Made by a program: the position numbers and the translations under genes. Below, one piece after another: positions 1 through 64,000 of a stretch of 64,000 nucleotides of DNA. The DNA is from Ectothiorhodospiraceae bacterium 2226 (GTDB taxonomy: Bacteria; Pseudomonadota; Gammaproteobacteria; GCA-013348725). Below the pieces are notes generated by a model, which worked only from the letters and a program-made list of their open reading frames with translations, did not search any database and was not told the origin of the DNA. The stretch lies in NCBI GenBank assembly GCA_013348725.1, contig CP054689.1:2104501-2168500 (forward strand), read 5' to 3'. Numbering within the stretch: position 1 is the stretch's first letter; every line of letters starts with the position of its first letter.

Positions 1-277
1 GACGTGGTGATTCAGTCCCGTGTGGGGGTGGCGCGCACCGTCTCGCCCGAGGTCCGCGCGTGCCGCCGCGGAGGGCCGAGGATGGGTGCAGGACGTGTTG
101 ATCGGATCACTCATGGCGGCAGCCTCAATGTCGCCAAGCCGCGCGGGGTATCCGCCGCCGTTTGCCGCGCATGCCCTACGCGCAACCATAGGTGAGGGTC
201 GCTTCGGGGTCGAGGGATCGCGCGTTTTGCATACAATCTCAACACGCCCGGCGAGGGTGCGGCAGGCGGAGGACGAT

Positions 278-2380
278 ATGAAGAGCGGACCGAAGCACGA
301 ACGCGAGCGGCCGCGCGAGGCCGGTTACCCGCATCACCCCGAACTGGCGCGCGGGCCGCACGACCAGGGCGCGGCCGCGCAGGGCGCGCACGACGAGGCG
401 CACGCGGGTCACGACAAGCACGCCGGCCACAGCGTCGAGATGTTCCGGCGCAAGTTCTGGCTGGCGCTGATCCTCACTATCCCCACCGTGCTGTGGGGTC
501 ATATGCTCCCCGCGCTCACCCCCTACACGCCGCCGCATGTGCCGGGCGCGCATTGGATTGCGCCGGTGTTCGGCACCATCGTGTTCTTCTACGGCGGCTG
601 GGTGTTCCTGCAGGGCGCGGCGCGCGAGTTGCGCGACCGCCTGCCGGGCATGATGACACTGATCGCGCTCGCGATCAGCGTCGCCTTCCTGTTCAGCTTT
701 GCGGTGCTGCTGGGCTTCCCCGGCATGCCGCTGTGGGAGGAACTGGCCACCCTGATCACGGTCATGCTGCTCGGGCACTGGATCGAGATGCGCTCGATCT
801 TCCAGGCCCAGGGGGCGCTCAAGCAGCTCGCCAAGCTGCTGCCGGCGGCGGCGCTACGTCTGGAGGGCGATGAGGTGCGCGAGGTGCCCATCGCGGAACT
901 CGCGGTGGGCGACCGCGTGCTGGTGCGCCCGGGCGCGCGCGTGCCGGCCGACGGCCTGGTGCGCGCGGGGCGCAGCGACGTCAACGAAGCCATGATCACC
1001 GGCGAGTCGCGCCCGCTCAGCAAATCCGAAGGCGACCGCGTGATCGCCGGGACCGTGAACGGCCAGGGTTCGCTGCGCGTGGAGGTGACCGGCACCGGTG
1101 AGTCCACCGCGCTGGCCGGGATCATGCGCCTGGTCGAGCAGGCCCAGCAGAGCCGCTCGCGCGCGCAGGCACTGGCCGATCGCGCGGCGTTCTTTTTAAC
1201 GATCGTCGCGCTCGCGGCGGCCGTGGTGACGGCGGCGGTCTGGCTCGGCCTCGGCGCCGCCCCCGATTTCGCAATCACGCGCGTGGTGACGGTGCTGGTG
1301 ATCGCCTGCCCGCACGCGCTGGGCTTGGCGATTCCGCTGGTGATCGCGATCTCCACCACGCTCGGCGCGCGCAGCGGCCTGCTGGTGCGCGACCGGCGCG
1401 GCCTCGAGGAGGCGCGCCTGCTCGAGGCGGTGGTGTTCGACAAGACCGGCACCCTGACGCTGGGCGAGCACCGCGTGGTGGAGAGCCTGAGCGAGCCGCC
1501 GGGCGGGGAGCGCGAGGCGCTGGCGCTCGCGGCGGCGGCCGAGCGCGACGCCGAGCATCCGGTGGCGCGGGCGCTGGTCGTCTCCGCCGAGGAACAGGGC
1601 GTGACCTTGCCGGGCGTGACGGACTTTGAGGCGATTCCCGGCCACGGCGTGCGCGCCCGGGTGGACGGGGCCGAGTGGCTGGTGGGCGGCCCGAACCTGC
1701 TGCGCCGCGAGGGCCTGGCCTTGCCCGCGCCGCTGCAGACGCTCAGCGAGCGGGCCGCATCGGCGGGCCGCTCGGTGGTGTATCTGCTGGGGGAGGGGCG
1801 CGTGCGCGCCGGTTTTGTGGTCGCGGACGCGGTGCGGCCGGAGTCGCACGAGGCGGTGCGCCGCCTGCACGCGCAGGGCATCGAGGTGGTCATGCTCACC
1901 GGCGACAGCCGTGCGGTGGCCGAGGCCGTTGCGCGCGAGCTCGGCATCGACACCGTCCACGCCGAGGTGCTGCCCGAGGACAAATCCGAGCGCATCCGCG
2001 CCATGCGTGCCGAAGGCAAGCGCGTGGCCATGGTGGGCGACGGCGTGAACGATGCCCCCGCGCTGCTCGGCGCCGACGTCGGCATCGCCATCGGCGCGGG
2101 CACCGACGTCGCGGTGGAGGCGGGCGACGTGGTGCTGGTGCGCAACGACCCGCGCGATGTCGCGCGCATCATCACCCTCAGCCGCGCCAGCTACCGCAAG
2201 ATGATCCAGAACCTGTGGTGGGCCGCCGGCTACAACATCGTCGCCATCCCGCTCGCGGCGGGCGTGCTGGCCGGCTGGGGGCTGTTGCTGCATCCGGCGG
2301 TCGGCGCGGTGCTGATGTCGGCAAGCACCATCATCGTGGCCCTCAACGCGCAGCTGCTGCGCTGGACGCGGGCGCTGTAA
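278..2380 (+). CDS. copB: CopB-type P1B copper/silver-translocating ATPase
   Basis: Integral inner-membrane ATPase expected to export copper (or silver) from the cytoplasm. The start is the ATG at 278, which follows GGAGG; upstream in-frame starts have no ribosome site and add non-homologous sequence. The product is 700 aa. Its N-terminus is His-rich (about residues 16-55) instead of carrying a CxxC heavy-metal domain. The transmembrane metal site is CPH (residues 344-346), not CPC, which is typical of the CopB/P1B-3 subgroup. The phosphorylation motif DKTGTLT starts at 388; TGES, MLTGD and GDGVNDAP are all present. It converges with the copper-radical oxidase gene (5 bp between stops) and is the first of three metal ATPases in the window. 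Metal preference (Cu2+, Cu+ or Ag+) cannot be fixed from sequence. Confidence 0.93.
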   Translation: MKSGPKHERERPREAGYPHHPELARGPHDQGAAAQGAHDEAHAGHDKHAGHSVEMFRRKFWLALILTIPTVLWGHMLPALTPYTPPHVPGAHWIAPVFGTIVFFYGGWVFLQGAARELRDRLPGMMTLIALAISVAFLFSFAVLLGFPGMPLWEELATLITVMLLGHWIEMRSIFQAQGALKQLAKLLPAAALRLEGDEVREVPIAELAVGDRVLVRPGARVPADGLVRAGRSDVNEAMITGESRPLSKSEGDRVIAGTVNGQGSLRVEVTGTGESTALAGIMRLVEQAQQSRSRAQALADRAAFFLTIVALAAAVVTAAVWLGLGAAPDFAITRVVTVLVIACPHALGLAIPLVIAISTTLGARSGLLVRDRRGLEEARLLEAVVFDKTGTLTLGEHRVVESLSEPPGGEREALALAAAAERDAEHPVARALVVSAEEQGVTLPGVTDFEAIPGHGVRARVDGAEWLVGGPNLLRREGLALPAPLQTLSERAASAGRSVVYLLGEGRVRAGFVVADAVRPESHEAVRRLHAQGIEVVMLTGDSRAVAEAVARELGIDTVHAEVLPEDKSERIRAMRAEGKRVAMVGDGVNDAPALLGADVGIAIGAGTDVAVEAGDVVLVRNDPRDVARIITLSRASYRKMIQNLWWAAGYNIVAIPLAAGVLAGWGLLLHPAVGAVLMSASTIIVALNAQLLRWTRAL

Positions 2381-2385
2381 CGCCG

Positions 2386-4545
2386 CTAATGCGGCTGCGG
2401 ACCCTGCATGCCCTCGCCGTGTATCGGCACCTCAAGCTGCGGGAGGTTGGGCGCGCTCGTCGTGATGCGCAGCAGTGCAGCGTGTGTTCCGGGGCCGAGC
2501 GGTGCGAAATGGATTGTCACATCGCGCTCTTCGCCCGCGCGCACCGTGATGGAAAACGCATCCCATGCGAACCCGCCTTCCGGTTCCGAGACGGTAAGCG
2601 TCAGCGTGTCGCGGCCCGAGTTGCGCAGCGTGACCGTGCGAGTGGCGACCTCGCCCACCGGCGTCGCGCCGAAGTTCACGCGCGTAGGGCTGATGTCGAC
2701 GGCCGCCGCAGGCGCATCGAAACGTACGAACGCGCCGTGCGACACGCAGCCCTCGGCGGCGATCAGAAACAGCATGTACGGACCGGGGGGCGCCACCCAG
2801 CCATCGCGCGGCGTGGTGACGGTCAGCGCCTCGGATGTGCGCGAGACGATGGGCAGCATGACGCAGCGCTGGTCCATGTTCAGGGTGTGGGTGACGGAGC
2901 CTGTCCGTAGCAGGGCCACCGACACGACGGAATCCGCGTCGGGGGTCTCGACGGTCACACGCGTCGCGTAGCCAAGGGTGGAAGGCGCTCGGCGGATGCG
3001 CGGGCCGTGCGGCACCGGTGCGTCATGCCGGCAATAGGGGGGCGTGTACAGTTCCAGCGACAAGTCGTTCGCTTCCGAATCGGCATCCGCGGGCCATTCG
3101 TGTCCGGTGCTGCCTGCCTGCAGTACGCGTGCGTCCGGCATCAGCAGGGCAGTGGAATGGTACAGCCGGTCCACCGCCGCCTCGGCCGCGCGACCGAATG
3201 TCTCGTCCGCCGGATCGAACAGCTCCGCCTCGCGCACGCCATTGTGGCTATGGCCCTGGCGCCCGCGCCCGGCACCGCCCGAGACCAGCACTTGGCCGTT
3301 CGGTAGCAAGGTCGCATCGGACATGAAACGCCGGTGGTGCAGACGGGCCGTGGCGCGCCAGCCGCTTTCCTGCGGCCGCTCGCGCACGAACTCGAATACC
3401 TGTGCCACGTCGGTGGCCGGCGAGCCGCTGCTGGGCTTGGCGTCGGTGCTCCCGCCCACCAGCAGGATGCGCACCACGCCCGGTTTGTGCGGATCGTTGC
3501 CATCGGCGTCCAGCGGCAGCACGGCGCACGCTCCGGTCCCGTCATAGGTATGTGTGCCGCGGCTTCCGTCCGAATTCACCGGCACCGTATGGAACGTCTG
3601 CGGCAGCCACCGGTTCCTGTGCAGATCGCGCAGCCGTGTGGTGTCGCGGTAGTGAACGAACAGGTAGCCGCCCGGCAGCACGTGCACGAATGGATAAAGC
3701 CCGACGTCGTCCAGAAAATGCTGCGGCGGGCTCAGGCGGTTGGTGTCCGGGTCGAAGATTTCCTGGGTCTTGTTGACCCGCCCGCTCAGGCGCGGCAGGC
3801 CGGCGAACCACCAGCGGCGCACCCCAGAGACGATCAGCGCCTTGCCATCCGGGAGCGTGGTGCACGTGGGATACCAGCGCCGGTCGTCCATGTCTGCATG
3901 GCGCTGCCAGCCACCGGTGTGGCTGCCGAGGGGTTGCAGGCCCGCAATGTTCAGGACCGGCCCGCTACCGGGACCGTCGCCGATGCCGCCACTTCCCGGG
4001 CCGTCGCCTATGCCGCCGCCCCCGCTTCCGCCGCCGGCATCGCCCCCGCTTCCGCCGCCCGATCCACCGCCGCCCGAGTCACCGCCACCGGTCCCGCCGC
4101 CCGTTCCGCGCCCCGCGTCATCGCCGGGGCCGCCGCCGCCCCCGTCGCCGCGGTCATCCCCCACAACCGGCGGCATGAAGGTGTGCAGGTCCTTGTCCGC
4201 GCCCGAGCGCCCGGGAAAACCGTGGGTGGTGCCGCCGGCGGCAAGTAGGCGACCGTCCGACAGGAAACAGTGGCCGGCGCAAAACAGGTTGCGGCTGAGA
4301 GCGAGTGTGGTGACGCGGCCGGTTTCGGGATGCCACAACCTGCATTTGCCGGCGCTCGCGTTGTTGATGTCCGCTTGATCGCCCGAAAACAGGAGCACGT
4401 CGCCGGTATGCAGCAGCGCCATGTGGATGGGCACGAAGTCCATGAGGAGTACGCGCCCCTGGCTGTCCCTGACCTTGTCCCAGTTCCCCTCGCCCATGGG
4501 TCCCCCCTTCGCGTGGCGCGCGTACAGATGCAGGAGCTTGGTCAC
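2386..4545 (-). CDS. Copper-radical oxidase (galactose/glyoxal oxidase-like) with Gly-rich insert and C-terminal Hydin/SPD-2-like domain
   Basis: A 719-aa kelch-type beta-propeller protein followed by a DUF1929 domain (about 515-617) and an Ig-like SPD-2/Hydin-type domain (about 625-719). All five residues that build the galactose oxidase cofactor can be matched by local motif: Cys89 (LFCAGH), Tyr225 (RWYPT), Tyr462-His463 (LYHST) and His553 (THTLN). This predicts a Tyr-Cys copper-radical enzyme that oxidises primary alcohols or aldehydes to produce H2O2; the substrate is unknown. A low-complexity Gly/Ser/Asp stretch fills about residues 131-196. No signal peptide or membrane anchor is visible at the N-terminus (MTKLLHLYARH), which is odd for this family; Met17 is an alternative start. 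It converges with a CopB-type copper ATPase, so copper supply may explain the location. Confidence 0.82.
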   Translation of the reverse strand: MTKLLHLYARHAKGGPMGEGNWDKVRDSQGRVLLMDFVPIHMALLHTGDVLLFSGDQADINNASAGKCRLWHPETGRVTTLALSRNLFCAGHCFLSDGRLLAAGGTTHGFPGRSGADKDLHTFMPPVVGDDRGDGGGGGPGDDAGRGTGGGTGGGDSGGGGSGGGSGGDAGGGSGGGGIGDGPGSGGIGDGPGSGPVLNIAGLQPLGSHTGGWQRHADMDDRRWYPTCTTLPDGKALIVSGVRRWWFAGLPRLSGRVNKTQEIFDPDTNRLSPPQHFLDDVGLYPFVHVLPGGYLFVHYRDTTRLRDLHRNRWLPQTFHTVPVNSDGSRGTHTYDGTGACAVLPLDADGNDPHKPGVVRILLVGGSTDAKPSSGSPATDVAQVFEFVRERPQESGWRATARLHHRRFMSDATLLPNGQVLVSGGAGRGRQGHSHNGVREAELFDPADETFGRAAEAAVDRLYHSTALLMPDARVLQAGSTGHEWPADADSEANDLSLELYTPPYCRHDAPVPHGPRIRRAPSTLGYATRVTVETPDADSVVSVALLRTGSVTHTLNMDQRCVMLPIVSRTSEALTVTTPRDGWVAPPGPYMLFLIAAEGCVSHGAFVRFDAPAAAVDISPTRVNFGATPVGEVATRTVTLRNSGRDTLTLTVSEPEGGFAWDAFSITVRAGEERDVTIHFAPLGPGTHAALLRITTSAPNLPQLEVPIHGEGMQGPQPH

Positions 4546-4716
4546 GGACTATGGTGCAACGCCAGGCCGCGGCTTCCAACCGATGCAGAAGCTGCCGATG
4601 CGGCGCCTGGTGCAAGTTGGCGCGCATCATCCGCGTCAGCCGTGCGGATGAGGGTTACCGCGTGCGAGTCGCGCGGCGGTGGGCCGGGCTGCGTACACCA
4701 CGTACACTAGCCGGCC

Positions 4717-6213
4717 ATGACGCACGACCGGACGACGAACCCGCAAGCCGCCGCGGCAGAGGAGGTGCGGGCAGCTAAGCGCGCCCCGGCCCGCCGCCGT
4801 TGGCGGCGCTGGTTCGTGGTCGCGGCGCTCGCGCACCTGATCGGTTTCGTGTCCTCGCTGGACGCGCTGATGTCCACCCGTACGCCGCAGGGCGCGGTGG
4901 CCTGGATCGTGTCGCTGAACGCCATGCCCTATGTGGCCGTGCCGGCCTATTGGGTGTTCGGGCGCAGCAAGTTCCAGGGCTACGTCATCGCCCGCCGTGA
5001 CGAGGACTCGGCGCTCGCGCAGGCGCTGTTGCCCAAGACGGACGCGCTGTGGGCACACCGCTTCGAGACCGCCTACCCCGACAAGCACTTCCTGGGCGTC
5101 GAGCGGCTGGCCAAGTGGCCGTTCCTGGCGGGCAACCGCGTCGACCTCCTGGTCGACGGCGAGGCGACCTTCGACAGCCTGTTCGAGGGCATTGCCGCGG
5201 CCGAGCGCTACCTGCTGGTGCAGTCGTACATCGTGCGCGACGACGAGGTGGGGCGCGCCCTGCAGGCGCGGCTGATCGAGCGGGCGCGCGCGGGCGTGCA
5301 GGTGTATTTCCTGTACGACGAGATCGGCAGCTATGCCTTGCCGGCAAGTTACACCCAGGCGCTGCGCGAGGCGGGGGTCAACGTACACTGGTTCCACTCC
5401 ACGCGCGGGCGCGGCAACCGTTTCCAGCTCAACTTCCGCAACCATCGCAAGATCGTGGTGGCCGACGGCGCGCAGGCTTGGGTGGGCGGTTTGAACGTGG
5501 GCGACGAATACCTGGGCAGCGCGGCGCTGCCCTGGCGCGATACCCATCTGCGCATCGAAGGGCCGGCCGCGCTCGCGCTGCAGCAGGTGTTTCTGGAGGA
5601 CTGGCACTGGGCCACGGATGAGATCCTCGATTTGGCGTGGGCGCCGGTGCGCCGTGCCGAGGACGGTGCGCCGGTGCTGATCCTGCCCTCGGGCCCTGCC
5701 GACCGCTTCGAGACCGCCAGCCTGATGATGCAGCAGGTGATTCACGCCGCGCACCAGCGGGTGTGGATCGCCAGCCCCTATTTCGTGCCCGACGAGGGGG
5801 TGCTCGGCATGCTCAAGCTGGCGGCGCTGAGCGGCGTGGACGTGCGCGTGCTGATCCCCGAGCGCCCCGACAACGTGCTCACGTATTACGCAGCCTATGC
5901 CTTCATCGGCCCGCTGCTCGATGCCGGTGTGCAGGTGTACCGCTACCAAGACGGCTTTCTGCACGGCAAGGCCTTCGTGGTGGATGACCTGGGCGCCGGG
6001 GTGGGCACCGTGAACCTCGACAACCGTTCCCTGCGCCTCAACTTCGAGGTCACCGCGCTGGTGCACGATGCGTCCTTCGCGCAGGACGTGGCGGCCATGT
6101 TCGAGGCCGACTTCGCCCGCGCGCGGCGCATGACACCCGTCGACATCGAAGGCCAGGGCTTCTGGCACCGCGTGGCGGCGCGCGCCGCTTACCTCTTCGC
6201 GCCAGTCCTGTGA
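4717..6213 (+). CDS. cls: Cardiolipin synthase (phospholipase D family)
   Basis: Membrane enzyme that condenses phosphatidylglycerol (or PG plus another phospholipid) to cardiolipin. The 498-aa product has two hydrophobic N-terminal segments (about residues 28-75), then two HxKxxxxD/E phospholipase D motifs: one beginning at His243 (NHRKIVVADG) and one at His416 (HGKAFVVDD). Length and architecture match the ClsA type. The ATG at 4717 is chosen because the N-terminal membrane region begins shortly after it; no strong Shine-Dalgarno is visible. It is divergent from the copper-radical oxidase gene with about 170 bp between. It has no evident operon partner, and a 430-bp gap follows. Confidence 0.93.
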   Translation: MTHDRTTNPQAAAAEEVRAAKRAPARRRWRRWFVVAALAHLIGFVSSLDALMSTRTPQGAVAWIVSLNAMPYVAVPAYWVFGRSKFQGYVIARRDEDSALAQALLPKTDALWAHRFETAYPDKHFLGVERLAKWPFLAGNRVDLLVDGEATFDSLFEGIAAAERYLLVQSYIVRDDEVGRALQARLIERARAGVQVYFLYDEIGSYALPASYTQALREAGVNVHWFHSTRGRGNRFQLNFRNHRKIVVADGAQAWVGGLNVGDEYLGSAALPWRDTHLRIEGPAALALQQVFLEDWHWATDEILDLAWAPVRRAEDGAPVLILPSGPADRFETASLMMQQVIHAAHQRVWIASPYFVPDEGVLGMLKLAALSGVDVRVLIPERPDNVLTYYAAYAFIGPLLDAGVQVYRYQDGFLHGKAFVVDDLGAGVGTVNLDNRSLRLNFEVTALVHDASFAQDVAAMFEADFARARRMTPVDIEGQGFWHRVAARAAYLFAPVL

Positions 6214-6645
6214 TTGGGCGTTGAAATGGATTGCCGGCGAGGTTGCACGCCGCGTCCGACGCATGTCCGCCCTCGGTTACGGCGATTGGACACTCGCTGC
6301 GTGATCTGCGTGCGGGAAGTCCTCCGTCCCGCGCTGGCAGACTGTTCTGTATAACGCGCTCAAAGCGCCGCCATGCCATGTGCCGCTTATCTCCAGCCAG
6401 GTTGCTGCGACTGAGGATCGCCCTAGGGCCGGCCGCGCCTACGAGGAGGATCACCCTGTCACGGAACCGCCCTGATCTACTCACGTGTTGTGGCCAAGCT
6501 GTTCGCGCTGCGGAGTTGCGCAAGGTCCAAGTCCGCGCCGCGCGCTAAAGGCATTCCGGCACGATCGAACGGCGGCGCGGTGGCGCAGGGGCGGGTGACC
6601 GACTTTACTGAAGAGATGTAACACCCGCATTGCCCGGAGGCCGTC
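6214..6645. other. Intergenic region without recognisable gene
   Basis: About 430 bp between cls and the first universal stress gene. Short frames exist on both strands, but none has a ribosome site or recognisable product. The last 15 bp supply the CGGAGG ribosome site for the stress gene. No clear promoter or operator was identified. Confidence 0.6.
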
Positions 6646-7527
6646 ATGAACCTCCAGCGCATCTTATGCCCGGTGGATTTCTCACGGGCGTCCGAAGCGG
6701 CGGCGGATTATGCCGCCGCTATCGCGCAGCCCCTCGGCGCCACCGTCGGCTTGGTCCATGCAGTGTACGCCGAGCCGGCTGGATCCTACGGCCAGAACTT
6801 GGATCTTGATGCCCTCTATACCGCGATGCGCGGTGAGGCGCTTTCGCGGATGCAGCGGCTGCAGGTGCGCCTGGGGCCGAGCGGCGTGCCTACCGAGACG
6901 ATCCTGCGCGAGGGCCCGGTGGCGCAGGAGTTGCAGGCGGCGATCGGCGCTTGGCCGGCGGATCTGGTTGTCATGGCGACCCACGGGCGGCGCGGCGTGC
7001 GCCGATGGGTATTGGGTTCCGCCGCGCTGGACCTGCTACAGGGGCTGAGGGTGCCGCTGCTGACCCTGGGTCAAGCGCAAGAGCAGCAAGCGCGCAGCCG
7101 CTTGGCGCACGTGGTCGCGGCGGTGGATTTTCCACTCGCGCCGCAGGCGTCCGTGCTCGAGGCGGCGGCGCGCTTCGCGACGCTGCGTGGCGGTCGCCTC
7201 ACGGTGCTGCACGTAATGCATGAGCTGGGCGTCGGCGCGCGTCGCCCTTACGAAGAGGTGCTGGTTGACGCACTGGCGCAGCGTTTGGCGGCGGCCTTGC
7301 CGGATGAGGTGCAGGGGCGGGTGGAGGTGTCGGTCGAGCCGGGGCGCCTTGGCGAACGCGTGCTCGACTGGGCGGCGCGCGAGAACGTCGATCTGTTGGT
7401 GTTGGGCGCGCGCCCCCGCGAACCCCAGGCTCGCTTGCTGGCGGGTGCGACGGTCGAGCGCCTGCTGTGCGCCGCATCCTGCCCGGTGCTGACCGTGCCC
7501 TGTGGCACGGCGGGAGCATCTCTTTAG
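6646..7527 (+). CDS. Tandem-domain universal stress protein (UspA family)
   Basis: Soluble 293-aa protein with two Usp domains (about 1-142 and 148-290). The first has a canonical nucleotide-binding loop (GRRGVRRWVLGS) after the MATH motif; the second has a less canonical equivalent (LGARPREPQARLLAGAT). Such proteins bind ATP and act in stress survival, but the partner is unknown. The start ATG follows CGGAGG. It heads a run of small genes (Met-rich protein, SHOCT proteins, thioredoxin-like protein) leading into a copper ATPase, so it is probably co-induced with the metal response. A paralogue followed by another Met-rich gene lies at 19024. Confidence 0.92.
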   Translation: MNLQRILCPVDFSRASEAAADYAAAIAQPLGATVGLVHAVYAEPAGSYGQNLDLDALYTAMRGEALSRMQRLQVRLGPSGVPTETILREGPVAQELQAAIGAWPADLVVMATHGRRGVRRWVLGSAALDLLQGLRVPLLTLGQAQEQQARSRLAHVVAAVDFPLAPQASVLEAAARFATLRGGRLTVLHVMHELGVGARRPYEEVLVDALAQRLAAALPDEVQGRVEVSVEPGRLGERVLDWAARENVDLLVLGARPREPQARLLAGATVERLLCAASCPVLTVPCGTAGASL

Positions 7528-7579
7528 TTTGCGGCACCCGCAAGCGTCGGGCGTCGATTCGCAGAAAGGGAGTACTGTC

Positions 7580-8296
7580 ATGATGATGCACAGGATGATG
7601 ACGGCTGGCGTGTTGAGTGTGGCGCTGGCGGCGGCTGCGCCCGCGCTGTTGGCGGATCAACACGGCCATGACCACGCCGAGCCCCAGGCGCCCCAGCAGC
7701 AAGCGCCCCAGCAGCAGGCGCCCGATAGCGCCCCGGGCGGTATGGGCATGATGGGCCCGGGCATGGGGATGATGGGCCACGGCATGGGCATGATGGGCCC
7801 GGGCATGGGGATGATGGGCCACGGCATGGGCATGATGGGCCAGGACGGCATGGGGATGAGGGGCGGTAGGAACCTCGCGGCCATGCTCGAATTGACCCCG
7901 GAGCAGCAGAAGCAGCTGCGCGAGATCCGGCGCGATCTGCATCGGCAGCAGTGGGACCCCTTGGGCAAGCTTATCGAGGCGCGTGAGGATCTGCGCGAGC
8001 TTCATCAGGCCGAGCGCCCGGATCCCGCCGCTATCGGCGAGGCGCACGAGCGGGCGGCGCAGTTGGAGCGGCCGGTGATCGAGGCGCGCGTGCAGGCGCG
8101 CAACGAGATGCATGCCGTGCTCACCGACGAGCAGCGCGAGAAGCTGCGGGAGATGCGGCGAGGCATGGGGGGCATGGAGGGCGTGATGGGTGCCAGAGGG
8201 ATGATGGACCACGGCATGGGTTCCGGCATGGGCATGATGGGCCCCGACATGGGGATGCCCGACCTGGGGGTCCTGTTGGAGGGCGAGGCGCGCTGA
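7580..8296 (+). CDS. Met-rich periplasmic Spy/ZraP-like protein
   Basis: A 238-aa secreted protein. The start is ATG 7580, preceded by AGAAAGGGAG, and gives a clean signal peptide ending near LLADQ (about residue 25). A His/Gln-rich linker leads to a Met/Gly repeat (about 54-95). An alpha-helical Spy/CpxP/ZraP-like core follows (LTPEQQKQLREIRRDL, LTDEQREKLREM), then a second Met-rich tail. The Met clusters and the core suggest periplasmic binding of Cu(I) or a metal-stress chaperone role; this is inference. A 42-bp direct repeat encodes the first Met cluster. A paralogue lies at 19954, also just after a UspA gene. Confidence 0.85.
   Translation: MMMHRMMTAGVLSVALAAAAPALLADQHGHDHAEPQAPQQQAPQQQAPDSAPGGMGMMGPGMGMMGHGMGMMGPGMGMMGHGMGMMGQDGMGMRGGRNLAAMLELTPEQQKQLREIRRDLHRQQWDPLGKLIEAREDLRELHQAERPDPAAIGEAHERAAQLERPVIEARVQARNEMHAVLTDEQREKLREMRRGMGGMEGVMGARGMMDHGMGSGMGMMGPDMGMPDLGVLLEGEAR
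7739..7841 (+). repeat. 42-bp direct repeat inside the Met-rich gene
   Basis: Two near-perfect 42-bp units (7739-7780 and 7781-7822) plus a partial third unit to about 7841. Each unit encodes a 14-residue block built from GMGMM, PGMGMM and GH. The near-identity of the DNA, not only of the protein, suggests recent slippage expansion of the metal-binding segment. Confidence 0.85.
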
Positions 8297-8392
8297 GAGG
8301 CAAGCGCCGGTGCTGCTCCTGCGGGACCGCGCGGCCGGAGTGGCGGCCGCGGGAGTTCGCTTGGCACGCATGGGTTCGACGAGGTGGCGGTG

Positions 8393-8614
8393 ATGATGGG
8401 TTACGACGGTTGGGGCTTCGGCATGCACGCGCTGTGGTGGTTGTTTTGGGTCGTGCTAATCGTGGGGGTGATCTTTGCGCTACTGCAAGGTTCCGGACGC
8501 CGCGAGGCACGGCGCGAAACCCCGTACGAAATTCTGCAGCGGCGGTATGCCGAGGGCGAGATCTCGAAGGATGAGTATGAGGAGCGCAAGCGCACCTTAG
8601 GCCACGACGGCTGA
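8393..8614 (+). CDS. Small membrane protein with SHOCT domain
   Basis: A 73-aa protein with one hydrophobic helix (about residues 9-29, rich in Trp and Val) followed by a C-terminal SHOCT domain (YEILQRRYAEGEISKDEYE). SHOCT is a short oligomerisation domain with no enzymatic activity; here it probably faces the cytoplasm. The start is ATG 8393, 5 nt after GAGGTGG; the GTG codons at 8384 and 8390 are less plausible. It lies between the Met-rich gene and a thioredoxin-like gene in the same direction. A second SHOCT miniprotein follows at 8940. Confidence 0.8.
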   Translation: MMGYDGWGFGMHALWWLFWVVLIVGVIFALLQGSGRREARRETPYEILQRRYAEGEISKDEYEERKRTLGHDG

Positions 8615-8690
8615 GTCGCCGTCTCACGTGAGCTGCACAGGCGCCCTTGACGGCGGCTTTCTGCAACTGGTCTGGCCGTGGAGGATGGAC

Positions 8691-8924
8691 ATGGACGTCA
8701 AAGTGATCGCAACGCGCACATGCACGCACCGGCCCAATCTTGAGCGGGAGCTGCGTGACCTGGATATCGACTACGAGTTGGTCATCGTGGAGGAGCGCCC
8801 GGAGGTCATACAGCAGTATGCCATACGGCACTCGCCCAACCTGGTGCTCGACGATCAGGTCGTGTTTCGGAACCAGCCGAGCGAGGGCGAGTTGCGCAGC
8901 TTCTTCGCGAAGCGCAAGCCATGA
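8691..8924 (+). CDS. Small thioredoxin/glutaredoxin-fold protein
   Basis: A 77-aa protein beginning at ATG 8691, after GTGGAGG. The pattern of a beta strand, Cys near the first helix (TRTCTHRPNL), a LDIDYE strand, and a cis-Pro-like HSPNLVLDD segment suggests a minimal thioredoxin or glutaredoxin fold. Only one Cys is present, in CTHR, so it would be a monothiol protein: a thiol-switch or glutathionylation partner, or a metal-binding protein. It lies between two SHOCT genes and upstream of a copper ATPase. Function is not known. Confidence 0.65.
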   Translation: MDVKVIATRTCTHRPNLERELRDLDIDYELVIVEERPEVIQQYAIRHSPNLVLDDQVVFRNQPSEGELRSFFAKRKP

Positions 8925-8939
8925 AGGGAGGGCTGGTCG

Positions 8940-9176
8940 ATGGGAGGGCGAAATCAGCGGGGAGACGTCGGTGTCGCGATGCTTGTGCTCATGGTGGTGG
9001 TCGCCCTTGCGTGGGCGGGCGGCATGCATCGGGACGGTCATTGGCAGGCAGAGACGTCGGCACAGGAGGCGCCCAAGGCCGCGTTCGAGTTGCTGGACGA
9101 GCGCGATGCGCGCGGCGACATATCGCGCGAGGAGTACCTGCAGAAGCGGGAAGATCTCCTAAGGGAGCGCCAGTGA
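8940..9176 (+). CDS. Second small membrane SHOCT protein
   Basis: A 78-aa protein with a basic N-terminus, one hydrophobic helix (about residues 10-27) and a C-terminal SHOCT motif (RDARGDISREEYLQKRED). It is related in layout to the product at 8393, but the sequences differ enough to be old paralogues. The start ATG overlaps the GGGAGGG context 15 nt after the preceding stop, which implies co-transcription. After its stop the same reading frame stays open for about 60 codons without a good start codon. No specific function can be assigned. Confidence 0.75.
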   Translation: MGGRNQRGDVGVAMLVLMVVVALAWAGGMHRDGHWQAETSAQEAPKAAFELLDERDARGDISREEYLQKREDLLRERQ

Positions 9177-9378
9177 GAAAGCATCCCCTGGCGTGAACCG
9201 GCGGGCGGCGTCACCGGCGTCCCGTCCGCGTTGGTCGTCGGCGCCTCTATCGCGATGGCGCTCCACACCGGGCCGCACATTGCCGGGATCATCGGCCCAC
9301 TGGGGTATGCGGTTGCCGCTCGGCCTTGCCTGGAGGGCGCGCCGACAGTCGATGCCTGGTGCGCCATGAGGAGTCTGG

Positions 9379-11919
9379 ATGAACCGCAGTGACGCATACG
9401 CACCCGCTTCAGAACCCGTGGCTGGCACCGGCCAGAGCGTGGTCGAACTCGCCGTGCCGGGCATGGGCAGCGACCATTGCGCCGGGCTCATCACCACCTC
9501 CCTGCGGCGCCTGGAGGGCGTGTACGCGGTGCAGACCAATGTGGGCAGCCACAAGGTGAGCGTGCGGGTCGATCCGGGGCTGGTTAGCGCTGAGCGTGTC
9601 AAGGCGGCGGTGGAGCGGACCGGCTACGAAGTGGTGGGTATCGCGACCCCCGAGGCGCGCCCGGCCGCCGGACAGGTCCGGCTCACGGTCCCCGGCATGG
9701 GCAGCGACCACTGCGCGGGGCTGGTGCGCAGCTCCCTCGAGCGCTTGCCGGGCATCGAGCGTATCGAGACCAATATCGCGCAGCACCGCGTGACGGTGGA
9801 CTTCGACGCCGCGCGGACGAACAGCGACGCACTCCGCACGGCGGTGGAGCGGGCCGGTTACGAGGTGGCCGCCGTCGAAGTAGGGCGGGTCGCGCCGAGC
9901 CCGGACGCCGGCGAGGGCGTGGAGGAGCGCTACCTTGCGCAAGCCTGGCGGCGCGTGTGGGTCGCCGCGGTGCCGGCCAGCCTGATCATGGTGCTGATGA
10001 TGGTGCACATGTTGTGGGTGCCGGTGCCCGGTTACCTCGCCATCGTCGCGCTGCTCGCCTTCCCGGTGGTGTTCATGGAAGGTGGGCTGGCCACCCACCG
10101 CTCGGCCTGGCGCTCGCTCACCAACCGCACCGCCAACATGGATGTGCTGATCTCCATGGGCAGTGCACCGCCCTATCTCATTGGGCTCATCGGCTTTCTC
10201 TACCCGATGACCTCGTTTATCGAGATGGCGGCTACCATCATGACCTTCCACATGTTGGGCCGCTACCTGGAGACGCGCGCCAAGGGGCGGGCCTCGCAGG
10301 CCATCAAGAAGCTGCTCACACTGGGCGCCAAGACGGCAACGGTCCTGCGCGACGGGCGCGAGGTCGAGGTGCCGGTGGCCGACTTGCACGTCGGGGATCT
10401 GATGCGGGTGCGCCCGGGGGCCAAGATCCCCACCGACGGCGAGGTGGTGGAGGGCGCGAGTCATGTGGACGAATCCATCGCCACCGGCGAGTCCGTGCCG
10501 GTGGAGAAGGGGCCGGGGCAGGCCGTTCTGGGCGCCACCCTCAACAAGGAGGGGCTGCTCACGCTGCGCGCGACGCGCGTGGGCGCGGACACCTTTCTCT
10601 CGCAGGTGATCCGCCTGGTCGAGCAGGCCCAGGGCTCGAAGGTCCCGATCCAGGAGTTCGCCGATCGGGTCACCGGGCGCTTCGTTCCCGCGGTGTTGCT
10701 CATCAGCCTGGGCAGCCTGGGCATGTGGTTGCTGTTCGCGGACGCGCTGCGCCCGGTCCTGGTGTGGGGCGCGACGTTTCTGCCCTGGGTGAACCCCGAA
10801 CTCAGCCCCTTGATGGTGGGCATTCTCTCCGCGGTCGCCGTACTGGTGATTGCCTGCCCTTGCGCATTGGGGCTGGCCACGCCGACCGCCATCATGGTCG
10901 GGTCCGGCCTCGGCGCCGAGCGCGGCGTGCTGATCCGTTCGGGTGAGGCTATTCAGTCGCTCAAGGACATCAAGGTCATCGTGCTCGACAAGACGGGCAC
11001 CATCACCAAAGGGGAGCCTTCGCTCACCGAGGTGGTGGCGATGGAAGGCTTCGAGGAAGGGGAGGTGCTCGCCGCGGCCGCGGCGGTGGAGGCGGGCTCG
11101 GAACATCCGCTCGGTCAGGCGATCGTGCAGGGCGCGCGCGAGCGTGGCATCGAGCCGGCCAAGGTGGACGCGTTTCGCGCCCTCACTGCCCGCGGCGTCC
11201 AGGGCCGCGTGAACGGTCGCCTGGTGCGCGTCGGCAGCCGCCGCCTGCTCGACGAGGCGGGCATCGCCCTCGGGGAGCTCGACGCGATCCTCACGCGCCT
11301 GGAGAGCGAGGGCAAGACCGCCATGCTGGTGGCAATCGAGGAGGGCGCCGCCGGCATCGTGGCGGTGGCCGATACGCTCAAGCCCGACTCCCGCGCCGCC
11401 ATCGAAGCTCTCAAGACGATGGGGGTGCACCCGGTGATGATCACCGGCGACAACGAGCGCACCGCGCGTCACGTGGCCACTCAGGTCGGCATCGACGAGG
11501 TGCTGGCGGGCGTGCTGCCCGAGGGCAAGGTCGATGCAGTGCGCGCCCTGCAGGCCAAGCATGGTGAACGGGTCGCCATGGTCGGTGATGGCATCAACGA
11601 CGCACCGGCGCTCAAGCAGGCCAACGTGGGCATCGCCATCGGCGCGGGGGCGGATGTGGCCATCGAAGCCGCGGACGTCACGCTGGTGCGTGGCGAGTTG
11701 ACCAAGGTGGTCGAGGCCGTGCGCCTGTCGCGCTCCACGTTTCGCAAGATCCTGCAGAACCTGTTCTGGGCCTGGTTCTACAACGTGGCGGCCATTCCGA
11801 TTGCGGCGGTCGGCCTGCTCCACCCCATGATCGGCGTGATCGCCATGACCACCAGCTCGCTGTCGGTGATCGGCAACTCCTTGCTGCTCAAGCGCGCGAC
11901 GCTCACCGAGCGACGATAA
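9379..11919 (+). CDS. CopA-like P1B-type copper ATPase with atypical SDHC heavy-metal domains
   Basis: An 846-aa inner-membrane ATPase expected to export Cu(I). Two N-terminal HMA-like domains (about 21-86 and 98-163) each carry GMGSDHC (residues 28-34 and 106-112) where the usual motif is GMTCxxC; the first Cys is Ser and His precedes the remaining Cys. The catalytic body is complete: the transmembrane CPC motif at about 493-495, DKTGTITKG from 537, an HP-locus (SEHPLG), MITGDN and GDGINDAP. The body therefore predicts normal Cu(I) transport, while the regulatory domains should bind metal differently, if at all. It is followed 16 bp later by a small secreted protein gene. Confidence 0.92.
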
Positions 11920-11935
11920 CCCCCGGAGGATGACC

Positions 11936-12421
11936 ATGAGCACACATCCCTATTCCTGCACGCTTGCCGCCGTGCTGCTGTGGGGCGGGCTCGTCTGCGC
12001 CAGCGCGGCGGCGCCGAGCGTTGGCGCGAACGGCGGCTACCAGAGCGCGGACGGGCTGGTCGTGTACCTGGGTGTAGTACCCGCTGCCATGGTTGAAGGC
12101 CGCCACGAGGCGCATCCGGGCGAGGAGGAGATGCATGGCGGGGTGCCGCGGGGCAGACACGCGTTCCACGTTATGGTGGCGGTGTTCGACGCCGACACGG
12201 GTGAACAGGTCCGCGATGCCCGCGTCGAGGCGCGCGTCGCACCGCTTGGCTTGGGCGAGGTGCGGCAGCCGCTCGAGCCCATGACGATCGGCGACACCGT
12301 GACCTACGGCAATTACTTCACGCTTCGGCACGGTACCTACCGCATCCGGGTGGACGTTGTGCGACCGCGCGACGGTGCGCCTGCCACGGTCGAGTTCACC
12401 TACGAGCACCCGAACGGCTAG
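11936..12421 (+). CDS. Secreted Ig-like hypothetical protein of the copper cluster
   Basis: A 161-aa protein with a signal peptide (about residues 1-24, ending near SAAAPS). ATG 11936 is chosen because the CGGAGG site abuts the ATG at 11930, leaving it no spacing. The mature part is short and beta-rich, with a His/Glu patch (EGRHEAHPGEEEMHGG) and a final strand-rich region (GTYRIRVDVVRP). This resembles periplasmic Ig-like metal-binding proteins, but no family could be named with confidence. Its position directly behind a copper ATPase suggests a periplasmic copper-handling role. Confidence 0.7.
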   Translation: MSTHPYSCTLAAVLLWGGLVCASAAAPSVGANGGYQSADGLVVYLGVVPAAMVEGRHEAHPGEEEMHGGVPRGRHAFHVMVAVFDADTGEQVRDARVEARVAPLGLGEVRQPLEPMTIGDTVTYGNYFTLRHGTYRIRVDVVRPRDGAPATVEFTYEHPNG

Positions 12422-12773
12422 CCGCCAGCGCCGAGGTTCGTCATCCCCCGCGGCGGGCGAACGTATGTCGGGAGTGTCGAAGGCACCTGCAGCGCAGGCG
12501 GGGGCCAAGGTAGCGCACGTGGAACAGCGACGGCCGGGTCCTGCCGTGGCCGTGGCCGTGGCCGCGAGGCACCGCGGGATCCGAACGCGCCCGTCCGGTG
12601 GCAGACCGAGGTGGAGATGGAGCGTATGTTGGCGCATCTGCGGCCGCCGCAGGTGGTGCAGCCCAAGCGGCGGGACGGAAGCCCCGCTGATGCCGGGGCT
12701 ATAGTGCGGGGTGCTGTGAACGCCCGCCCCTTCGCTTGCGCGCCATACAGGGCGGAGATATGCTGACTCCATT
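12422..12773. other. Intergenic region without supported gene
   Basis: About 350 bp between the secreted Ig-like gene and the His-rich gene. Several short frames exist, but none has a ribosome site or recognisable product. A 7-bp stem (AGCCCCG/CGGGGCT, near 12680-12702) is present without a T-run. The start of the next gene has no strong Shine-Dalgarno. Confidence 0.5.
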
Positions 12774-13202
12774 ATGCGCATGCTGCACATACTCGTGATT
12801 CTCGCGCTGGCCTTCGGCGCACCGCTGCAGTCGGCGGTCGCGGGCGCCATCGTGTGCGAGGTGCAGCCGCCCGCGGCGACGCAGTCGGCGGCGCACGGCG
12901 CGCACGATCATCACGCCCATGCCCACGGCGACGACCGGCCAAGCATGGGTCACGAGCCGCACGCGCATCACGACCACGGCGCGCTGGCGGACACCGAACC
13001 GGCCGGGCATGTCTGCACCGGCGCGTGCGACGGTGTCGCTTGCGGCAGCCTGTGCTGTCCCTGCGCGCAGTCGGGAGCGCTCCTCGCGGTCGCGACCGCT
13101 GATACTCCTTCCCACTCCGGTTTCGAACCGATGCCGGCGCATTCCGCCGCCGGCCGCACGGTCGGCGCCGAGCTTCGACCACCCAAAACGCTCCATAGCT
13201 GA
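12774..13202 (+). CDS. Secreted His- and Cys-rich protein, likely metal-binding
   Basis: A 142-aa protein with a signal peptide (about 1-23), then a His/Asp-rich stretch (HGAHDHHAHAHGDD and further HH/HD pairs, about 42-69) and a Cys cluster (CTGACDGVACGSLCCPC, about 82-98). This combination suggests metal binding outside the cytoplasm; the family is not recognised. It is in the same orientation and 68 bp upstream of the multicopper oxidase, so it is probably part of that operon and may help present copper. The initiation context is weak, and ATG 12780 (Met3) is an alternative. Confidence 0.72.
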   Translation: MRMLHILVILALAFGAPLQSAVAGAIVCEVQPPAATQSAAHGAHDHHAHAHGDDRPSMGHEPHAHHDHGALADTEPAGHVCTGACDGVACGSLCCPCAQSGALLAVATADTPSHSGFEPMPAHSAAGRTVGAELRPPKTLHS

Positions 13203-13270
13203 GGCGTCCCGCGCCTCGCGGTCAGTACGTGGGCTCGCGCCCGCGTTTCCTGTAGCTATGGAGCGTTTCC

Positions 13271-14665
13271 ATGAAAGACAGCGACAAGACCCCGCGGCGG
13301 CCGGTGGCCGACGCGACCCCCAAGTCGAACCTTGCGTCGACCCCTGAGTCGACAGGTGGGGCGGCGAACGCCGACCGGCGCCGCTTCCTGCGTAGCGCCG
13401 CCGCGACCGCGGGCGGCGTGCTCGCGGCCAGCACCGGCCTCGCGCACGCCCAGACGGACCCGCACGCGGGCCACGGTGCGGCGCCTGCCGTCCCCGGTGC
13501 GCCCACCACCCCCGGTGTGCCCGGCGCGCCGGCCGCGCCCGGCCATGCCCACGAGGGCGGGCGTGGCTCCATGATGTTCATGCCCGACCACGACATGCGC
13601 GGCGCGCACACCCAGCCGCCAGGCGCACCGCCGGACGACGCGGTGGACTACCGCGAGTTCGACATGACCTTCGACCTCATCGAGCACGAGATCCTGCCGG
13701 GCGTGAAAATGCCGGCCTTCGCCTTCAATAATCAGGTGCCGGGGCCGGTGTTCCGCGTGCAGGAGAACGACTGGATCAAGGTCAACGTGGTCAACAAGAC
13801 CGAGGAGATGCACACCATCCACTGGCACGGTGTGGACCTCATCTACACCATGGACGGCGTGCCCATGGCGACCCAGGACCCGATCCACCCGGAGGAGGTG
13901 TTCACCTACCGCTTCCAGGCGCGCCCGCACGGCACGCGCTTCTACCACTGCCACTTCGGCACGCCGCTGCATCTGATGGCCGGCCTGCACGGGGCGTTCA
14001 TCATCGACTCGCCCAATGACCCGATCCGGCGGGACTTCCCCTACACGCGCGACTACACGCTGGTGCTGGAGGCCTTCGACGTGAACTTCGCGCGCGAGCA
14101 CATGAACGAGGTGCTGCGCGGCATGAAGCGGGTGAACGCGCTGATGGCGCAGCGGCGCTTGTCGCACGTCACGCACGGCTTCTTCCGCAATTACGAAGAG
14201 TTTCTGAAGTCGATCGAGGACGGCTGGCGCCCGCCCTACACGCGCGGCATGGCTGAGGTGCCGGAGGTCAAACCGCGCTTCTTCGCCATCAACGGCAAGG
14301 CCTTTCCCGCCACCATGGAGCAGGGGCATCTGAAGATCCGCCAGGGCGAGTACATCCGCATCCGCCTCATCAACGGCGGCTTCGGCACGCACCACATGCA
14401 CCTGCACGGGCATCAGTTCTGGGTGGTGGCCGAGGACGGCAACCCGCTGCCGTACTACAAGCGCTGCAACACCATCCCCGTGACGCCGGGCAAGACCTTC
14501 GACCTCATCGTATACGGCGACAACCCCGGCTTCTGGGATTTCCACGACCACAACGAGCTGCAGGCGACCAACAACATGGTCTACCCGGGCGGCATGATCA
14601 CCATGCTCGAGTACGAGGACATGGGCGAGCCGCCCTACGTCCCGTCCATCTCGATCAACCAATAG
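13271..14665 (+). CDS. Two-domain multicopper oxidase (Tat-exported)
   Basis: A 464-aa periplasmic oxidase with a twin-Arg signal (RRRFL at 36-40, unusually long n-region) cleaved near residue 60. Copper ligands are visible as HWHG (184-187), HCH at 226-228 with FGTPLH following, HHMHLHGHQF (374-383) and HDH (425-427). The Cys of the type 1 site is in the first domain, while the second-domain motif reads HDH, not HCH. It is thus a two-domain enzyme with the blue copper site in domain 1 and a predicted interdomain trinuclear cluster, not a three-domain CopA/CueO. The likely role is periplasmic Cu(I) oxidation or detoxification. An outer-membrane barrel gene follows 9 bp later. Confidence 0.88.
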   Translation: MKDSDKTPRRPVADATPKSNLASTPESTGGAANADRRRFLRSAAATAGGVLAASTGLAHAQTDPHAGHGAAPAVPGAPTTPGVPGAPAAPGHAHEGGRGSMMFMPDHDMRGAHTQPPGAPPDDAVDYREFDMTFDLIEHEILPGVKMPAFAFNNQVPGPVFRVQENDWIKVNVVNKTEEMHTIHWHGVDLIYTMDGVPMATQDPIHPEEVFTYRFQARPHGTRFYHCHFGTPLHLMAGLHGAFIIDSPNDPIRRDFPYTRDYTLVLEAFDVNFAREHMNEVLRGMKRVNALMAQRRLSHVTHGFFRNYEEFLKSIEDGWRPPYTRGMAEVPEVKPRFFAINGKAFPATMEQGHLKIRQGEYIRIRLINGGFGTHHMHLHGHQFWVVAEDGNPLPYYKRCNTIPVTPGKTFDLIVYGDNPGFWDFHDHNELQATNNMVYPGGMITMLEYEDMGEPPYVPSISINQ

Positions 14666-14674
14666 GGGGCCGCC

Positions 14675-15874
14675 ATGAAACGTTATGTGAGCTACGCCGC
14701 GGGCAGCCTGCTGTTGGCCGCCGCGGGCCAGGCCTCGGCGCTGGAGATCGACCCGCACGTGCCGCCGCAGGTGGACATCGGCGGGCGCGCGCTGGTCACC
14801 GGCAACTGGACCGACAACGGCGCGCGCGACACCGAACTGGACCTGTCCGACTCCAGCCTGTTGTTCGGCTTCTCCAAATACCTGTTCGACGACCGCAACT
14901 ACGGCTTCGCTAACTTCGGCTTCAAGGTCCCGGAGGACGAGGCGGCGGTGCGCTCAGATCTGTACCTGCACCAGATGCACGTGGGTGTGGGCGGGCCGCG
15001 CTACGAGGTGTTGCTCGGGCGCACGCAGATGCCCAACACCCTGGTGCGCTTCCCCACGCTGCGCGACGACGACCTGCTGGAGTTCACCCACGTCGGCAAC
15101 GTGTTCAACCACGCCGGCCACGCGGCCGAGGAATACGACCTGTACGGCGGCCTGATTCAGGGCACTTGGTTCTTCCCCACGCAGCGCCTGTACGCCAGCG
15201 CCGCGGCGGTGGCGCGCACCGAGACCGATGCGGAGGGCGACGGGCGCGAGACCAGCGCGAACTTCAATAGCTGGAACCTCGAACTCGGCTACAACGTGCC
15301 CGAGGCGATCAGGTTCGAGCGCGGGCTACGTTACCTCGCTGTGGGCTGGGACCGCCAGGAGCACGACGCCGGCAATCAGGACGCGTACCTCCTCGGCGCG
15401 ACCTTTAACCTCAACAACAACCCCGAGGCGAGCTGGAACCTGGATCTGCAGGGCATCCACACGCGCGGCGTCGACGGTGTGGCCACGCTGGCCGAGGAGG
15501 TCGATCGCGCACAGGCGCGCAGCAACGCGGTGGTCGCTTCGCTGCGCTACGGTCATCGGCCGTGGCTGCAGACACGCTGGCAGGCGGCGCTGACCGCGGC
15601 TTGGAAGGACTACACCGAGTTCGACGACGCGACCACCTGGGCGGTGGCGCCGAGCTTCGCCTATCTGCTCGGACGCGGTGTCGATCTGGTCGCCCAGTAC
15701 CGATACACGGACCGCGACGACGGCTTGGGCGGCGGCAGCGAGCACCGCGTCTATGCGGGCTTGGTGTTCAGTCTCGACTACACGCTCAACAAGCACGTCG
15801 GCCAACGCGATTCGATCCTGATGTTGGAACACGACATGGTGCGCGACGTGGGTCCGCGCCGGGGAGGTCACTGA
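14675..15874 (+). CDS. Outer-membrane beta-barrel protein of the copper cluster
   Basis: A 399-aa protein with a signal peptide (about 1-22, ending QASA). It has many alternating amphipathic strands, an acidic, aromatic-rich composition, and repeated motifs such as RYTDRDD and strand-ending aromatics. It resembles porin-like outer-membrane proteins. Its place right after a multicopper oxidase parallels the CopA-CopB pair of classical cop operons, but the His/Met-rich N-terminus of CopB is absent. The C-terminus does not end in Phe, so barrel insertion by the usual terminal signal is uncertain. It probably serves as an outer-membrane channel or copper-binding barrel. Confidence 0.72.
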   Translation: MKRYVSYAAGSLLLAAAGQASALEIDPHVPPQVDIGGRALVTGNWTDNGARDTELDLSDSSLLFGFSKYLFDDRNYGFANFGFKVPEDEAAVRSDLYLHQMHVGVGGPRYEVLLGRTQMPNTLVRFPTLRDDDLLEFTHVGNVFNHAGHAAEEYDLYGGLIQGTWFFPTQRLYASAAAVARTETDAEGDGRETSANFNSWNLELGYNVPEAIRFERGLRYLAVGWDRQEHDAGNQDAYLLGATFNLNNNPEASWNLDLQGIHTRGVDGVATLAEEVDRAQARSNAVVASLRYGHRPWLQTRWQAALTAAWKDYTEFDDATTWAVAPSFAYLLGRGVDLVAQYRYTDRDDGLGGGSEHRVYAGLVFSLDYTLNKHVGQRDSILMLEHDMVRDVGPRRGGH

Positions 15875-15875
15875 G

Positions 15876-16673
15876 ATGAACCGGAACACGAACCACAGGT
15901 TGAATTGGGCGCCCGCCGGCTGGGTCATGGCGGCGAGTCTCGCGCTCGCCGCCCCGGCACTGGCGCAGGAGGCGCACGACCACGGCGCCCACGAGGCAGC
16001 ACCGCAGAGTGCCCCGCAGGCCGCTCCTGCGGCACCCGGAGGGCATGATCCGCACGAGCACGACCACCACATGGACCACGGCCAACCGAGCGAACAGATG
16101 CATCCGGGGCACGACGAGCCGCACGGGCATGAGGGTCATGGCGCGCCCGGCGGAGAGGCTCACGATCATCACGGCCACGGTGCGGCCGCCGTCACGGACG
16201 GCCCCTGGTCCTACATCGGGCGTGACAATCCAGAACCCTACGCCGAGAACCGCTGGGTGATGATTCCCGTGCCGGGCGAGGCGCATGCCTTTCGTTTCGT
16301 GGGTGAGGTCGAGGCGCGCGAGGTCTGCGCCAGCCTCGACGCGTCGCGCGTGATGGTGGACCGCGCGACGCGCGAGGCCTGCGAGGCGCAACCGGAGGGC
16401 TTGCCCTTTGTGGGCGTTGCGCAGGCACCGGGCGGCCACGGCGGCCACGGACACCATGACCACGGCCATGGGGGTCACGGACACCATGAACACCATGAGC
16501 ATGGGCATCACGGCCACCACGGGCACGGAGAACCGGCCGGGGCAGGCGGTCATGGCACAGCCCCCGACGGGCATGGGGACCACGGTCACGACCACGGGGG
16601 CGGCGAGGGTCATGGCGCTGCGGATGCCCCGTCGGCGACGGGGAGCGGCGCGCACGGCGAGCACGCGCATTGA
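15876..16673 (+). CDS. Secreted extremely His-rich protein
   Basis: A 265-aa protein with a signal peptide (about 1-31, ending ALAQ). The mature chain is dominated by HGH, HDHH and HEH runs before (about 32-110) and after (about 186-265) a small folded core (about 111-180; SYIGRDNPEPYAENRW, a HAFRF strand, EVCASLD). The His tracts imply high-capacity, low-affinity metal binding in the periplasm. No catalytic motif is seen. It starts 1 bp after the barrel stop and precedes copC, so it is co-transcribed in the copper operon. Similar low-complexity tracts arise easily, so homology should be judged on the core only. Confidence 0.75.
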   Translation: MNRNTNHRLNWAPAGWVMAASLALAAPALAQEAHDHGAHEAAPQSAPQAAPAAPGGHDPHEHDHHMDHGQPSEQMHPGHDEPHGHEGHGAPGGEAHDHHGHGAAAVTDGPWSYIGRDNPEPYAENRWVMIPVPGEAHAFRFVGEVEAREVCASLDASRVMVDRATREACEAQPEGLPFVGVAQAPGGHGGHGHHDHGHGGHGHHEHHEHGHHGHHGHGEPAGAGGHGTAPDGHGDHGHDHGGGEGHGAADAPSATGSGAHGEHAH

Positions 16674-16732
16674 TGCATGGCGGCGACCGGCCCGCTGCGG
16701 GCGGGCGCGGACGCTGCCGAGGAGGTTGAATC

Positions 16733-17092
16733 ATGAAACGACAAGGCAGGAACTATTTGGGTGTCGGTTTGGTCGCGGCGCTGTGGTTGCCGATGCAGCT
16801 GTTCGCGCACGCGTTGAAGACCGAGAGCGAGCCCGCCGACGGCGCGGTGGTGCAGGGTTCGCCGCCCGTCATCGCAATGAGCTTCGACTCGCCGATGCGG
16901 ATTACCAGCCTGGTGTTGCGGGATGCCGACGGAGAACCCATCGAGCTGGCGCGCGACGATGCAATGCGTCCGGTGACGCGGGTCGAGGCGCGCCCGCCCG
17001 CACTGGCTGCCGGCCAGTACGTGGTCGAGTGGCGCGGACTCGCGCCCGACGGGCATGCCATGCGCGACACCTTCACCTTCACGGTAGAGTAG
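16733..17092 (+). CDS. copC: Periplasmic copper-binding protein CopC
   Basis: A 119-aa protein with a signal peptide cleaved before His26 (FAHALK). The mature protein starts with the His that ligates Cu(II) in CopC, and the C-terminal region (LAPDGHAMRDTFTF) provides the usual later His. The Ig-like beta fold and size fit the short CopC family. A Met-rich Cu(I) loop is not evident, so only the Cu(II) site is predicted. It lies 4 bp upstream of copD, the usual partner, supporting transfer of periplasmic copper to the inner membrane. Confidence 0.92.
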   Translation: MKRQGRNYLGVGLVAALWLPMQLFAHALKTESEPADGAVVQGSPPVIAMSFDSPMRITSLVLRDADGEPIELARDDAMRPVTRVEARPPALAAGQYVVEWRGLAPDGHAMRDTFTFTVE

Positions 17093-17096
17093 GCCC

Positions 17097-17972
17097 GTGG
17101 TCGAACCCGGCGGTTTTGCCGCCCTGGCTTGGGTAGTCACCGCGGCCGCCTACCTCACCGCGCTGGCGGCGGCCGGTGGCGCGCTGTTTCTGCTCGCGTT
17201 TGCCGACCTCGAGCCCGCCCATCGGCGCTATGTGCGCAGGACCACGGCGGGTGTGGCACTGCTTGCGGTGCTGCTTACGCTGTTGCAGCTGCCGATTCAG
17301 GCAGGCTTCCTCGGCGGCGGGACGTTCGCGGCGGCGCGCGATCCGATGCTCGTTCGGCTGGTCGTGGAAGGGGCGCTCGGGACGGCGGTCGGCGTGCGTG
17401 TGCTTGGTTTGCTGCTGATTGCCACCTTGGTGCTGGGAACAGGGGGCCTGCGGTGGCTGGCTGCGGTGGGCGCGCTGTTGGTGGCCGTGTCGTTCACGCA
17501 GGTGGGCCACAGCCTGAGCGAGCCACGCTGGGCGCTGGCCGGCCTGCTCGGCATCCATGTGCTGGCGGCCGCGTTCTGGATAGGGGCGCTGATGCCGCTG
17601 CACCGCATCAGCGCGGCCGATGATCGTCGCCGCGCCGGTGCGCTTCTGGAGCGCTTCGGGCGCCTCGCGGCGTGGGTGGTGGGCGCCCTGGTGCTGGCGG
17701 GGGTTGGTCTCGCCGTGCTGCTGCTCGACGACTTTTCGGCGCTGTTCGCGGAACCCTACGGCCAGACGCTGATGGTCAAGGTCGCGCTGGTGGCGCTCCT
17801 GTTGGGGTTCGCGGCCCACAACAAGCTGCGTCTGTCGCCGGCCGTTGCACGCGGTTCCGCGGTGGCGGCGGCGCGGCTGCGTACCTCGATCCGCTGGGAG
17901 GTGGCACTGGTGCTGGGGATCGTGGTTGTGACCGCCGGCATGACGACGTTCACCTCGCCGTCCGGTACATGA
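17097..17972 (+). CDS. copD: Copper resistance membrane protein CopD
   Basis: A 291-aa inner-membrane protein with about eight hydrophobic segments and a C-terminal CopD domain (LMVKVALVALLLGFAAHNK, an often conserved region). The start is GTG at 17097, 4 bp after the copC stop; the next Met is too far inside. CopD is thought to move copper across the inner membrane together with CopC. It is followed by two cytochrome c lipoprotein genes in the same direction. Confidence 0.88.
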   Translation: MVEPGGFAALAWVVTAAAYLTALAAAGGALFLLAFADLEPAHRRYVRRTTAGVALLAVLLTLLQLPIQAGFLGGGTFAAARDPMLVRLVVEGALGTAVGVRVLGLLLIATLVLGTGGLRWLAAVGALLVAVSFTQVGHSLSEPRWALAGLLGIHVLAAAFWIGALMPLHRISAADDRRRAGALLERFGRLAAWVVGALVLAGVGLAVLLLDDFSALFAEPYGQTLMVKVALVALLLGFAAHNKLRLSPAVARGSAVAAARLRTSIRWEVALVLGIVVVTAGMTTFTSPSGT

Positions 17973-17988
17973 TGTGGGAGAAGACGAT

Positions 17989-18474
17989 ATGAGAGCAGTG
18001 AAACGCGGGCGCCTCGCGCTCGGCTTGGCGGGCGCGCTGCTGCTCGCCGCCTGCGGCGACGACGAGCCGGTGGCGTGGGACCAGCGGCCGGTGCCACCGC
18101 GCGATTTTCCCGAGGAACGCGTGGAACTCGGGCGCACACTGTTTCAGCAACACTGCGCCACTTGCCACGGTGCCGGCGCCGAGGGTGATCCGAACTGGCG
18201 ATATCGCGATGAGCAGGGCATGTTCCCGCCCCCGCCGCTGAACGGCACGGCGCACGCCTGGCATCACCCCTGGAGCGAGCTGCGCGACATCATCCAGCAC
18301 GGCAGCCGCCCCGGTGAGGGGCGCATGCCCGCCTGGAATGACGTGCTGAGCGAGGAGGAGATCGACAGCATCATTATGTGGTTCATTACCTTATGGCCGG
18401 ACGAGGTGTACGCGGCCTGGCACGAAATCGATCAGCGCGCACGCGCGCGCGGGGAAACCGGGAGACGACATTGA
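17989..18474 (+). CDS. Cytochrome c lipoprotein (CATCH haem site)
   Basis: A 161-aa lipoprotein. It starts at ATG 17989 after GGGAGAAGACG, with a lipobox LLAAC (Cys22). One haem c site, CATCH (56-60), and a later Met candidate in GRMPAW give a class I monohaem cytochrome facing the periplasm. It could pass electrons to or from the multicopper oxidase or scavenge electrons during copper oxidation; this is inference from location. The stop overlaps the TTG start of the next cytochrome gene (TTGA). Confidence 0.85.
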   Translation: MRAVKRGRLALGLAGALLLAACGDDEPVAWDQRPVPPRDFPEERVELGRTLFQQHCATCHGAGAEGDPNWRYRDEQGMFPPPPLNGTAHAWHHPWSELRDIIQHGSRPGEGRMPAWNDVLSEEEIDSIIMWFITLWPDEVYAAWHEIDQRARARGETGRRH

Positions 18475-18896
18475 GCAAGACACTTATCTGGGGCGCCGTG
18501 GTGGCGGGCGCGCTGCTGTTGGCGGGCTGCGGCCAGTCGGAGGAGACGGCGAGCGCACCGCCTGCGGCATCGGGTGCGAATCAGGCGCAACACGCGCAGC
18601 AGGAAGCCGAGTTCGTGCCCGATCTCGCGCGCGGCCAGAGCCTGTTCGAGAACAACTGCGTGGTGTGTCACGGCGTGCGGGGCAGCGGCACCGATCAGGG
18701 GCCGCCGCTGGTGCACAAGGTCTACGAGCCGAGTCACCATTCGGACCTCGCCTTCTTCATCGCCATGCGCGACGGCGTGCGCGCGCACCATTGGGAGTTC
18801 GGCGATATGCCGCCGGTCGAGGGCCTGGAGGTCGAGGATATGGCGCAGATCATCGTCTACATCCGCACGCTGCAGCGCGAGGCAGGCATATTTTGA
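18471..18896 (+). CDS. Second cytochrome c lipoprotein (CVVCH haem site)
   Basis: A 141-aa lipoprotein starting at TTG 18471 (after GGGAGACGACA), overlapping the previous stop by 4 nt. Features: lipobox LAGC (Cys20), haem site CVVCH (63-67), and axial Met candidate in FGDMPP. It is similar in layout to its upstream neighbour but shorter and divergent, so the two are either an old duplication or two steps of a short electron-transfer chain. An earlier in-frame start would overlap the upstream gene by nearly 100 bp and is unlikely. Confidence 0.83.
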   Translation: MSKTLIWGAVVAGALLLAGCGQSEETASAPPAASGANQAQHAQQEAEFVPDLARGQSLFENNCVVCHGVRGSGTDQGPPLVHKVYEPSHHSDLAFFIAMRDGVRAHHWEFGDMPPVEGLEVEDMAQIIVYIRTLQREAGIF

Positions 18897-19023
18897 GGCG
18901 CTTGCGGCGCCTCAAGAAACATCGCCTGCGGGCGCCTATGCTGTGCCAACATGCTGATCGCGGCCGGGGCGGCGCCTCCGTGGTGGAGCCGGCAGTTCCG
19001 GGCACGTGTGGAAGGAGGTTGTG

Positions 19024-19917
19024 ATGAAACAGATCGAGCGCATCGTTTGTCCGGTCGACTTCAGCCCCGCGTCGGAGGCGGCGGCCGAGTATGCGCTGCA
19101 GCTCGCGCAGCGGCTCAAGGCGCGGGTCGCCTTTCTGCATTCCCTGTATGCGCAGCTTGCAGGGGTCTACAGCGAGACGCTGGATCTGGACGAGCTGTAT
19201 CGCAGCGTGCGCCGCGAGGCGGATGCCAAGCTCGGCGCTCTGCGGGCGCGCGCCGAGGCGGCCGAAGTCCCGGCGGAGTTGGCCGTGGTGGAGGGGCCGG
19301 TGGCGCCAGCGGTGCGCGAGTTCGCGCAGCGCTGGTCGGCGGACCTGGTGGTGATGGCGACGCACGGCCGCCAGGGGCTGCGCCGCTGGTTGCTCGGTTC
19401 CACCGCGGAAGGGCTGCTGCGCAGTCTGCCCGCTCCGCTGCTCACCATGGCGCGCCCGGACAAGCAGCACCTCAACAGCCGCCTGGAGCATGTGGTGGTG
19501 GGGGTGCAGTTCGATCCGGAGACCGATGGGCCCATCATGGAGTACGCCCTGATGCTGGCCAGCAAGCACGGCGCGCGCTTGACGCTGGTGCATGCGCTGG
19601 AAGGGCTGAACATCGCCGCGCGCCAGGACTACACGGACATCCTCAAGGAAGGACTGGAGGCGCGTCTGTGGCGCCTGGTGCCGGCCGAGCTGCGTGAACT
19701 CGGCACGGTCTCGGTGGTGGTCGAGGAGCCGCTCCCGGCCGAGGCCCTGCTGCGCTGGGGGGGGCGCGAGGATGTCGATTTGGTGGTAATCGGCGCGCGC
19801 CGCAAGGGACTGGTGGTGCGCGCGTTGATGGGCGCGACGGTGGAGGCGCTGGTGCGCCAATCGCCGTGCCCGGTGGTCACGGTGCCGGTGGCGGCCTATC
19901 CCGCCAAGGAGGCGTGA
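19024..19917 (+). CDS. Second tandem-domain universal stress protein
   Basis: A 297-aa paralogue of the product at 6646, with two Usp domains. The first has the full nucleotide loop (GRQGLRRWLLGST); the second carries GARRKGLVVRALMGAT, closer to canonical than in the first paralogue. The start is ATG 19024, after AAGGAGG. It is again followed directly (36 bp) by a Met-rich Spy-like gene, repeating the arrangement at 6646-8296. Stress-response role; the partner is unknown. Confidence 0.91.
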   Translation: MKQIERIVCPVDFSPASEAAAEYALQLAQRLKARVAFLHSLYAQLAGVYSETLDLDELYRSVRREADAKLGALRARAEAAEVPAELAVVEGPVAPAVREFAQRWSADLVVMATHGRQGLRRWLLGSTAEGLLRSLPAPLLTMARPDKQHLNSRLEHVVVGVQFDPETDGPIMEYALMLASKHGARLTLVHALEGLNIAARQDYTDILKEGLEARLWRLVPAELRELGTVSVVVEEPLPAEALLRWGGREDVDLVVIGARRKGLVVRALMGATVEALVRQSPCPVVTVPVAAYPAKEA

Positions 19918-19953
19918 CCGGAGCAGGTAGTACACGCAAGAAGGAGGTACGGC

Positions 19954-20682
19954 ATGAGCAGGATGCGGACGATGTGGACGATGGGGGCGATCGCGGCGCT
20001 GACCCTGGCGGCAGGACCGTTGGCCGCGGCGGCGCCGTTTGCTGCGGCGGCGCTGGGCGATGAGGCGCTGGTCGCGCAGGCGGCGCAGGCGCCCGCCGAG
20101 CCCGGGCGCCCCGGGATGATGGGCCAGCGCGGCATGGGGCCGGAGGGTCAGCGCCAAATGGGCCCCGGCATGGGTCAAGGCCAGGGGATGGGGATGGCCG
20201 CGCTCAACCTGACCGCGGAGCAACAGCAGCAGATGCGCCAGATCCGGCGCGATCTACAGCGCGAACAATGGGAGGCGCAGGGCAAGCTGATGGAGGCGCG
20301 CGAGGATCTGCGTGACCTGTGGCTCGCCGAGGAGCGCGATCCGGCTGCCATTGGCGAGGCCTACGCCCGCATCGCCGAACTGCAGCGGCCCATGATCGAA
20401 GCGCGCGTGGAGGCGGCGAACAAGATGCGTGCCGTGCTCAGCGACGAGCAGCGCGAGGCGCTGCGCGAGATGCGCGCGAGCGGCATGGGCATGATGGGCT
20501 CTGGCGGAATGATGGGCGGCCCCGGCATGGGCATGATGGGCCAGGGTGGAATGGGCGGCATGGGCATGATGGGGCCCGGCGGCATGATGGGCGGCGGCAT
20601 GGGTTCAGGCATGGGCATGATGGGCCCGGGCATGGGGCCGATGTGGATGCCCGGCATGGAGGACATGCCGGTCGAGCCCTGA
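19954..20682 (+). CDS. Second Met-rich periplasmic Spy/ZraP-like protein
   Basis: A 242-aa secreted protein with a signal peptide (about 1-34). It has a Met/Gly/Gln-rich segment (about 50-85), a helical Spy-like core (LTAEQQQQMRQIRRDLQRE, LSDEQREALREM) and a long C-terminal Met/Gly tail (GMGMMG repeats, about 178-240). It is clearly paralogous to the product at 7580: the helical core is co-linear, while the Met-rich ends are rearranged. The start ATG follows AAGGAGG. Likely a periplasmic Cu(I)-binding or metal-stress chaperone. Confidence 0.85.
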   Translation: MSRMRTMWTMGAIAALTLAAGPLAAAAPFAAAALGDEALVAQAAQAPAEPGRPGMMGQRGMGPEGQRQMGPGMGQGQGMGMAALNLTAEQQQQMRQIRRDLQREQWEAQGKLMEAREDLRDLWLAEERDPAAIGEAYARIAELQRPMIEARVEAANKMRAVLSDEQREALREMRASGMGMMGSGGMMGGPGMGMMGQGGMGGMGMMGPGGMMGGGMGSGMGMMGPGMGPMWMPGMEDMPVEP

Positions 20683-20812
20683 TCCAGCGGCGGACCTCCG
20701 GGCGCGCCCGGGGACACCGAGAACCCCCGGCTCGCCCGGATGGGCTCGCTGACTTGGCGCGCGCCGCGTGTTTCGGGCGCTGTGCGCGGGTATGCGACAA
20801 TGCGCGGCTGCA

Positions 20813-20825
20813 TGTGACTGTCACA
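20813..20825. promoter_or_regulatory. 13-bp palindrome upstream of the DUF302 gene
   Basis: TGTGAC-T-GTCACA, a perfect 6-bp inverted repeat around one base, located 16 bp before the DUF302 start and just before its ribosome site. It resembles half-sites of the CRP family, but the spacing is too short for CRP. It may be an operator or an RNA hairpin; this is not proven. Confidence 0.4.
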
Positions 20826-20840
20826 CGATAAGGAGAAGGC

Positions 20841-21230
20841 ATGTACGGATTCGATGTGAACCTGAACACCAGCTTCGACGACGCGGTGCAGCGGGTGACC
20901 GAGGCGCTCAAGGGCGAGGGTTTCGGTGTGCTGACGGAGATCGACGTCAAGGCGACCTTGAAGGCCAAGCTGAACATCGAGAAGCGGCCTTACAAGATCC
21001 TCGGCGCCTGCAACCCGAGCCTGGCCAACCAGGCGCTGGACGCCGAACCCGACATCGGCCTGCTGCTGCCTTGTAACGTGATCGTGCGCGAGGAGGAAAA
21101 CGGCTCGGTGACGGTCGGGTTCATGGACCCCGAGGCCGTGCTGCACCTGGTCGGGCGCGATGAGATCACCAAGCTCGGTATGGAGGTGCGCCAGCGGCTC
21201 GAGCGGGTGCGCGACGCCATCGCGGCGTAG
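20841..21230 (+). CDS. DUF302 family protein
   Basis: A 129-aa soluble protein of the DUF302 family, recognised from the N-terminal strand/helix pattern (FDDAVQRVTEALKGEGFGV), the central RPYKILGACNP segment and the PCNVIVRE strand. The fold binds small ligands or metals in some members, but the biochemical function is unresolved. ATG 20841 follows AAGGAGAAGG. DUF302 genes are often found in sulfur oxidisers and metal-resistance regions, as here. Its TAG stop lies inside a REP-like repeat. Confidence 0.85.
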   Translation: MYGFDVNLNTSFDDAVQRVTEALKGEGFGVLTEIDVKATLKAKLNIEKRPYKILGACNPSLANQALDAEPDIGLLLPCNVIVREEENGSVTVGFMDPEAVLHLVGRDEITKLGMEVRQRLERVRDAIAA

Positions 21231-21387
21231 GGCGCAATAAGCGCAGCGCATTGCGCCAGGGGCCTCGCGGCCGCGACGGCGCTTGCGTATGAGGCGTGGT
21301 GCGCGAGGCTCGAGGTGCCGACTGTGCGCCCTGTGTGCCGGCCACAAGCGCAGCCGGCGCATTGCGCTGTCGCTTAATGCGCCCTAC
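21227..21387. repeat. Pair of inverted REP-like elements (BIME)
   Basis: A forward element at 21227-21257 has the core GGCGCAATAAGCGCAGCGC followed by ATTGCGCC; an inverted, slightly degenerate copy sits at 21356-21387. The same core recurs at 35624, 47577, 51378 and 52099. The arrangement of two inverted copies about 100 bp apart is typical of BIMEs mobilised by REP-associated tyrosine transposases. The rest of the 280-bp gap holds nothing recognisable. Confidence 0.8.
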
Positions 21388-21511
21388 GCCTCTTCCTCTC
21401 CCTCCGAGACGAATCCGACGGGAGCGGATTCGGTCGCGCGAAGCGCGCCCGCAGGGGCCGGGCCAGGATGCGCCCGGCACAAAGGGCCGGGCGAGAGGCG
21501 CCGATCGGCCC

Positions 21512-22246
21512 TTAGGCCTCGCGCCCTTCGAGGATGGCGCGGATGCGCTCCACCAGGGCGTCGCGTCCGGCCTCGTCCAGCCCCTTCTTGAGGGCCATAT
21601 CCCATTGCGGGAACAGGTTCAGTTCCTCGCGGGTCTCATGTTTGGCGAGGACGCCGGAGAGGATGCCGAAGAACGGCGCCACTTCGCTCGGTTCGGGCAG
21701 CGCGTCGTCGTCGAAATAGGACTCGAGCAATACCACCTGCTCGCGGATGTCGCGGTGCTCGCGCAGCATGGTGGAGGTGGGGTCGCTGCCGCTCGGGTCG
21801 CGCGGTCCGACGAAGGCGGGCGCGAGGATTTCGTCCTCGGCGTGCAGGTGGCGCTGCAGCCCGGTGGCGAACTCCTTGAGCAGCGGCGCGGCGCCGGCCA
21901 CGTCGCCGGCATTGACCTTGTGCAGCGCCTGGGCGAACAACTTGTCGAGCCGCTCATGGTCGCGCGCGAGCAGGTCCATGAGCGTGCGGGCCGCCACTTC
22001 GTCGCGGGGGCGTACCAGCACCGTCCACAGCGGCGGGCCTTGCTCGACCACTTCCCAGTGGATGTGGTGGCGTAGCTGCAGGCTCACGCTCTCCATGATG
22101 AGGCGCGGCTCCTCGTCGGCGAGTACCCGGGCCTGCTGGCCCGGCGCCAACTCGCGCAGCCGGTAAAAGGCGTAGGCGTGTGGCGGCAGCTCGCCGCGCT
22201 CGCGCAGGTCGATGGTGAGGCTTGTTTCGGACACGGGCGCTCTCAT
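21512..22246 (-). CDS. DUF2249 plus hemerythrin-like (HHE) domain protein
   Basis: A 244-aa cytoplasmic protein. The N-terminal part (about 10-80) matches the DUF2249 pattern ([24 protein letters not shown]); the C-terminal part is a four-helix hemerythrin domain with the expected His/Glu ligands ([29 protein letters not shown]). It probably binds a di-iron centre that senses or handles O2 or NO, or stores iron. ATG 22246 is used, as an upstream in-frame ATG would overlap the start of the divergent ATPase gene. Divergent transcription with the CopA gene is notable. Confidence 0.85.
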
Positions 22247-22292
22247 ATTGAATCCGGTGGGGCGTTCATTATACGGGGTACAGACGGTAGCC

Positions 22293-24580
<2,288 letters not shown>

Positions 24581-24581
<1 letters not shown>

Positions 24582-24664
24582 TGGACTGGCTGGTCAATCT
24601 CGGCGGGCTGGCGCTGATCGGCGGCATCGTGTGGTGGTTCTGGCTGGCCGGGCCGCGGCGCTAA
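24581..24664 (+). CDS. Tiny single-pass membrane peptide overlapping the copA stop
   Basis: 27 codons beginning with an ATG that shares one base with the copA TGA. The peptide (MDWLVNLGGLALIGGIVWW plus a short tail ending in PRR) is one transmembrane helix. In layout it resembles CcoS-type miniproteins or the N-terminal anchor of membrane cupredoxins, but no cupredoxin domain follows, so it may be a truncated relic. Translational coupling to copA is likely. No family can be assigned. Confidence 0.5.
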
Positions 24665-24755
24665 GCGAACCGGGTTCGCCCGTTATCTCAGTCGGTTAGC
24701 TCTCTATCCCCGTCGCTCCACGCCGCTTGCGCGGCGGGCTCGCTCGCGCGCAGAA

Positions 24756-24771
24756 TGTGACGCGCATCACA
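24756..24771. promoter_or_regulatory. Perfect CRP/Vfr-type site upstream of the PagL-like gene
   Basis: TGTGA-CGCGCA-TCACA, the consensus half-sites with the correct 6-bp spacer, 85 bp before the next start codon. A CRP-family regulator is encoded at 33054 in this window. Direct regulation is inferred. Confidence 0.6.
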
Positions 24772-24855
24772 TCCGTGCGGCAGATCTGGACGGCATGCAT
24801 CTTGCCCCGAGTCTGCCATTCTTGAGTTGGGCGCGACTCAAGGAAGGGGGGCGAG

Positions 24856-25398
24856 ATGAACCGTGCCAAATGGGGGATCGTGGCGGCGGCCCTGCTGCTC
24901 GCCGGGGACGCGGCGGCGCAGGGGCCATGGGGAATGGACGGCCTGACCGTGGTCGGCGCCGACAGCTGGGAAGGGGAGGCGCAGATGCAGCGCCTCGCGC
25001 TGCACTGGGACCTGCCCCGCTGGTCCGTCTGGCAGGGCAGCCGCTGGTCCTTTCAGCCGCACCTGGAGTTCGCCGTCGGCCAGTGGGAGCACCGCCAGCG
25101 GCCGCAGCCGGGCCACGACGTCGGCCTGACGCCGGTGCTGCGGCTGGCGCGTTCCGGGCGCACCGTGCCTTACGTGGAGGCCGCCGTGGGGGCGCACCTC
25201 CTGTCCAGCCCGCGCATCGGCGGGCGCGACATGTCGACCTCGTTTCAGTTCGGCGACCTGGTGGGCGTGGGACTACGCTTCGGCGCGCGCGCCAACGGCG
25301 AGGTGGGCTACCGCCTCATCCACTTCTCCAACGGCGGCATCAAGCACCCCAACCCCGGCATCAACTTCCACATGGTGCGGTTCGGGTACTGGTTCTGA
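24856..25398 (+). CDS. PagL-like outer-membrane lipid A deacylase (acyloxyacyl hydrolase family)
   Basis: A 180-aa outer-membrane barrel with a signal peptide (about 1-22) and the PagL signature HFSNGGIKHPNPG near the C-terminus, giving the catalytic His and Ser. It ends in aromatic Trp-Phe, as expected for an outer-membrane protein. PagL removes the 3-O acyl chain of lipid A. In Pseudomonas PagL a catalytic Glu lies 14 residues after the His; here that position is Asn, so activity is uncertain. ATG 24856 follows AAGGAAGGGG. A perfect CRP site lies upstream. Confidence 0.82.
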   Translation: MNRAKWGIVAAALLLAGDAAAQGPWGMDGLTVVGADSWEGEAQMQRLALHWDLPRWSVWQGSRWSFQPHLEFAVGQWEHRQRPQPGHDVGLTPVLRLARSGRTVPYVEAAVGAHLLSSPRIGGRDMSTSFQFGDLVGVGLRFGARANGEVGYRLIHFSNGGIKHPNPGINFHMVRFGYWF

Positions 25399-25484
25399 CG
25401 GGTGGTGTATCGGTGTGCGGGTGAGGCGTCCCTGCCCCATGTTCGAACCATCTCCCGTTCCGACCGCCTTCTAGTGAAGACTGC

Positions 25485-25943
25485 CTAGTACAGGTACGGT
25501 CCGCCGGTGGCGATGGCCGCCGTGACCAGCCCCAGGATCAGGTTCAGGCCCACCAGGAAGCGGATCTGCCCCAGGGCCTTGCCGCCCGCGGGCCAATCCG
25601 CCGCCGCCACCGCGCGCTGCAGGCGGCGGTAGGGCGCGAAGTAGACGTGCAGGTAGATCATGATCATCACGATCCCCAGGCCGGTCATGGCGTGCACGTA
25701 CAGCCCCACGTTGCCCATCCCGCCGAACACCGCGAAGATCATGTAGAAGCCGGTCGCCGGCAGCGCGATCACGCTCGCCCACACCCAGGGAAAGAAGCGC
25801 CCGAACACCTGGCTCCACAGCGGCAGGCGCTGCGCCGGTTCGAGCAGGGTGGCGGCCACGGGCCGCAGGCACATATAGGCGAAGAACATGCCGCCCACCC
25901 AGAGGATGGCGGCCAGGACGTGCAGCGTGATGGCGAGGGACAT
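25485..25943 (-). CDS. CopD-like small membrane protein
   Basis: A 152-aa inner-membrane protein with four hydrophobic segments, an early His in [15 protein letters not shown], and a mid-protein [15 protein letters not shown] segment, typical of the CopD/DUF2269-type family. It may bind haem or copper; its role is not established. The start ATG follows GGAGG on the minus strand (GGAGGTTCC just upstream). It is the last gene of the copper region and converges with the PagL-like gene. Confidence 0.83.
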
Positions 25944-26129
25944 GGAACCTCCGGTTTGTTGTTCTGGCGTAGCGGCATCGCGTGCGGCCGCGCGTGTGGC
26001 GCAGGCGCCAGTATAGCGGCGCCGGCGCGGGGTAGGCAGGTGCCGCGCGGTTGCGGTAAAGTGTGGTGTTCTTTTGGGGCGTCCCGACCTGTTGCGGCCG
26101 GGGCTCGAATGACTTTAGAGGGCCATCGC

Positions 26130-26822
26130 ATGGCAGACTACAAGATCGCGCCGTCCATCCTGTCGGCCAATTTCGCTCGCCTGGGCGAAGAGGTGAACAA
26201 CGTCCTGGCGTCCGGCGCCGACATCGTCCACTTCGACGTGATGGACAATCACTACGTGCCGAACCTGACCATCGGCCCGCTGGTGTGCGAAGCCCTGCGC
26301 AAGGACGGCATCACGGCCGACATCGACGTGCACCTGATGGTCAAGCCCGTCGATCGCATCATCCCGGACTTCGCCAAGGCCGGCGCGACCTACATCACCT
26401 TCCACCCCGAGGCCTCGGATCACATCGACCGCAGCCTGCAGCTCATCCGTGACAACGGCTGCAAGTCCGGCCTGGTGTTCAACCCCGCCACACCGCTCGA
26501 CTATCTCAAGTACGTCATGGACAAGGTGGATATGGTGCTGTTGATGTCGGTGAACCCCGGCTTCGGCGGCCAGAGCTTCATCCCCGCCACGCTCGACAAG
26601 CTGCGCGAGGCGCGCCGCATGATCGACGAGAGCGGCCGTAACATCCGCCTGGAGATCGACGGCGGCGTGAAGGTCGACAACATCCGCGAGATCGCCGAGG
26701 CGGGCGCCGACACCTTCGTCGCCGGTTCGGCCATCTTCAACGCGGGCCAGGACGGCGATGCGCACCGCTACGACAGCGTGGTGCGCGCCATGCGCGAGCA
26801 GCTCGAGGGCGCGCGCAAGTAG
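26130..26822 (+). CDS. rpe: Ribulose-phosphate 3-epimerase
   Basis: Interconverts ribulose 5-phosphate and xylulose 5-phosphate in the pentose phosphate and Calvin cycles. The product is 230 aa, of standard length. Motifs: [15 protein letters not shown] (metal ligands), [18 protein letters not shown] and the phosphate loop VAGSAIF. ATG 26130 (after AGAGGG) gives the canonical N-terminus; ATG 26109 would add seven residues. It starts the rpe-gph-trpE cluster, with gph beginning 1 bp after its stop. Confidence 0.97.
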
Positions 26823-26823
26823 C

Positions 26824-27522
26824 ATGGGGTTGCGCAAACCGAAGATGGTCCTCATCGACGTGGACGGCACGCTGGTGGACAGCGTGCCGGACCTCGCGTA
26901 TTGCGTCGACCAGATGATGCAGCGCCTCGGGCGTCCGCCCCACGGCGATGCCAAGGTGCGGGAGTGGGTGGGCAACGGGGTGGAGCGCCTAGTGCGCCGC
27001 GCCCTGATCGGTCAGCTCGACGGCGAACCCGACGAGGCCGAGTATCAGCAGGCCTATCCGATCTTCATGGCGCTGTATGCCGACAACACCAGCAAGCGCA
27101 GCCGGCTCTATCCCGGCGTGATGGAGGGCCTGGATTATCTGCAGCGGGCCGGCTATCCGCTCGGCTGCGTCACCAACAAGGCGGCCCAGTTCACCGAACC
27201 GTTGCTGAAGGATCTCGGCGTCTTCGACCGCTTCTCCATCGTGCTGTCCGGCGACACGCTGCCGCGCAAGAAGCCGGACCCGATGCCCCTGCTGCACGCG
27301 GCGCAGTTCTTCCGCGTGGAGCCGGGCGAGGCGCTGATGGTGGGCGACTCGGTGAGCGACGTGAAGGCCGCGCGCGCGGCGGGCTTCCAGATCGTGTGCA
27401 TGAGCTACGGCTACAACCACGGGCGCGACATCCGCGATGCCGAGCCGGACGCGGTCATCGATTCCATGGCCGAGCTCGAAGGCCTGTTGGGCGGGGCGCC
27501 GGCGCGCGCGGCGCAGGCCTGA
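26824..27522 (+). CDS. gph: Phosphoglycolate phosphatase
   Basis: A 232-aa HAD-family hydrolase removing phosphate from 2-phosphoglycolate, the product of RuBisCO oxygenation and of DNA repair. Motifs: DVDGTLVDS (nucleophile Asp and acid Asp), LSGD, KKPDPMPL and GDSVSDVKAA. Placement directly after rpe is the conserved bacterial arrangement, and it is functionally relevant because this genome encodes RuBisCO. A 100-bp gap with a strong hairpin separates it from trpE. Confidence 0.95.
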   Translation: MGLRKPKMVLIDVDGTLVDSVPDLAYCVDQMMQRLGRPPHGDAKVREWVGNGVERLVRRALIGQLDGEPDEAEYQQAYPIFMALYADNTSKRSRLYPGVMEGLDYLQRAGYPLGCVTNKAAQFTEPLLKDLGVFDRFSIVLSGDTLPRKKPDPMPLLHAAQFFRVEPGEALMVGDSVSDVKAARAAGFQIVCMSYGYNHGRDIRDAEPDAVIDSMAELEGLLGGAPARAAQA

Positions 27523-27561
27523 GGCAGTCGATGATGGTCCGGCGGATGCAGCGGCGAGGCG

Positions 27562-27598
27562 GGCGATGGCGGCGGTGAGTCGAACCGTCGCCATCGCC
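27562..27598 (+). other. Long hairpin between gph and trpE
   Basis: A 14-bp stem (GGCGATGGCGGCGG with CCGTCGCCATCGCC, one G-T wobble) around a 9-nt loop, ending 29 bp before the trpE start. No T-run follows and no Trp-rich leader peptide was found. It could be a processing or stability element, or part of the trpE leader. Confidence 0.5.
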
Positions 27599-27626
27599 TC
27601 GTACGTCGCAACCGCAGGACACCCTC

Positions 27627-29120
27627 ATGAATGCTGCTGAATTCGACGCCCTCGCCGCCCAGGGCTATAACCGTATTCCTGTCGTGCGCGAGATCTTCGC
27701 CGATCTCGACACGCCGCTGTCCACCTACCTGAAGCTGGCCGCCGGCCCGTACTCCTATTTGCTCGAATCGGTACAGGGCGGGGAGAAGTGGGGCCGCTAT
27801 TCCATCATCGGCCTGCCGTGCAGCACCGTGCTGCGCGTGCGCGGTCCTGAGGTCACGGTGCATGTCGCGGGCCGGGAGACGGAGCGCGAACGCGTGGCCG
27901 ACCCGCTGGCCTGGATCGAAGCCTTCGCCGCGCGCTACCGGGTGGCGCCCGTGGCGGGGCCGCTGCGCTACACGGGCGGGCTGATGGGCTACTTCGGCTA
28001 CGACACCGTGCGCTATGTCGAGCCGCGGCTTGCCCACTGCGACCTGCCCGATCGCCTGGAGACCCCCGACATCCTCCTGATGGTCTCCGACGAACTGGTG
28101 GTGTTCGACAACCTGAGCGGCCGCGCCCACCTCATCGTGCACGCCGACCCCGGTCCCGGTCCTGGCGCCCCGGATGCCTATGCGCGCGCCGAGGCGCGGC
28201 TCGACGACCTCGTGGCGCAAATGGATGCGCCGCTCCCCGCCCATGCCGTGCTACCTCCCGCCGAGGTGGGCGAGAGCGATTTCGTGTCGGGTTTCACGCA
28301 GGACGGCTTCGAGGCGGCGGTGCGCCGGGCCAAGGAGTACATCGCCGCGGGCGACGTGATGCAGGTGGTGCTCTCGCAGCGCCTGTCGGTGCCGCTGCGT
28401 GCCCGGCCCTTGGACCTTTACCGCGCGTTGCGCGGCCTCAATCCCTCGCCGTACATGTATTACCTCGATCTCGAGGACTTCCACATCGTGGGTTCCTCCC
28501 CGGAAATCCTGGTGCGCCTGGAGGAGGGCGAGGTCACCGTGCGCCCGATTGCCGGCACGCGCCCACGCGGCAAGAGTGACGAAGAGGACCGCGCCCTGGA
28601 GCTGGATCTGCTGGCCGACGCGAAGGAGCTGGCCGAGCACCTCATGCTCATCGATCTCGGCCGCAACGACGTGGGGCGCATCGCCGACATCGGCAGCGTG
28701 CACCTCACCGAGCGGATGACCATCGAGCGGTACTCGCACGTGATGCACATCGTGTCCAACGTGGTCGGGCGCTTGCGCGCCGGTCAGTCGGCGCTGGACG
28801 TGCTGCGCGCCACCTTTCCCGCGGGCACTGTGAGCGGGGCGCCCAAGATCCGCGCCATGGAGATCATCGACGAGCTCGAGCCGGTCAAGCGCAGCGTGTA
28901 CGCCGGCGCGGTGGGCTATCTCGGCTGGGGCGGCAACATGGACACCGCCATCGCGATCCGCACCGCCGTGATCAAGGACGGCACCCTGCACGTGCAGGCG
29001 GGTGCCGGCATCGTCGCCGACTCCGATCCGACGCGCGAGTGGGAGGAGACTATGAACAAGGCGCGCGCGATGTTCCGCGCGGTAGCGCTAGCCGAGGCGG
29101 GCCTGTCCGCGCGCCGCTGA
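27627..29120 (+). CDS. trpE: Anthranilate synthase component I
   Basis: A 497-aa chorismate-utilising enzyme that forms anthranilate with TrpG, the first step of tryptophan synthesis. Motifs: [15 protein letters not shown] (tryptophan-feedback region), [40 protein letters not shown] and [17 protein letters not shown]. Length and motifs are normal for TrpE. ATG 27627 follows an AGGAC site. TrpG lies 1.3 kb downstream, beyond an opposite-strand gene, so the two subunits are probably not on one transcript. Confidence 0.96.
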
Positions 29121-29257
29121 AGCGCCTCATCCGGCGTTCAGCTTCGCCGCGCCGCGCCGCGCCGCTCGTGCTCGCGGTCGGGGTCGCGCACACGTTGCCG
29201 AGGCGGGTTTGGACGGGCAAGGCGAGCGCTAGACCGCCGGGCGCCCGCCGCCAGTGG

Positions 29258-30088
29258 CTACTCCTGTGTCTTTCGCGCCTGCGGCCGAGGACCGTCGTTG
29301 CCGGGCTGGTCGATACAGAAACACGGGCAGAAGCACGCGTTGGCGCTGAGGGTGTTTTCCCGGAGCTTTACTTGCAGTTCTCGAACACGAAGTTCGTCTT
29401 CCCGGTTGCGCGCCTGATTTTTCAATGCCGTCAATGAGTACTCGTGCATGTTGCGGAGCATGAGGTTCATGTTGTCGTAGATCAGCGGCAGCGTCTGGGT
29501 GGCGCCCGCGTGCGCCGCGCGCTGCTGGAAATAGGCCTCTTGGTCGGCTACCAGGGCCGTCAGACCCAACATCAGATCCGCGATGATGCGTATGACTTCT
29601 GTCACCAGCACGCCGGCATTGATGATCAACTGCTCCGTATAGACGACCAGTTGCGAGACGTAGACGATGCGGTCGCCGAACTCGCCAATCTGGTTCGCCA
29701 TGAACAAAATGCGGTCGGACATCTCGCCAATGCGATCGGCCATGACACCGACCTGCGTGGCCATAAACAGGATGCGATTTGCCATCGGCCCCACTTCTTC
29801 ACCCCGCGAGGCGAACTCGTAGCCCAGTTCCATGCCGCGGCTGGCAAACTGAAAGCCGAGATCCATGCCTTTGTTCGCGAACTGGGCGGCCAGTTCGAGC
29901 GCCCGCGCGGCAAGGTCCCTGCACTCCGCGGCATCGTCCATGGCCGCCGGCATCAACAGCGCCGCGGTGTCGCTGCAGACCGTGGTGGTCTGCGCGGAAA
30001 ACTTCTGCAGCTCCGCTAGGTGTTTCCCGAGTTCGTCGCTCATGGTGATGACGTGGGTGACCAATTCCGGATCCTTGGCGACGGCCAT
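29258..30088 (-). CDS. Unknown alpha-helical protein with 11-mer and 7-mer repeats and a CFCPCFC tail
   Basis: A 276-aa protein without signal peptide; no family recognised. Residues 71-98 hold 11-residue repeats (ANKGMDLGFQF, ASRGMELGYEF). They are followed at 102-150 by seven tandem 7-residue units of the form M-A-[ND]-R-I-x-x (MANRILF, MATQVGV, MADRIGE, MSDRILF, MANQIGE and two weaker). Such patterns form long amphipathic helices that coat membranes or assemble into bundles. A hydrophobic stretch (about 157-183) and a charged helix follow; a CFCPCFC cluster sits at 252-258. The gene lies antisense between trpE and trpG and looks less GC-rich than its neighbours by eye, which suggests insertion or transfer. 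ATG 30088 follows a GGAGGGA site. Confidence 0.72.
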   Translation of the reverse strand: MAVAKDPELVTHVITMSDELGKHLAELQKFSAQTTTVCSDTAALLMPAAMDDAAECRDLAARALELAAQFANKGMDLGFQFASRGMELGYEFASRGEEVGPMANRILFMATQVGVMADRIGEMSDRILFMANQIGEFGDRIVYVSQLVVYTEQLIINAGVLVTEVIRIIADLMLGLTALVADQEAYFQQRAAHAGATQTLPLIYDNMNLMLRNMHEYSLTALKNQARNREDELRVRELQVKLRENTLSANACFCPCFCIDQPGNDGPRPQARKTQE

Positions 30089-30420
30089 CGCGTTCCCTCC
30101 TGTTCGGCTGTGCGCGGTAGTCGATATTTGCGCCCCAAGCCAACTATAGGAAGAATAAAGGGTTCCCGGTGGCGATCAGAAAGATCATGGTGTTGGACGC
30201 ATGATTCGTGTTCGGGACGGCGGCGGAAGCTGTCCGCGACGCCACCATGCGCGGGGAGATGCGCTCTGACTTACGCCGTGGCCCTAAGCGACCCCGCACG
30301 CCCCCAGCGGGCGCCTCGGCGCCGACGTGCCCAGGCTTTCGCCCGAGGACATTTCGCGAGACAATGCGCGATTCTTTTTTCCTGGGAAGCGGCTGGCCAG
30401 CGTCCAGCTCGGGTGCACGC
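30089..30420. other. Divergent intergenic region between the repeat protein and trpG
   Basis: About 330 bp. The left third is AT-richer (CTATAGGAAGAATAAAG near 30142-30160) and probably carries the minus-strand promoter. The trpG frame is open upstream to about 30208, but the extension has no family-like sequence. No further gene is supported. Confidence 0.5.
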
Positions 30421-30999
30421 ATGCTGCTGATGATCGACAACTACGACTCCTTCACCTACAACCTGGTCCAGTATTTCGGCGAGCTGGGCGAAGAGGTCGC
30501 CGTGCACCGCAACGATCAGATCACGGTGGACGAGGTGCGGCGCCTGCAGCCCAGCCGCATCGTGATCTCGCCCGGCCCCTGCACCCCCAATGAGGCCGGC
30601 GTGTCGCTGGATGTGATCCGCGAGTTGGGCGCCCAGGTGCCGATCCTCGGCGTCTGCCTCGGCCACCAGGCCATCGGCCAGGCCTTCGGCGGCAAGGTGG
30701 TGCGTGCCCGCGAAATCATGCACGGTAAGACCTCGCCGGTGTATCACCACGACATCGGCGTGTTCCGCGGACTGCCCAATCCGCTCGAGGCGACGCGCTA
30801 TCACTCGCTGGTGATCGAGCAGGCGAGTCTGCCTGAGTGTCTGGAGGTCACCGCGTGGACCGAGCTGTCGGACGGTGCGCGCGACGAGATCATGGGCGTG
30901 CGTCACCGCACCTTGCCCATCGAGGGGGTACAGTTTCATCCCGAATCCATCCTGACCCGGCACGGCCACGACTTGCTACGCAATTTCCTGGCGCGGTAA
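30421..30999 (+). CDS. trpG: Anthranilate synthase component II (glutamine amidotransferase)
   Basis: A 192-aa class I amidotransferase supplying ammonia to TrpE. Motifs: [12 protein letters not shown] at the N-terminus, [15 protein letters not shown] with the nucleophilic Cys, and a C-terminal His-Pro-Glu ([11 protein letters not shown]). ATG 30421 gives the standard N-terminus. It starts the trpG-trpD-trpC cluster. The dual-purpose form (PabA) has the same sequence features. Confidence 0.96.
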
Positions 31000-31032
31000 G
31001 GTTCCGCTTCCGACTTGAATACGAGCACGATT

Positions 31033-32082
31033 ATGGATATGCAGCGCGCGATACGCGCCGTCACCGAACGGCGCGACCTCACCGCGGAGGAGATGGCCGA
31101 GGTGATGCGCACGGTCATGACCGGCGGCGCCACCCCCGCGCAGATCGGCGGCTTCCTCATCGGCCTGCGCATGAAGGGCGAAACGGTGGACGAGATCGCC
31201 GGCGCCGCGCGGGTGATGCGCGAGCTGGCGACGCCGGTAGGTATCAATTCCGAGCACCTGGTGGATACCTGCGGCACCGGCGGGGACGGGGTCTGCACCT
31301 TCAATATTTCTACCGCCAGCGCCTTCGTGGCGGCGGCGGCCGGTGCCAAGGTGGCCAAGCACGGCAACCGCTCCGTCTCCAGCCGCTGCGGCAGCGCGGA
31401 CGTGTTGGAGGCCGCGGGCGTCAACCTGGACCTCGGGCCGGCGGCGGTCGCGCAGTGCGTGGAGGAGGTCGGCGTCGGTTTCATGTTCGCCCCGCGCCAC
31501 CACGGCGCGATGAAGTACGCCATCGGGCCGCGCCGCGAGATGGGCGTGCGCACGGTATTCAACGTGCTCGGCCCGCTCACCAATCCCGCGGGCGCCAAGA
31601 ATCAAGTCCTCGGCGTATACGACCGCGCCTTGCTGGAGCCGCTCGCGCAGGTACTGCAGCGTCTGGGCAGCCGGCATGTGCTGGTGGTGCACGCCGCCGA
31701 CGGTATGGACGAAATCAGCTTGAGCGGCGAGACCTACATCGCGGAACTCAAGGATGGCGCGATCTCCACTTACAGCGTGCGTCCCGCCGACTTCGAGTTG
31801 CAGGCCGCCCCGGTGGAGGCGCTGACCGTGGCCGACGTGCAAGAGTCGCTGGCGCGCGTGAACGCGGTGTTGGACAACCAGCCGGGCCCGGCGCGCGACG
31901 TGGTTGTGCTCAACGCGGGCGCGGCGATTTATGCGGCCGGCTGTGCGGCGACCCTGGCCGATGGCGTTGCGCGCGCGCAGGAGGTCATCGCGAGCGGTGC
32001 GGCGCGGGCCGTGCTGCAGGGGCTGGTGGCACGATCGCAGGCCCTTGCGGGGAGCGATCAGCCGGCGGCGAGCGGCGCATGA
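31033..32082 (+). CDS. trpD: Anthranilate phosphoribosyltransferase
   Basis: A 349-aa enzyme transferring phosphoribose from PRPP to anthranilate. Motifs: [28 protein letters not shown] (PRPP binding), [18 protein letters not shown] and [13 protein letters not shown] 31033 (MDMQRAI) is chosen over TTG 31015 because it matches the length and start of pseudomonad TrpD. Its TGA overlaps the trpC ATG (ATGA). Confidence 0.96.
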
Positions 32083-32882
32083 ACGAGGGCGACATACTCA
32101 AGACCATCCTGCGCCGCAAGGCGGAGGAGGTCGCCGAGCGGGCCGAGCGGGTATCGATGAAGGAGCTGAGCAAGCGGGTGCAGCACCTGCCCGGCTCGCG
32201 CGAATTCGTGGCCGCCATCGAGGCGCGCATCAACCTCCACCAGCCGGCGGTCATCGCCGAGGTGAAGAAGGCCTCGCCCAGCAAGGGCGTCATCCGCCCC
32301 CACTTCGATCCGGCCGCCATCGCCGCAGCCTACGCGCGCGCTGGGGCCACCTGCCTCTCGGTGCTCACCGACCGGGATTTCTTCCAGGGCGCCGACGAGT
32401 ACCTGCAGCAGGCCAAGGCGGCGTGTCCGCTACCGGTGCTGCGTAAGGACTTCATCGTCGACGCCTATCAGGTGTACGAGGCGCGCGTGCTGGGCGCCGA
32501 CGCCATCCTGCTCATCGTGGCAGCGCTCGGCGATGCCTTGATGAAGGAACTCGCCGACCTTGCCTATCACCTCGAGATGGACGTGCTGGTCGAGGTGCAC
32601 GACGGCGAGGAGTTGGAGCGGGCACTGAAGCTCGGCACGCCGCTGATCGGCATCAACAACCGCAACCTGCGTACCTTCGAGACGCGCCTGGAGACGACGC
32701 TGGAGTTGCTGAAGGACGTGCCGAGCAACCGCATCGTGGTGAGCGAGAGCGGCATTCACACGCCGGACGACGTCGCGCTGCTGCGCCGCAACGGCGTCAA
32801 CGCCTTTCTGGTCGGGGAGGCCTTCATGCGCGCGCCCGAACCGGGTGTGGCGCTGGGCGAGTTGTTCGGGTTGCAGGCCTGA
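32079..32882 (+). CDS. trpC: Indole-3-glycerol phosphate synthase
   Basis: A 267-aa TIM-barrel enzyme converting CdRP to indole-3-glycerol phosphate. Motifs: [13 protein letters not shown] (catalytic Lys), [36 protein letters not shown] and [11 protein letters not shown]. The start overlaps the trpD stop by 4 nt, indicating translational coupling. It is a monofunctional TrpC, with no TrpF fusion. The 170-bp region that follows separates it from the convergent crp. Confidence 0.97.
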
Positions 32883-33053
32883 GGGCCAGGCGGTTGAGCG
32901 ACAGCTTGCTAGTGCGAGGCAGGTCGCGAATCAAGCACGCAGGCGTTTGATTCAGCGTCGCCGCGCCCGGACATCCGCCGGGCGCTGTGCGTCAAGCGGG
33001 CAGCACAGCCCTATTTCAAGCAGTCAGGACGCCGCGGCGCGGCGGTACACGCC

Positions 33054-33692
33054 TCAGCGCGTACCATACACCACCATGGTCTTGCCCTTGCAGGAGATCA
33101 GATTCTGCTCTTCCATGGTCTTCAGCACGCGGCCGACCATTTCGCGCGAACAGCCGACGATGCGGCCGATCTCCTGACGGGTGATGCGGATCTGCATGCC
33201 GTCGGGGTGCGTCATGGCGTCGGGCTGGCGCGCAAGATCCAGTAGGGTGCGCGCGACGCGGCCCGACACGTCCATGAAGGCGAGGTCGCTGACCTTGCGG
33301 CTGGTGTTGCGCAGGCGCGTGGCCATCTGGCCGGCCATGGAGAAGATGATGTCGGGGAACTCGGAGGCGAGCTGGCGGAACTTGGTGTAGCTGATTTCCG
33401 CAATCTCGCACGGGGTGCGTGCCCGCACCCAGGCGCTGCGCTGCGGTTGGTCGGAGAACAGGCCCATCTCGCCGAAGAAGTCGCCGGCGTTCAGGTAGGC
33501 CAACACGATCTCATGGCCGTCCTCGTCCTCGATCAGCACGGTGACCGATCCCGAGATCACGTAATAAAGGACGTCCGGCGTGCCGCCGGCGTAGATGATT
33601 ACGCTCTTGGAGGGGTAGTGTTTGCGATGGCAGTGGTCCAGAAAACGCGTCAGGGACTGACTGCTCGCTTCCATCGAGATCGTATCGCCCAT
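33054..33692 (-). CDS. crp: CRP/Vfr-type cyclic-AMP receptor protein
   Basis: A 212-aa transcription regulator. The N-terminal cyclic-nucleotide domain has the phosphate-binding cassette [10 protein letters not shown] and RSAWVRA (Arg, Ser and Trp as in CRP). The C-terminal winged helix includes [20 protein letters not shown], very close to Escherichia CRP and Pseudomonas Vfr. A global regulator acting on TGTGA-N6-TCACA sites; one perfect site lies at 24756. Its location next to trpC and an osmC-like gene matches Vfr of pseudomonads. Confidence 0.95.
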
Positions 33693-33808
33693 GCTGTTCC
33701 TTCGCTGATGGCCCGTAGCAGGGCGTTAGATATATCAAGCGCCTCCAGCCGAGGCAAGCGAAGCCGGGCGTATATGCTACGGTATCCATTTTTTGGGAGG
33801 TGGGTCAC

Positions 33809-34240
33809 GTGAAGGCGCGTATCAAATGGGTCGAGGGGATGGCGTTCCTTGGCGAGTCGGGCAGCGGCCATACCGTATTGATGGAGGGTCCCCCCGAGGC
33901 CGGGGGGCGCAATCTCGGCATCCGCCCGATGGAGATGATGCTGCTCGGTTTGGGCGGTTGCACCTCGTTCGACGTGATGGCTATCCTCCGCAAGCAGCGC
34001 CAAGCGGTCACCGATTGCGTGGCCGAGCTCGCCGCCGAGCGCGCCGACTCTCAGCCCAAGGTCTTCACCCGCATTCACGTGCACTTCGTCGTCACCGGGC
34101 GGGACCTGAAGGAGGCGCCGGTGCGTCGCGCCGTGGAGCTGTCCGCCGAGAAATATTGTTCCGCCAGCATCATGCTCGCGCGGGGCGGGGTGGAGATCAC
34201 CCACGATTACGAGATTCGGGAGGTGGGCGATGGCGACTGA
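33809..34240 (+). CDS. OsmC/Ohr-family protein
   Basis: A 143-aa protein of the OsmC superfamily with the family Cys pair: LGLGGCTSFDV and EKYCSASIML. These cysteines reduce organic peroxides in OsmC/Ohr; this subfamily (YhfA-like) is less well defined. The start is GTG 33809 (MKARIKW), with GGGAGGTGG upstream; GTG 33800 would overlap that site. It is divergent from crp, as in E. coli and pseudomonads. The VOC gene overlaps its 3' end by 11 bp. Confidence 0.9.
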   Translation: MKARIKWVEGMAFLGESGSGHTVLMEGPPEAGGRNLGIRPMEMMLLGLGGCTSFDVMAILRKQRQAVTDCVAELAAERADSQPKVFTRIHVHFVVTGRDLKEAPVRRAVELSAEKYCSASIMLARGGVEITHDYEIREVGDGD

Positions 34241-34631
34241 ACGCCCGCCGGCGACCGCCGGCCTGCGGCACGTGGCCCTGTTCGTGGAGGACTTCGAGGG
34301 CTGCGAGCGCTTCTACGTCGATCTGATGGGCATGGCGGTGGAGTGGCGGCCCGATGCGGACAACGTCTATCTCACCTCGGGCAACGACAACCTCGCCCTG
34401 CACCGCGCGCCGGCCCCGGCGCAGGGCCGCCAGCGCCTGGATCACATCGGCTTCATCCTCGCGCGGCCCGAGGACGTCGATGCTTGGCACGACTTCCTGG
34501 TCGCGCGCGGCGTCACCATCAAGACCGCGCCGCGCACGCATCGCGACGGGGCCCGCAGCTTCTACTGCCTGGACCCGGACGCCAATCTGGTGCAGCTAAT
34601 TTTTCACCCCCCTCTGGCACGAAATCAGTAA
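34230..34631 (+). CDS. VOC (glyoxalase/bleomycin-resistance) family protein
   Basis: A 133-aa single-domain vicinal-oxygen-chelate protein. Features: GLRHVALFVEDFEGCERFY with the first metal His, HRAPAPAQ, LDHIGFILA with another His, and an FYCLDPDANLVQLI strand giving residues typical of these metal sites. The substrate is unknown; glyoxalase, dioxygenase and thiol-modifying members share this pattern. It overlaps the osmC-like gene by 11 bp, so the two are translationally coupled. Confidence 0.85.
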   Translation: MATERPPATAGLRHVALFVEDFEGCERFYVDLMGMAVEWRPDADNVYLTSGNDNLALHRAPAPAQGRQRLDHIGFILARPEDVDAWHDFLVARGVTIKTAPRTHRDGARSFYCLDPDANLVQLIFHPPLARNQ

Positions 34632-34718
34632 TAATACGCGGTTCGCGCGCAGGGCCGGCGCGGTTCAGCATATACGCCCGGTGAGGTCCGGGCCTTTCGG
34701 GAAGAGGAGGTGGCGTCG

Positions 34719-35537
34719 TTGGTCAAGCCGCTCAACAAGCTGAAACTGCATGGTTTCAACAATCTGACCAAGTCGTTGAGCTTCAACATCTACGACATCT
34801 GCTATGCGCAGACGTCCGCGCAGCGCGCGGCTTACATCGAGTACATCGATGAGGAGTACAACGCGCAGCGCTTGACCCATATCCTCACCGAGGTGGCGCG
34901 CATCATCGGCGCCAACATCCTCAATATCGCCCACCAGGACTACGATCCCCAGGGCGCCAGCGTCACCATGCTCATCTCCGAGGAGCCGCTGGCCCAATCC
35001 GAAGGCTTCGACAGCGAGTCGCCCGGCCCGCTGCCCGACGCCGTGGTGGGGCACCTGGACAAGAGCCACATCACGGTGCACACCTATCCGGAGAGCCATC
35101 CCGAGAACGGCGTGAGCACTTTCCGCGCGGACATCGACGTGTCGACCTGCGGCGTGATCTCACCGCTCAAGGCGCTCAACTACCTGATCCACAGCTTCGA
35201 CTCGGACATCGTCATCATGGACTACCGGGTGCGGGGCTTTACGCGCGACGTGAAGGGCAAGAAGCACTTCATCGACCACAAGATCAACTCGATCCAGAAC
35301 TTCATCGCCGAAGACACCAAGGCGCTGTATCAGATGATCGACGTGAACGTCTATCAGGAGAACATCTTCCACACCAAGATGATCCTGAAGGACCTGGATT
35401 TGGACAATTATCTGTTCGGCGTGGAGGCGGCGGAACTGTCGCCGCGCGAGGCGGCGTCGATCCGCAAGCGCCTGCGGCGCGAAATGCTGGAGATGTTCTC
35501 GGGCCGCAACATCGCCAAGATGCCCAAGGACGCCTGA
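34719..35537 (+). CDS. speD: S-adenosylmethionine decarboxylase proenzyme
   Basis: A 272-aa pyruvoyl-dependent enzyme that makes decarboxylated SAM for spermidine synthesis. It is of the long Escherichia type. The self-cleavage site that creates the pyruvoyl group lies before Ser in [12 protein letters not shown]. The [17 protein letters not shown]-terminus and the [13 protein letters not shown] and [15 protein letters not shown] motifs are nearly identical to E. coli SpeD. TTG 34719 is preferred because GAGGAGG ends 8 nt before it; GTG 34710 overlaps that site. A hairpin and a REP element follow. Confidence 0.93.
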
Positions 35538-35563
35538 GGCCGCGGTAAGGCCTGCCTAAAAGA

Positions 35564-35607
35564 AGGCGCGCGGGACACGAGCACGATGCTTCGTGATCCG
35601 CGCGCCT
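35564..35607 (+). other. Strong hairpin downstream of speD
   Basis: A 10-bp GC stem (AGGCGCGCGG / CCGCGCGCCT) with an internal second stem (CACGA/TCGTG). It follows the speD stop by 26 bp. No T-run follows, so an intrinsic terminator is weak; it may still end or protect the transcript between convergent speD and coq7. Confidence 0.5.
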
Positions 35608-35623
35608 CTGTTGTATGTGGGTG

Positions 35624-35654
35624 GTAGGGCGCAATAAGCGCAGCGCATTGCGCC
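35624..35654 (+). repeat. Single REP-like element between speD and coq7
   Basis: Carries the full core GGCGCAATAAGCGCAGCGC plus ATTGCGCC, identical to the forward element at 21227. A lone copy without an inverted partner nearby. Confidence 0.8.
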
Positions 35655-35712
35655 ACCGGCGGATAGCCGGCACGCGGAGCCGGGAAGCGCGCCGTCCGGG
35701 CGGGCTTGCGGC

Positions 35713-36354
35713 TCAGATCCAATAGGCCGTGCGCGTCATCACCTTGGAACTCAGCCCCATCAGCCAGCGCACCGGCCGGGGTAGCTCGCGGCCGCCGGCG
35801 CGCATCGCCTCGGCGCCGTGGCGCGCCTCGTCCGCGTGCATCTGCGCCAGCACCGCGTGGCTGCGCTGATCCTCCGGCGGAACCTGGCTCATATGGTGCT
35901 CGAGGTGCCGCCCCACCTGCCGCTCGGTCTCCGCCACGAAGCCCAGGCTCCAGCGGTCGCCCGCCAGCCCCGCCGCCGCGCCGATGGCCAAGGCGCCCGC
36001 ATACCAGGCCGGATCGAGCAGGCTGGTGCGTTCGCCGCATTCGGCGGCACGTTCACGGCACCAGCCCAGGTGATCGTTCTCTTCTTGCGCCGCGTGTTCC
36101 AGGTGCTCGCGCAGCGCCTCGCGTCGCGCCACCAGGGCCTGGCCCTGATACAGGCCTTGCGCCGCCACTTCGCCGGCGTGATTGACGCGCATCAGCCGCC
36201 CCACATGGGCGCGCAGGTGCGGCGCGAGCGGCGTCTCGGCGTGTCCCGTGGCGGGGCTCGGGCGGTGCGGCGGCGTGCTGCCGGTGAGGGTGCGCAGCCC
36301 CATGTCGAGGTTGCCGATCAAGTGGTCGAGAAAGGAATACTGACGCGTGTTCAT
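35713..36354 (-). CDS. coq7: 3-demethoxyubiquinol 3-hydroxylase (Coq7)
   Basis: A 213-aa di-iron monooxygenase for the last hydroxylation in ubiquinone synthesis. Carboxylate/His ligands are visible in RVNHAGEVAAQGLYQ, HAAQEENDHLGWC, ETERQVGRHLEHHM and MHADEARHG. The start (MNTRQYSFLDHLIG) at 36354 gives the usual length; upstream in-frame sequence is not family-like. It is adjacent to speD, as in pseudomonads, but convergent to it. Confidence 0.95.
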   Translation of the reverse strand: MNTRQYSFLDHLIGNLDMGLRTLTGSTPPHRPSPATGHAETPLAPHLRAHVGRLMRVNHAGEVAAQGLYQGQALVARREALREHLEHAAQEENDHLGWCRERAAECGERTSLLDPAWYAGALAIGAAAGLAGDRWSLGFVAETERQVGRHLEHHMSQVPPEDQRSHAVLAQMHADEARHGAEAMRAGGRELPRPVRWLMGLSSKVMTRTAYWI

Positions 36355-36488
36355 GCGCGCACGATAGCCGAGCGAGCAGCCTGCGACAAGGTGCCGCCTG
36401 TCCTTCGCCAAACCGATCCTATACTCTAGGCGGCTGGCTTTTGGGGCGGCCGGTTTTGGGCGGCCTCTCGGCGGCATCGGAGCATTGC

Positions 36489-36803
36489 ATGAGCGAGCCG
36501 TACTACCAACGTCACGTCTTCTTCTGCGTCAACCGGCGTGAGGAGGGGGCGGCCTGCTGCTCGGAGCGCGGCGCGCTCCAGGCGCGTGCGTACGCCAAGA
36601 AGCGCGTGAAGGAGCTCGGGCTGTCGGGCAAAGGGAAGGTGCGCGTCAACGCCGCGGGCTGCCTGGACCGTTGCTCGGAGGGCCCGGTGGTGGTCGTGTA
36701 CCCCGAAGGCGTTTGGTACACCTATGTGGACCAGGATGATGTGGAAGAGATCATCCAGGAGCACCTGGTTCACGGGCGCGTGGTCGAACGCCTGCGCCTC
36801 TAG
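36489..36803 (+). CDS. Thioredoxin-like [2Fe-2S] ferredoxin
   Basis: A 104-aa protein with the thioredoxin-like ferredoxin fold and four candidate cluster cysteines: FFCVNRREEG..CC near the N-terminus and AAGCLDRCSEGPVVVVYP. This type is also found as a domain in NuoE/HoxE and Shethna-like ferredoxins and carries one [2Fe-2S] cluster. The redox partner is unknown. Divergent from coq7 with about 130 bp between. A hairpin repeat starts 6 bp after its stop. Confidence 0.88.
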   Translation: MSEPYYQRHVFFCVNRREEGAACCSERGALQARAYAKKRVKELGLSGKGKVRVNAAGCLDRCSEGPVVVVYPEGVWYTYVDQDDVEEIIQEHLVHGRVVERLRL

Positions 36804-36881
36804 GTCAGGTCTGAATAACGCCATCCCGGCGTTCTCAGATCACGCGAGCGACCGACGCGGTGCGCTCTTCGCTACCTGACC
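36803..36881 (+). repeat. Covarying hairpin element, locus 1
   Basis: TCTGA-AT-AACGCC-ATCCC-GGCGTT-C-TCAGA (36810-36839) followed by CACGCG. It is enclosed by an outer stem GGTCAGG (36803-36809) / CCTGACC (36875-36881). It has the same architecture as the elements at 45952, 46074 and 60762 but a different inner stem. Placed directly after a gene. Confidence 0.7.
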
Positions 36882-37077
36882 AATGGTGCTCAACGGCTTG
36901 CAGCCGTCGATCACGGCGGGGTGCGCGGTCTTGCAGACGCAGGCCGTCGCACCCCATCGCATCCATAGCGCCGGATCTTGAATAATCACATGCCGTTATC
37001 GGCTGCAGGCCGGTTTCGCCCGTGGGCGCGGCCAGGTGCGCGTCAATGGCGGCAAGAATGGAGGAGTGCTCAGGCGA

Positions 37078-37791
37078 ATGGGCAACGATTTCGACACGGC
37101 GGAGCTGCGTGCCCGCCATCTGTACGACGGCCTGGAGGAGGACCCCTGTCTCGGACAGGAGTGTCCGGTGCCCGGCCCGGCCGGCAGCCTGGAGGCGATG
37201 CAGTCTTATCCCGCGGGCTATGACGGCAGCGCGCCGGTCGCGGTGGTGTGCCACCCCCATCCCCTGTATGGCGGCAGCATGGCCAATAAGGTGGTGCACA
37301 TGCTGTCGGACACCTTCAACGCCCTGGGGGCCGCCACAGTACGCTTCAATTTCCGCGGCGTCGGCGCCAGTCAAGGCCGCTTCGACCAGGGCCGCGGCGA
37401 GACGGAGGACGTGCTCGCCGTGGTGCGGTGGGTGCGCGAGCGTCATCCCGCCGCCCCTCTGTGGCTGGCGGGGTTCTCGTTCGGGGCCTACGTCGCGTTG
37501 CGGGCCCAGCCGCAGGTGCAGGCCGAACGGGTGCTGCTGGTGGCGCCGCCGGTCAACCTGTTCGACTTCGAGGCGCTGCCGCCATGCGGTGCGCCATGCC
37601 TGGTGATCCAGGGCGGGCGCGACGACATCGTGCCGCCCGAGGCCGTCTCGAACTGGGTGTTTCGCCACCAGGTGGAGCGGCCGGCCTACCGCTGGCTGGG
37701 CGACGCGGACCACTTCTTCCACGGGCGCCTGAACCGACTGCGCGAGGTCGTGCAGGCCGAATGGGCCCATGGTGCACGGCCCGCCGGCTGA
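37078..37791 (+). CDS. Alpha/beta hydrolase
   Basis: A 237-aa cytosolic hydrolase of the YfhR/YtmA-like alpha/beta type. Signs: CHPHPLYGGSM (oxyanion/HPHP motif), FNFRGVGASQG, nucleophile elbow GFSFGAY, QGGRDDIVPP (acid) and HFFHGRL (catalytic His). The natural substrate, an ester or thioester, is unknown. ATG 37078 is chosen, with GTG 37066 possible; GGAGGAG lies at 37060. The ABC ATPase gene starts inside its last codons, so the three genes form an operon. Confidence 0.85.
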   Translation: MGNDFDTAELRARHLYDGLEEDPCLGQECPVPGPAGSLEAMQSYPAGYDGSAPVAVVCHPHPLYGGSMANKVVHMLSDTFNALGAATVRFNFRGVGASQGRFDQGRGETEDVLAVVRWVRERHPAAPLWLAGFSFGAYVALRAQPQVQAERVLLVAPPVNLFDFEALPPCGAPCLVIQGGRDDIVPPEAVSNWVFRHQVERPAYRWLGDADHFFHGRLNRLREVVQAEWAHGARPAG

Positions 37792-38716
37792 GGCGCCAGC
37801 CGCGGGTCCCGCGGTCCGGGCGCGCGGGTTGCACAAGGCCTACGGCGGCCAGACGGTCGTCGATCGAATCGCGTTGACCATCCCGCGGGGGCGCTGTTTC
37901 GGTCTGCTCGGACCGAACGGCGCGGGCAAGACCACCACGCTGCGCATGCTGCTCGGCTTCACGCCGCCCGACGGGGGCGAGCTCGAGGTGTTGGGCTTGC
38001 CGGTGCCGCGCTGTGCCCGCGAGATGCGCGCGCGGGTGGGGGTGGTGCCCCAGCAGGACAGCCTCGACCCGGACTTCACCGTCACCGAAAACCTCTACAA
38101 CTTCGCCCGCTACTTCGGCATCTCGCGCCGTGCGCTGCGCCCGCGGGTGCCCGAACTGCTCGCCTTCGCGGCGCTGGAGGCGAAGGCCGATGCGCGCATC
38201 GACGCCCTCTCGGGCGGCATGCGCCGGCGCCTCGCCCTGGCGCGCGCGCTGGTCAACGACCCCGAACTCCTGATCCTCGACGAGCCGACCACCGGCCTCG
38301 ACCCGCAGGCACGCCAGCTCATCTGGCAACGCCTGCGAACCCTGCTCAACCAGGGCCGCACCATGATCCTCACCACCCACTATATGGAGGAGGCACAGCG
38401 GCTGTGCGACGAGCTGGCCATCATCGACCGGGGGCGCATCTTGGCCGGCGGTGCGCCCGATGCGCTGATCAGCGAGCACATCGAGCCCCACGTGCTGGAG
38501 GTGCACGGGCCGGGACTCGCGGCCTGGCTGGCGCAGGAGGGTGAGCGCCTCGCGCCGCGCGTCGAGCGGGCGGGGGAGACCGCTTTCTGTTACGCCCAGG
38601 ACGAAGCGGCGCTGTTGCGCTCGCTATCACAGCGGGCGGATCTGCGTTTCCTGCACCGCCCGGCCGGCCTGGAGGACGTGTTTATCAAGCTCACGGGCAG
38701 GGACTTGCGTGACTAG
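37769..38716 (+). CDS. ABC-2 transporter ATP-binding protein (NodI-like)
   Basis: A 315-aa ATPase. Walker A is GPNGAGKTTT, the Q-loop is VVPQQDSLDPDFT, the signature is LSGGMRRRL, Walker B is LLILDEPTTGLD, and the H-loop is TTHYMEEA. This strongly resembles NodI/DrrA-type subunits that power export of lipids, oligosaccharides or drugs. The permease gene overlaps its 3' end. The substrate is unknown; a nodulation role is not implied, as this gene pair is widespread in free-living proteobacteria. Confidence 0.92.
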   Translation: MVHGPPAEAPAAGPAVRARGLHKAYGGQTVVDRIALTIPRGRCFGLLGPNGAGKTTTLRMLLGFTPPDGGELEVLGLPVPRCAREMRARVGVVPQQDSLDPDFTVTENLYNFARYFGISRRALRPRVPELLAFAALEAKADARIDALSGGMRRRLALARALVNDPELLILDEPTTGLDPQARQLIWQRLRTLLNQGRTMILTTHYMEEAQRLCDELAIIDRGRILAGGAPDALISEHIEPHVLEVHGPGLAAWLAQEGERLAPRVERAGETAFCYAQDEAALLRSLSQRADLRFLHRPAGLEDVFIKLTGRDLRD

Positions 38717-39494
38717 CCCCGCGACGGAACTGCTCGGGTTGTCGAGCCGTTGGACGGCGGTCTGGCTGCGCAACTTTCTGGTGTGGCGCAAGCTCGCCGG
38801 CCCCGCCATTCTCGGCAACCTGGGCGAGCCGCTGCTCTACCTGCTGGCGCTGGGCTACGGCTTCGGGGCGCTGGTGGGCGAGGTGCACGGGCTCGATTAC
38901 ATCGTGTTCCTCGCCTCCGGCATCGTGTGCGCCAGCGCCATGAACACCGCCAGCTTCGAGACCATGTACTCGGCCTATACCCGCATGGCGGTGCAGCATA
39001 CCTGGGAGGGCATCCTCACCGCGCCGCTCGGCATCGGCGACGTGGCGCTGGGCGAGGTGGTGTGGGCCGCGAGCAAGGGCCTGCTCAGCGCCGCGGCGAT
39101 CCTGCTGGTGGCCGCCCTGCTGGGGGCGGTGCAGGGCTGGGCCGCGCTGTGGGCGCTGCCGGTGGTGTTTCTGCTGGGGCTGGCCTTCGCGTCCATGGCC
39201 ATGGTGATGACCGCGGTGGCGATGAACTACGACTTCTTTTTGTATTACGTCACCCTGGTGCTCACCCCGATGTTCCTGCTCTCGGGGGTGTTCTTTCCGC
39301 TGGACGCGATGCCGGCGTTGATCCAGCAGGCCGCCTGGGTGTTGCCGCTGACGCACGGCGTGGCGGTGGTGCGGCCGCTGATGACCGAACTGCCGCTCGG
39401 CGCCGTGTGGCCGCATTTGCTGGTGGTGGCGGCTTACGCGCTCGCGGCTTACGCGCTGGCGGTGGTGCTGTTGCGGCGCCGTTTGCTGCGTTGA
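38709..39494 (+). CDS. ABC-2 transporter permease (NodJ-like)
   Basis: A 261-aa inner-membrane protein with six predicted helices and the ABC-2 motif region near ASGIVCASAMNTASFE and LTPMFLLSGVFFPLD. The start GTG 38709 overlaps the ATPase gene by 8 bp, as usual for this pair. It forms an exporter with the NodI-like ATPase. It is the last gene of the operon; 350 bp with regulatory signals follow. Confidence 0.92.
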   Translation: MTSPATELLGLSSRWTAVWLRNFLVWRKLAGPAILGNLGEPLLYLLALGYGFGALVGEVHGLDYIVFLASGIVCASAMNTASFETMYSAYTRMAVQHTWEGILTAPLGIGDVALGEVVWAASKGLLSAAAILLVAALLGAVQGWAALWALPVVFLLGLAFASMAMVMTAVAMNYDFFLYYVTLVLTPMFLLSGVFFPLDAMPALIQQAAWVLPLTHGVAVVRPLMTELPLGAVWPHLLVVAAYALAAYALAVVLLRRRLLR

Positions 39495-39625
39495 AGCTGC
39501 CGTGAGCGAGGGCGAACCAAACAGCTCAGACAATGATTTCAATCGCTTATTGTCGTCGCCGCCTGATTCGCGCGCGCGCGCCGGGCTCGTGGGATGGGCG
39601 GGCGAGCAGAATCCAGGGAAGGGGC

Positions 39626-39654
39626 TTGACGGAGTAGTAGCGGATCATTATATT
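39626..39654 (+). promoter_or_regulatory. Near-consensus sigma-70 promoter
   Basis: A -35 box TTGACG (39626-39631), an exact 17-bp spacer and a -10 box TATATT (39649-39654). Predicted transcription start near 39661. It is the best promoter-like sequence I found in the window. No ORF follows before a strong terminator. Confidence 0.75.
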
Positions 39655-39660
39655 AGCAAA

Positions 39661-39745
39661 CACTGATTTGCGAGATCGCAGTCAGACTCCTCCATCCTCC
39701 TTTGGTGGTTTATTAGGCGGCCCTCCCGGGCCGCCATTTTTTTTT
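39661..39745 (+). ncRNA. Candidate small regulatory RNA with anti-Shine-Dalgarno motifs
   Basis: About 85 nt between a near-consensus promoter and an intrinsic terminator. It has no start codon or ORF. The middle is C/U-rich with two anti-Shine-Dalgarno motifs (ACTCCTCCATCCTCCTTT, about 39686-39703), the pattern of small RNAs that pair with ribosome-binding sites. It ends in the terminator hairpin and a run of T. It lies upstream of rplM, which has its own promoter at 39777, so this is probably a separate transcript; premature termination of an rplM leader is the alternative. Confidence 0.6.
39716..39745 (+). terminator. Intrinsic terminator of the candidate small RNA
   Basis: An 8-bp GC stem (GGCGGCCC / GGGCCGCC) with a TCCC loop, followed by A and nine T (39737-39745). 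Textbook Rho-independent terminator. Confidence 0.92.
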
Positions 39746-39776
39746 CCGGCTCCGGCCGACAGGCGGCGCGAGGGCC

Positions 39777-39805
39777 TTGCAGTCGAGGGCGCCCTTCGCT
39801 ACCAT
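39777..39805 (+). promoter_or_regulatory. Putative rplM-rpsI promoter
   Basis: TTGCAG (39777-39782), a 17-bp spacer and TACCAT (39800-39805), 38 bp before the rplM start. It sits after the terminator at 39745, so the ribosomal operon has its own start. Confidence 0.55.
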
Positions 39806-39843
39806 TCCGCTTCTTCGTATGTGGTGGGTCTTTGGAGAATTCA

Positions 39844-40272
39844 ATGAAGACGTTCAGCGCTAAGCCCCAGACCGTTCAGCGCGACTGGTTCGTGGTCGAT
39901 GCGGACGGCAAGACGCTGGGCCGGCTGGCGACGGAAATCGCGCGCCGCCTGCGGGGCAAGCACAAGCCCGAGTTCACGCCGCACGTCGACACCGGCGACT
40001 ATATCGTCGTCGTGAACGCCGAAAAGGTGCGCGTCACGGGCCGCAAGGAAACCGACAAGCTGTATCACCACCACACCGGTTTCATCGGTGGGCTGAAGAC
40101 GATCAGCTTCGACAAGCTGCGCGACAAGGCGCCCGAGCGCATCATCGAGATCGCGGTGAAGGGCATGCTGCCCAAGAACACGCTGGGCCGCGCCATGTTC
40201 CGCAAGCTCAAGGTCTACAAAGGCCCCGAGCACCGGCACACCGCGCAGCAGCCCCAAGCGCTTGAGATCTAG
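39844..40272 (+). CDS. rplM: Ribosomal protein L13 (uL13)
   Basis: A 142-aa large-subunit protein, the same length as E. coli L13. Landmarks: [53 protein letters not shown] and the C-terminal [19 protein letters not shown] 39844 follows GGAGAATTC. Cotranscribed with rpsI, 55 bp apart. In E. coli L13 can act as an autogenous regulator of this operon. Confidence 0.98.
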
Positions 40273-40327
40273 GGCGCTGGAGATTTAACGGCGCATTGCG
40301 CTGACCATTAGGACGACAGGACCCGTT

Positions 40328-40720
40328 ATGCCCCAGAATCAGTACTACGGCACCGGCCGCCGCAAGAGTTCCACGGCGCGCGTCTATCTGCGCCCGGGCA
40401 CCGGCAGCATCACCATCAACCGCCGTCCGATCGATGAATACTTCGGTCGTGAGACCGCGCGTATGCTGGTGCGTCAGCCGCTGGACGTCGCCCAGGCCGA
40501 CGGCAAGTTCGACATCGCCGTGACCGTGGCCGGTGGGGGCGCTAGCGGTCAGGCCGGTGCGATTCGCCACGGCATCACGCGCGCCCTGATGGCGTACGAC
40601 GAAGCGCTGCGCCCGGCGCTGCGCAAGGCCGGCTATGTGACGCGCGACGCGCGCGAGGTCGAGCGCAAGAAGGTCGGTCTGCACAAGGCTCGTCGTCGTC
40701 CGCAGTTCTCCAAGCGCTAA
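40328..40720 (+). CDS. rpsI: Ribosomal protein S9 (uS9)
   Basis: A 130-aa small-subunit protein, full length. Landmarks: [46 protein letters not shown] and the conserved basic C-terminus ending KRR-x-x-FSKR, which reaches the P-site tRNA. Starts 55 bp after rplM, with an AGGACAGGA-type ribosome site. Followed by tRNA-Gln. Confidence 0.98.
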
Positions 40721-40782
40721 ACGCGCTTTGTGAACCGGCGCTAGCGCGCTCGGACGAGGGTCGGCCCGCGTCCACGTTCACT

Positions 40783-40856
40783 TGGGGGATCGTCTAGTGG
40801 TAGGACTACGGACTCTGACTCCGTCAACCTAGGTTCGAATCCTAGTCCCCCAGCCA
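40783..40856 (+). tRNA. tRNA-Gln (anticodon CTG)
   Basis: A complete 74-nt cloverleaf. The acceptor stem pairs TGGGGGA with TCCCCCA; the anticodon arm ACGGA-CTCTGAC-TCCGT presents CTG. The T-arm holds GGTTCGAATCC, and the encoded GCCA 3' end is present. It reads CAG glutamine codons. A terminator follows within 5 bp. Confidence 0.96.
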
Positions 40857-40860
40857 TCGA

Positions 40861-40891
40861 AGGGGCTTGGCGCATGCCAAGCCCCTTTTTT
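40861..40891 (+). terminator. Terminator after tRNA-Gln
   Basis: A 10-bp stem (GGGGCTTGGC / GCCAAGCCCC) with a GCAT loop, followed by six T. Ends the tRNA (or rplM-rpsI-tRNA) transcript. Confidence 0.9.
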
Positions 40892-40951
40892 CATGCCCCC
40901 TTCCGAGCAAGCTTCGTGATCAGGACACTGCCGCTGCGCGGCCGATAGTCG

Positions 40952-41386
40952 ATGGATTGGCCGGTCTGGTTATTGTTTTGGAGCGCCTTCGTGTCGGCGA
41001 CGCTGTTGCCCGGCGGCTCCGAGGCGATCTTCGCCGCGCTGGTGTGGCGCGGCGAGCATGCGTTGTCGCTGCTGCTGGCCGCGGCGACGGTGGGCAATAC
41101 CTTGGGCGGCATGACCTCGTGGGGCATCGGGCGGCTTGCCGCCTGGCGTTGGCCCGCCGAGCGGCTCACCACGCCGACCCAGCGGCGCGCGGTGGATCGC
41201 GTGCGCCGCTGGGGGGCGCCGGTGCTACTGTTTTCCTGGGTGCCGGTGATCGGCGATCCGTTATGCGCGGCGGCCGGCTGGCTGCGCGTGCATTGGCTGC
41301 TCGCGCTGGTGCTCATCGGCGTGGGGAAGTTCGCGCGCTACGCGGCCGTCGCCTGGGCGATGCCGGTCGGCCCCGGCTTCGGATGA
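40952..41386 (+). CDS. YqaA/DedA-like small membrane protein
   Basis: A 144-aa inner-membrane protein of the VTT/SNARE-associated (YqaA) family. Signs: an N-terminal helix with LLPGGSEAIFAALV, GNTLGGMTSWGIGRL, and a loop with WVPVIGDPLCAAAGWLR. These proteins are related to DedA and are linked to lipid or undecaprenyl-phosphate movement; this short subfamily is poorly characterised. ATG 40952 is the first codon giving a hydrophobic start. No ribosome site stands out. Confidence 0.78.
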   Translation: MDWPVWLLFWSAFVSATLLPGGSEAIFAALVWRGEHALSLLLAAATVGNTLGGMTSWGIGRLAAWRWPAERLTTPTQRRAVDRVRRWGAPVLLFSWVPVIGDPLCAAAGWLRVHWLLALVLIGVGKFARYAAVAWAMPVGPGFG

Positions 41387-41499
41387 TCCGGGAGAGCCGT
41401 CGGCGCGCGACGCGCCAGTGAATCCTGAGCTCGCTGCGTGGTCTCAGGGAAGCGCATGTTAGAATGCGTACTTTCGCCCACCGCCTGCCCTGGATGCCG

Positions 41500-44400
41500 A
41501 TGACCGCCACGCACCGCATTCGCGAGATCCCCTACAACTACACCTCCTTCTCCGACCGGGAGATCGTCATTCGCTTCCTGGGCGAGGAGATGTGGGACGT
41601 GCTGAACGCACTGCGCGCCGAGCGCGTGACCGGCCGCTCGGCGCGCATGTTGTTCGAGGTGCTGGGTGATATGTGGGTGGTGACGCGCAATCCCTACATC
41701 CAGGACGACCTGATCGACAACCGCAAGCGCCGTGCCTCGTTGACGCACGCGCTGCACCATCGCCTGGATCTCATCCACGCGCGCGCCGACGGCAACGAGC
41801 TGGTGCTGCGCCTGTGCGAGGCGGCGCGCAGCGCGGTACGCACCTTCGAGACCTGGCTGGGCGAGCAGGGGGCGCGGCGTCGCCGCGTGCTGCGGCGCCT
41901 GGCGCGCGTGACGCGCCGCGACAACATCGATTTTTCCGGCATCGCGCGCGTCTCGCACGTCACCGACGCCTCGGACTGGCGCGTCGAGTATCCCTTCGTG
42001 GTGGTCACGCCGGACAGCGAGGCGGAGATGGCGGCCGTGGTGAAGGCCTGCATCGACCTCGGTCTCACCATCATCCCGCGCGGCGGCGGCACCGGCTACA
42101 CCGGCGGCGCCGTGCCGCTCACCGCCGACAGCGCGGTGATCAACACGGAAAAACTCGAGGCCATCGGACCCATCGAACTGCGTCACATCGAGGGCGTGGA
42201 CCACGAGGTGCCCACCGTGCGCGCCGAGGCGGGCGTGGTCACGCGCCGCGTCTCCGACCTCGCCGAGATCCACGGCTACGTGTTCGCGGTCGATCCCACC
42301 TCGCAGGACGCCTCCTGCATCGGCGGCAACGTCGCCATGAACGCCGGCGGCAAGAAGGCCGTGCTGTGGGGCACCACCCTGGACAACCTGCTGTCCTGGC
42401 GCATGGTCACGCCGGACGGCAGTTGGATCGAGGTCGAGCGCCTCAAGCACAACCTCGGCAAGATCCACGAAGTGGACACCGCGGAGTTCCGCATCACGCG
42501 CTACGCGCCCGACGGACGTACCCAGCGCGGCGAGCCGGAATTGCTGCGCATCCCCGGCCCCGCGCTGCGCAAGGAAGGCCTCGGCAAGGACGTCACCGAC
42601 AAGTTTCTCTCGGGCCTGCCCGGCATCCAGAAAGAAGGTTGCGACGGGCTGATCACCTCCGCGATTTTCGTGCTGCACCGCATGCCGGCGCACATCCGCA
42701 CCGTGTGCCTGGAGTTCTTCGGCGCCGACCTGCGTCAGGCGGTGCCGGCCATCGTCGAGACCAAGGACTATCTCGAGTCGCGCAGCGACGTGTTGCTCGC
42801 CGGCATGGAGCACCTCGACGAGCGCTATGTGAAGGCCGTGAGCTACACCACCAAGGCGCCGCGCAGCGAACTCCCCAAGATGGTGCTCCTGATCGATATC
42901 GCCGGTGACGACGAGCACGCCGTGGCCGAGGCGGCCTCGGGCGTGGTGCGCCTCGCCAATGCGCGCGATGCGGAGGGTTTCGTCGCGGTGAGTCCCGAGG
43001 CGCGCAAGCGCTTCTGGCTGGACCGCGCGCGCACCGCGGCCATCGCCGCGCACACCAACGCCTTCAAGATCAACGAGGACGTGGTGATCCCGCTGCCGCG
43101 CCTGGGTGATTACGCCGAGGGCATCGAGCGCATCAACATCGAGCAGTCCATCGAGAACAAGCTGCGCATCATCGACGCGGTGCGCGATTATTTGCGCACC
43201 GAGCTGCCCGAGGCGCGCGAGTACCGCGCGAGCGAGGAGGGGCAGGCCATCGTCGACGCCAAGCGCGAGGCGGCGCTGGCGCACATCGCGCAGGTGCACG
43301 AGCGCTGGCGCGCGCTGCTCGCCAATCTCGACGCGCCGGTCGCCGAGGTGCGCGAGGCCTTCGGCGAGCTGCCCGAAGGTGTAAGCGACGAGGAGACCGT
43401 GTTCCGCGCCCTGCAGCGGCGCGCCGCGCGTGTGTCCTACCGGCGCGAGGTGGAGGCGCCGCTCAAGGAGATCTTCAAGGGCCAGGACCTTGACGGCCTG
43501 CGGGCGCGCCTGGACGAGATCCACGCCGGCATCCGCACCAGCCGCGTGGTGGTCGCCACCCACATGCACGCCGGTGACGGCAACGTGCACACCAATATCC
43601 CCGTGCACTCCAACGACTACGCCATGCTGCACGCCGCCGAGCGCGTGGTGGAGCGGGTGATGGCGCTGGCGCGCGAACTCGGCGGCGTGATCTCGGGTGA
43701 GCACGGCATCGGCATCACCAAGATGCAGTTCCTCGATCCCGAGACCGTGGAGGCCTTCGCGCAGTACAAACAACAGGTCGATCCCGAGGGGCGCTTCAAC
43801 CGCGGCAAGCTGCTGGCGGGCTCGGGCCTCGCCAACGCCTACACGCCCTCGCTGCGCCTGGTGGAGCAGGAGGCGCTGATCCTCGAGGCGAGCGAGCTCG
43901 GCGAGCTGAACGCGATGGTCAAGGACTGCGTGCGCTGCGGCAAGTGCAAGCCGGTGTGCAACACGCACATCCCGCGCGCGAACCTGCTGTATTCCCCGCG
44001 CAACAAGATCCTTGCGACCGGGCTCATCATCGAGGCGTTCCTCTACGAGGAGCAGACCCGGCGCGGGCTGTCCATTCGCCACTTCGATGCCATGAACGAC
44101 GTGGCCGATCACTGCACCATCTGCCACAAGTGCGAGCCGCCGTGCCCGGTCAACATCGACTTCGGCGACGTCTCGATCCGCATGCGCAACATCCTGCGCG
44201 CGCGCGGCCAGAAGCGCTTCAGCATCGGCACGCGCCTGTCCATGGCGTTCCTCAACGTGCAGGACCCGCGCGTGGTCAAGCTGATGCGCAAGACGCTCAT
44301 CGAGTGGGGGTTCCGCGGTCAGCGCCTGGCGAGCAAACTAGCGCGCCGCTCGGGCATCACCCGCGAGGGCAGGCGCCCGTCCTCCACCACCGGCAAGACG

Positions 44401-45336
44401 CCGGTGGCCGCGCAGGTGGTGCATTTCATGAAGAAACCGCTGCCGGCGGGGCTGCCCACGCGCACCACGCGCGCCATGCTGGGCGTCGAGGACCCGCGCA
44501 TGGTGCCCATCCTGCGCGACCCGGCCAAGGTGACCGAGGACTCGGACGCGGTGTTCTATTTTCCGGGCTGCGGCTCGGAGCGCCTGTTCAGCCAGGTGGG
44601 GCTCGCCACGCTCGCCATGCTGTACGAGGTGGGGGCGCAGACCGTGCTGCCGCCCGGCTACCTGTGCTGCGGCTATCCGCAGACCTCCAGCGGCGACGAG
44701 GTCACCGGCAAGCAGATCTCCACCGACAACCAGGTCCTGTTCCACCGCGTCGCGAACACGCTCAACTACCTCGATATCAAGACTGTGATCGTCTCCTGCG
44801 GCACCTGCATGGATCAGCTGCAGCGCTACCAGTTCGAGAAGATCTTCCCCGGTTGCCGCCTGCTCGACATCCACGAATACCTGATGGAGAAGGGCGTCTC
44901 GCTGGCGGGCGTGCCCGGCGTGCAGTACATGTACCACGACCCCTGCCACACGCCGATGAAGCAGTACACGCCCGCCAAGGTGGCCGGCGCGCTGATGGGC
45001 CAGGACGTGCTGCAGTCCGACCGCTGCTGCGGCGAGGCCGGCACCTTCGCCGTGGCGCGCCCCGACATCGCCACCCAGGTGCGCTTTCGCAAGCAGGAGG
45101 AGCTGCACAAGGGCATCAGCGCACTCACCGGCAGCAGCACCGTGCAGCACGGCGAGGTGAAGCTGCTGACCTCCTGCCCGGCCTGCCAGCAGGGCCTGTC
45201 GCGCTACGCCGACGACACCGGGCTGCAGACCGACTACATCGTGGTGGAGCTGGCCAACCGCCTGCTGGAGGACGGCTGGCAGCAGCGTTTCGTGACGCGC
45301 GCGGCCGCCGGCGGCATCGAGCGGGTGCTGCTGTAA
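41500..45336 (+). CDS. Giant FAD-linked oxidoreductase with Fe-S and CCG domains (DUF3683-containing)
   Basis: A 1278-aa putative D-2-hydroxyacid (lactate/glycolate-type) dehydrogenase. An N-terminal DUF3683-like region ([20 protein letters not shown]) is followed by an FAD-binding PCMH domain ([15 protein letters not shown], about 192-206) and the flavin-linked C-terminal domain ([20 protein letters not shown]). Two [4Fe-4S] motifs follow, [11 protein letters not shown] from 810 and [13 protein letters not shown] from 872. Two CCG-type cysteine-rich regions come last ([26 protein letters not shown]), as in GlcF and LldE. It is thus a single-chain fusion of GlcD- and GlcF-type parts. ATG 41500 ([10 protein letters not shown]) is chosen; ATG 41464 would add 12 residues. 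The substrate is unproven. Confidence 0.9.
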
Positions 45337-45439
45337 CAGGCGGTTTCGGCGCATCGGGAACTTACCGTCCCCCGCTACCTCTATAATTTGATAACGACAA
45401 CATTGCCGGCCAGCCAAACCAACAAATTAGGGGGATGTA

Positions 45440-45943
45440 ATGAAAAAACTGCTGACTACCGCCGTATCCGCCGCAGTTCTCGTTGCGGCGACCCACGCGT
45501 CCGCCAATCAACCGGTCGCCGTCGACGTCAAGCGCCTGTCCATGGAGAGCGCGCTCACGGTCGCCCAAGCCACCATCGAGGCCTGTCGCGAAGAGGGCGT
45601 GCAGGTGGGCGTGACCGTGGTGGACCGCGGCGGGCATCCGCAGGTCGTGCTACGCGACGTGTTGGCGCCCGATCTGACCCTCACCATCAGCCAGCAGAAG
45701 GCCTACACCGCGATGTCCTTCAACGCGGCGACCTCCGCCATGGAAGACCGCTTCACCTCGCCCTTCTCGGTGGGCAAAGTGGAGGGGCTGGTATTCTCGG
45801 CCGGCGGCGTACCCATCCAGGCGGGCGGCACCCTGTACGGCGCGGTCGGCGTGTCCGGCGCCCCCTCGGGCGAGACCGACGAGAAGTGCGCGCGCGCCGG
45901 CGTGGCGGCCATCATGGATGATCTGGAGATGGGTGGGTTCTAG
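45440..45943 (+). CDS. Secreted GlcG/HbpS-like (DUF336) protein
   Basis: A 167-aa protein with a signal peptide (about 1-23, ending ASA), then a single GlcG/HbpS domain: LTVAQATIEACREEGVQVGVTVVDRGG, ISQQKAYTAMSFN, GGVPIQAGG and GAVGVSGAPSGETDEKCA. Family members bind haem or corrinoid-like ligands or are found beside glycolate oxidase genes; here it follows a GlcDF-type dehydrogenase by about 100 bp, which fits. A GGGGGATG site precedes ATG 45440. A tandem repeat begins just after its stop. Confidence 0.88.
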   Translation: MKKLLTTAVSAAVLVAATHASANQPVAVDVKRLSMESALTVAQATIEACREEGVQVGVTVVDRGGHPQVVLRDVLAPDLTLTISQQKAYTAMSFNAATSAMEDRFTSPFSVGKVEGLVFSAGGVPIQAGGTLYGAVGVSGAPSGETDEKCARAGVAAIMDDLEMGGF

Positions 45944-45946
45944 TTT

Positions 45947-46212
45947 GAAGGTCTGAATCGATCCATCCCAGGATCGCTCAGACCACGCGCGGCGAAAAGC
46001 GCGGTTTCCGCCCCGCTTCGTGAGCCGCGGCTGCGCCGCCGCTCACGGCGCCCCTCCCTGGGGCGCGAGAAGGTCTGAATCGATCCATCCCTGGATCGCT
46101 CAGACCACGTGCGGCGAAACGCGCGGTTTCCGCCCCGCTTCGTGAGCCGCGGCTGCGCCGCCGCTCACGGCGCCCACTCCCTGGGGCGCGAGAAGGTCTG
46201 AATCGATCCATC
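45947..46212 (+). repeat. Tandem 122-bp repeat containing the covarying hairpin (locus 2)
   Basis: Two full copies (45947-46068; 46069-46191) and a truncated third (46192-46212). They are nearly identical, with a few point changes and a 1-bp insertion. Each full copy starts with the hairpin TCTGA-AT-CGATCC-loop-GGATCG-C-TCAGA and then CCACG-C/T-GCGG. A second hairpin follows, GTGAGCCGCGGC/GCCGCCGCTCAC. Non-coding on both strands. Confidence 0.88.
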
Positions 46213-46220
46213 AATACCTT

Positions 46221-46258
46221 CGAGACGCCCTCCCACGCCGCCGGGGGAGGGCGTCTCG
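46221..46258. other. Perfect 14-bp hairpin upstream of the small conserved gene
   Basis: CGAGACGCCCTCCC pairs perfectly with GGGAGGGCGTCTCG around a 10-nt loop. It lies after the tandem repeat and 72 bp before the next start codon. No T-run on either side, so its role (insulator, leader element or termination aid) is unclear. Confidence 0.6.
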
Positions 46259-46330
46259 ACGCCGGTTGGGGGCGCGAAACGCCGTGCCGTCCACTAAGCT
46301 TTGGTCTCACACGGACAGGAGGCCACACGC

Positions 46331-46582
46331 ATGTACCTCAAGCAAGCCCGCACCGGCGACCTCGTCGAGATCATGGAAGTCGAAGCCCTGGTAGACCCCT
46401 TCGAACCCCGCGTGCGCGGTCGTCTGCACGTGGGCGAAGAGTTGCAGGACCCCGAGGTATTCACCAAGACCGATCTCCTGTTTCCCTCCGGGGAGCCGCT
46501 GCCGCGCTGTTGGACCGATGGCCAGTACCGCATGGAAGGGGTCATGCTCGCGCGCGGCGTCGGGAGCCCGCGCGTCACCTGA
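46331..46582 (+). CDS. Small conserved hypothetical protein
   Basis: An 83-aa soluble protein with an acidic, well-ordered pattern (GDLVEIMEVEALVDPFE, GRLHVGEELQDPEVFTKTD, LLFPSGEPLPRCWTDGQYR). Similar short proteins are widespread in chemolithotrophic proteobacteria and are sometimes labelled acetyltransferase, but no acetyl-CoA motif is visible. ATG 46331 is supported by GGACAGGAGG. No operon partner. Confidence 0.72.
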   Translation: MYLKQARTGDLVEIMEVEALVDPFEPRVRGRLHVGEELQDPEVFTKTDLLFPSGEPLPRCWTDGQYRMEGVMLARGVGSPRVT

Positions 46583-46789
46583 TCTGCGAGGCGGTCCCGC
46601 GCCATGCGGGGACGCCTACTGAAAGGCTCGTGCAGCGACCGGCCGTCCGCGTCCTCGCGGTCCGTGAACCCGCCTCGCCCACCATCTTCTATCTCGTTAC
46701 CGGCAGCACGGCAGCGCAGCTCCACGCGTTTTGTGGTACGGTGCGGCGCCGCAGTACATCTAATAATGCCCAACACGAGGTAGAGAATA

Positions 46790-47272
46790 ATGAAGAAGTC
46801 GAGCATTGCTCTTGCGCTGTCCCTGGGGCTGGCCGTGTCCGCCGCGCAGGCGCAGGAAGCGTTCAACCAGGACAATCTGTATGTCGGCGGCGGCGTGGGT
46901 ATCAACTCCCTGTCCGGCTTCGACGACGCGACGGGCTTCCAGTTCTTCGGCGGCTACAAGCTGGACATGGTGGACCTGGGCGCCATCAACATGGCGGCCG
47001 AGGTGGGTTACATGGACACCGGCGACTTCAAGTGGAATGGCTGGAACGCCGGTTCGGTTTCCGGCCTGTGGGCCAACGCCGTGTTCGGTTTTCCGATCAA
47101 CCCGCAGTTTCAGCTGCTCGGCCGTATCGGTCTGGATTTCGGCGACGACGACGGCCTGATGTTCGGCGCGGGCGTGGGTTACGCGGTCAACCCGCAGTTC
47201 GAGCTGCGCGGTGAGTACGTCATCCGCGACAACGTCGACTCCCTGCAGGCGAACCTCGTCTATCACTTCTGA
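46790..47272 (+). CDS. Small outer-membrane beta-barrel protein
   Basis: A 160-aa protein with a signal peptide (about 1-22, ending AQAQ) and eight or so amphipathic strands. It ends in the outer-membrane signature NLVYHF (terminal Phe). Similar to OmpA-like or opacity-type 8-strand barrels without the peptidoglycan-binding domain. Glycines at strand starts and YVGGGVGINSL support this. Function unknown; likely structural or adhesive. Start context GAGGTAGAGAATA. Confidence 0.8.
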   Translation: MKKSSIALALSLGLAVSAAQAQEAFNQDNLYVGGGVGINSLSGFDDATGFQFFGGYKLDMVDLGAINMAAEVGYMDTGDFKWNGWNAGSVSGLWANAVFGFPINPQFQLLGRIGLDFGDDDGLMFGAGVGYAVNPQFELRGEYVIRDNVDSLQANLVYHF

Positions 47273-47325
47273 AGTCCCGCAGCGCGTCGCTCCGCCACCC
47301 GCGGAGCGGCGCCGCTTTCGGCGCC

Positions 47326-47532
47326 TCAGCGCCGAAACAGCCACAGCAACACCGACAGCACCAGGCTCACCAGAATGGCCGTGGTAATCGGAAAGTAGAA
47401 GCGGAAGTTCTCGCGCTCGATCACGATGTCGCCCGGCAGCCGCCCCAGCCCCACCTTCTGCAGCCACGGCCACAGCAGGCCGACCACCACCAGCACGACC
47501 CCGAGCGTTATCAACAGACGCGGCATGTCCAC
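47326..47532 (-). CDS. DUF2905 small membrane protein
   Basis: A 68-aa protein with two transmembrane helices and the family motif LGRLPGDIVIERENFRFYFP between them, which identifies DUF2905. Function unknown. GTG 47532 is used as start because GGAGG lies 7 nt upstream; ATG 47526 is the alternative. It converges with the outer-membrane barrel gene. Confidence 0.9.
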   Translation of the reverse strand: MDMPRLLITLGVVLVVVGLLWPWLQKVGLGRLPGDIVIERENFRFYFPITTAILVSLVLSVLLWLFRR

Positions 47533-47576
47533 GGTGCGTCCTCCCTCCAGGAAGCATAGGTGTCATGTAGTGCACT

Positions 47577-47605
47577 GTGGGGTGCGAAGCGCAGCGCATT
47601 GCACC
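47577..47605 (+). repeat. Degenerate REP-like element
   Basis: A decayed copy of the REP core (GAAGCGCAGCGCATTGCACC) between the DUF2905 gene and ilvA. It lacks the ATA spacer of the other copies. Confidence 0.65.
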
Positions 47606-47668
47606 AGGCGGCGGTGAGGCAGGCGCGGCCGCCCAAGATCACGCGGCGGCCGCACTCACGGCGATGCG

Positions 47669-49183
47669 CTACGAAAGAAACAGCTGGTAGGCGGGGTTGT
47701 CGGTCTCGTCCCAATAGGGGTAGCCGAGCTCGTCGAGGAAGTCCTGGAAGGCCGGCTGCTCGGCGGGCGGTACCTGGATGCCGACCAGCACGCGCCCATA
47801 CGCCGCCCCGTGGTTGCGGTAGTGGAACAGGCTGATGTTCCAGCGCTGCCCGAGGTGGGCGAGAAACCGCAGCAGCGCGCCGGGGCGCTCCGGGAACTCG
47901 AAGCGGCACAGGCGCTCGTTCTCGGCGCCGGCGCTGTGGCCGCCCACCATGTAGCGCACGTGCAGCTTGGCCATCTCGTTGTCGCTCATGTCGACCACCG
48001 GATGCCCCTGCGCGCGCAGCTTGTCGAGCAGCTCGCTCTTCTCACGCTCGCCGCCCCCCAGGCGCACGCCGACGAAGACGTGCGCCTGCTGCGGGTCGCC
48101 GTAGCGGTAGTTGAACTCGGTGATGCTGCGCAGCCCGATGGCGTCGCAGAACTGGCGGAAGCTGCCGGGCCGCTCGGCGATCGTGGCCGCGAACAGGGCC
48201 TCGCGCCGCTCGCCGAGCTCGGCGCGCTCCGAGACATGCCGCAGGCGGTCGAAGTTCATGTTGGCGCCGCTGTCGATGGCAACCAGCGTCTGGCCGCGCA
48301 CGCCCTCGCGCTGCACGTATTTCTTCAGCCCCGCCACCGCCAGCGCCCCGGCCGGTTCGGCAATCGAGCGCGTGTCGTCGAAGATGTCCTTGATCGCCGC
48401 GCACACCTCGTCGGTGCCGACCAGCAACACCTCGTCCACGCACTGGCGCGCGATGCGAAACGGCTCCGCACCGACCTGGCGCACCGCCACCCCGTCGCAG
48501 AAGATCCCCACCTGATCCAGTACCACGCGCGCATCGGCGCGCAGCGCCTCGTACATCGACGGCGCATCCACCGGCTCCACACCGATGATGCGCACCTCGG
48601 GGTAGAGGTATTTCACATAGGCGGCGATGCCGGCGATCAGGCCGCCGCCGCCCACCGGTACGAAGATCGCATGCGGCGGCCCGTCGTGCTGGCGCAGGAT
48701 CTCCACCGCCACCGTGCCTTGACCGGCGATCACGTAGGGGTCGTCGTAGGGGTGGATGAAGGTCAGCCCGCGCGCCGCGGCGAGCTTTTTGGCGTGCTGA
48801 TAGGCGTCGTCGTAGGTGTTGCCGTGCAGTTCGATCTCGGCGCCGCGATCGCGCACCGAGGCCACCTTGATCTCCGGCGTGGTCTTGGGCATCACGATCA
48901 GGCTCTTGAGCCCCAGGCGCTCGGCCGCCAGCGCCACGCCCTGGGCGTGGTTACCGGCCGAGGCGGCCACCACGCCGGCGGCGCGCTCGGCGTCGGTCAG
49001 ATGCACCAGCTTGTTGTACGCCCCGCGCAGCTTGAACGAGAACACCGGTTGCAGGTCCTCGCGTTTGAGTAGCACGCGGTTGTCCAGCCGCCGCGACAGC
49101 AGCGGCGCCGCCTCCAGGGGCGTCTCGTTGGCCACGTCGTACACGCGGGCCTTCAGGATTCTCTCTATATAGCGCTCGGGCAT
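47669..49183 (-). CDS. ilvA: Biosynthetic threonine deaminase
   Basis: A 504-aa PLP enzyme converting threonine to 2-oxobutyrate, the first step of isoleucine synthesis. PLP lysine is in FSFKLRGAYNK, the glycine loop is VPVGGGGLIAG, and the serine/threonine site is SAGNHAQGVA. Two ACT-like regulatory domains follow (about 330-420 and 425-504), as in the isoleucine-inhibited long form. ATG 49183 (MPERYIERIL) gives normal length. Divergent from the porin gene across 380 bp. Confidence 0.96.
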   Translation of the reverse strand: MPERYIERILKARVYDVANETPLEAAPLLSRRLDNRVLLKREDLQPVFSFKLRGAYNKLVHLTDAERAAGVVAASAGNHAQGVALAAERLGLKSLIVMPKTTPEIKVASVRDRGAEIELHGNTYDDAYQHAKKLAAARGLTFIHPYDDPYVIAGQGTVAVEILRQHDGPPHAIFVPVGGGGLIAGIAAYVKYLYPEVRIIGVEPVDAPSMYEALRADARVVLDQVGIFCDGVAVRQVGAEPFRIARQCVDEVLLVGTDEVCAAIKDIFDDTRSIAEPAGALAVAGLKKYVQREGVRGQTLVAIDSGANMNFDRLRHVSERAELGERREALFAATIAERPGSFRQFCDAIGLRSITEFNYRYGDPQQAHVFVGVRLGGGEREKSELLDKLRAQGHPVVDMSDNEMAKLHVRYMVGGHSAGAENERLCRFEFPERPGALLRFLAHLGQRWNISLFHYRNHGAAYGRVLVGIQVPPAEQPAFQDFLDELGYPYWDETDNPAYQLFLS

Positions 49184-49562
49184 GGCGCTAAAGGTAACAG
49201 GTCGGCCGGTGCGCTGTCGCCGTCCGCGCGTGTGGTGCGCCGGCGACACCTCCACGAGCCGGTCCGCACGGGGAGGGGCGTGGTGGAAAAAGAAGGGCCG
49301 GCGGCGCCGCGCCCGGGAACGCGCGCCAATTCCACGCTAAAGCTTTTCCGCCGCGGGTCGACAAGGCCCATGCAGCACCGGCACCCGCCGCATCGCAAGC
49401 GGCTGTTGTGGCATCAAAACAACAACAGTGGTCACATGTCGCTTTTATGAAAAAAAGTTGTTGCGAGCTTGCAATAAATTGTTATAGTGACCGCGTCGGG
49501 TGACCTAAAACAAAACCTGAACATTGCTTCCTAAGCTCCCAGTACACCAGGAGAATGACTCG
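49184..49562. other. Divergent ilvA-porin regulatory region
   Basis: About 380 bp. The right half (49405-49530) is strikingly AT-rich for this genome and holds the porin promoter at 49461-49488. It also has an imperfect inverted repeat of AACAAC and GTTGTT around 49420-49462. No gene is supported. Confidence 0.6.
49461..49488 (+). promoter_or_regulatory. Putative porin promoter
   Basis: TTGCGA (49461-49466), a 16-bp spacer and TATAGT (49483-49488) in an AT-rich island. About 75 bp upstream of the porin start, leaving a leader of roughly 65 nt. Confidence 0.6.
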
Positions 49563-50573
49563 ATGAACAAGAAGATTCTGGTATCCGCCCTGGCCGCCGC
49601 CGGCCTGGCGACTGCCCCCATGATGGCCTCCGCCACCGACGTGCGCATCTACGGCCACATCGGCATGAACATCGCGCAGATCAACGACGATTCCCCGGCC
49701 GCAGAAGCCGACAACCGCGACAGCCGTCTCGTCGCCGAAGATCCGGCCCGCGGTCGTGTGGGTATCCGCGTCAGCGAAGACCTGGGCAACGGCCTGCAGG
49801 GCGTCGGTCAGTTCGAGTGGATGGCCCGTCCGCACGACGGCACGGCCTTCGAGCAGATGCGTGAGACCTACGTCGGTCTGCAGGGCGGCTTCGGTCGCAT
49901 CGCGCTGGGCCAGTTCAACGGCGCGTACAAGCAGACGGGCGGCACCGGCTGGGATCCGTTCGTGACCACCCACCTGGAGCAGCGTCGCAGCACCGCCGGT
50001 GGCGGCGCCTACGCGCACAACTCCTTCATGCGCAACGCCGTTGAATATCGTACCGCCGATCTGGGCGGCCTGCGCGCCATCGCCCAGGTGCAGCTGGTGG
50101 GTGATGAGGATCGCGTCGATGTGAACGAGCAGGCTCACGGCAGCTACAACCTGAGCCTGAGCTACAGCATCGGCGGTATCGAGCTGATCGCGGCCCACGC
50201 TTACAGCAACGCCGCCGACGAGAGCAACACCAAGTTCGGCGCGCGCTGGGCCGAGGGTCCGCTGGCCGTGTGGGCGACCTTCGAGCAGCTCGACATCGCC
50301 GATCAGGCGGGTGGCGTCGGTGGTGCGGCCAACGCTGTCACGGGCGACGCGGTCAACGTCGGCGTGACCTATCGCATGGGCAACAACGAACTGTACGCGC
50401 ACTACGGCATGTTCGACGCCGATCAGGACGGCCGCGACGTCGATGCCATCACCCTGGGTGTCACCCATCGCATGAGCCGGAGCTTCCGCGTCTACGGTGG
50501 TGTGAAGCTCGAGGACCGCGATGTGATGGACGACCGCACCATCATGATGGTCGGCATGCGCAAGGACTTCTAA
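49563..50573 (+). CDS. General trimeric porin
   Basis: A 336-aa outer-membrane porin of the Gram-negative (OmpC/PhoE-like) family. It has a signal peptide (about 1-24, ending ASA), then DVRIYGHIGMNIAQ, the typical GRVGIRVSEDLGNGLQGVGQFEW, RETYVGLQGGFGRIALGQFN and a terminal MRKDF ending in Phe. The N-terminal arm and constriction-loop region (about 120-150) match the family. It provides diffusion of small solutes. A strong promoter and a UUCG-loop terminator frame it as a monocistronic, highly expressed gene. Confidence 0.93.
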   Translation: MNKKILVSALAAAGLATAPMMASATDVRIYGHIGMNIAQINDDSPAAEADNRDSRLVAEDPARGRVGIRVSEDLGNGLQGVGQFEWMARPHDGTAFEQMRETYVGLQGGFGRIALGQFNGAYKQTGGTGWDPFVTTHLEQRRSTAGGGAYAHNSFMRNAVEYRTADLGGLRAIAQVQLVGDEDRVDVNEQAHGSYNLSLSYSIGGIELIAAHAYSNAADESNTKFGARWAEGPLAVWATFEQLDIADQAGGVGGAANAVTGDAVNVGVTYRMGNNELYAHYGMFDADQDGRDVDAITLGVTHRMSRSFRVYGGVKLEDRDVMDDRTIMMVGMRKDF

Positions 50574-50600
50574 TAACAAGAAAGTCTGTAGCGACCTGAA

Positions 50601-50626
50601 CGGGGCCTTCGGGCCCCGTTTTTTTT
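50601..50626 (+). terminator. Porin terminator with TTCG tetraloop
   Basis: A 7-bp stem (CGGGGCC / GGCCCCG) with loop TTCG, followed by eight T. Strong Rho-independent terminator, 28 bp after the porin stop. Confidence 0.93.
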
Positions 50627-50718
50627 GTGCCTGCGAGAAGCGCTGGCGAGGTGCCCTCGGCCGCGCGTGGGCATGACGTATAATGAAACTCTGATTTGAA
50701 ACCGCACGGACAACGAAC

Positions 50719-51381
50719 ATGGCGATGACGCAGGACGAAATGAAGAAGGCCGCCGCCGAGGCGGCGCTGGAGTACGTGCAGGCGGGTGCGGTGGTGGGCG
50801 TGGGCACGGGCTCCACCGCCAACCACTTCATCGACCTGCTGGCGACCATCAAGCACAAGATCGACGGCGCGGTGGCGAGCTCAGAAGCGAGCGCACAGCG
50901 CCTGCGCGGCCACGGCATCGAGGTGCTGGACCTCAATATGGCGGGCGAGCTGCCCGTGTACGTCGACGGCGCCGATGAGGCGACCCGCCACCTGCACCTC
51001 ATCAAGGGCGGCGGCGGCGCGCTCACGCGCGAGAAGATCGTCGCCGCGGCGAGCCGCACCTTCGTGTGCGTGGCCGACGAGTCCAAGCTGGTCGACGTGC
51101 TCGGCACGTTTCCGCTGCCGGTCGAGGTCATCCCCATGGCGCGCAGCTACGTGGCGCGCGAGCTCGTGAAGCTCGGCGGCGAGCCGGTGCTGCGCGAAGG
51201 CTTCACCACCGACAACGGCAACCTCATCCTCGACGTGCACAACCTCTCCATCATGGAGCCGGTCAAGCTCGAGGAGACCATCGACCACATCGCCGGCGTG
51301 GTCACCGTGGGCATCTTCGCCCGCCGCCCCGCCGACGTGCTGCTCCTCGCCGGCCCCGACGGCGTGAAGACCCTCAAGTAG
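50719..51381 (+). CDS. rpiA: Ribose-5-phosphate isomerase A
   Basis: A 220-aa enzyme interconverting ribose 5-phosphate and ribulose 5-phosphate. Motifs: [15 protein letters not shown] (phosphate-binding), [25 protein letters not shown] (catalytic Asp), [15 protein letters not shown] and [13 protein letters not shown]. Full length. It serves the Calvin cycle with rpe (26130) and RuBisCO. Its TAG stop lies within a REP-like element. Confidence 0.97.
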
Positions 51382-51530
51382 GGCGCGAAGCAACGCGCAT
51401 TGCGCCAGCTGCGGTGGATGTTCCGATGACGCTGAAGTTGGAAGCCAGCCGATCCGCGAGCACCTAAGCGCACATCAAGCCAGTGGCCTCGTCCCTACGC
51501 CGCCGGCGCAATGCGCCGCGCTTCGCGCCC
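51378..51530. repeat. Pair of inverted REP-like elements upstream of the RAYT pseudogene
   Basis: A forward degenerate element at 51378-51406 (GGCGCGAAGCAACGCGC then ATTGCGCC) and an inverted one at 51505-51530 (GGCGCAATGCGCCGCGCTTC). They flank about 100 bp of non-coding DNA. Together with the pair at 52099 they bracket the transposase relic. Confidence 0.75.
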
Positions 51531-51543
51531 GCGCGCGGTCCCG

Positions 51544-52074
51544 GTGGCTGAGTACCGGCGGGTTTGGTAGCCCGGCGGTACCTACTTCTTTACCGTCGCG
51601 CTGCTTCGGCGCGACGGCAATGATCTCCTCACACGCCACATCGACCTGCTGCGGGCCGCGCTAGCCGAGGTGCAGGCCCGGCACCCGTGGCGGGTACATG
51701 CCTAAGTGGTGCTGCCGGACCATCTGCATTGCATCGTCGAACTCCCGCCCGATGACGCCGATTTCGCCACGCGCTGGCGCTTGATCAAATCCGGCTTCTC
51801 GATGCGTCTGCCCAAGCTCGAACACCGATCCGCCGCGCGCCTGCGTCGCGGGAAGCGCGGCGTGTGGCAGCGGCGCTACTGGGAACACCGGATCCGCGAC
51901 GAAGCCGATTACGGGGCGCACATGGACTATGTGCACATCAAGCCGATGAAACACGCCTTGGTGGGGCGGGTCGCCGATTGGCCGTACTCGACGTTCCATC
52001 GGCTGGTGGAGCAGGAGGTTTATCCGCCTGACTGGGCGGGTGGATACGAGGGTGCCGTGCCGTACAACGACTAG
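51544..52074 (+). pseudogene. REP-associated tyrosine transposase (RAYT), inactivated
   Basis: A Y1-type HUH transposase frame starting VAEYRRVW at GTG 51544. It is interrupted by TAG at 51568-51570 and TAA at 51703-51705; the frame is otherwise continuous. The catalytic HUH motif (DHLHCIVELP), the QRRYWEHRIRDEADY segment and a candidate Tyr in DYVHIKPMKHA are preserved. The C-terminal part reads DWPYSTFHRLV and PPDWAGG, typical of the family. The second stop sits where relatives have Trp (AWVVLPDH), so both stops look like point mutations. REP pairs lie on both sides. Without readthrough the gene is dead. Confidence 0.88.
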
Positions 52075-52098
52075 GCTGGCGGATGCGCGCGCATTTTC

Positions 52099-52258
52099 GT
52101 AGCGCGCAATAAGCGCAGCGCATTGCGCCGACTGCGGTAGCTGCTCCGATGAAGCTGGGGCTAGAGCATCGTCAATCGAGTGCCTTTGTCGCGACCCGCA
52201 TGCGCTTGCCGCTGTGCGAACACTGCAGGCGCCATCCGCTGCGCTTATTGCGCCCTAC
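52099..52258. repeat. Pair of inverted REP-like elements downstream of the RAYT pseudogene
   Basis: A forward element at 52099-52129 (GCGCGCAATAAGCGCAGCGC then ATTGCGCC) and an inverted copy at 52228-52258 (CTGCGCTTATTGCGCCCTAC). They are close to the elements at 21227 and 35624. They end 9 bp before the mutM stop. Confidence 0.82.
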
Positions 52259-52267
52259 GGGCTGTGC

Positions 52268-53083
52268 CTAGCGCTGGCAGCTTGGGCAGTAGAACGTCGA
52301 GCGTTGGCCTTGCTGGATGTGGCGGATGGGGGTGGCGCAGCGGGGGCAGGGCAGGTGGGGGCGGCCGTAGACCTTGAGGGCGAGTTGGAAGTAGCCGGGT
52401 TTGCCGTCGCTGGCGGCGAAGTCGCGCAAGGTGGTGCCGCCCTGCACGATGGCCGCTTCCAGCACCGCGCGGATGGCCTCGGCCAGTACCCGATAGCGCG
52501 CGCGGGAGATGCGCCCCGCCGCGCGCAGCGGGTGTATGCCGGCTATGAACAGCGCCTCGTTGGCGTAGATGTTGCCCACGCCGACGACGATGCGGCTGTC
52601 CATCAGGAACGGTTTGATCTCCACTCGCCGGCCGCGCGCGCGGCCCCAGAGGTAGTCGCCGGCGAATCCCTCGGACAGCGGTTCGGGGCCGAGGTCGCGC
52701 AACAAGGGGTGCGCCGCGTCGGCCTCGGCGGTCCACAGCACACAGCCGAAGCGCCGCGGGTCGCGCAGGCGCAGCGCCTGCCCGTCGTCGAGCACGAGGT
52801 CGACGTGGTCGTGTGTGCCGGGCGGGGTGTCGGCGGGGATCACCCGCAGGCTGCCGGACATGCCGAGGTGCAGGATCAGGGTGCCGTGCTCCAGACGCAG
52901 CAGGAGGTACTTCGCGCGCCGGGCGACGCCGGTGACGCGCTGGCCCGGTAAGGTCCGGGCGAGGTCCGCCGGCACCGGCCAGCGCAGGCGCGGGTTACGC
53001 ACCACCAGCGCCGCGACGCGGCGGCCGGTGAGGAGCGGGCGGATGCCGCGCGCGGTGGTCTCGACCTCGGGGAGTTCGGGCAT
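52268..53083 (-). CDS. mutM: Formamidopyrimidine-DNA glycosylase
   Basis: A 271-aa bifunctional DNA glycosylase/AP lyase that removes 8-oxoguanine. The invariant N-terminus MPELPEVET gives catalytic Pro2 and Glu3. A Lys in RRAKYLLL and the H2TH region ([14 protein letters not shown]) are present, and a C-terminal zinc finger (CPRC and CPSCQR) closes the protein. Its ATG overlaps the stop of the upstream DUF4340 gene (ATGA), placing it in a coupled operon with an ABC cluster. Confidence 0.97.
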
Positions 53084-54015
53084 CAGCCGGCGGAATCGGG
53101 CGCGGGCTCGGCGGGGGGCGGCGGCAGGCGCAGCAGTTTGTCTGCGCTGGCCGCCGGAATCTGGTACGCCAGGCCGTGCCCTACGCGCAGCAGCACCAGG
53201 TCGGGTTCGCGCGCCAGCACGCGGAAGGTCAGGCGGCGCCCGTCGGTGAGCTGCAGCCGGACCGTCCCGGGCTCGGCGCGCTGCTCCGTCTCGAGATGAT
53301 CGGCCTCCGCGTCGGCGCGCGGCGCGTCCGCCACCTCCGCTGTCTCGGCATGCGCCTGGACGCCGTAGGCGCTGGCATGGCGCCACGCGTCCAGCAGTGT
53401 CTGGATCTGGTCCTGCGAGGCGGCGGGCGGGTCGGAGAGCCAATCCCCGGCGTTGCGCTTGAGGGTCAGCTCCGGCAACTCCAGGCTCGCGAGTTCCGCC
53501 CCGCGCGGTAGCAGGCGCTGGCTGGCGAAGGCCGCCGGGCCGCCGCCCAGCAGCGGCGACACCATGTCCTCGATGAGGTGCACCGTGCCGCCGTTGTCCA
53601 CATAGCGTGCCTGCGACAGCGGCTCGGTATCGCCGAAGGTCAGCGTGACGTCGTCGAGGTGCAGGCGCAGCTGTGCCTCGTCGAGACCGTACGGCTCCCG
53701 ATCGTCGGGGACGAAGTGCACGTAGCTGGTGGCGCGGGCGAGATTCAGTATGCGTTCGACCAAAAAGGCATTGGCCTCCACGTCGCGCTCCACCAGCCGC
53801 CACGATTCGGCCCCCGGTGCGTTGCGCTCGAGCGTGACGCGCCGCCCCTGGCGCTCGACCACGATGCGTGTGACCGCCTCGGGCTGCAGGGCGGTGAGCC
53901 GCTCGGTGCGCTCGGGCGGCTGCCCGGGGCGCCACAGCGCGAGCGCCACCAGCCCCGCCAGCAGCAGCGTGAGGGCGAGGTTCAGCCCGATGCGCGGGTT
54001 GATGGCGCGGATCAT
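53083..54015 (-). CDS. DUF4340 membrane-anchored protein
   Basis: A 310-aa protein with one N-terminal helix (about 10-28) and a periplasmic beta-rich region; the [17 protein letters not shown] segment and later strands match the DUF4340 pattern. This family follows Gld-type ABC exporter genes in many proteobacteria, as here. Role unknown; perhaps a periplasmic adaptor or a substrate-binding part. The C-terminus is Pro-rich ([10 protein letters not shown]). Start ATG 54015 overlaps the GldG stop. Confidence 0.82.
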
Positions 54016-55406
54016 CGCCGCCTCCGGCGCCACCAGATCCAGGTCCCGGTGCCGATCAGCCCGAGCGGCATCACCAGCAGGAACACCAGCCCCAGCAGCG
54101 CCCAGGTGGTGCTGCCGAGCGTGATCTGGGTGTCGGGGGCGCTGCGCGCCGGGATATCGATGAAGGTGTCCGCGTGCGCGAGCCAGTTCATGATGTTGTT
54201 GGCCAGATCGAGGTTGCCCTGGTTGTAGAGGAAGGCGTTGGATGCGAAGTCGCCGTCGCCCAGCACCGCGATGCGCTGCTCGTCGCGCGGTTCGGGCGCC
54301 TCGGCGTCCAGCGCCGCGTCGGCGTCCTCGGGCAGCGGGCGGGCGAGGGCGAGGCCGATCACCAGCGGCCCCGGCACGTCGCTGGACGGATCGAAGCGCA
54401 GCTCGCCCTCCAGCGGCCCCATTTCGCCCCAGGCCCGTTCGGTGCTGCGCGCCAGGGTGGTCGCCTGCCACTCCTCATGGCCCAGGTGCAGCACCCCGCG
54501 CGCCTGCGGGAACAGGGTGAGCAACTCGAAGTTGCGGGTGGCCGGATGCTCGCCGTAGCTCGCCACCACGGCAATGGCCGGGTGGCCGATGCCGAGCATC
54601 TGCGCGGCCGGGTCGACGATGACGCCGGGTTGGAACAGCAGGCCGAGTTCCTCGGCGAGCGGCTCCAACCCTTGCAGCGGACCCGGGTCCTGCAGCCACA
54701 GCAGGTTGCCGCCGGCCTCGAGGTGGCGGGAGATGAGCGCGACTATGCCCTCGGGCAGGGCCACCTGCGGGTTGCTGAGCACCAATACGTCGGTGGGGGC
54801 GGGCGGCGCGGCGTTGCCCGCCGCGCTGTAGGCCTCGACGCGGAAACCGCGCTCCGTGAGCTGCTCGGCCCAGGCGCTAAGGTCATGATTCGCGCGCCCG
54901 GCGGCACGCCGTTCGCCGTGGCCCTCCAGGAACACCACGCGCGGCTCGGTGTCGCGCAAAAGCCGCAGCACCGCCTGGGTGAGGCTCGCCTCCGAGGGCT
55001 GCGCGACGTTCTCGCGCCGCCCGCGGTACTGCGCCACGATCTCGCCCTCGACCTGCACGCCGAGCGCGCGCACCTGGTCCGGGGCGTGCGTGGGATCGAC
55101 GAAGCGCAGCGCAATGAGCGGCTGCACGCGCCGGTAGCGCTCGACCAGTTCTTCAATGGGGCGGCGCATCTCGCCCGCGCGTACGAAGGCGACCAGCTCG
55201 ACCGGCTCGTCGACGCGGCTCAGCACCGCGCGGGTCGGTTCGCTCAGCGTGTGCCGCCCGCTGGCGGTCCAGTCCGCGCGCACCGAGTACTCCACGCTCA
55301 GCCAGGCGAGCAGGCCGATCACGGCGAGGAACAGCACCAGGAACAGCCCGCCATGCAGGCGTGCCTGCCATTGGCGGGATCGGCGTAGCGAGGACCAGAG
55401 CTTCAT
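54012..55406 (-). CDS. GldG-like ABC-type transport auxiliary protein
   Basis: A 464-aa protein with an N-terminal helix (about 20-42), a long periplasmic region and a C-terminal helix (about 440-457). Family features: [28 protein letters not shown] and DVLVLSNPQ, as in GldG/DUF4350-type proteins encoded with ABC-2 transporters. In gliding bacteria the equivalent complex is needed for motility, but in proteobacteria its job is unknown. Coupled to the DUF4340 gene (ATGA overlap). Confidence 0.85.
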
Positions 55407-55408
55407 CG

Positions 55409-56170
55409 TTACCCCCGCAGCCGGTCGGCATCCAGGCGCCGCACGCTCAGCACCAGGAAGGTCAGAATGAACAGGAGGTAATAGATCACGTCACTGCTGT
55501 CGAACACGCCGCGCAGCAGCGCCTCGTAGTGGCGCAGCATGGAGACGTAGGCGAGCAGCGGCGCATCGTCGCCGGGCGTCACGCGCGCCCCGGCCCAGTC
55601 GATGATCCAAAGCAGCAGCAGCACCGCGAAGGTGCCCACCGCGGCCACCGCCGGGTGTGCGGTGAGCGTGGACAGGAACAGCCCGACCGCCGCGAAGGCG
55701 CCGAGCAGCAGCGCGAGCCCGAGCAGGCCGGCGGCAAACAGGCCGAAGTCGAGCGTGCCGCCGAACAGCAGGCTGAGCGGCATGAGCGCGATCATGACCA
55801 GCATGATGAGCAGGAAGGTGACCACGCCGAGGTACTTGCCGAGCACGATCTCGGTCATGGATACCGGCGCGGACAACAGCAGCGGCAGCGTCTGGTTACG
55901 CCGCTCCTCGCTCACCAGGCGCATGGTCAGCAGCGGTACCGTGAGCAGCAGCACCAGCACCGAACTACCGAGCAGCGGCGCGACGATGAGCTCGGTCGCG
56001 CCGGGCGCGCCTTCCATCAGCGGCAGCTGACCCTGCACCGCGAGGAATTCCTCGACCTGGGCCAGAAACACGAACGCGAGGATCAGCTGCACCAGCCCGA
56101 GCAGGGTCCAGGCCAGCGGCGAGAGGAACAGGGCGCGCAACTCGCGCCCGGCCAGGGTGAACACCATCAT
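55409..56170 (-). CDS. ABC-2 type permease (GldF-like)
   Basis: A 253-aa inner-membrane protein with six predicted helices and the ABC-2 signature region (VSEERRNQTLPLLLSAPVS, then a glycine-rich helix). The start ATG 56170 overlaps the ATPase stop (ATGA); the stop lies 2 bp before the GldG-like gene. It forms the membrane part of the exporter with the ATPase at 56167. Substrate unknown. Confidence 0.9.
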   Translation of the reverse strand: MMVFTLAGRELRALFLSPLAWTLLGLVQLILAFVFLAQVEEFLAVQGQLPLMEGAPGATELIVAPLLGSSVLVLLLTVPLLTMRLVSEERRNQTLPLLLSAPVSMTEIVLGKYLGVVTFLLIMLVMIALMPLSLLFGGTLDFGLFAAGLLGLALLLGAFAAVGLFLSTLTAHPAVAAVGTFAVLLLLWIIDWAGARVTPGDDAPLLAYVSMLRHYEALLRGVFDSSDVIYYLLFILTFLVLSVRRLDADRLRG

Positions 56171-57132
56171 GCGGCTTGCTCTCCGTCCGCCGCGGGCTCC
56201 GCGCGGGTGATGTCGACGAAGATCTCCTCCAACGACAGGTGCTCCGGGGTCAGCTCGTACAGGCCCCAGTCGCCGGCGACCGCAGCGGCCACCAGCGCTT
56301 CCGCGGGTGAGGCGTCGCGCGCGTGATGCAAGCGAAAGCGCCCGCCTTCCAGCGCCTCGACATCCGCCACCGCCGGCAGCGCCTGCAGTGCGTCCCGTGG
56401 CGGCGGGCGGCGGAAGGCCACGCGCAGGCTGAGCGCCTGCATGCGCTGGGTCAGCCCGGCGATGGTGTCCGACAGCACCAGTTCGCCCTTGTGGATAATC
56501 TGCACCCGATCGCACACCGCCTGTACCTCGGGCAGGATGTGGGTGGACAGGATGACGCTGTGCTCCTGGGCGAGGTCGCGGATCAGCGCGCGGATCTCGC
56601 GGATCTGGATGGGATCGAGGCCTACCGTGGGCTCGTCCAGGATCACCACCTTGGGCGCATGCAGGATGGCCTGCGCGATGCCCACGCGCTGCTGATAACC
56701 CTTGGACAGGTTGCCGATCAGGCGCGCGCCCATCTCGGTGAGGCCGCAGCGCTGTTTGGCGCGCAACACCGCGGCGGCCACCTCGATGCGCGGCACGCGG
56801 TGCAGGCGGGCGCAAAAACGCAGGAACTCGTCCACCGTGAAGTCGCGGTACAGGGGCGGCTGCTCCGGCAGGTAGCCGAGCGCCGCCTTGGCCGCGCGCG
56901 GTGAGGCCACGATGTCGATCCCGTCGATCAGCACGCGTCCCTCGCTGGGGGCGAGGTTGCCGGTGATCATCTGCATGGTGGTGGACTTGCCGGCGCCGTT
57001 GGGGCCGAGAAAGCCGAGCACCTCGCCGCGGCGCATCGTGAAGCTGACCTCGCGCACCGCGGCGCGCGCGCCGTAGTAGCGCGATACCTGCTCCACCTGT
57101 ACCAGGGACGCGGCCGTATCCTGCGTGCTCAT
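56167..57132 (-). CDS. ABC transporter ATP-binding protein (GldA-like)
   Basis: A 321-aa ATPase. Walker A is GPNGAGKSTT, the Q-loop is YLPEQPPLYRDFTV, the signature is LSKGYQQRVGIA (Lys in place of Gly, as in GldA and CcmA types), Walker B is VVILDEPTVGLDP, and the switch His is in STHILPE. A C-terminal about 90-residue domain (LRVAFRRPPPRD onwards) is typical of GldA-like proteins. First gene of the minus-strand cluster; the start ATG 57132 follows CAGGAAC. Confidence 0.93.
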   Translation of the reverse strand: MSTQDTAASLVQVEQVSRYYGARAAVREVSFTMRRGEVLGFLGPNGAGKSTTMQMITGNLAPSEGRVLIDGIDIVASPRAAKAALGYLPEQPPLYRDFTVDEFLRFCARLHRVPRIEVAAAVLRAKQRCGLTEMGARLIGNLSKGYQQRVGIAQAILHAPKVVILDEPTVGLDPIQIREIRALIRDLAQEHSVILSTHILPEVQAVCDRVQIIHKGELVLSDTIAGLTQRMQALSLRVAFRRPPPRDALQALPAVADVEALEGGRFRLHHARDASPAEALVAAAVAGDWGLYELTPEHLSLEEIFVDITRAEPAADGEQAA

Positions 57133-57334
57133 GCGTTGTTCCTGCGCCAGAAGGGTTGCGCCGTGCGGCGGTGGTGGAGGGCGCACTCGACGCGCCTCCC
57201 GCGCCCGCTCAGAATAGGCGCCGGCATTGTGTGATCGCCCGCCGCTCCGTGTCACCCGGAGGCGGCGGCGCGGCCCTAGTATACCGAGGGCGCCCGCCGC
57301 GACAAGGCGACCCCTCACCAGAACCAGGAGCCCG

Positions 57335-59347
57335 ATGCGAACCCGACTACTCGGCGTGGACGCCGGCGGCACGTTTACCGATTTCGTGTGGTACGAAGAC
57401 GGCCGCCTGCGTATCCATAAGGTGCTGTCCACGCCCGACGCACCGGAGGCCGCCATTTTGCAGGGGCTGACGGAGCTGGGTCTGACCGGCGCCGGCTTGG
57501 CGGGGCTGCACGTGGTGCACGGTTCCACGGTGGCCACCAACGCCGCGCTGGAGGGCAAGGGGGTGCGCACCGCGTTCGTGACCAACCGCGGCTTCAAGGA
57601 CCTGCTCACCCTCGGGCGCCAGGCCCGGCGCGCGCTGTACGACCTGCAACCGCCGCCGGTGGCCCCGCCGGTGCCGCCCGAGCTGTGTCTGGAGACCGGC
57701 GGGCGGTTGGGTGCCACGGGCGAGCTGGTGGAGCCGCTCACCGACGCCGATCTCGCCGCGCTGCGCGCCGCGATCGAGGCCCTCGCCCCGGAGGCCGTGG
57801 CGATCAACCTGCTGTTTTCCTACCTCGACGACCGCGCCGAGCGGCGCATCGCCGCCGCGCTGCCGCCGGGCCTGTTCGTCAGCCGCTCCAGCGAGGTGCT
57901 GCCCGAGTACCGCGAGTACGAGCGCGGCATCGCCACCTGGCTCAATGCCTGGCTCGGTCCGCGGGTGCAGGGCTACCTCGCGCGGCTGCGCGAGCGCCTC
58001 GCGCCCGCGAGCCTCGCCATCATGCAAGGCAGCGGCGGCACCGTGGACGCGGACCAGGCCGGTCGGCAGGCGGTGAACATGCTGCTGTCCGGCCCCGCGG
58101 GCGGCCTCGCCGGGGCGCGCTTCGTGGGCGAGGCGGTCGGCCGCACGCGGCTGCTGACCTTCGATATGGGCGGCACCTCCACCGACGTCGCGCTGATCGA
58201 CGGCGAGCTGACGCTGACCAGCGAGGGCCGCATCGGGCCGTGGCCGCTGGCGGTGCCCACCGTCGACGTGCACACCATCGGTGCCGGTGGCGGCTCCATC
58301 GCCGCGGTGGACGCCGGCGGCCTGCTGCAGGTCGGCCCGACCTCGGCCGGGGCGGACCCCGGTCCCGCCTGTTACGGGCGCGGCGGCACCGCCGCCACCG
58401 TGACCGATGCCAACCTGGTGCTCGGGCGCTTGCGCCCGGACGCCTTCCTCGGCGGCGCCATGGCGCTCGACGTCGAGCGTGCGCGCGCGGCGCTCACGCG
58501 CCTGGGCGCGGCGCTCGGGCTCGCGCCGGAGGCCGCGGCCGAGGGGGTGGTGCGGGTGGCCAACGAGCATATGGCGCGCGCGCTGCGGGTGATGTCGGTG
58601 CAGCGCGGGGTGGACCCGCGCGAGTTGACCCTGGTCAGCTTCGGCGGCGCGGGCGGGCTGCACGTGTGCGCGCTGGCGGAGGCGCTGGGCATGCGCGAGG
58701 CGCTGGTGCCGGTGCACGGCGGGGTGCTGTCGGCGCTCGGCATGCTGGCGGCGCCGCCGACGCGGCGCTTGTCGCGCAGCGTCACGCGGCCGCTGCGCGG
58801 GTTCCCGGCGGCGGGCATCGCGGCACTACTCGGCGAACTCGAGGCGGGCGGGCGCGCGGCGCTGGCGCAGGAGGGGGTGGCCGCCGATGCGGTGGCGGTG
58901 TCGCCGAGCCTGGATGTGCGCTACCAGGGCCAGTCGGCCTACCTGAATGTGCCGTGGCCAAGCGCTTCCGATGCCGGCCTCGAGGCCGCTGTCGAGGCCG
59001 CGGGCGAGGCCGCGGGCGAGGCCTTCGAGCAGGCACATGAGCAGGCCTTCGGGCATCGCCTGGCGCTGCCCGTGGAGCTCGTGAATGTGCGCCTGGCGGT
59101 GGAGGGACCGCGACTGCCGCTGACACTCGGCGCCCCTGAAGTGGAGTCGCACGCCGCCCCCCAGTTCGCGCGCCTGTGGGGGTTGTCGGACGAGGTGGCG
59201 GTGTGGCGCCGCGAGGCGCTGGCGGTGGGGGCGGAGCTCGCAGGGCCTGCCCTGGTGGTGGAGACCGTGGCCACGACCTACCTGGCGCCGGGATGGCGCG
59301 CACGGGTGGACCACGCCGGCAATCTGCTGCTGCAGCGTGTTGCATAA
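57335..59347 (+). CDS. Hydantoinase/oxoprolinase A-type protein
   Basis: A 670-aa ATP-dependent amidohydrolase-like subunit. The N-terminal ASKHA-type motif (GVDAGGTFTDFVW) and the HGSTVATNAALEGKG segment are typical of HyuA; the second phosphate motif is TFDMGGTSTDVALID, and PGPACYGRGG follows. Relatives act on hydantoins or 5-oxoproline or form acetone carboxylase subunits, usually with a HyuB partner, which is absent here. ATG 57335 follows CAGGAG. The C-terminal acidic and Ala-rich stretch (about 545-575) is low-complexity. The substrate is unknown. Confidence 0.85.
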   Translation: MRTRLLGVDAGGTFTDFVWYEDGRLRIHKVLSTPDAPEAAILQGLTELGLTGAGLAGLHVVHGSTVATNAALEGKGVRTAFVTNRGFKDLLTLGRQARRALYDLQPPPVAPPVPPELCLETGGRLGATGELVEPLTDADLAALRAAIEALAPEAVAINLLFSYLDDRAERRIAAALPPGLFVSRSSEVLPEYREYERGIATWLNAWLGPRVQGYLARLRERLAPASLAIMQGSGGTVDADQAGRQAVNMLLSGPAGGLAGARFVGEAVGRTRLLTFDMGGTSTDVALIDGELTLTSEGRIGPWPLAVPTVDVHTIGAGGGSIAAVDAGGLLQVGPTSAGADPGPACYGRGGTAATVTDANLVLGRLRPDAFLGGAMALDVERARAALTRLGAALGLAPEAAAEGVVRVANEHMARALRVMSVQRGVDPRELTLVSFGGAGGLHVCALAEALGMREALVPVHGGVLSALGMLAAPPTRRLSRSVTRPLRGFPAAGIAALLGELEAGGRAALAQEGVAADAVAVSPSLDVRYQGQSAYLNVPWPSASDAGLEAAVEAAGEAAGEAFEQAHEQAFGHRLALPVELVNVRLAVEGPRLPLTLGAPEVESHAAPQFARLWGLSDEVAVWRREALAVGAELAGPALVVETVATTYLAPGWRARVDHAGNLLLQRVA

Positions 59348-59436
59348 GCGATCGCTGATCGTTTCGATAATTACAATTTACTTTCCTTTGATTTAACGGC
59401 GGGCTAACGTTCCCTTCTGCATAAGGAGGGTGCGCC

Positions 59437-60417
59437 ATGTTCGACCTGTCCAATTTGATGATCCCCGCCATCCTGTTCTTCGGGCTGGGGTTTCTCGCGC
59501 GCATCATCAAGTCCGACCTGCGCTTTCCGCCCGATCTGGCGAAGGCGCTGTCGATCTACCTGCTGATCGCCATCGGGCTGCACGGGGGCGTGGAGTTGGC
59601 CGAGGCCACGCTCGGGTCGGCCTTGAGCGCGGTGGGCGCGGCGCTGGCGCTCGGCTTCGGATTGCCGTTGCTGGCCTACGCCATCCTGGTCATGTTGGGG
59701 CGCATCGACCGCCTGAACGCCTCGGCGATCGCGGCACACTACGGCTCGGTGAGCGCCGGCACCTTTCTCACCGCGATTGCCTTCCTGCAAAGCCTGGGCG
59801 TGCCCTACGAGAGTTACCCGGTGATCATGCTGGCGATCATGGAGTCGCCGGCCATCATCGTGGGGCTGGTGCTCGCCAAGCTCTCGCGCCGGGTCGAGCC
59901 GGGTGCCGAGGCCGCGGGCAACGGCGAGACCCGCGAGCTGCTGCGCGAGGCACTCACCAACGGCAGCGTGCTGCTCCTACTCGGCGGCATGTTCATCGGC
60001 TACGCGGCCCAGCCCGAGGCGCTGGCGTCCATCAAGCCGTTCTATACCGAGATCTTCATGGGCGCGCTGTCGCTGTTTCTGCTGGAGATGGGCATGGAGG
60101 CGGCGCGGCGCATCGGCGCGTTCCGCAAGGTGGGGCTGTTCCTGACCGGCTTCGGCATCGTGATGCCCCTGATCGGCGGGGCGGTGGGGCTCGCGCTCGG
60201 ACACTGGGTGCTGGGGTTCAGCGTGGGCGGCACCACCCTGGTGGCCGTGCTGGGAGCGAGCGCCTCTTACATCGCGGTGCCGCCCGCCATGCGCCTGGCG
60301 ATCCCGGAGGCCAATCCCTCCTACTATCTGACCCTGGCGCTGGGCATCACCTTCCCGTTCAACGTGCTGTTCGGCATCCCGCTCTACTATTACCTGGCGC
60401 GCTTGTTGGGCGCCTGA
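59437..60417 (+). CDS. sbtA: Sodium-dependent bicarbonate transporter SbtA
   Basis: A 326-aa inner-membrane protein with about ten helices. Characteristic points: the N-terminal ILFFGLGFLARIIKSDLRFP, HGGVELA, HYGSVSAGTF, VGGTTLVAVLGASASYIAVP and the PEANPSYYLTLALGITFPFNV segment. It imports bicarbonate with Na+ to feed the carboxysome. ATG 59437 follows AAGGAGGG. The neighbouring sbtB and the RuBisCO operon support this assignment. The 89-bp upstream region is AT-rich and probably carries its promoter. Confidence 0.93.
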   Translation: MFDLSNLMIPAILFFGLGFLARIIKSDLRFPPDLAKALSIYLLIAIGLHGGVELAEATLGSALSAVGAALALGFGLPLLAYAILVMLGRIDRLNASAIAAHYGSVSAGTFLTAIAFLQSLGVPYESYPVIMLAIMESPAIIVGLVLAKLSRRVEPGAEAAGNGETRELLREALTNGSVLLLLGGMFIGYAAQPEALASIKPFYTEIFMGALSLFLLEMGMEAARRIGAFRKVGLFLTGFGIVMPLIGGAVGLALGHWVLGFSVGGTTLVAVLGASASYIAVPPAMRLAIPEANPSYYLTLALGITFPFNVLFGIPLYYYLARLLGA

Positions 60418-60433
60418 CGCTAGCGAGGTCCTC

Positions 60434-60766
60434 ATGCCCCAGATCCCGACCTACCCCACCAAGGTGGTGAACGTGATCGCCAACGCCGAGCGCGAGCGGC
60501 GCCTGATCGAGACGGCCGAGAAGTACGGCGCCAGCGGCTACACCGTCATGGAGGTGCGCGGTGGCGGCAGCACCGGCGAGCAGGCCGGTGTGCTCGATTC
60601 GGACACCAGCATTCTCTTTATGATGATCGTCTCGCAGGAGAAGGCCGAGAACCTGCTCGCCTCGCTGCACCGCATGATCGGGCGCGGCCACCGCATCCTG
60701 GTGTTTGTCACCGATGCCGAGGTGTTGCGCCCCGAGAAGTTCGGCGGGGGCATTTTTACGGTCTGA
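60434..60766 (+). CDS. sbtB: PII-like regulator SbtB
   Basis: A 110-aa PII-fold protein expected to bind adenylate or cyclic nucleotides and gate SbtA. Visible: an N-terminal strand (KVVNVIANAERERRLIE), a T-loop with GGGSTGEQAG, and the C-terminal RILVFVTDAEVLRPEKFGGG. The extra C-terminal redox loop of some cyanobacterial SbtB proteins is lacking. It lies 16 bp after sbtA. The TGA stop lies within a covarying hairpin repeat. Confidence 0.9.
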   Translation: MPQIPTYPTKVVNVIANAERERRLIETAEKYGASGYTVMEVRGGGSTGEQAGVLDSDTSILFMMIVSQEKAENLLASLHRMIGRGHRILVFVTDAEVLRPEKFGGGIFTV

Positions 60767-60801
60767 TTCCATCCAGGCTGGATGGCGCAGAGCACGCGCG
60801 G
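60762..60801 (+). repeat. Covarying hairpin element, locus 3
   Basis: TCTG-AT-T-CCATCC-AGGCT-GGATGG-CG-CAGA followed by GCACGCGCGG. The outer arms and 3' flank match loci at 36810 and 45952, while the inner stem differs on both sides. It overlaps the sbtB stop and separates it from the convergent LysR gene. Confidence 0.68.
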
Positions 60802-60825
60802 GCCGTTGCCGCGAGAAGGGGCGTC

Positions 60826-61731
60826 TCAGCCGGCTTCGAGCAGCGAGGCGGCGTGCGCCAGGGTGAACTCGTGGAAGGCCTGCGCGACCCGCGAGAAGCG
60901 TTTGCCCTCCGGGTACACCAGGTACCAGTGGCGCAGGATGGGGAAGCCCTCCACGTCGAGTACCACCAGGCGCTCGAGCTGGAGCTCCATCTCCAATGTA
61001 TGCAGTGACAGCACCCCGAGGCCCAGCCCGGCCTGCACGGCCTGCTTGATGGCCTCGCTGCTGTTCATCTCCTGGCCGGTGTTGAGCCGCTCGCCGTGTT
61101 CCTCGAAGAAGCGTTCGGTGGCACCGCGTGTGCCCGAACCGGCCTCGCGGATGATGAAGGTCTCCTCGCGCAGGCGCGTGAGAGGGATGGCGCGCTCGCG
61201 CGCGAGCGGATGGTCGGGCGGGGCCACCATCACCAGCGGGTTCTCCATGAAGGAGTGTGCGACCAGGTCCTTGCCGGGCGGCTGCCCCATGATCGCCATG
61301 TCGATGGCGTTGGCGCCGAGCAGGTTCAGCAGCCCCTCGCGGTTGGTCACCTCGAGGTTCACCAGCACCCCCGACTGCTTCTGGCAGAAGGCCGCAATCA
61401 GGCGCGGGATGAAGTAGTTGGCGGTACTGGCCACGGCGATGGTCAGGCGCCCGCGGCGCAGCCCCTTCATCTCGTCCAGCACCATCTCGGCCTCGGCGAG
61501 CTGCTGGGCAATGGTGCAGGCGTAGTGGTACATCTCGCGCCCGGCCTCGGTGAGAAAGATGCGCTTGCCCAGTTGCTCGAACAGCGGCAGCCCGACGTGC
61601 TCCTCCAGCTGCTTGATCTGCATCGACACCGCGGGCTGCGTGAGGTGCAGTTCCTCGGAGGCGCGGGTGAAGGACAGATGGCGTGCCACGGCCTCGAAGG
61701 CCTTGAGTTGGCGGAAGGTGAAGTTCATCAT
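60826..61731 (-). CDS. cbbR: LysR-type regulator of CO2 fixation (CbbR-like)
   Basis: A 301-aa LysR-family regulator with an N-terminal winged helix (FRQLKAFEAVARHLSFTRAS, LTQPAVSMQIKQLEEHVG) and a C-terminal effector domain (about 95-295, TIAVASTANYFIPRL, MIGLP-like AIMGQPPGKDLV). It is divergent from cbbL over about 307 bp, the standard CbbR position, and has the typical MQIKQLEEHVGLPLFEQLGK sequence. It likely activates cbb genes in response to Calvin-cycle metabolites. Start MMNFTFRQLKAFE at 61731. Confidence 0.92.
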   Translation of the reverse strand: MMNFTFRQLKAFEAVARHLSFTRASEELHLTQPAVSMQIKQLEEHVGLPLFEQLGKRIFLTEAGREMYHYACTIAQQLAEAEMVLDEMKGLRRGRLTIAVASTANYFIPRLIAAFCQKQSGVLVNLEVTNREGLLNLLGANAIDMAIMGQPPGKDLVAHSFMENPLVMVAPPDHPLARERAIPLTRLREETFIIREAGSGTRGATERFFEEHGERLNTGQEMNSSEAIKQAVQAGLGLGVLSLHTLEMELQLERLVVLDVEGFPILRHWYLVYPEGKRFSRVAQAFHEFTLAHAASLLEAG

Positions 61732-62038
61732 GCGGCGCCTCGTTCGATCGCGGTCACAAAAAAGCCCGGCTGGGGCTGGCGCCGGGGCGCCGACCCGGGT
61801 ACGCTGCGCGCGCCGCCCGGGTAGCGGCACACCACATAAGCGATGGGTTATGGTAACAATCATAAGAAATGATTGTTAATTATGAAACCGCTCGCGTACG
61901 TTTACCCCACCAGAGTCTTCATCAGCTTCTTGCCTGCGGCCACGGCGGCCGACGCTCCGGCGACCGCAGGCCCTATTAGCCGCGGCCTTGGGCCGCACCG
62001 TTTTCTGTCTGTTAGGACTTTCAACTGAGGAGTCGCCC
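61732..62038. promoter_or_regulatory. cbbR-cbbL divergent control region
   Basis: About 307 bp. The middle holds an AT-rich perfect inverted repeat (61854-61878). Nearer cbbL a long-range stem GCCTGCGG (61932-61939) / CCGCAGGC (61964-61971) suggests a structured leader. The ribosome site is TGAGGAGT before ATG 62039. No gene is supported here. Confidence 0.65.
61854..61878. promoter_or_regulatory. Candidate CbbR operator
   Basis: TAACAATCAT-AAGAA-ATGATTGTTA, a perfect 10-bp inverted repeat around 5 bp, containing the T-N11-A type spacing of LysR sites. It sits about 120 bp upstream of the cbbR start and 160 bp upstream of cbbL. Confidence 0.65.
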
Positions 62039-63460
62039 ATGGCCGTTAAGAAATACAGCGCCGGCGTGAAGGAGTACCGCCACACGTACTGGACGCCGGA
62101 ATACACCCCGCTCGACACCGACCTGCTGGCGTGCTTCAAGATCACCCCGCAGCCGGGCGTGGATCGCGAAGAGGCCGCCGCGGCCGTGGCTGCCGAGTCC
62201 TCCACCGGTACCTGGACCACGGTGTGGACCGACCTGCTCACCGACATGGATTACTACAAGGGCCGCGCCTACCGCATCGAAGACGTGCCGGGCGACGACG
62301 AGTCCTTCTACGCCTTCATCGCCTACCCGATCGACCTGTTCGAAGAGGGCTCGGTGGTGAACGTGTTCACCTCGCTGGTGGGTAACGTGTTCGGCTTCAA
62401 GGCCGTGCGTATGCTGCGCCTCGAGGACGTGCGTTTCCCGATCGCCTACGTGAAGACCTGCGGCGGCCCGCCGCTGGGCATCCAGGTCGAGCGCGACGTG
62501 ATGAACAAGTACGGCCGTCCGCTGCTCGGCTGCACCATCAAGCCCAAGCTCGGTCTGTCCGCCAAGAACTACGGCCGCGCCGTGTACGAGTGTCTGCGCG
62601 GCGGTCTGGACTTCACCAAGGACGACGAGAACGTCAACAGCCAGCCCTTCATGCGCTGGCGCCAGCGTTTCGACTTCGTCATGGAGGCCATCCACAAGGC
62701 CGAGGCCGAGACCGGCGAGCGCAAGGGTCACTACCTGAACGTGACCGCGCCGACCCCGGAAGAGATGTACAAGCGTGCCGAGTACGCCAAGGAGATTGGC
62801 GCGCCGATCATCATGCACGACTACATCACCGGCGGCTTCTGCGCCAACACGGGCCTGGCCAACTGGTGCCGTGACAACGGCATGCTGCTGCACATCCACC
62901 GCGCCATGCACGCCGTGATCGACCGTCACCCCAAGCACGGTATCCACTTCCGCGTGCTGGCGAAGATCCTGCGTCTGTCGGGCGGCGACCACCTGCACAC
63001 CGGCACCGTGGTGGGCAAGCTCGAAGGCGACCGCGCCGCGACCCTGGGCTGGATCGACCTGCTGCGCGAGTCCTTCATCCCCGAAGACCGTAGCCGCGGC
63101 ATCTTCTTCGACCAGGACTGGGGCTCCCTGCCCGGCGTGTTCGCCGTGGCCTCCGGTGGTATCCACGTGTGGCACATGCCCTCGCTGGTCACCATCTTCG
63201 GCGACGACTCCGTGCTGCAGTTCGGCGGCGGCACCCTGGGCCATCCCTGGGGCAACGCGGCCGGCGCCGCGGCCAACCGCGTCGCGCTCGAGGCCTGCGT
63301 GCAGGCCCGCAACGAGGGTCGTGAAGTCGAGAGGGAAGGTAAGGAGATCCTTACCGCCGCCGCGCAGCACAGCCCCGAACTCAAGATCGCCATGGAGACG
63401 TGGAAAGAGATCAAGTTCGAGTTCGACACGACGGACAAGCTGGACGTGGTCAACAAGTAA
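62039..63460 (+). CDS. cbbL: RuBisCO large subunit, form I (carboxysomal)
   Basis: A 473-aa CO2-fixing enzyme. Active-site parts: [19 protein letters not shown] (catalytic Lys), [17 protein letters not shown] (carbamylated Lys, then Asp-Asp-Glu), [10 protein letters not shown] and the loop 6 [11 protein letters not shown]. The start [14 protein letters not shown] and the placement before cbbS and csoS2 indicate the carboxysomal form IA type. It assembles as L8S8 with cbbS. Expression is expected to be controlled by the divergent CbbR. Confidence 0.98.
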
Positions 63461-63470
63461 ATCGAGCGAC

Positions 63471-63494
63471 GCGCGGGCGGTGCGCCGCCCGCGC
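63471..63494 (+). other. Intercistronic hairpin between cbbL and cbbS
   Basis: A perfect 10-bp GC stem (GCGCGGGCGG / CCGCCCGCGC) with loop TGCG in the 55-bp gap. It has no T-run, so it is likely an mRNA stability or processing element and not a terminator. Confidence 0.7.
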
Positions 63495-63515
63495 CTCCAC
63501 TAGAAGGATACCGAC

Positions 63516-63854
63516 ATGGCTGAGATTCAGAGCTACAAGCAGTCGCAGAAGTACGAGACCTTCTCGTACCTGCCGCAGATGAACGCCGACCAGGTGCGTC
63601 GCCAGATTCAGTACATCATCGCCAACGGCTGGAACCCGGCGATCGAGCACAGCGAGCCTGAGAACGCGTTCGGTCACTACTGGTACATGTGGAAGCTGCC
63701 GATGTTCGGCGAGCAGTCCGTCGACGCGGTGCTGGCCGAGGTGGAGAACTGCCGCCGCGAGTACCCGGGGCAGATGGTGCGCATCATCGGTTACGACAAC
63801 TACGCGCAGAGCCAGGGTATGGCTTTCGTGGTCGACCGTGGTGGTCGCCGGTAA
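63516..63854 (+). CDS. cbbS: RuBisCO small subunit, form I
   Basis: A 112-aa small subunit. Features: [20 protein letters not shown], the [10 protein letters not shown] segment, [15 protein letters not shown] and [19 protein letters not shown]. Lacks the extended N-terminal loop of plant small subunits, as in bacteria. Ribosome site AGAAGGA before ATG 63516. A strong hairpin follows before csoS2. Confidence 0.97.
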
Positions 63855-63869
63855 GCAGCGATAAGTCGC

Positions 63870-63899
63870 GTGCGCCCGGGCGTGCCGGCCCGGGCGCAC
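63870..63899 (+). other. Intercistronic hairpin between cbbS and csoS2
   Basis: A perfect 12-bp GC stem (GTGCGCCCGGGC / GCCCGGGCGCAC) with a 6-nt loop and no T-run. Positioned to separate the very abundant cbbLS messages from the shell genes by processing or partial termination. Confidence 0.72.
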
Positions 63900-63938
63900 C
63901 CGATGTCCCATTGAACAAAGAACCCGAAAGGAACCGTC

Positions 63939-64000
63939 ATGAGTGATGCGACAGCTCAAGCCTCCAGCGGCCGCGCCCTTGCACTAGCCCGTCGCAAGGC
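63939..64000 (+). CDS. csoS2: CsoS2 carboxysome assembly protein (5' end only)
   Basis: Only the first 20 complete codons lie in the window. The start MSDATAQASSGRALALARRK contains the arginine-rich N-terminal peptide of CsoS2 (ALALARR) that binds RuBisCO in alpha-carboxysomes. The ribosome site AAAGGA precedes ATG 63939. Its place directly after cbbS is the canonical cso operon order. The gene continues past the right edge. Confidence 0.88.
   Translation, partial: MSDATAQASSGRALALARRK

Follow-up and report, generated by a model that had tools for sequence, protein, structure and literature searches.

The window analysed here, a 64,000-nt stretch of the 2.96-Mb chromosome of a gammaproteobacterium (G000), carries a predicted small RNA that lies downstream of two ABC transporter genes and upstream of the ribosomal protein genes rplM and rpsI (Table 1). 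The original prediction had described a near-consensus promoter, an ORF-free stretch of about 85 nt running into a textbook terminator, and two motifs complementary to Shine–Dalgarno (SD) sequences; all of these elements are present, the promoter being the sole sigma-70-type site between positions 39000 and 41000, where shuffling of the 2 kb leads one to expect 0.2. The start of the RNA was inferred from promoter spacing and its 3' end from the T run. No plausible ORF was found within it, the overlapping ORFs (29–59 aa) being purely mechanical. Beyond the earlier description, the layout includes an additional 5' hairpin, and anti-SD site 1 is divided such that 39687–39691 are single-stranded ahead of the second hairpin while its stem begins with 39692–39693. 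A 54-aa GTG ORF (39502–39666, +) in the interval separating the ABC permease gene from the sRNA overlaps the promoter and is probably not a gene.

Table 1. Features of the small RNA locus (positions within the window).
Feature	Position	Strand	Basis or remark
sRNA promoter TTGACG-17-TATATT	39626..39654	+	TTGACG 39626-39631, 17-nt spacer, TATATT 39649-39654
Predicted small RNA, ~85 nt (85-86)	39661..39745	+	Fold z = -4.7; same-layout homologues across Gammaproteobacteria
5' hairpin CTGATTTGCGAGATCGCAGTCAG	39663..39685	+	RNAfold
Ultraconserved core CTCCTCCATCCTCCTTTGGTGG, containing both anti-SD sites	39687..39708	+	
Anti-SD site 1, CTCCTCC	39687..39693	+	Sequence; layout counterpart is Site 1 of Bordetella S17 (PMC11722255)
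Anti-SD hairpin, stem CCATC/GGTGG, loop CTCCTTT	39692..39708	+	Site 2; UCCUCC (TCCTCC in DNA) 39695-39700
Intrinsic terminator	39716..39745	+	8-bp stem 39716-39735, loop 4; nine T at 39737-39745
Likely separate rplM promoter TTGCAG-17-TACCAT	39777..39805	+	Weak, 7/12; better site in relatives
rplM (ribosomal protein L13), downstream neighbour	39844..40272	+	ATG at 39844; PF00572, E = 2.3e-48
rpsI (ribosomal protein S9)	40328..40720	+	PF00380, E = 1.9e-50

Conservation and fold of the RNA

Searching 55 other genomes of the class by blastn returned matches with E values down to 5.6e-11 that were confined to the sRNA, at loci sharing its promoter, 5' hairpin, core CTCCTCCATCCTCCTTTGGTGG and terminator and lying mostly ahead of rplM. 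Among 43 loci retrieved either by blastn or with the RF02278 model, neither of which demands the core (two genomes are counted twice), the core was identical at 22 of 22 positions in 25, and most of the others differed at one to four. An exact scan of species genomes recovered the core in at least 118 stretches; the matches listed come from Chromatiales, Thiotrichales, Arenicellales and Acidiferrobacteraceae (genera Thiocapsa, Allochromatium, Thioalkalivibrio, Halochromatium, Sedimenticola, Thiodiazotropha, Thiothrix, Thiomargarita and Arenicella), and one is from a member of the Gallionellaceae. A covariance model built from 39 gammaproteobacterial sequences (R1) found the RNA in 154 of the 369 genomes of the class, a count that is no unbiased census since about 32 of the 39 derive from the same genomes that were searched. 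Matches in a sample of the phylum, the make-up of which is only partly listed, were confined to the same class. The exact core was absent from the viral contigs, the plasmids gave no match to the sRNA, and the core sequence did not turn up in the literature searched.

For the predicted 86-nt RNA, RNAfold gives -34.6 kcal/mol, a stability equalled by none of 200 shuffled sequences. With the middle hairpin in its conserved form, CCATC-CTCCTTT-GGTGG, the energy is -33.2 kcal/mol; RNAfold favours an alternative that is 1.4 kcal/mol lower. The mean z of the 5' segment over 92 related loci is -2.5, as against -0.02 in control DNA further upstream, and the signal is weaker in the window alone (z = -1.7); the sequence of the 5' hairpin varies freely among loci and its fold is retained.

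Alignment with related genomes had been proposed as a check on the RNA, and it yielded both of the signs hoped for: compensatory changes in the terminator, affecting all six consensus pairs in the family alignment, and a conserved CU-rich core. RNAalifold recovered the terminator alone from the whole alignment because loop insertions were misaligned, and the pairs of the anti-SD hairpin were therefore tallied sequence by sequence. Its five stem pairs are all retained in 36 of the 39 aligned sequences; two sequences have C-G and two have U-A in place of the U-G pair, and the loop varies in length. Both strands of the stem are nearly frozen along with the anti-SD letters, which suggests a constraint beyond simple pairing with SD sequences.

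Genomic neighbourhoods and promoters

In 65 of the 79 genomes in which both were placed, the RNA precedes rplM by 149–756 nt in the same orientation, a fraction that is no unbiased census since the rplM listing covered just the more similar genomes. Of 120 copies among the exact-core matches listed, 46 precede rplM; over 20 are situated in the tgt–queA interval, antisense to these two genes, and about nine Thioalkalivibrio copies adjoin a histidine kinase gene. The tgt–queA copies occur in Chromatiaceae and Sedimenticola (L063, L090, L109, L126, L152, L163 and others). Three tandem copies are found in a member of the Thiotrichaceae (L114, 5782–6024), where a full T run and terminator are found in the last copy alone, so that the three look as though cut from a single transcript. 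Some genomes carry an rplM-linked copy plus another elsewhere.

The promoter is conserved as well. At the corresponding place, a site matching at least nine of 12 consensus positions was found in 86 of 116 related loci, compared with seven of 116 control stretches, and relatives with TTGAC share the consensus TTGACA-17-GAAAAT, with a conserved TATTA directly before the -10 hexamer. In many loci (e.g. L058, L059) a conserved box, TATTAGAAA(A/C)T, stands about 11 nt past TTGACA and upstream of the core; it may represent a -10 region of unusual form or a site for a regulator, and the window has the -10 hexamer TATATT instead. The original prediction also gave rplM a promoter of its own past the terminator. 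This finds better support among the relatives, where candidates matching at least nine of 12 positions occur in 19 of 45 loci (5.7 expected), than in the window itself, where the site is weak.

Relation to known RNA families

At the gathering threshold, Rfam reported only a tRNA in the window. Its sole meaningful match was RF02278, at 31.1 bits (E = 2.9e-4) against a gathering cutoff of 50, so that membership by the curated cutoff is not reached; the layout of the family (CUCCUCC, two hairpins, an anti-SD loop and a terminator) is present in full. The model aligns over its full length (positions 1–64), and the locus is the best RF02278 match in its own genome. A relative with an identical core (L157) scores 50.5 bits with RF02278, and R1, built from gammaproteobacterial sequences, recovers G106 and G223, the two genomes whose scores clear the RF02278 cutoff; the two groups are thus probably homologous. 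Other Rfam candidates, suhB/mmgR, ncS16 and NmsRb, matched weakly, as C-rich look-alikes.

RF02278, named 'Betaproteobacteria toxic sRNA', comprises the toxic or double-hairpin RNAs of Burkholderia, which have CU-rich sites complementary to ribosome-binding sites (PMC4603805; PMC5688073; PMC7011215) and have been termed exclusive to Betaproteobacteria (PMC7011215). Like the window RNA, Burkholderia ncS03, ncS05, ncS27 and ncS62 have CUCCUCC followed by a hairpin of the CCAcC..GGUGG type whose loop contains CUCC and then a terminator, and both groups often occur in several copies per genome. The gammaproteobacterial RNA differs in that its core, CUCCUCCAUCCUCCUUUGGUGG, replaces the betaproteobacterial form, in its often extra 5' hairpin, and in its conserved place upstream of rplM–rpsI. 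From these sequence comparisons it looks like a gammaproteobacterial counterpart of an sRNA family described only in Betaproteobacteria.

The RNA also resembles Bordetella pertussis S17/S17S, a relative of the RF02278 RNAs, in having a single-stranded 5' Site 1, a Site 2 in the first loop and then a terminator, both sites being complementary to ribosome-binding sites. S17S differs in that RNase E releases it from a precursor of 190 nt encoded between BP3151 and coq7, whereas the window RNA of about 85 nt lies directly behind its promoter. The alphaproteobacterial cuckoo RNAs (alpha-r14/NfeR1, CcsR1-4) are alike in keeping an ultraconserved anti-SD motif, in their case CCUCCUCCC, within unpaired parts of hairpins that have variable stems and in forming tandem copies, as in the Thiotrichaceae locus; they differ in motif, layout and class, CcsR being linked to DUF1127 genes, and no significant Rfam match ties the window RNA to them.

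A family listed only from Betaproteobacteria appears to include a large gammaproteobacterial branch that has gone unlisted. This branch occurs in sulfur-oxidising and phototrophic lineages and is marked by a 22-nt anti-SD core that has hardly changed and by a conserved position next to a ribosomal operon. The set can serve directly as a covariance model for annotation, and the role of the 'toxic' anti-SD RNAs becomes testable in culturable genera, among them Allochromatium, Thiocapsa and Thioalkalivibrio.

Possible mode of action and alternatives

We consider it likely that the locus encodes an independently transcribed, Rho-independently terminated, trans-acting sRNA of about 85 nt that exposes anti-SD sites to block ribosome binding on mRNAs. 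The choice of a trans-acting sRNA over an rplM leader, made at the outset, is borne out by the near-invariant core, the covarying terminator and the conserved promoter, and by the copies away from rplM, including those in tandem and antisense to their neighbours. By analogy with its relatives, the sRNA probably lowers translation of other genes. Hfq probably assists it: hfq is present in the same genome, and the RNA has its own promoter and an intrinsic terminator with a long U run, as Hfq-dependent sRNAs do. The U-rich 3' end would be bound by Hfq, and sites 1 and 2 would pair, in a group of mRNAs, with purine-rich ribosome-binding sites, keeping the 30S subunit off and so reducing translation. 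The conserved place of the RNA beside rplM–rpsI suggests a link to growth rate. We propose a block on initiation because the relatives that have been studied act at ribosome-binding sites. Of the interactions predicted for the Burkholderia double-hairpin RNAs, 55–80% lie around gene starts, and overexpression of ncS27 slows growth (PMC5688073). S17 directly represses BP2158 in Bordetella, and of the 92 genes upregulated in its absence, 70 carry sequences matching its single-stranded sites (PMC11722255).

The original prediction had suggested a target search in 5' regions; a search for exact extended complements found none at likely start regions of the genome. Site 2 has its exact 10-mer complement at no other place in the genome, and site 1 has five further exact complements, none of which lies ahead of a start codon; AAAGGAGGAT has no second copy, and TGGAGGAGTC is found elsewhere solely in coding-looking contexts. 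Targets must thus pair through shorter, non-specific SD-like matches. Neither rplM nor rpsI is supported as a special target, the duplex of the core with rplM start regions being near that of shuffled sequence (-11.1 versus -10.4 kcal/mol). A CsrA/RsmA sponge would carry repeated GGA; since there is none in 39660–39745, this role is unlikely.

The conserved position ahead of rplM on the same strand is what one would expect of a cis-acting rplM–rpsI leader, with the terminator attenuating read-through and the anti-SD hairpin sensing a ribosomal protein or ribosome availability. Yet such a leader should always be linked to rplM as its 5' UTR, and the tgt–queA, histidine-kinase and tandem copies argue against dependence on any one downstream gene; the wide range of distances to rplM, the likely rplM promoters past the terminator and the near-background duplex energy point the same way, and we regard this reading as unlikely. 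That the upstream gene's terminator merely adjoins a C-rich stretch by chance might be entertained, since both are common in G+C-rich genomes and two terminator-like sites occur in the 2 kb where 1.5 are expected. The chance of this is minute: a near-invariant core, covariation, an own promoter and synteny across many genera refute it in practice. On sequence grounds the sRNA is real and widely conserved, and not a chance arrangement.

The 3' tail of 16S rRNA reads AUCACCUCCUUA, and the core AUCCUCCUUU resembles it. A highly abundant RNA mimicking this tail could act as a ribosome-linked general modulator, competing for strong SD sequences at large; the adjoining ribosomal operon and the lack of specific extended targets in the genome would fit, as would the inhibition of growth by overexpressed relatives (PMC4603805; PMC5688073). 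Very high abundance would be needed, however, and S17 affects a limited gene set with little toxicity in E. coli (PMC11722255), such that general modulation seems improbable next to the trans-acting sRNA with a set of targets favoured here. A more speculative proposal, which we hold as doubtful, is that an RNA copy of the ribosome's anti-SD tail, conserved in many Gammaproteobacteria beside the L13–S9 operon and competing with 30S subunits over SD sites, adjusts translation initiation to ribosome synthesis.

The same chromosome contains a possible paralogue on the minus strand (G000:C1:35817-35877; 40.4 bits with R1, E = 2e-8; locus L197, about 1318–1378), a diverged C-rich double hairpin with TTCCTCCCTCACCCCCCCTGGGTGA and a terminator. 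It lies about 35 nt past a gene for an EF-hand protein, shortly behind the stop codon, and is possibly a second copy derived from a 3' UTR.
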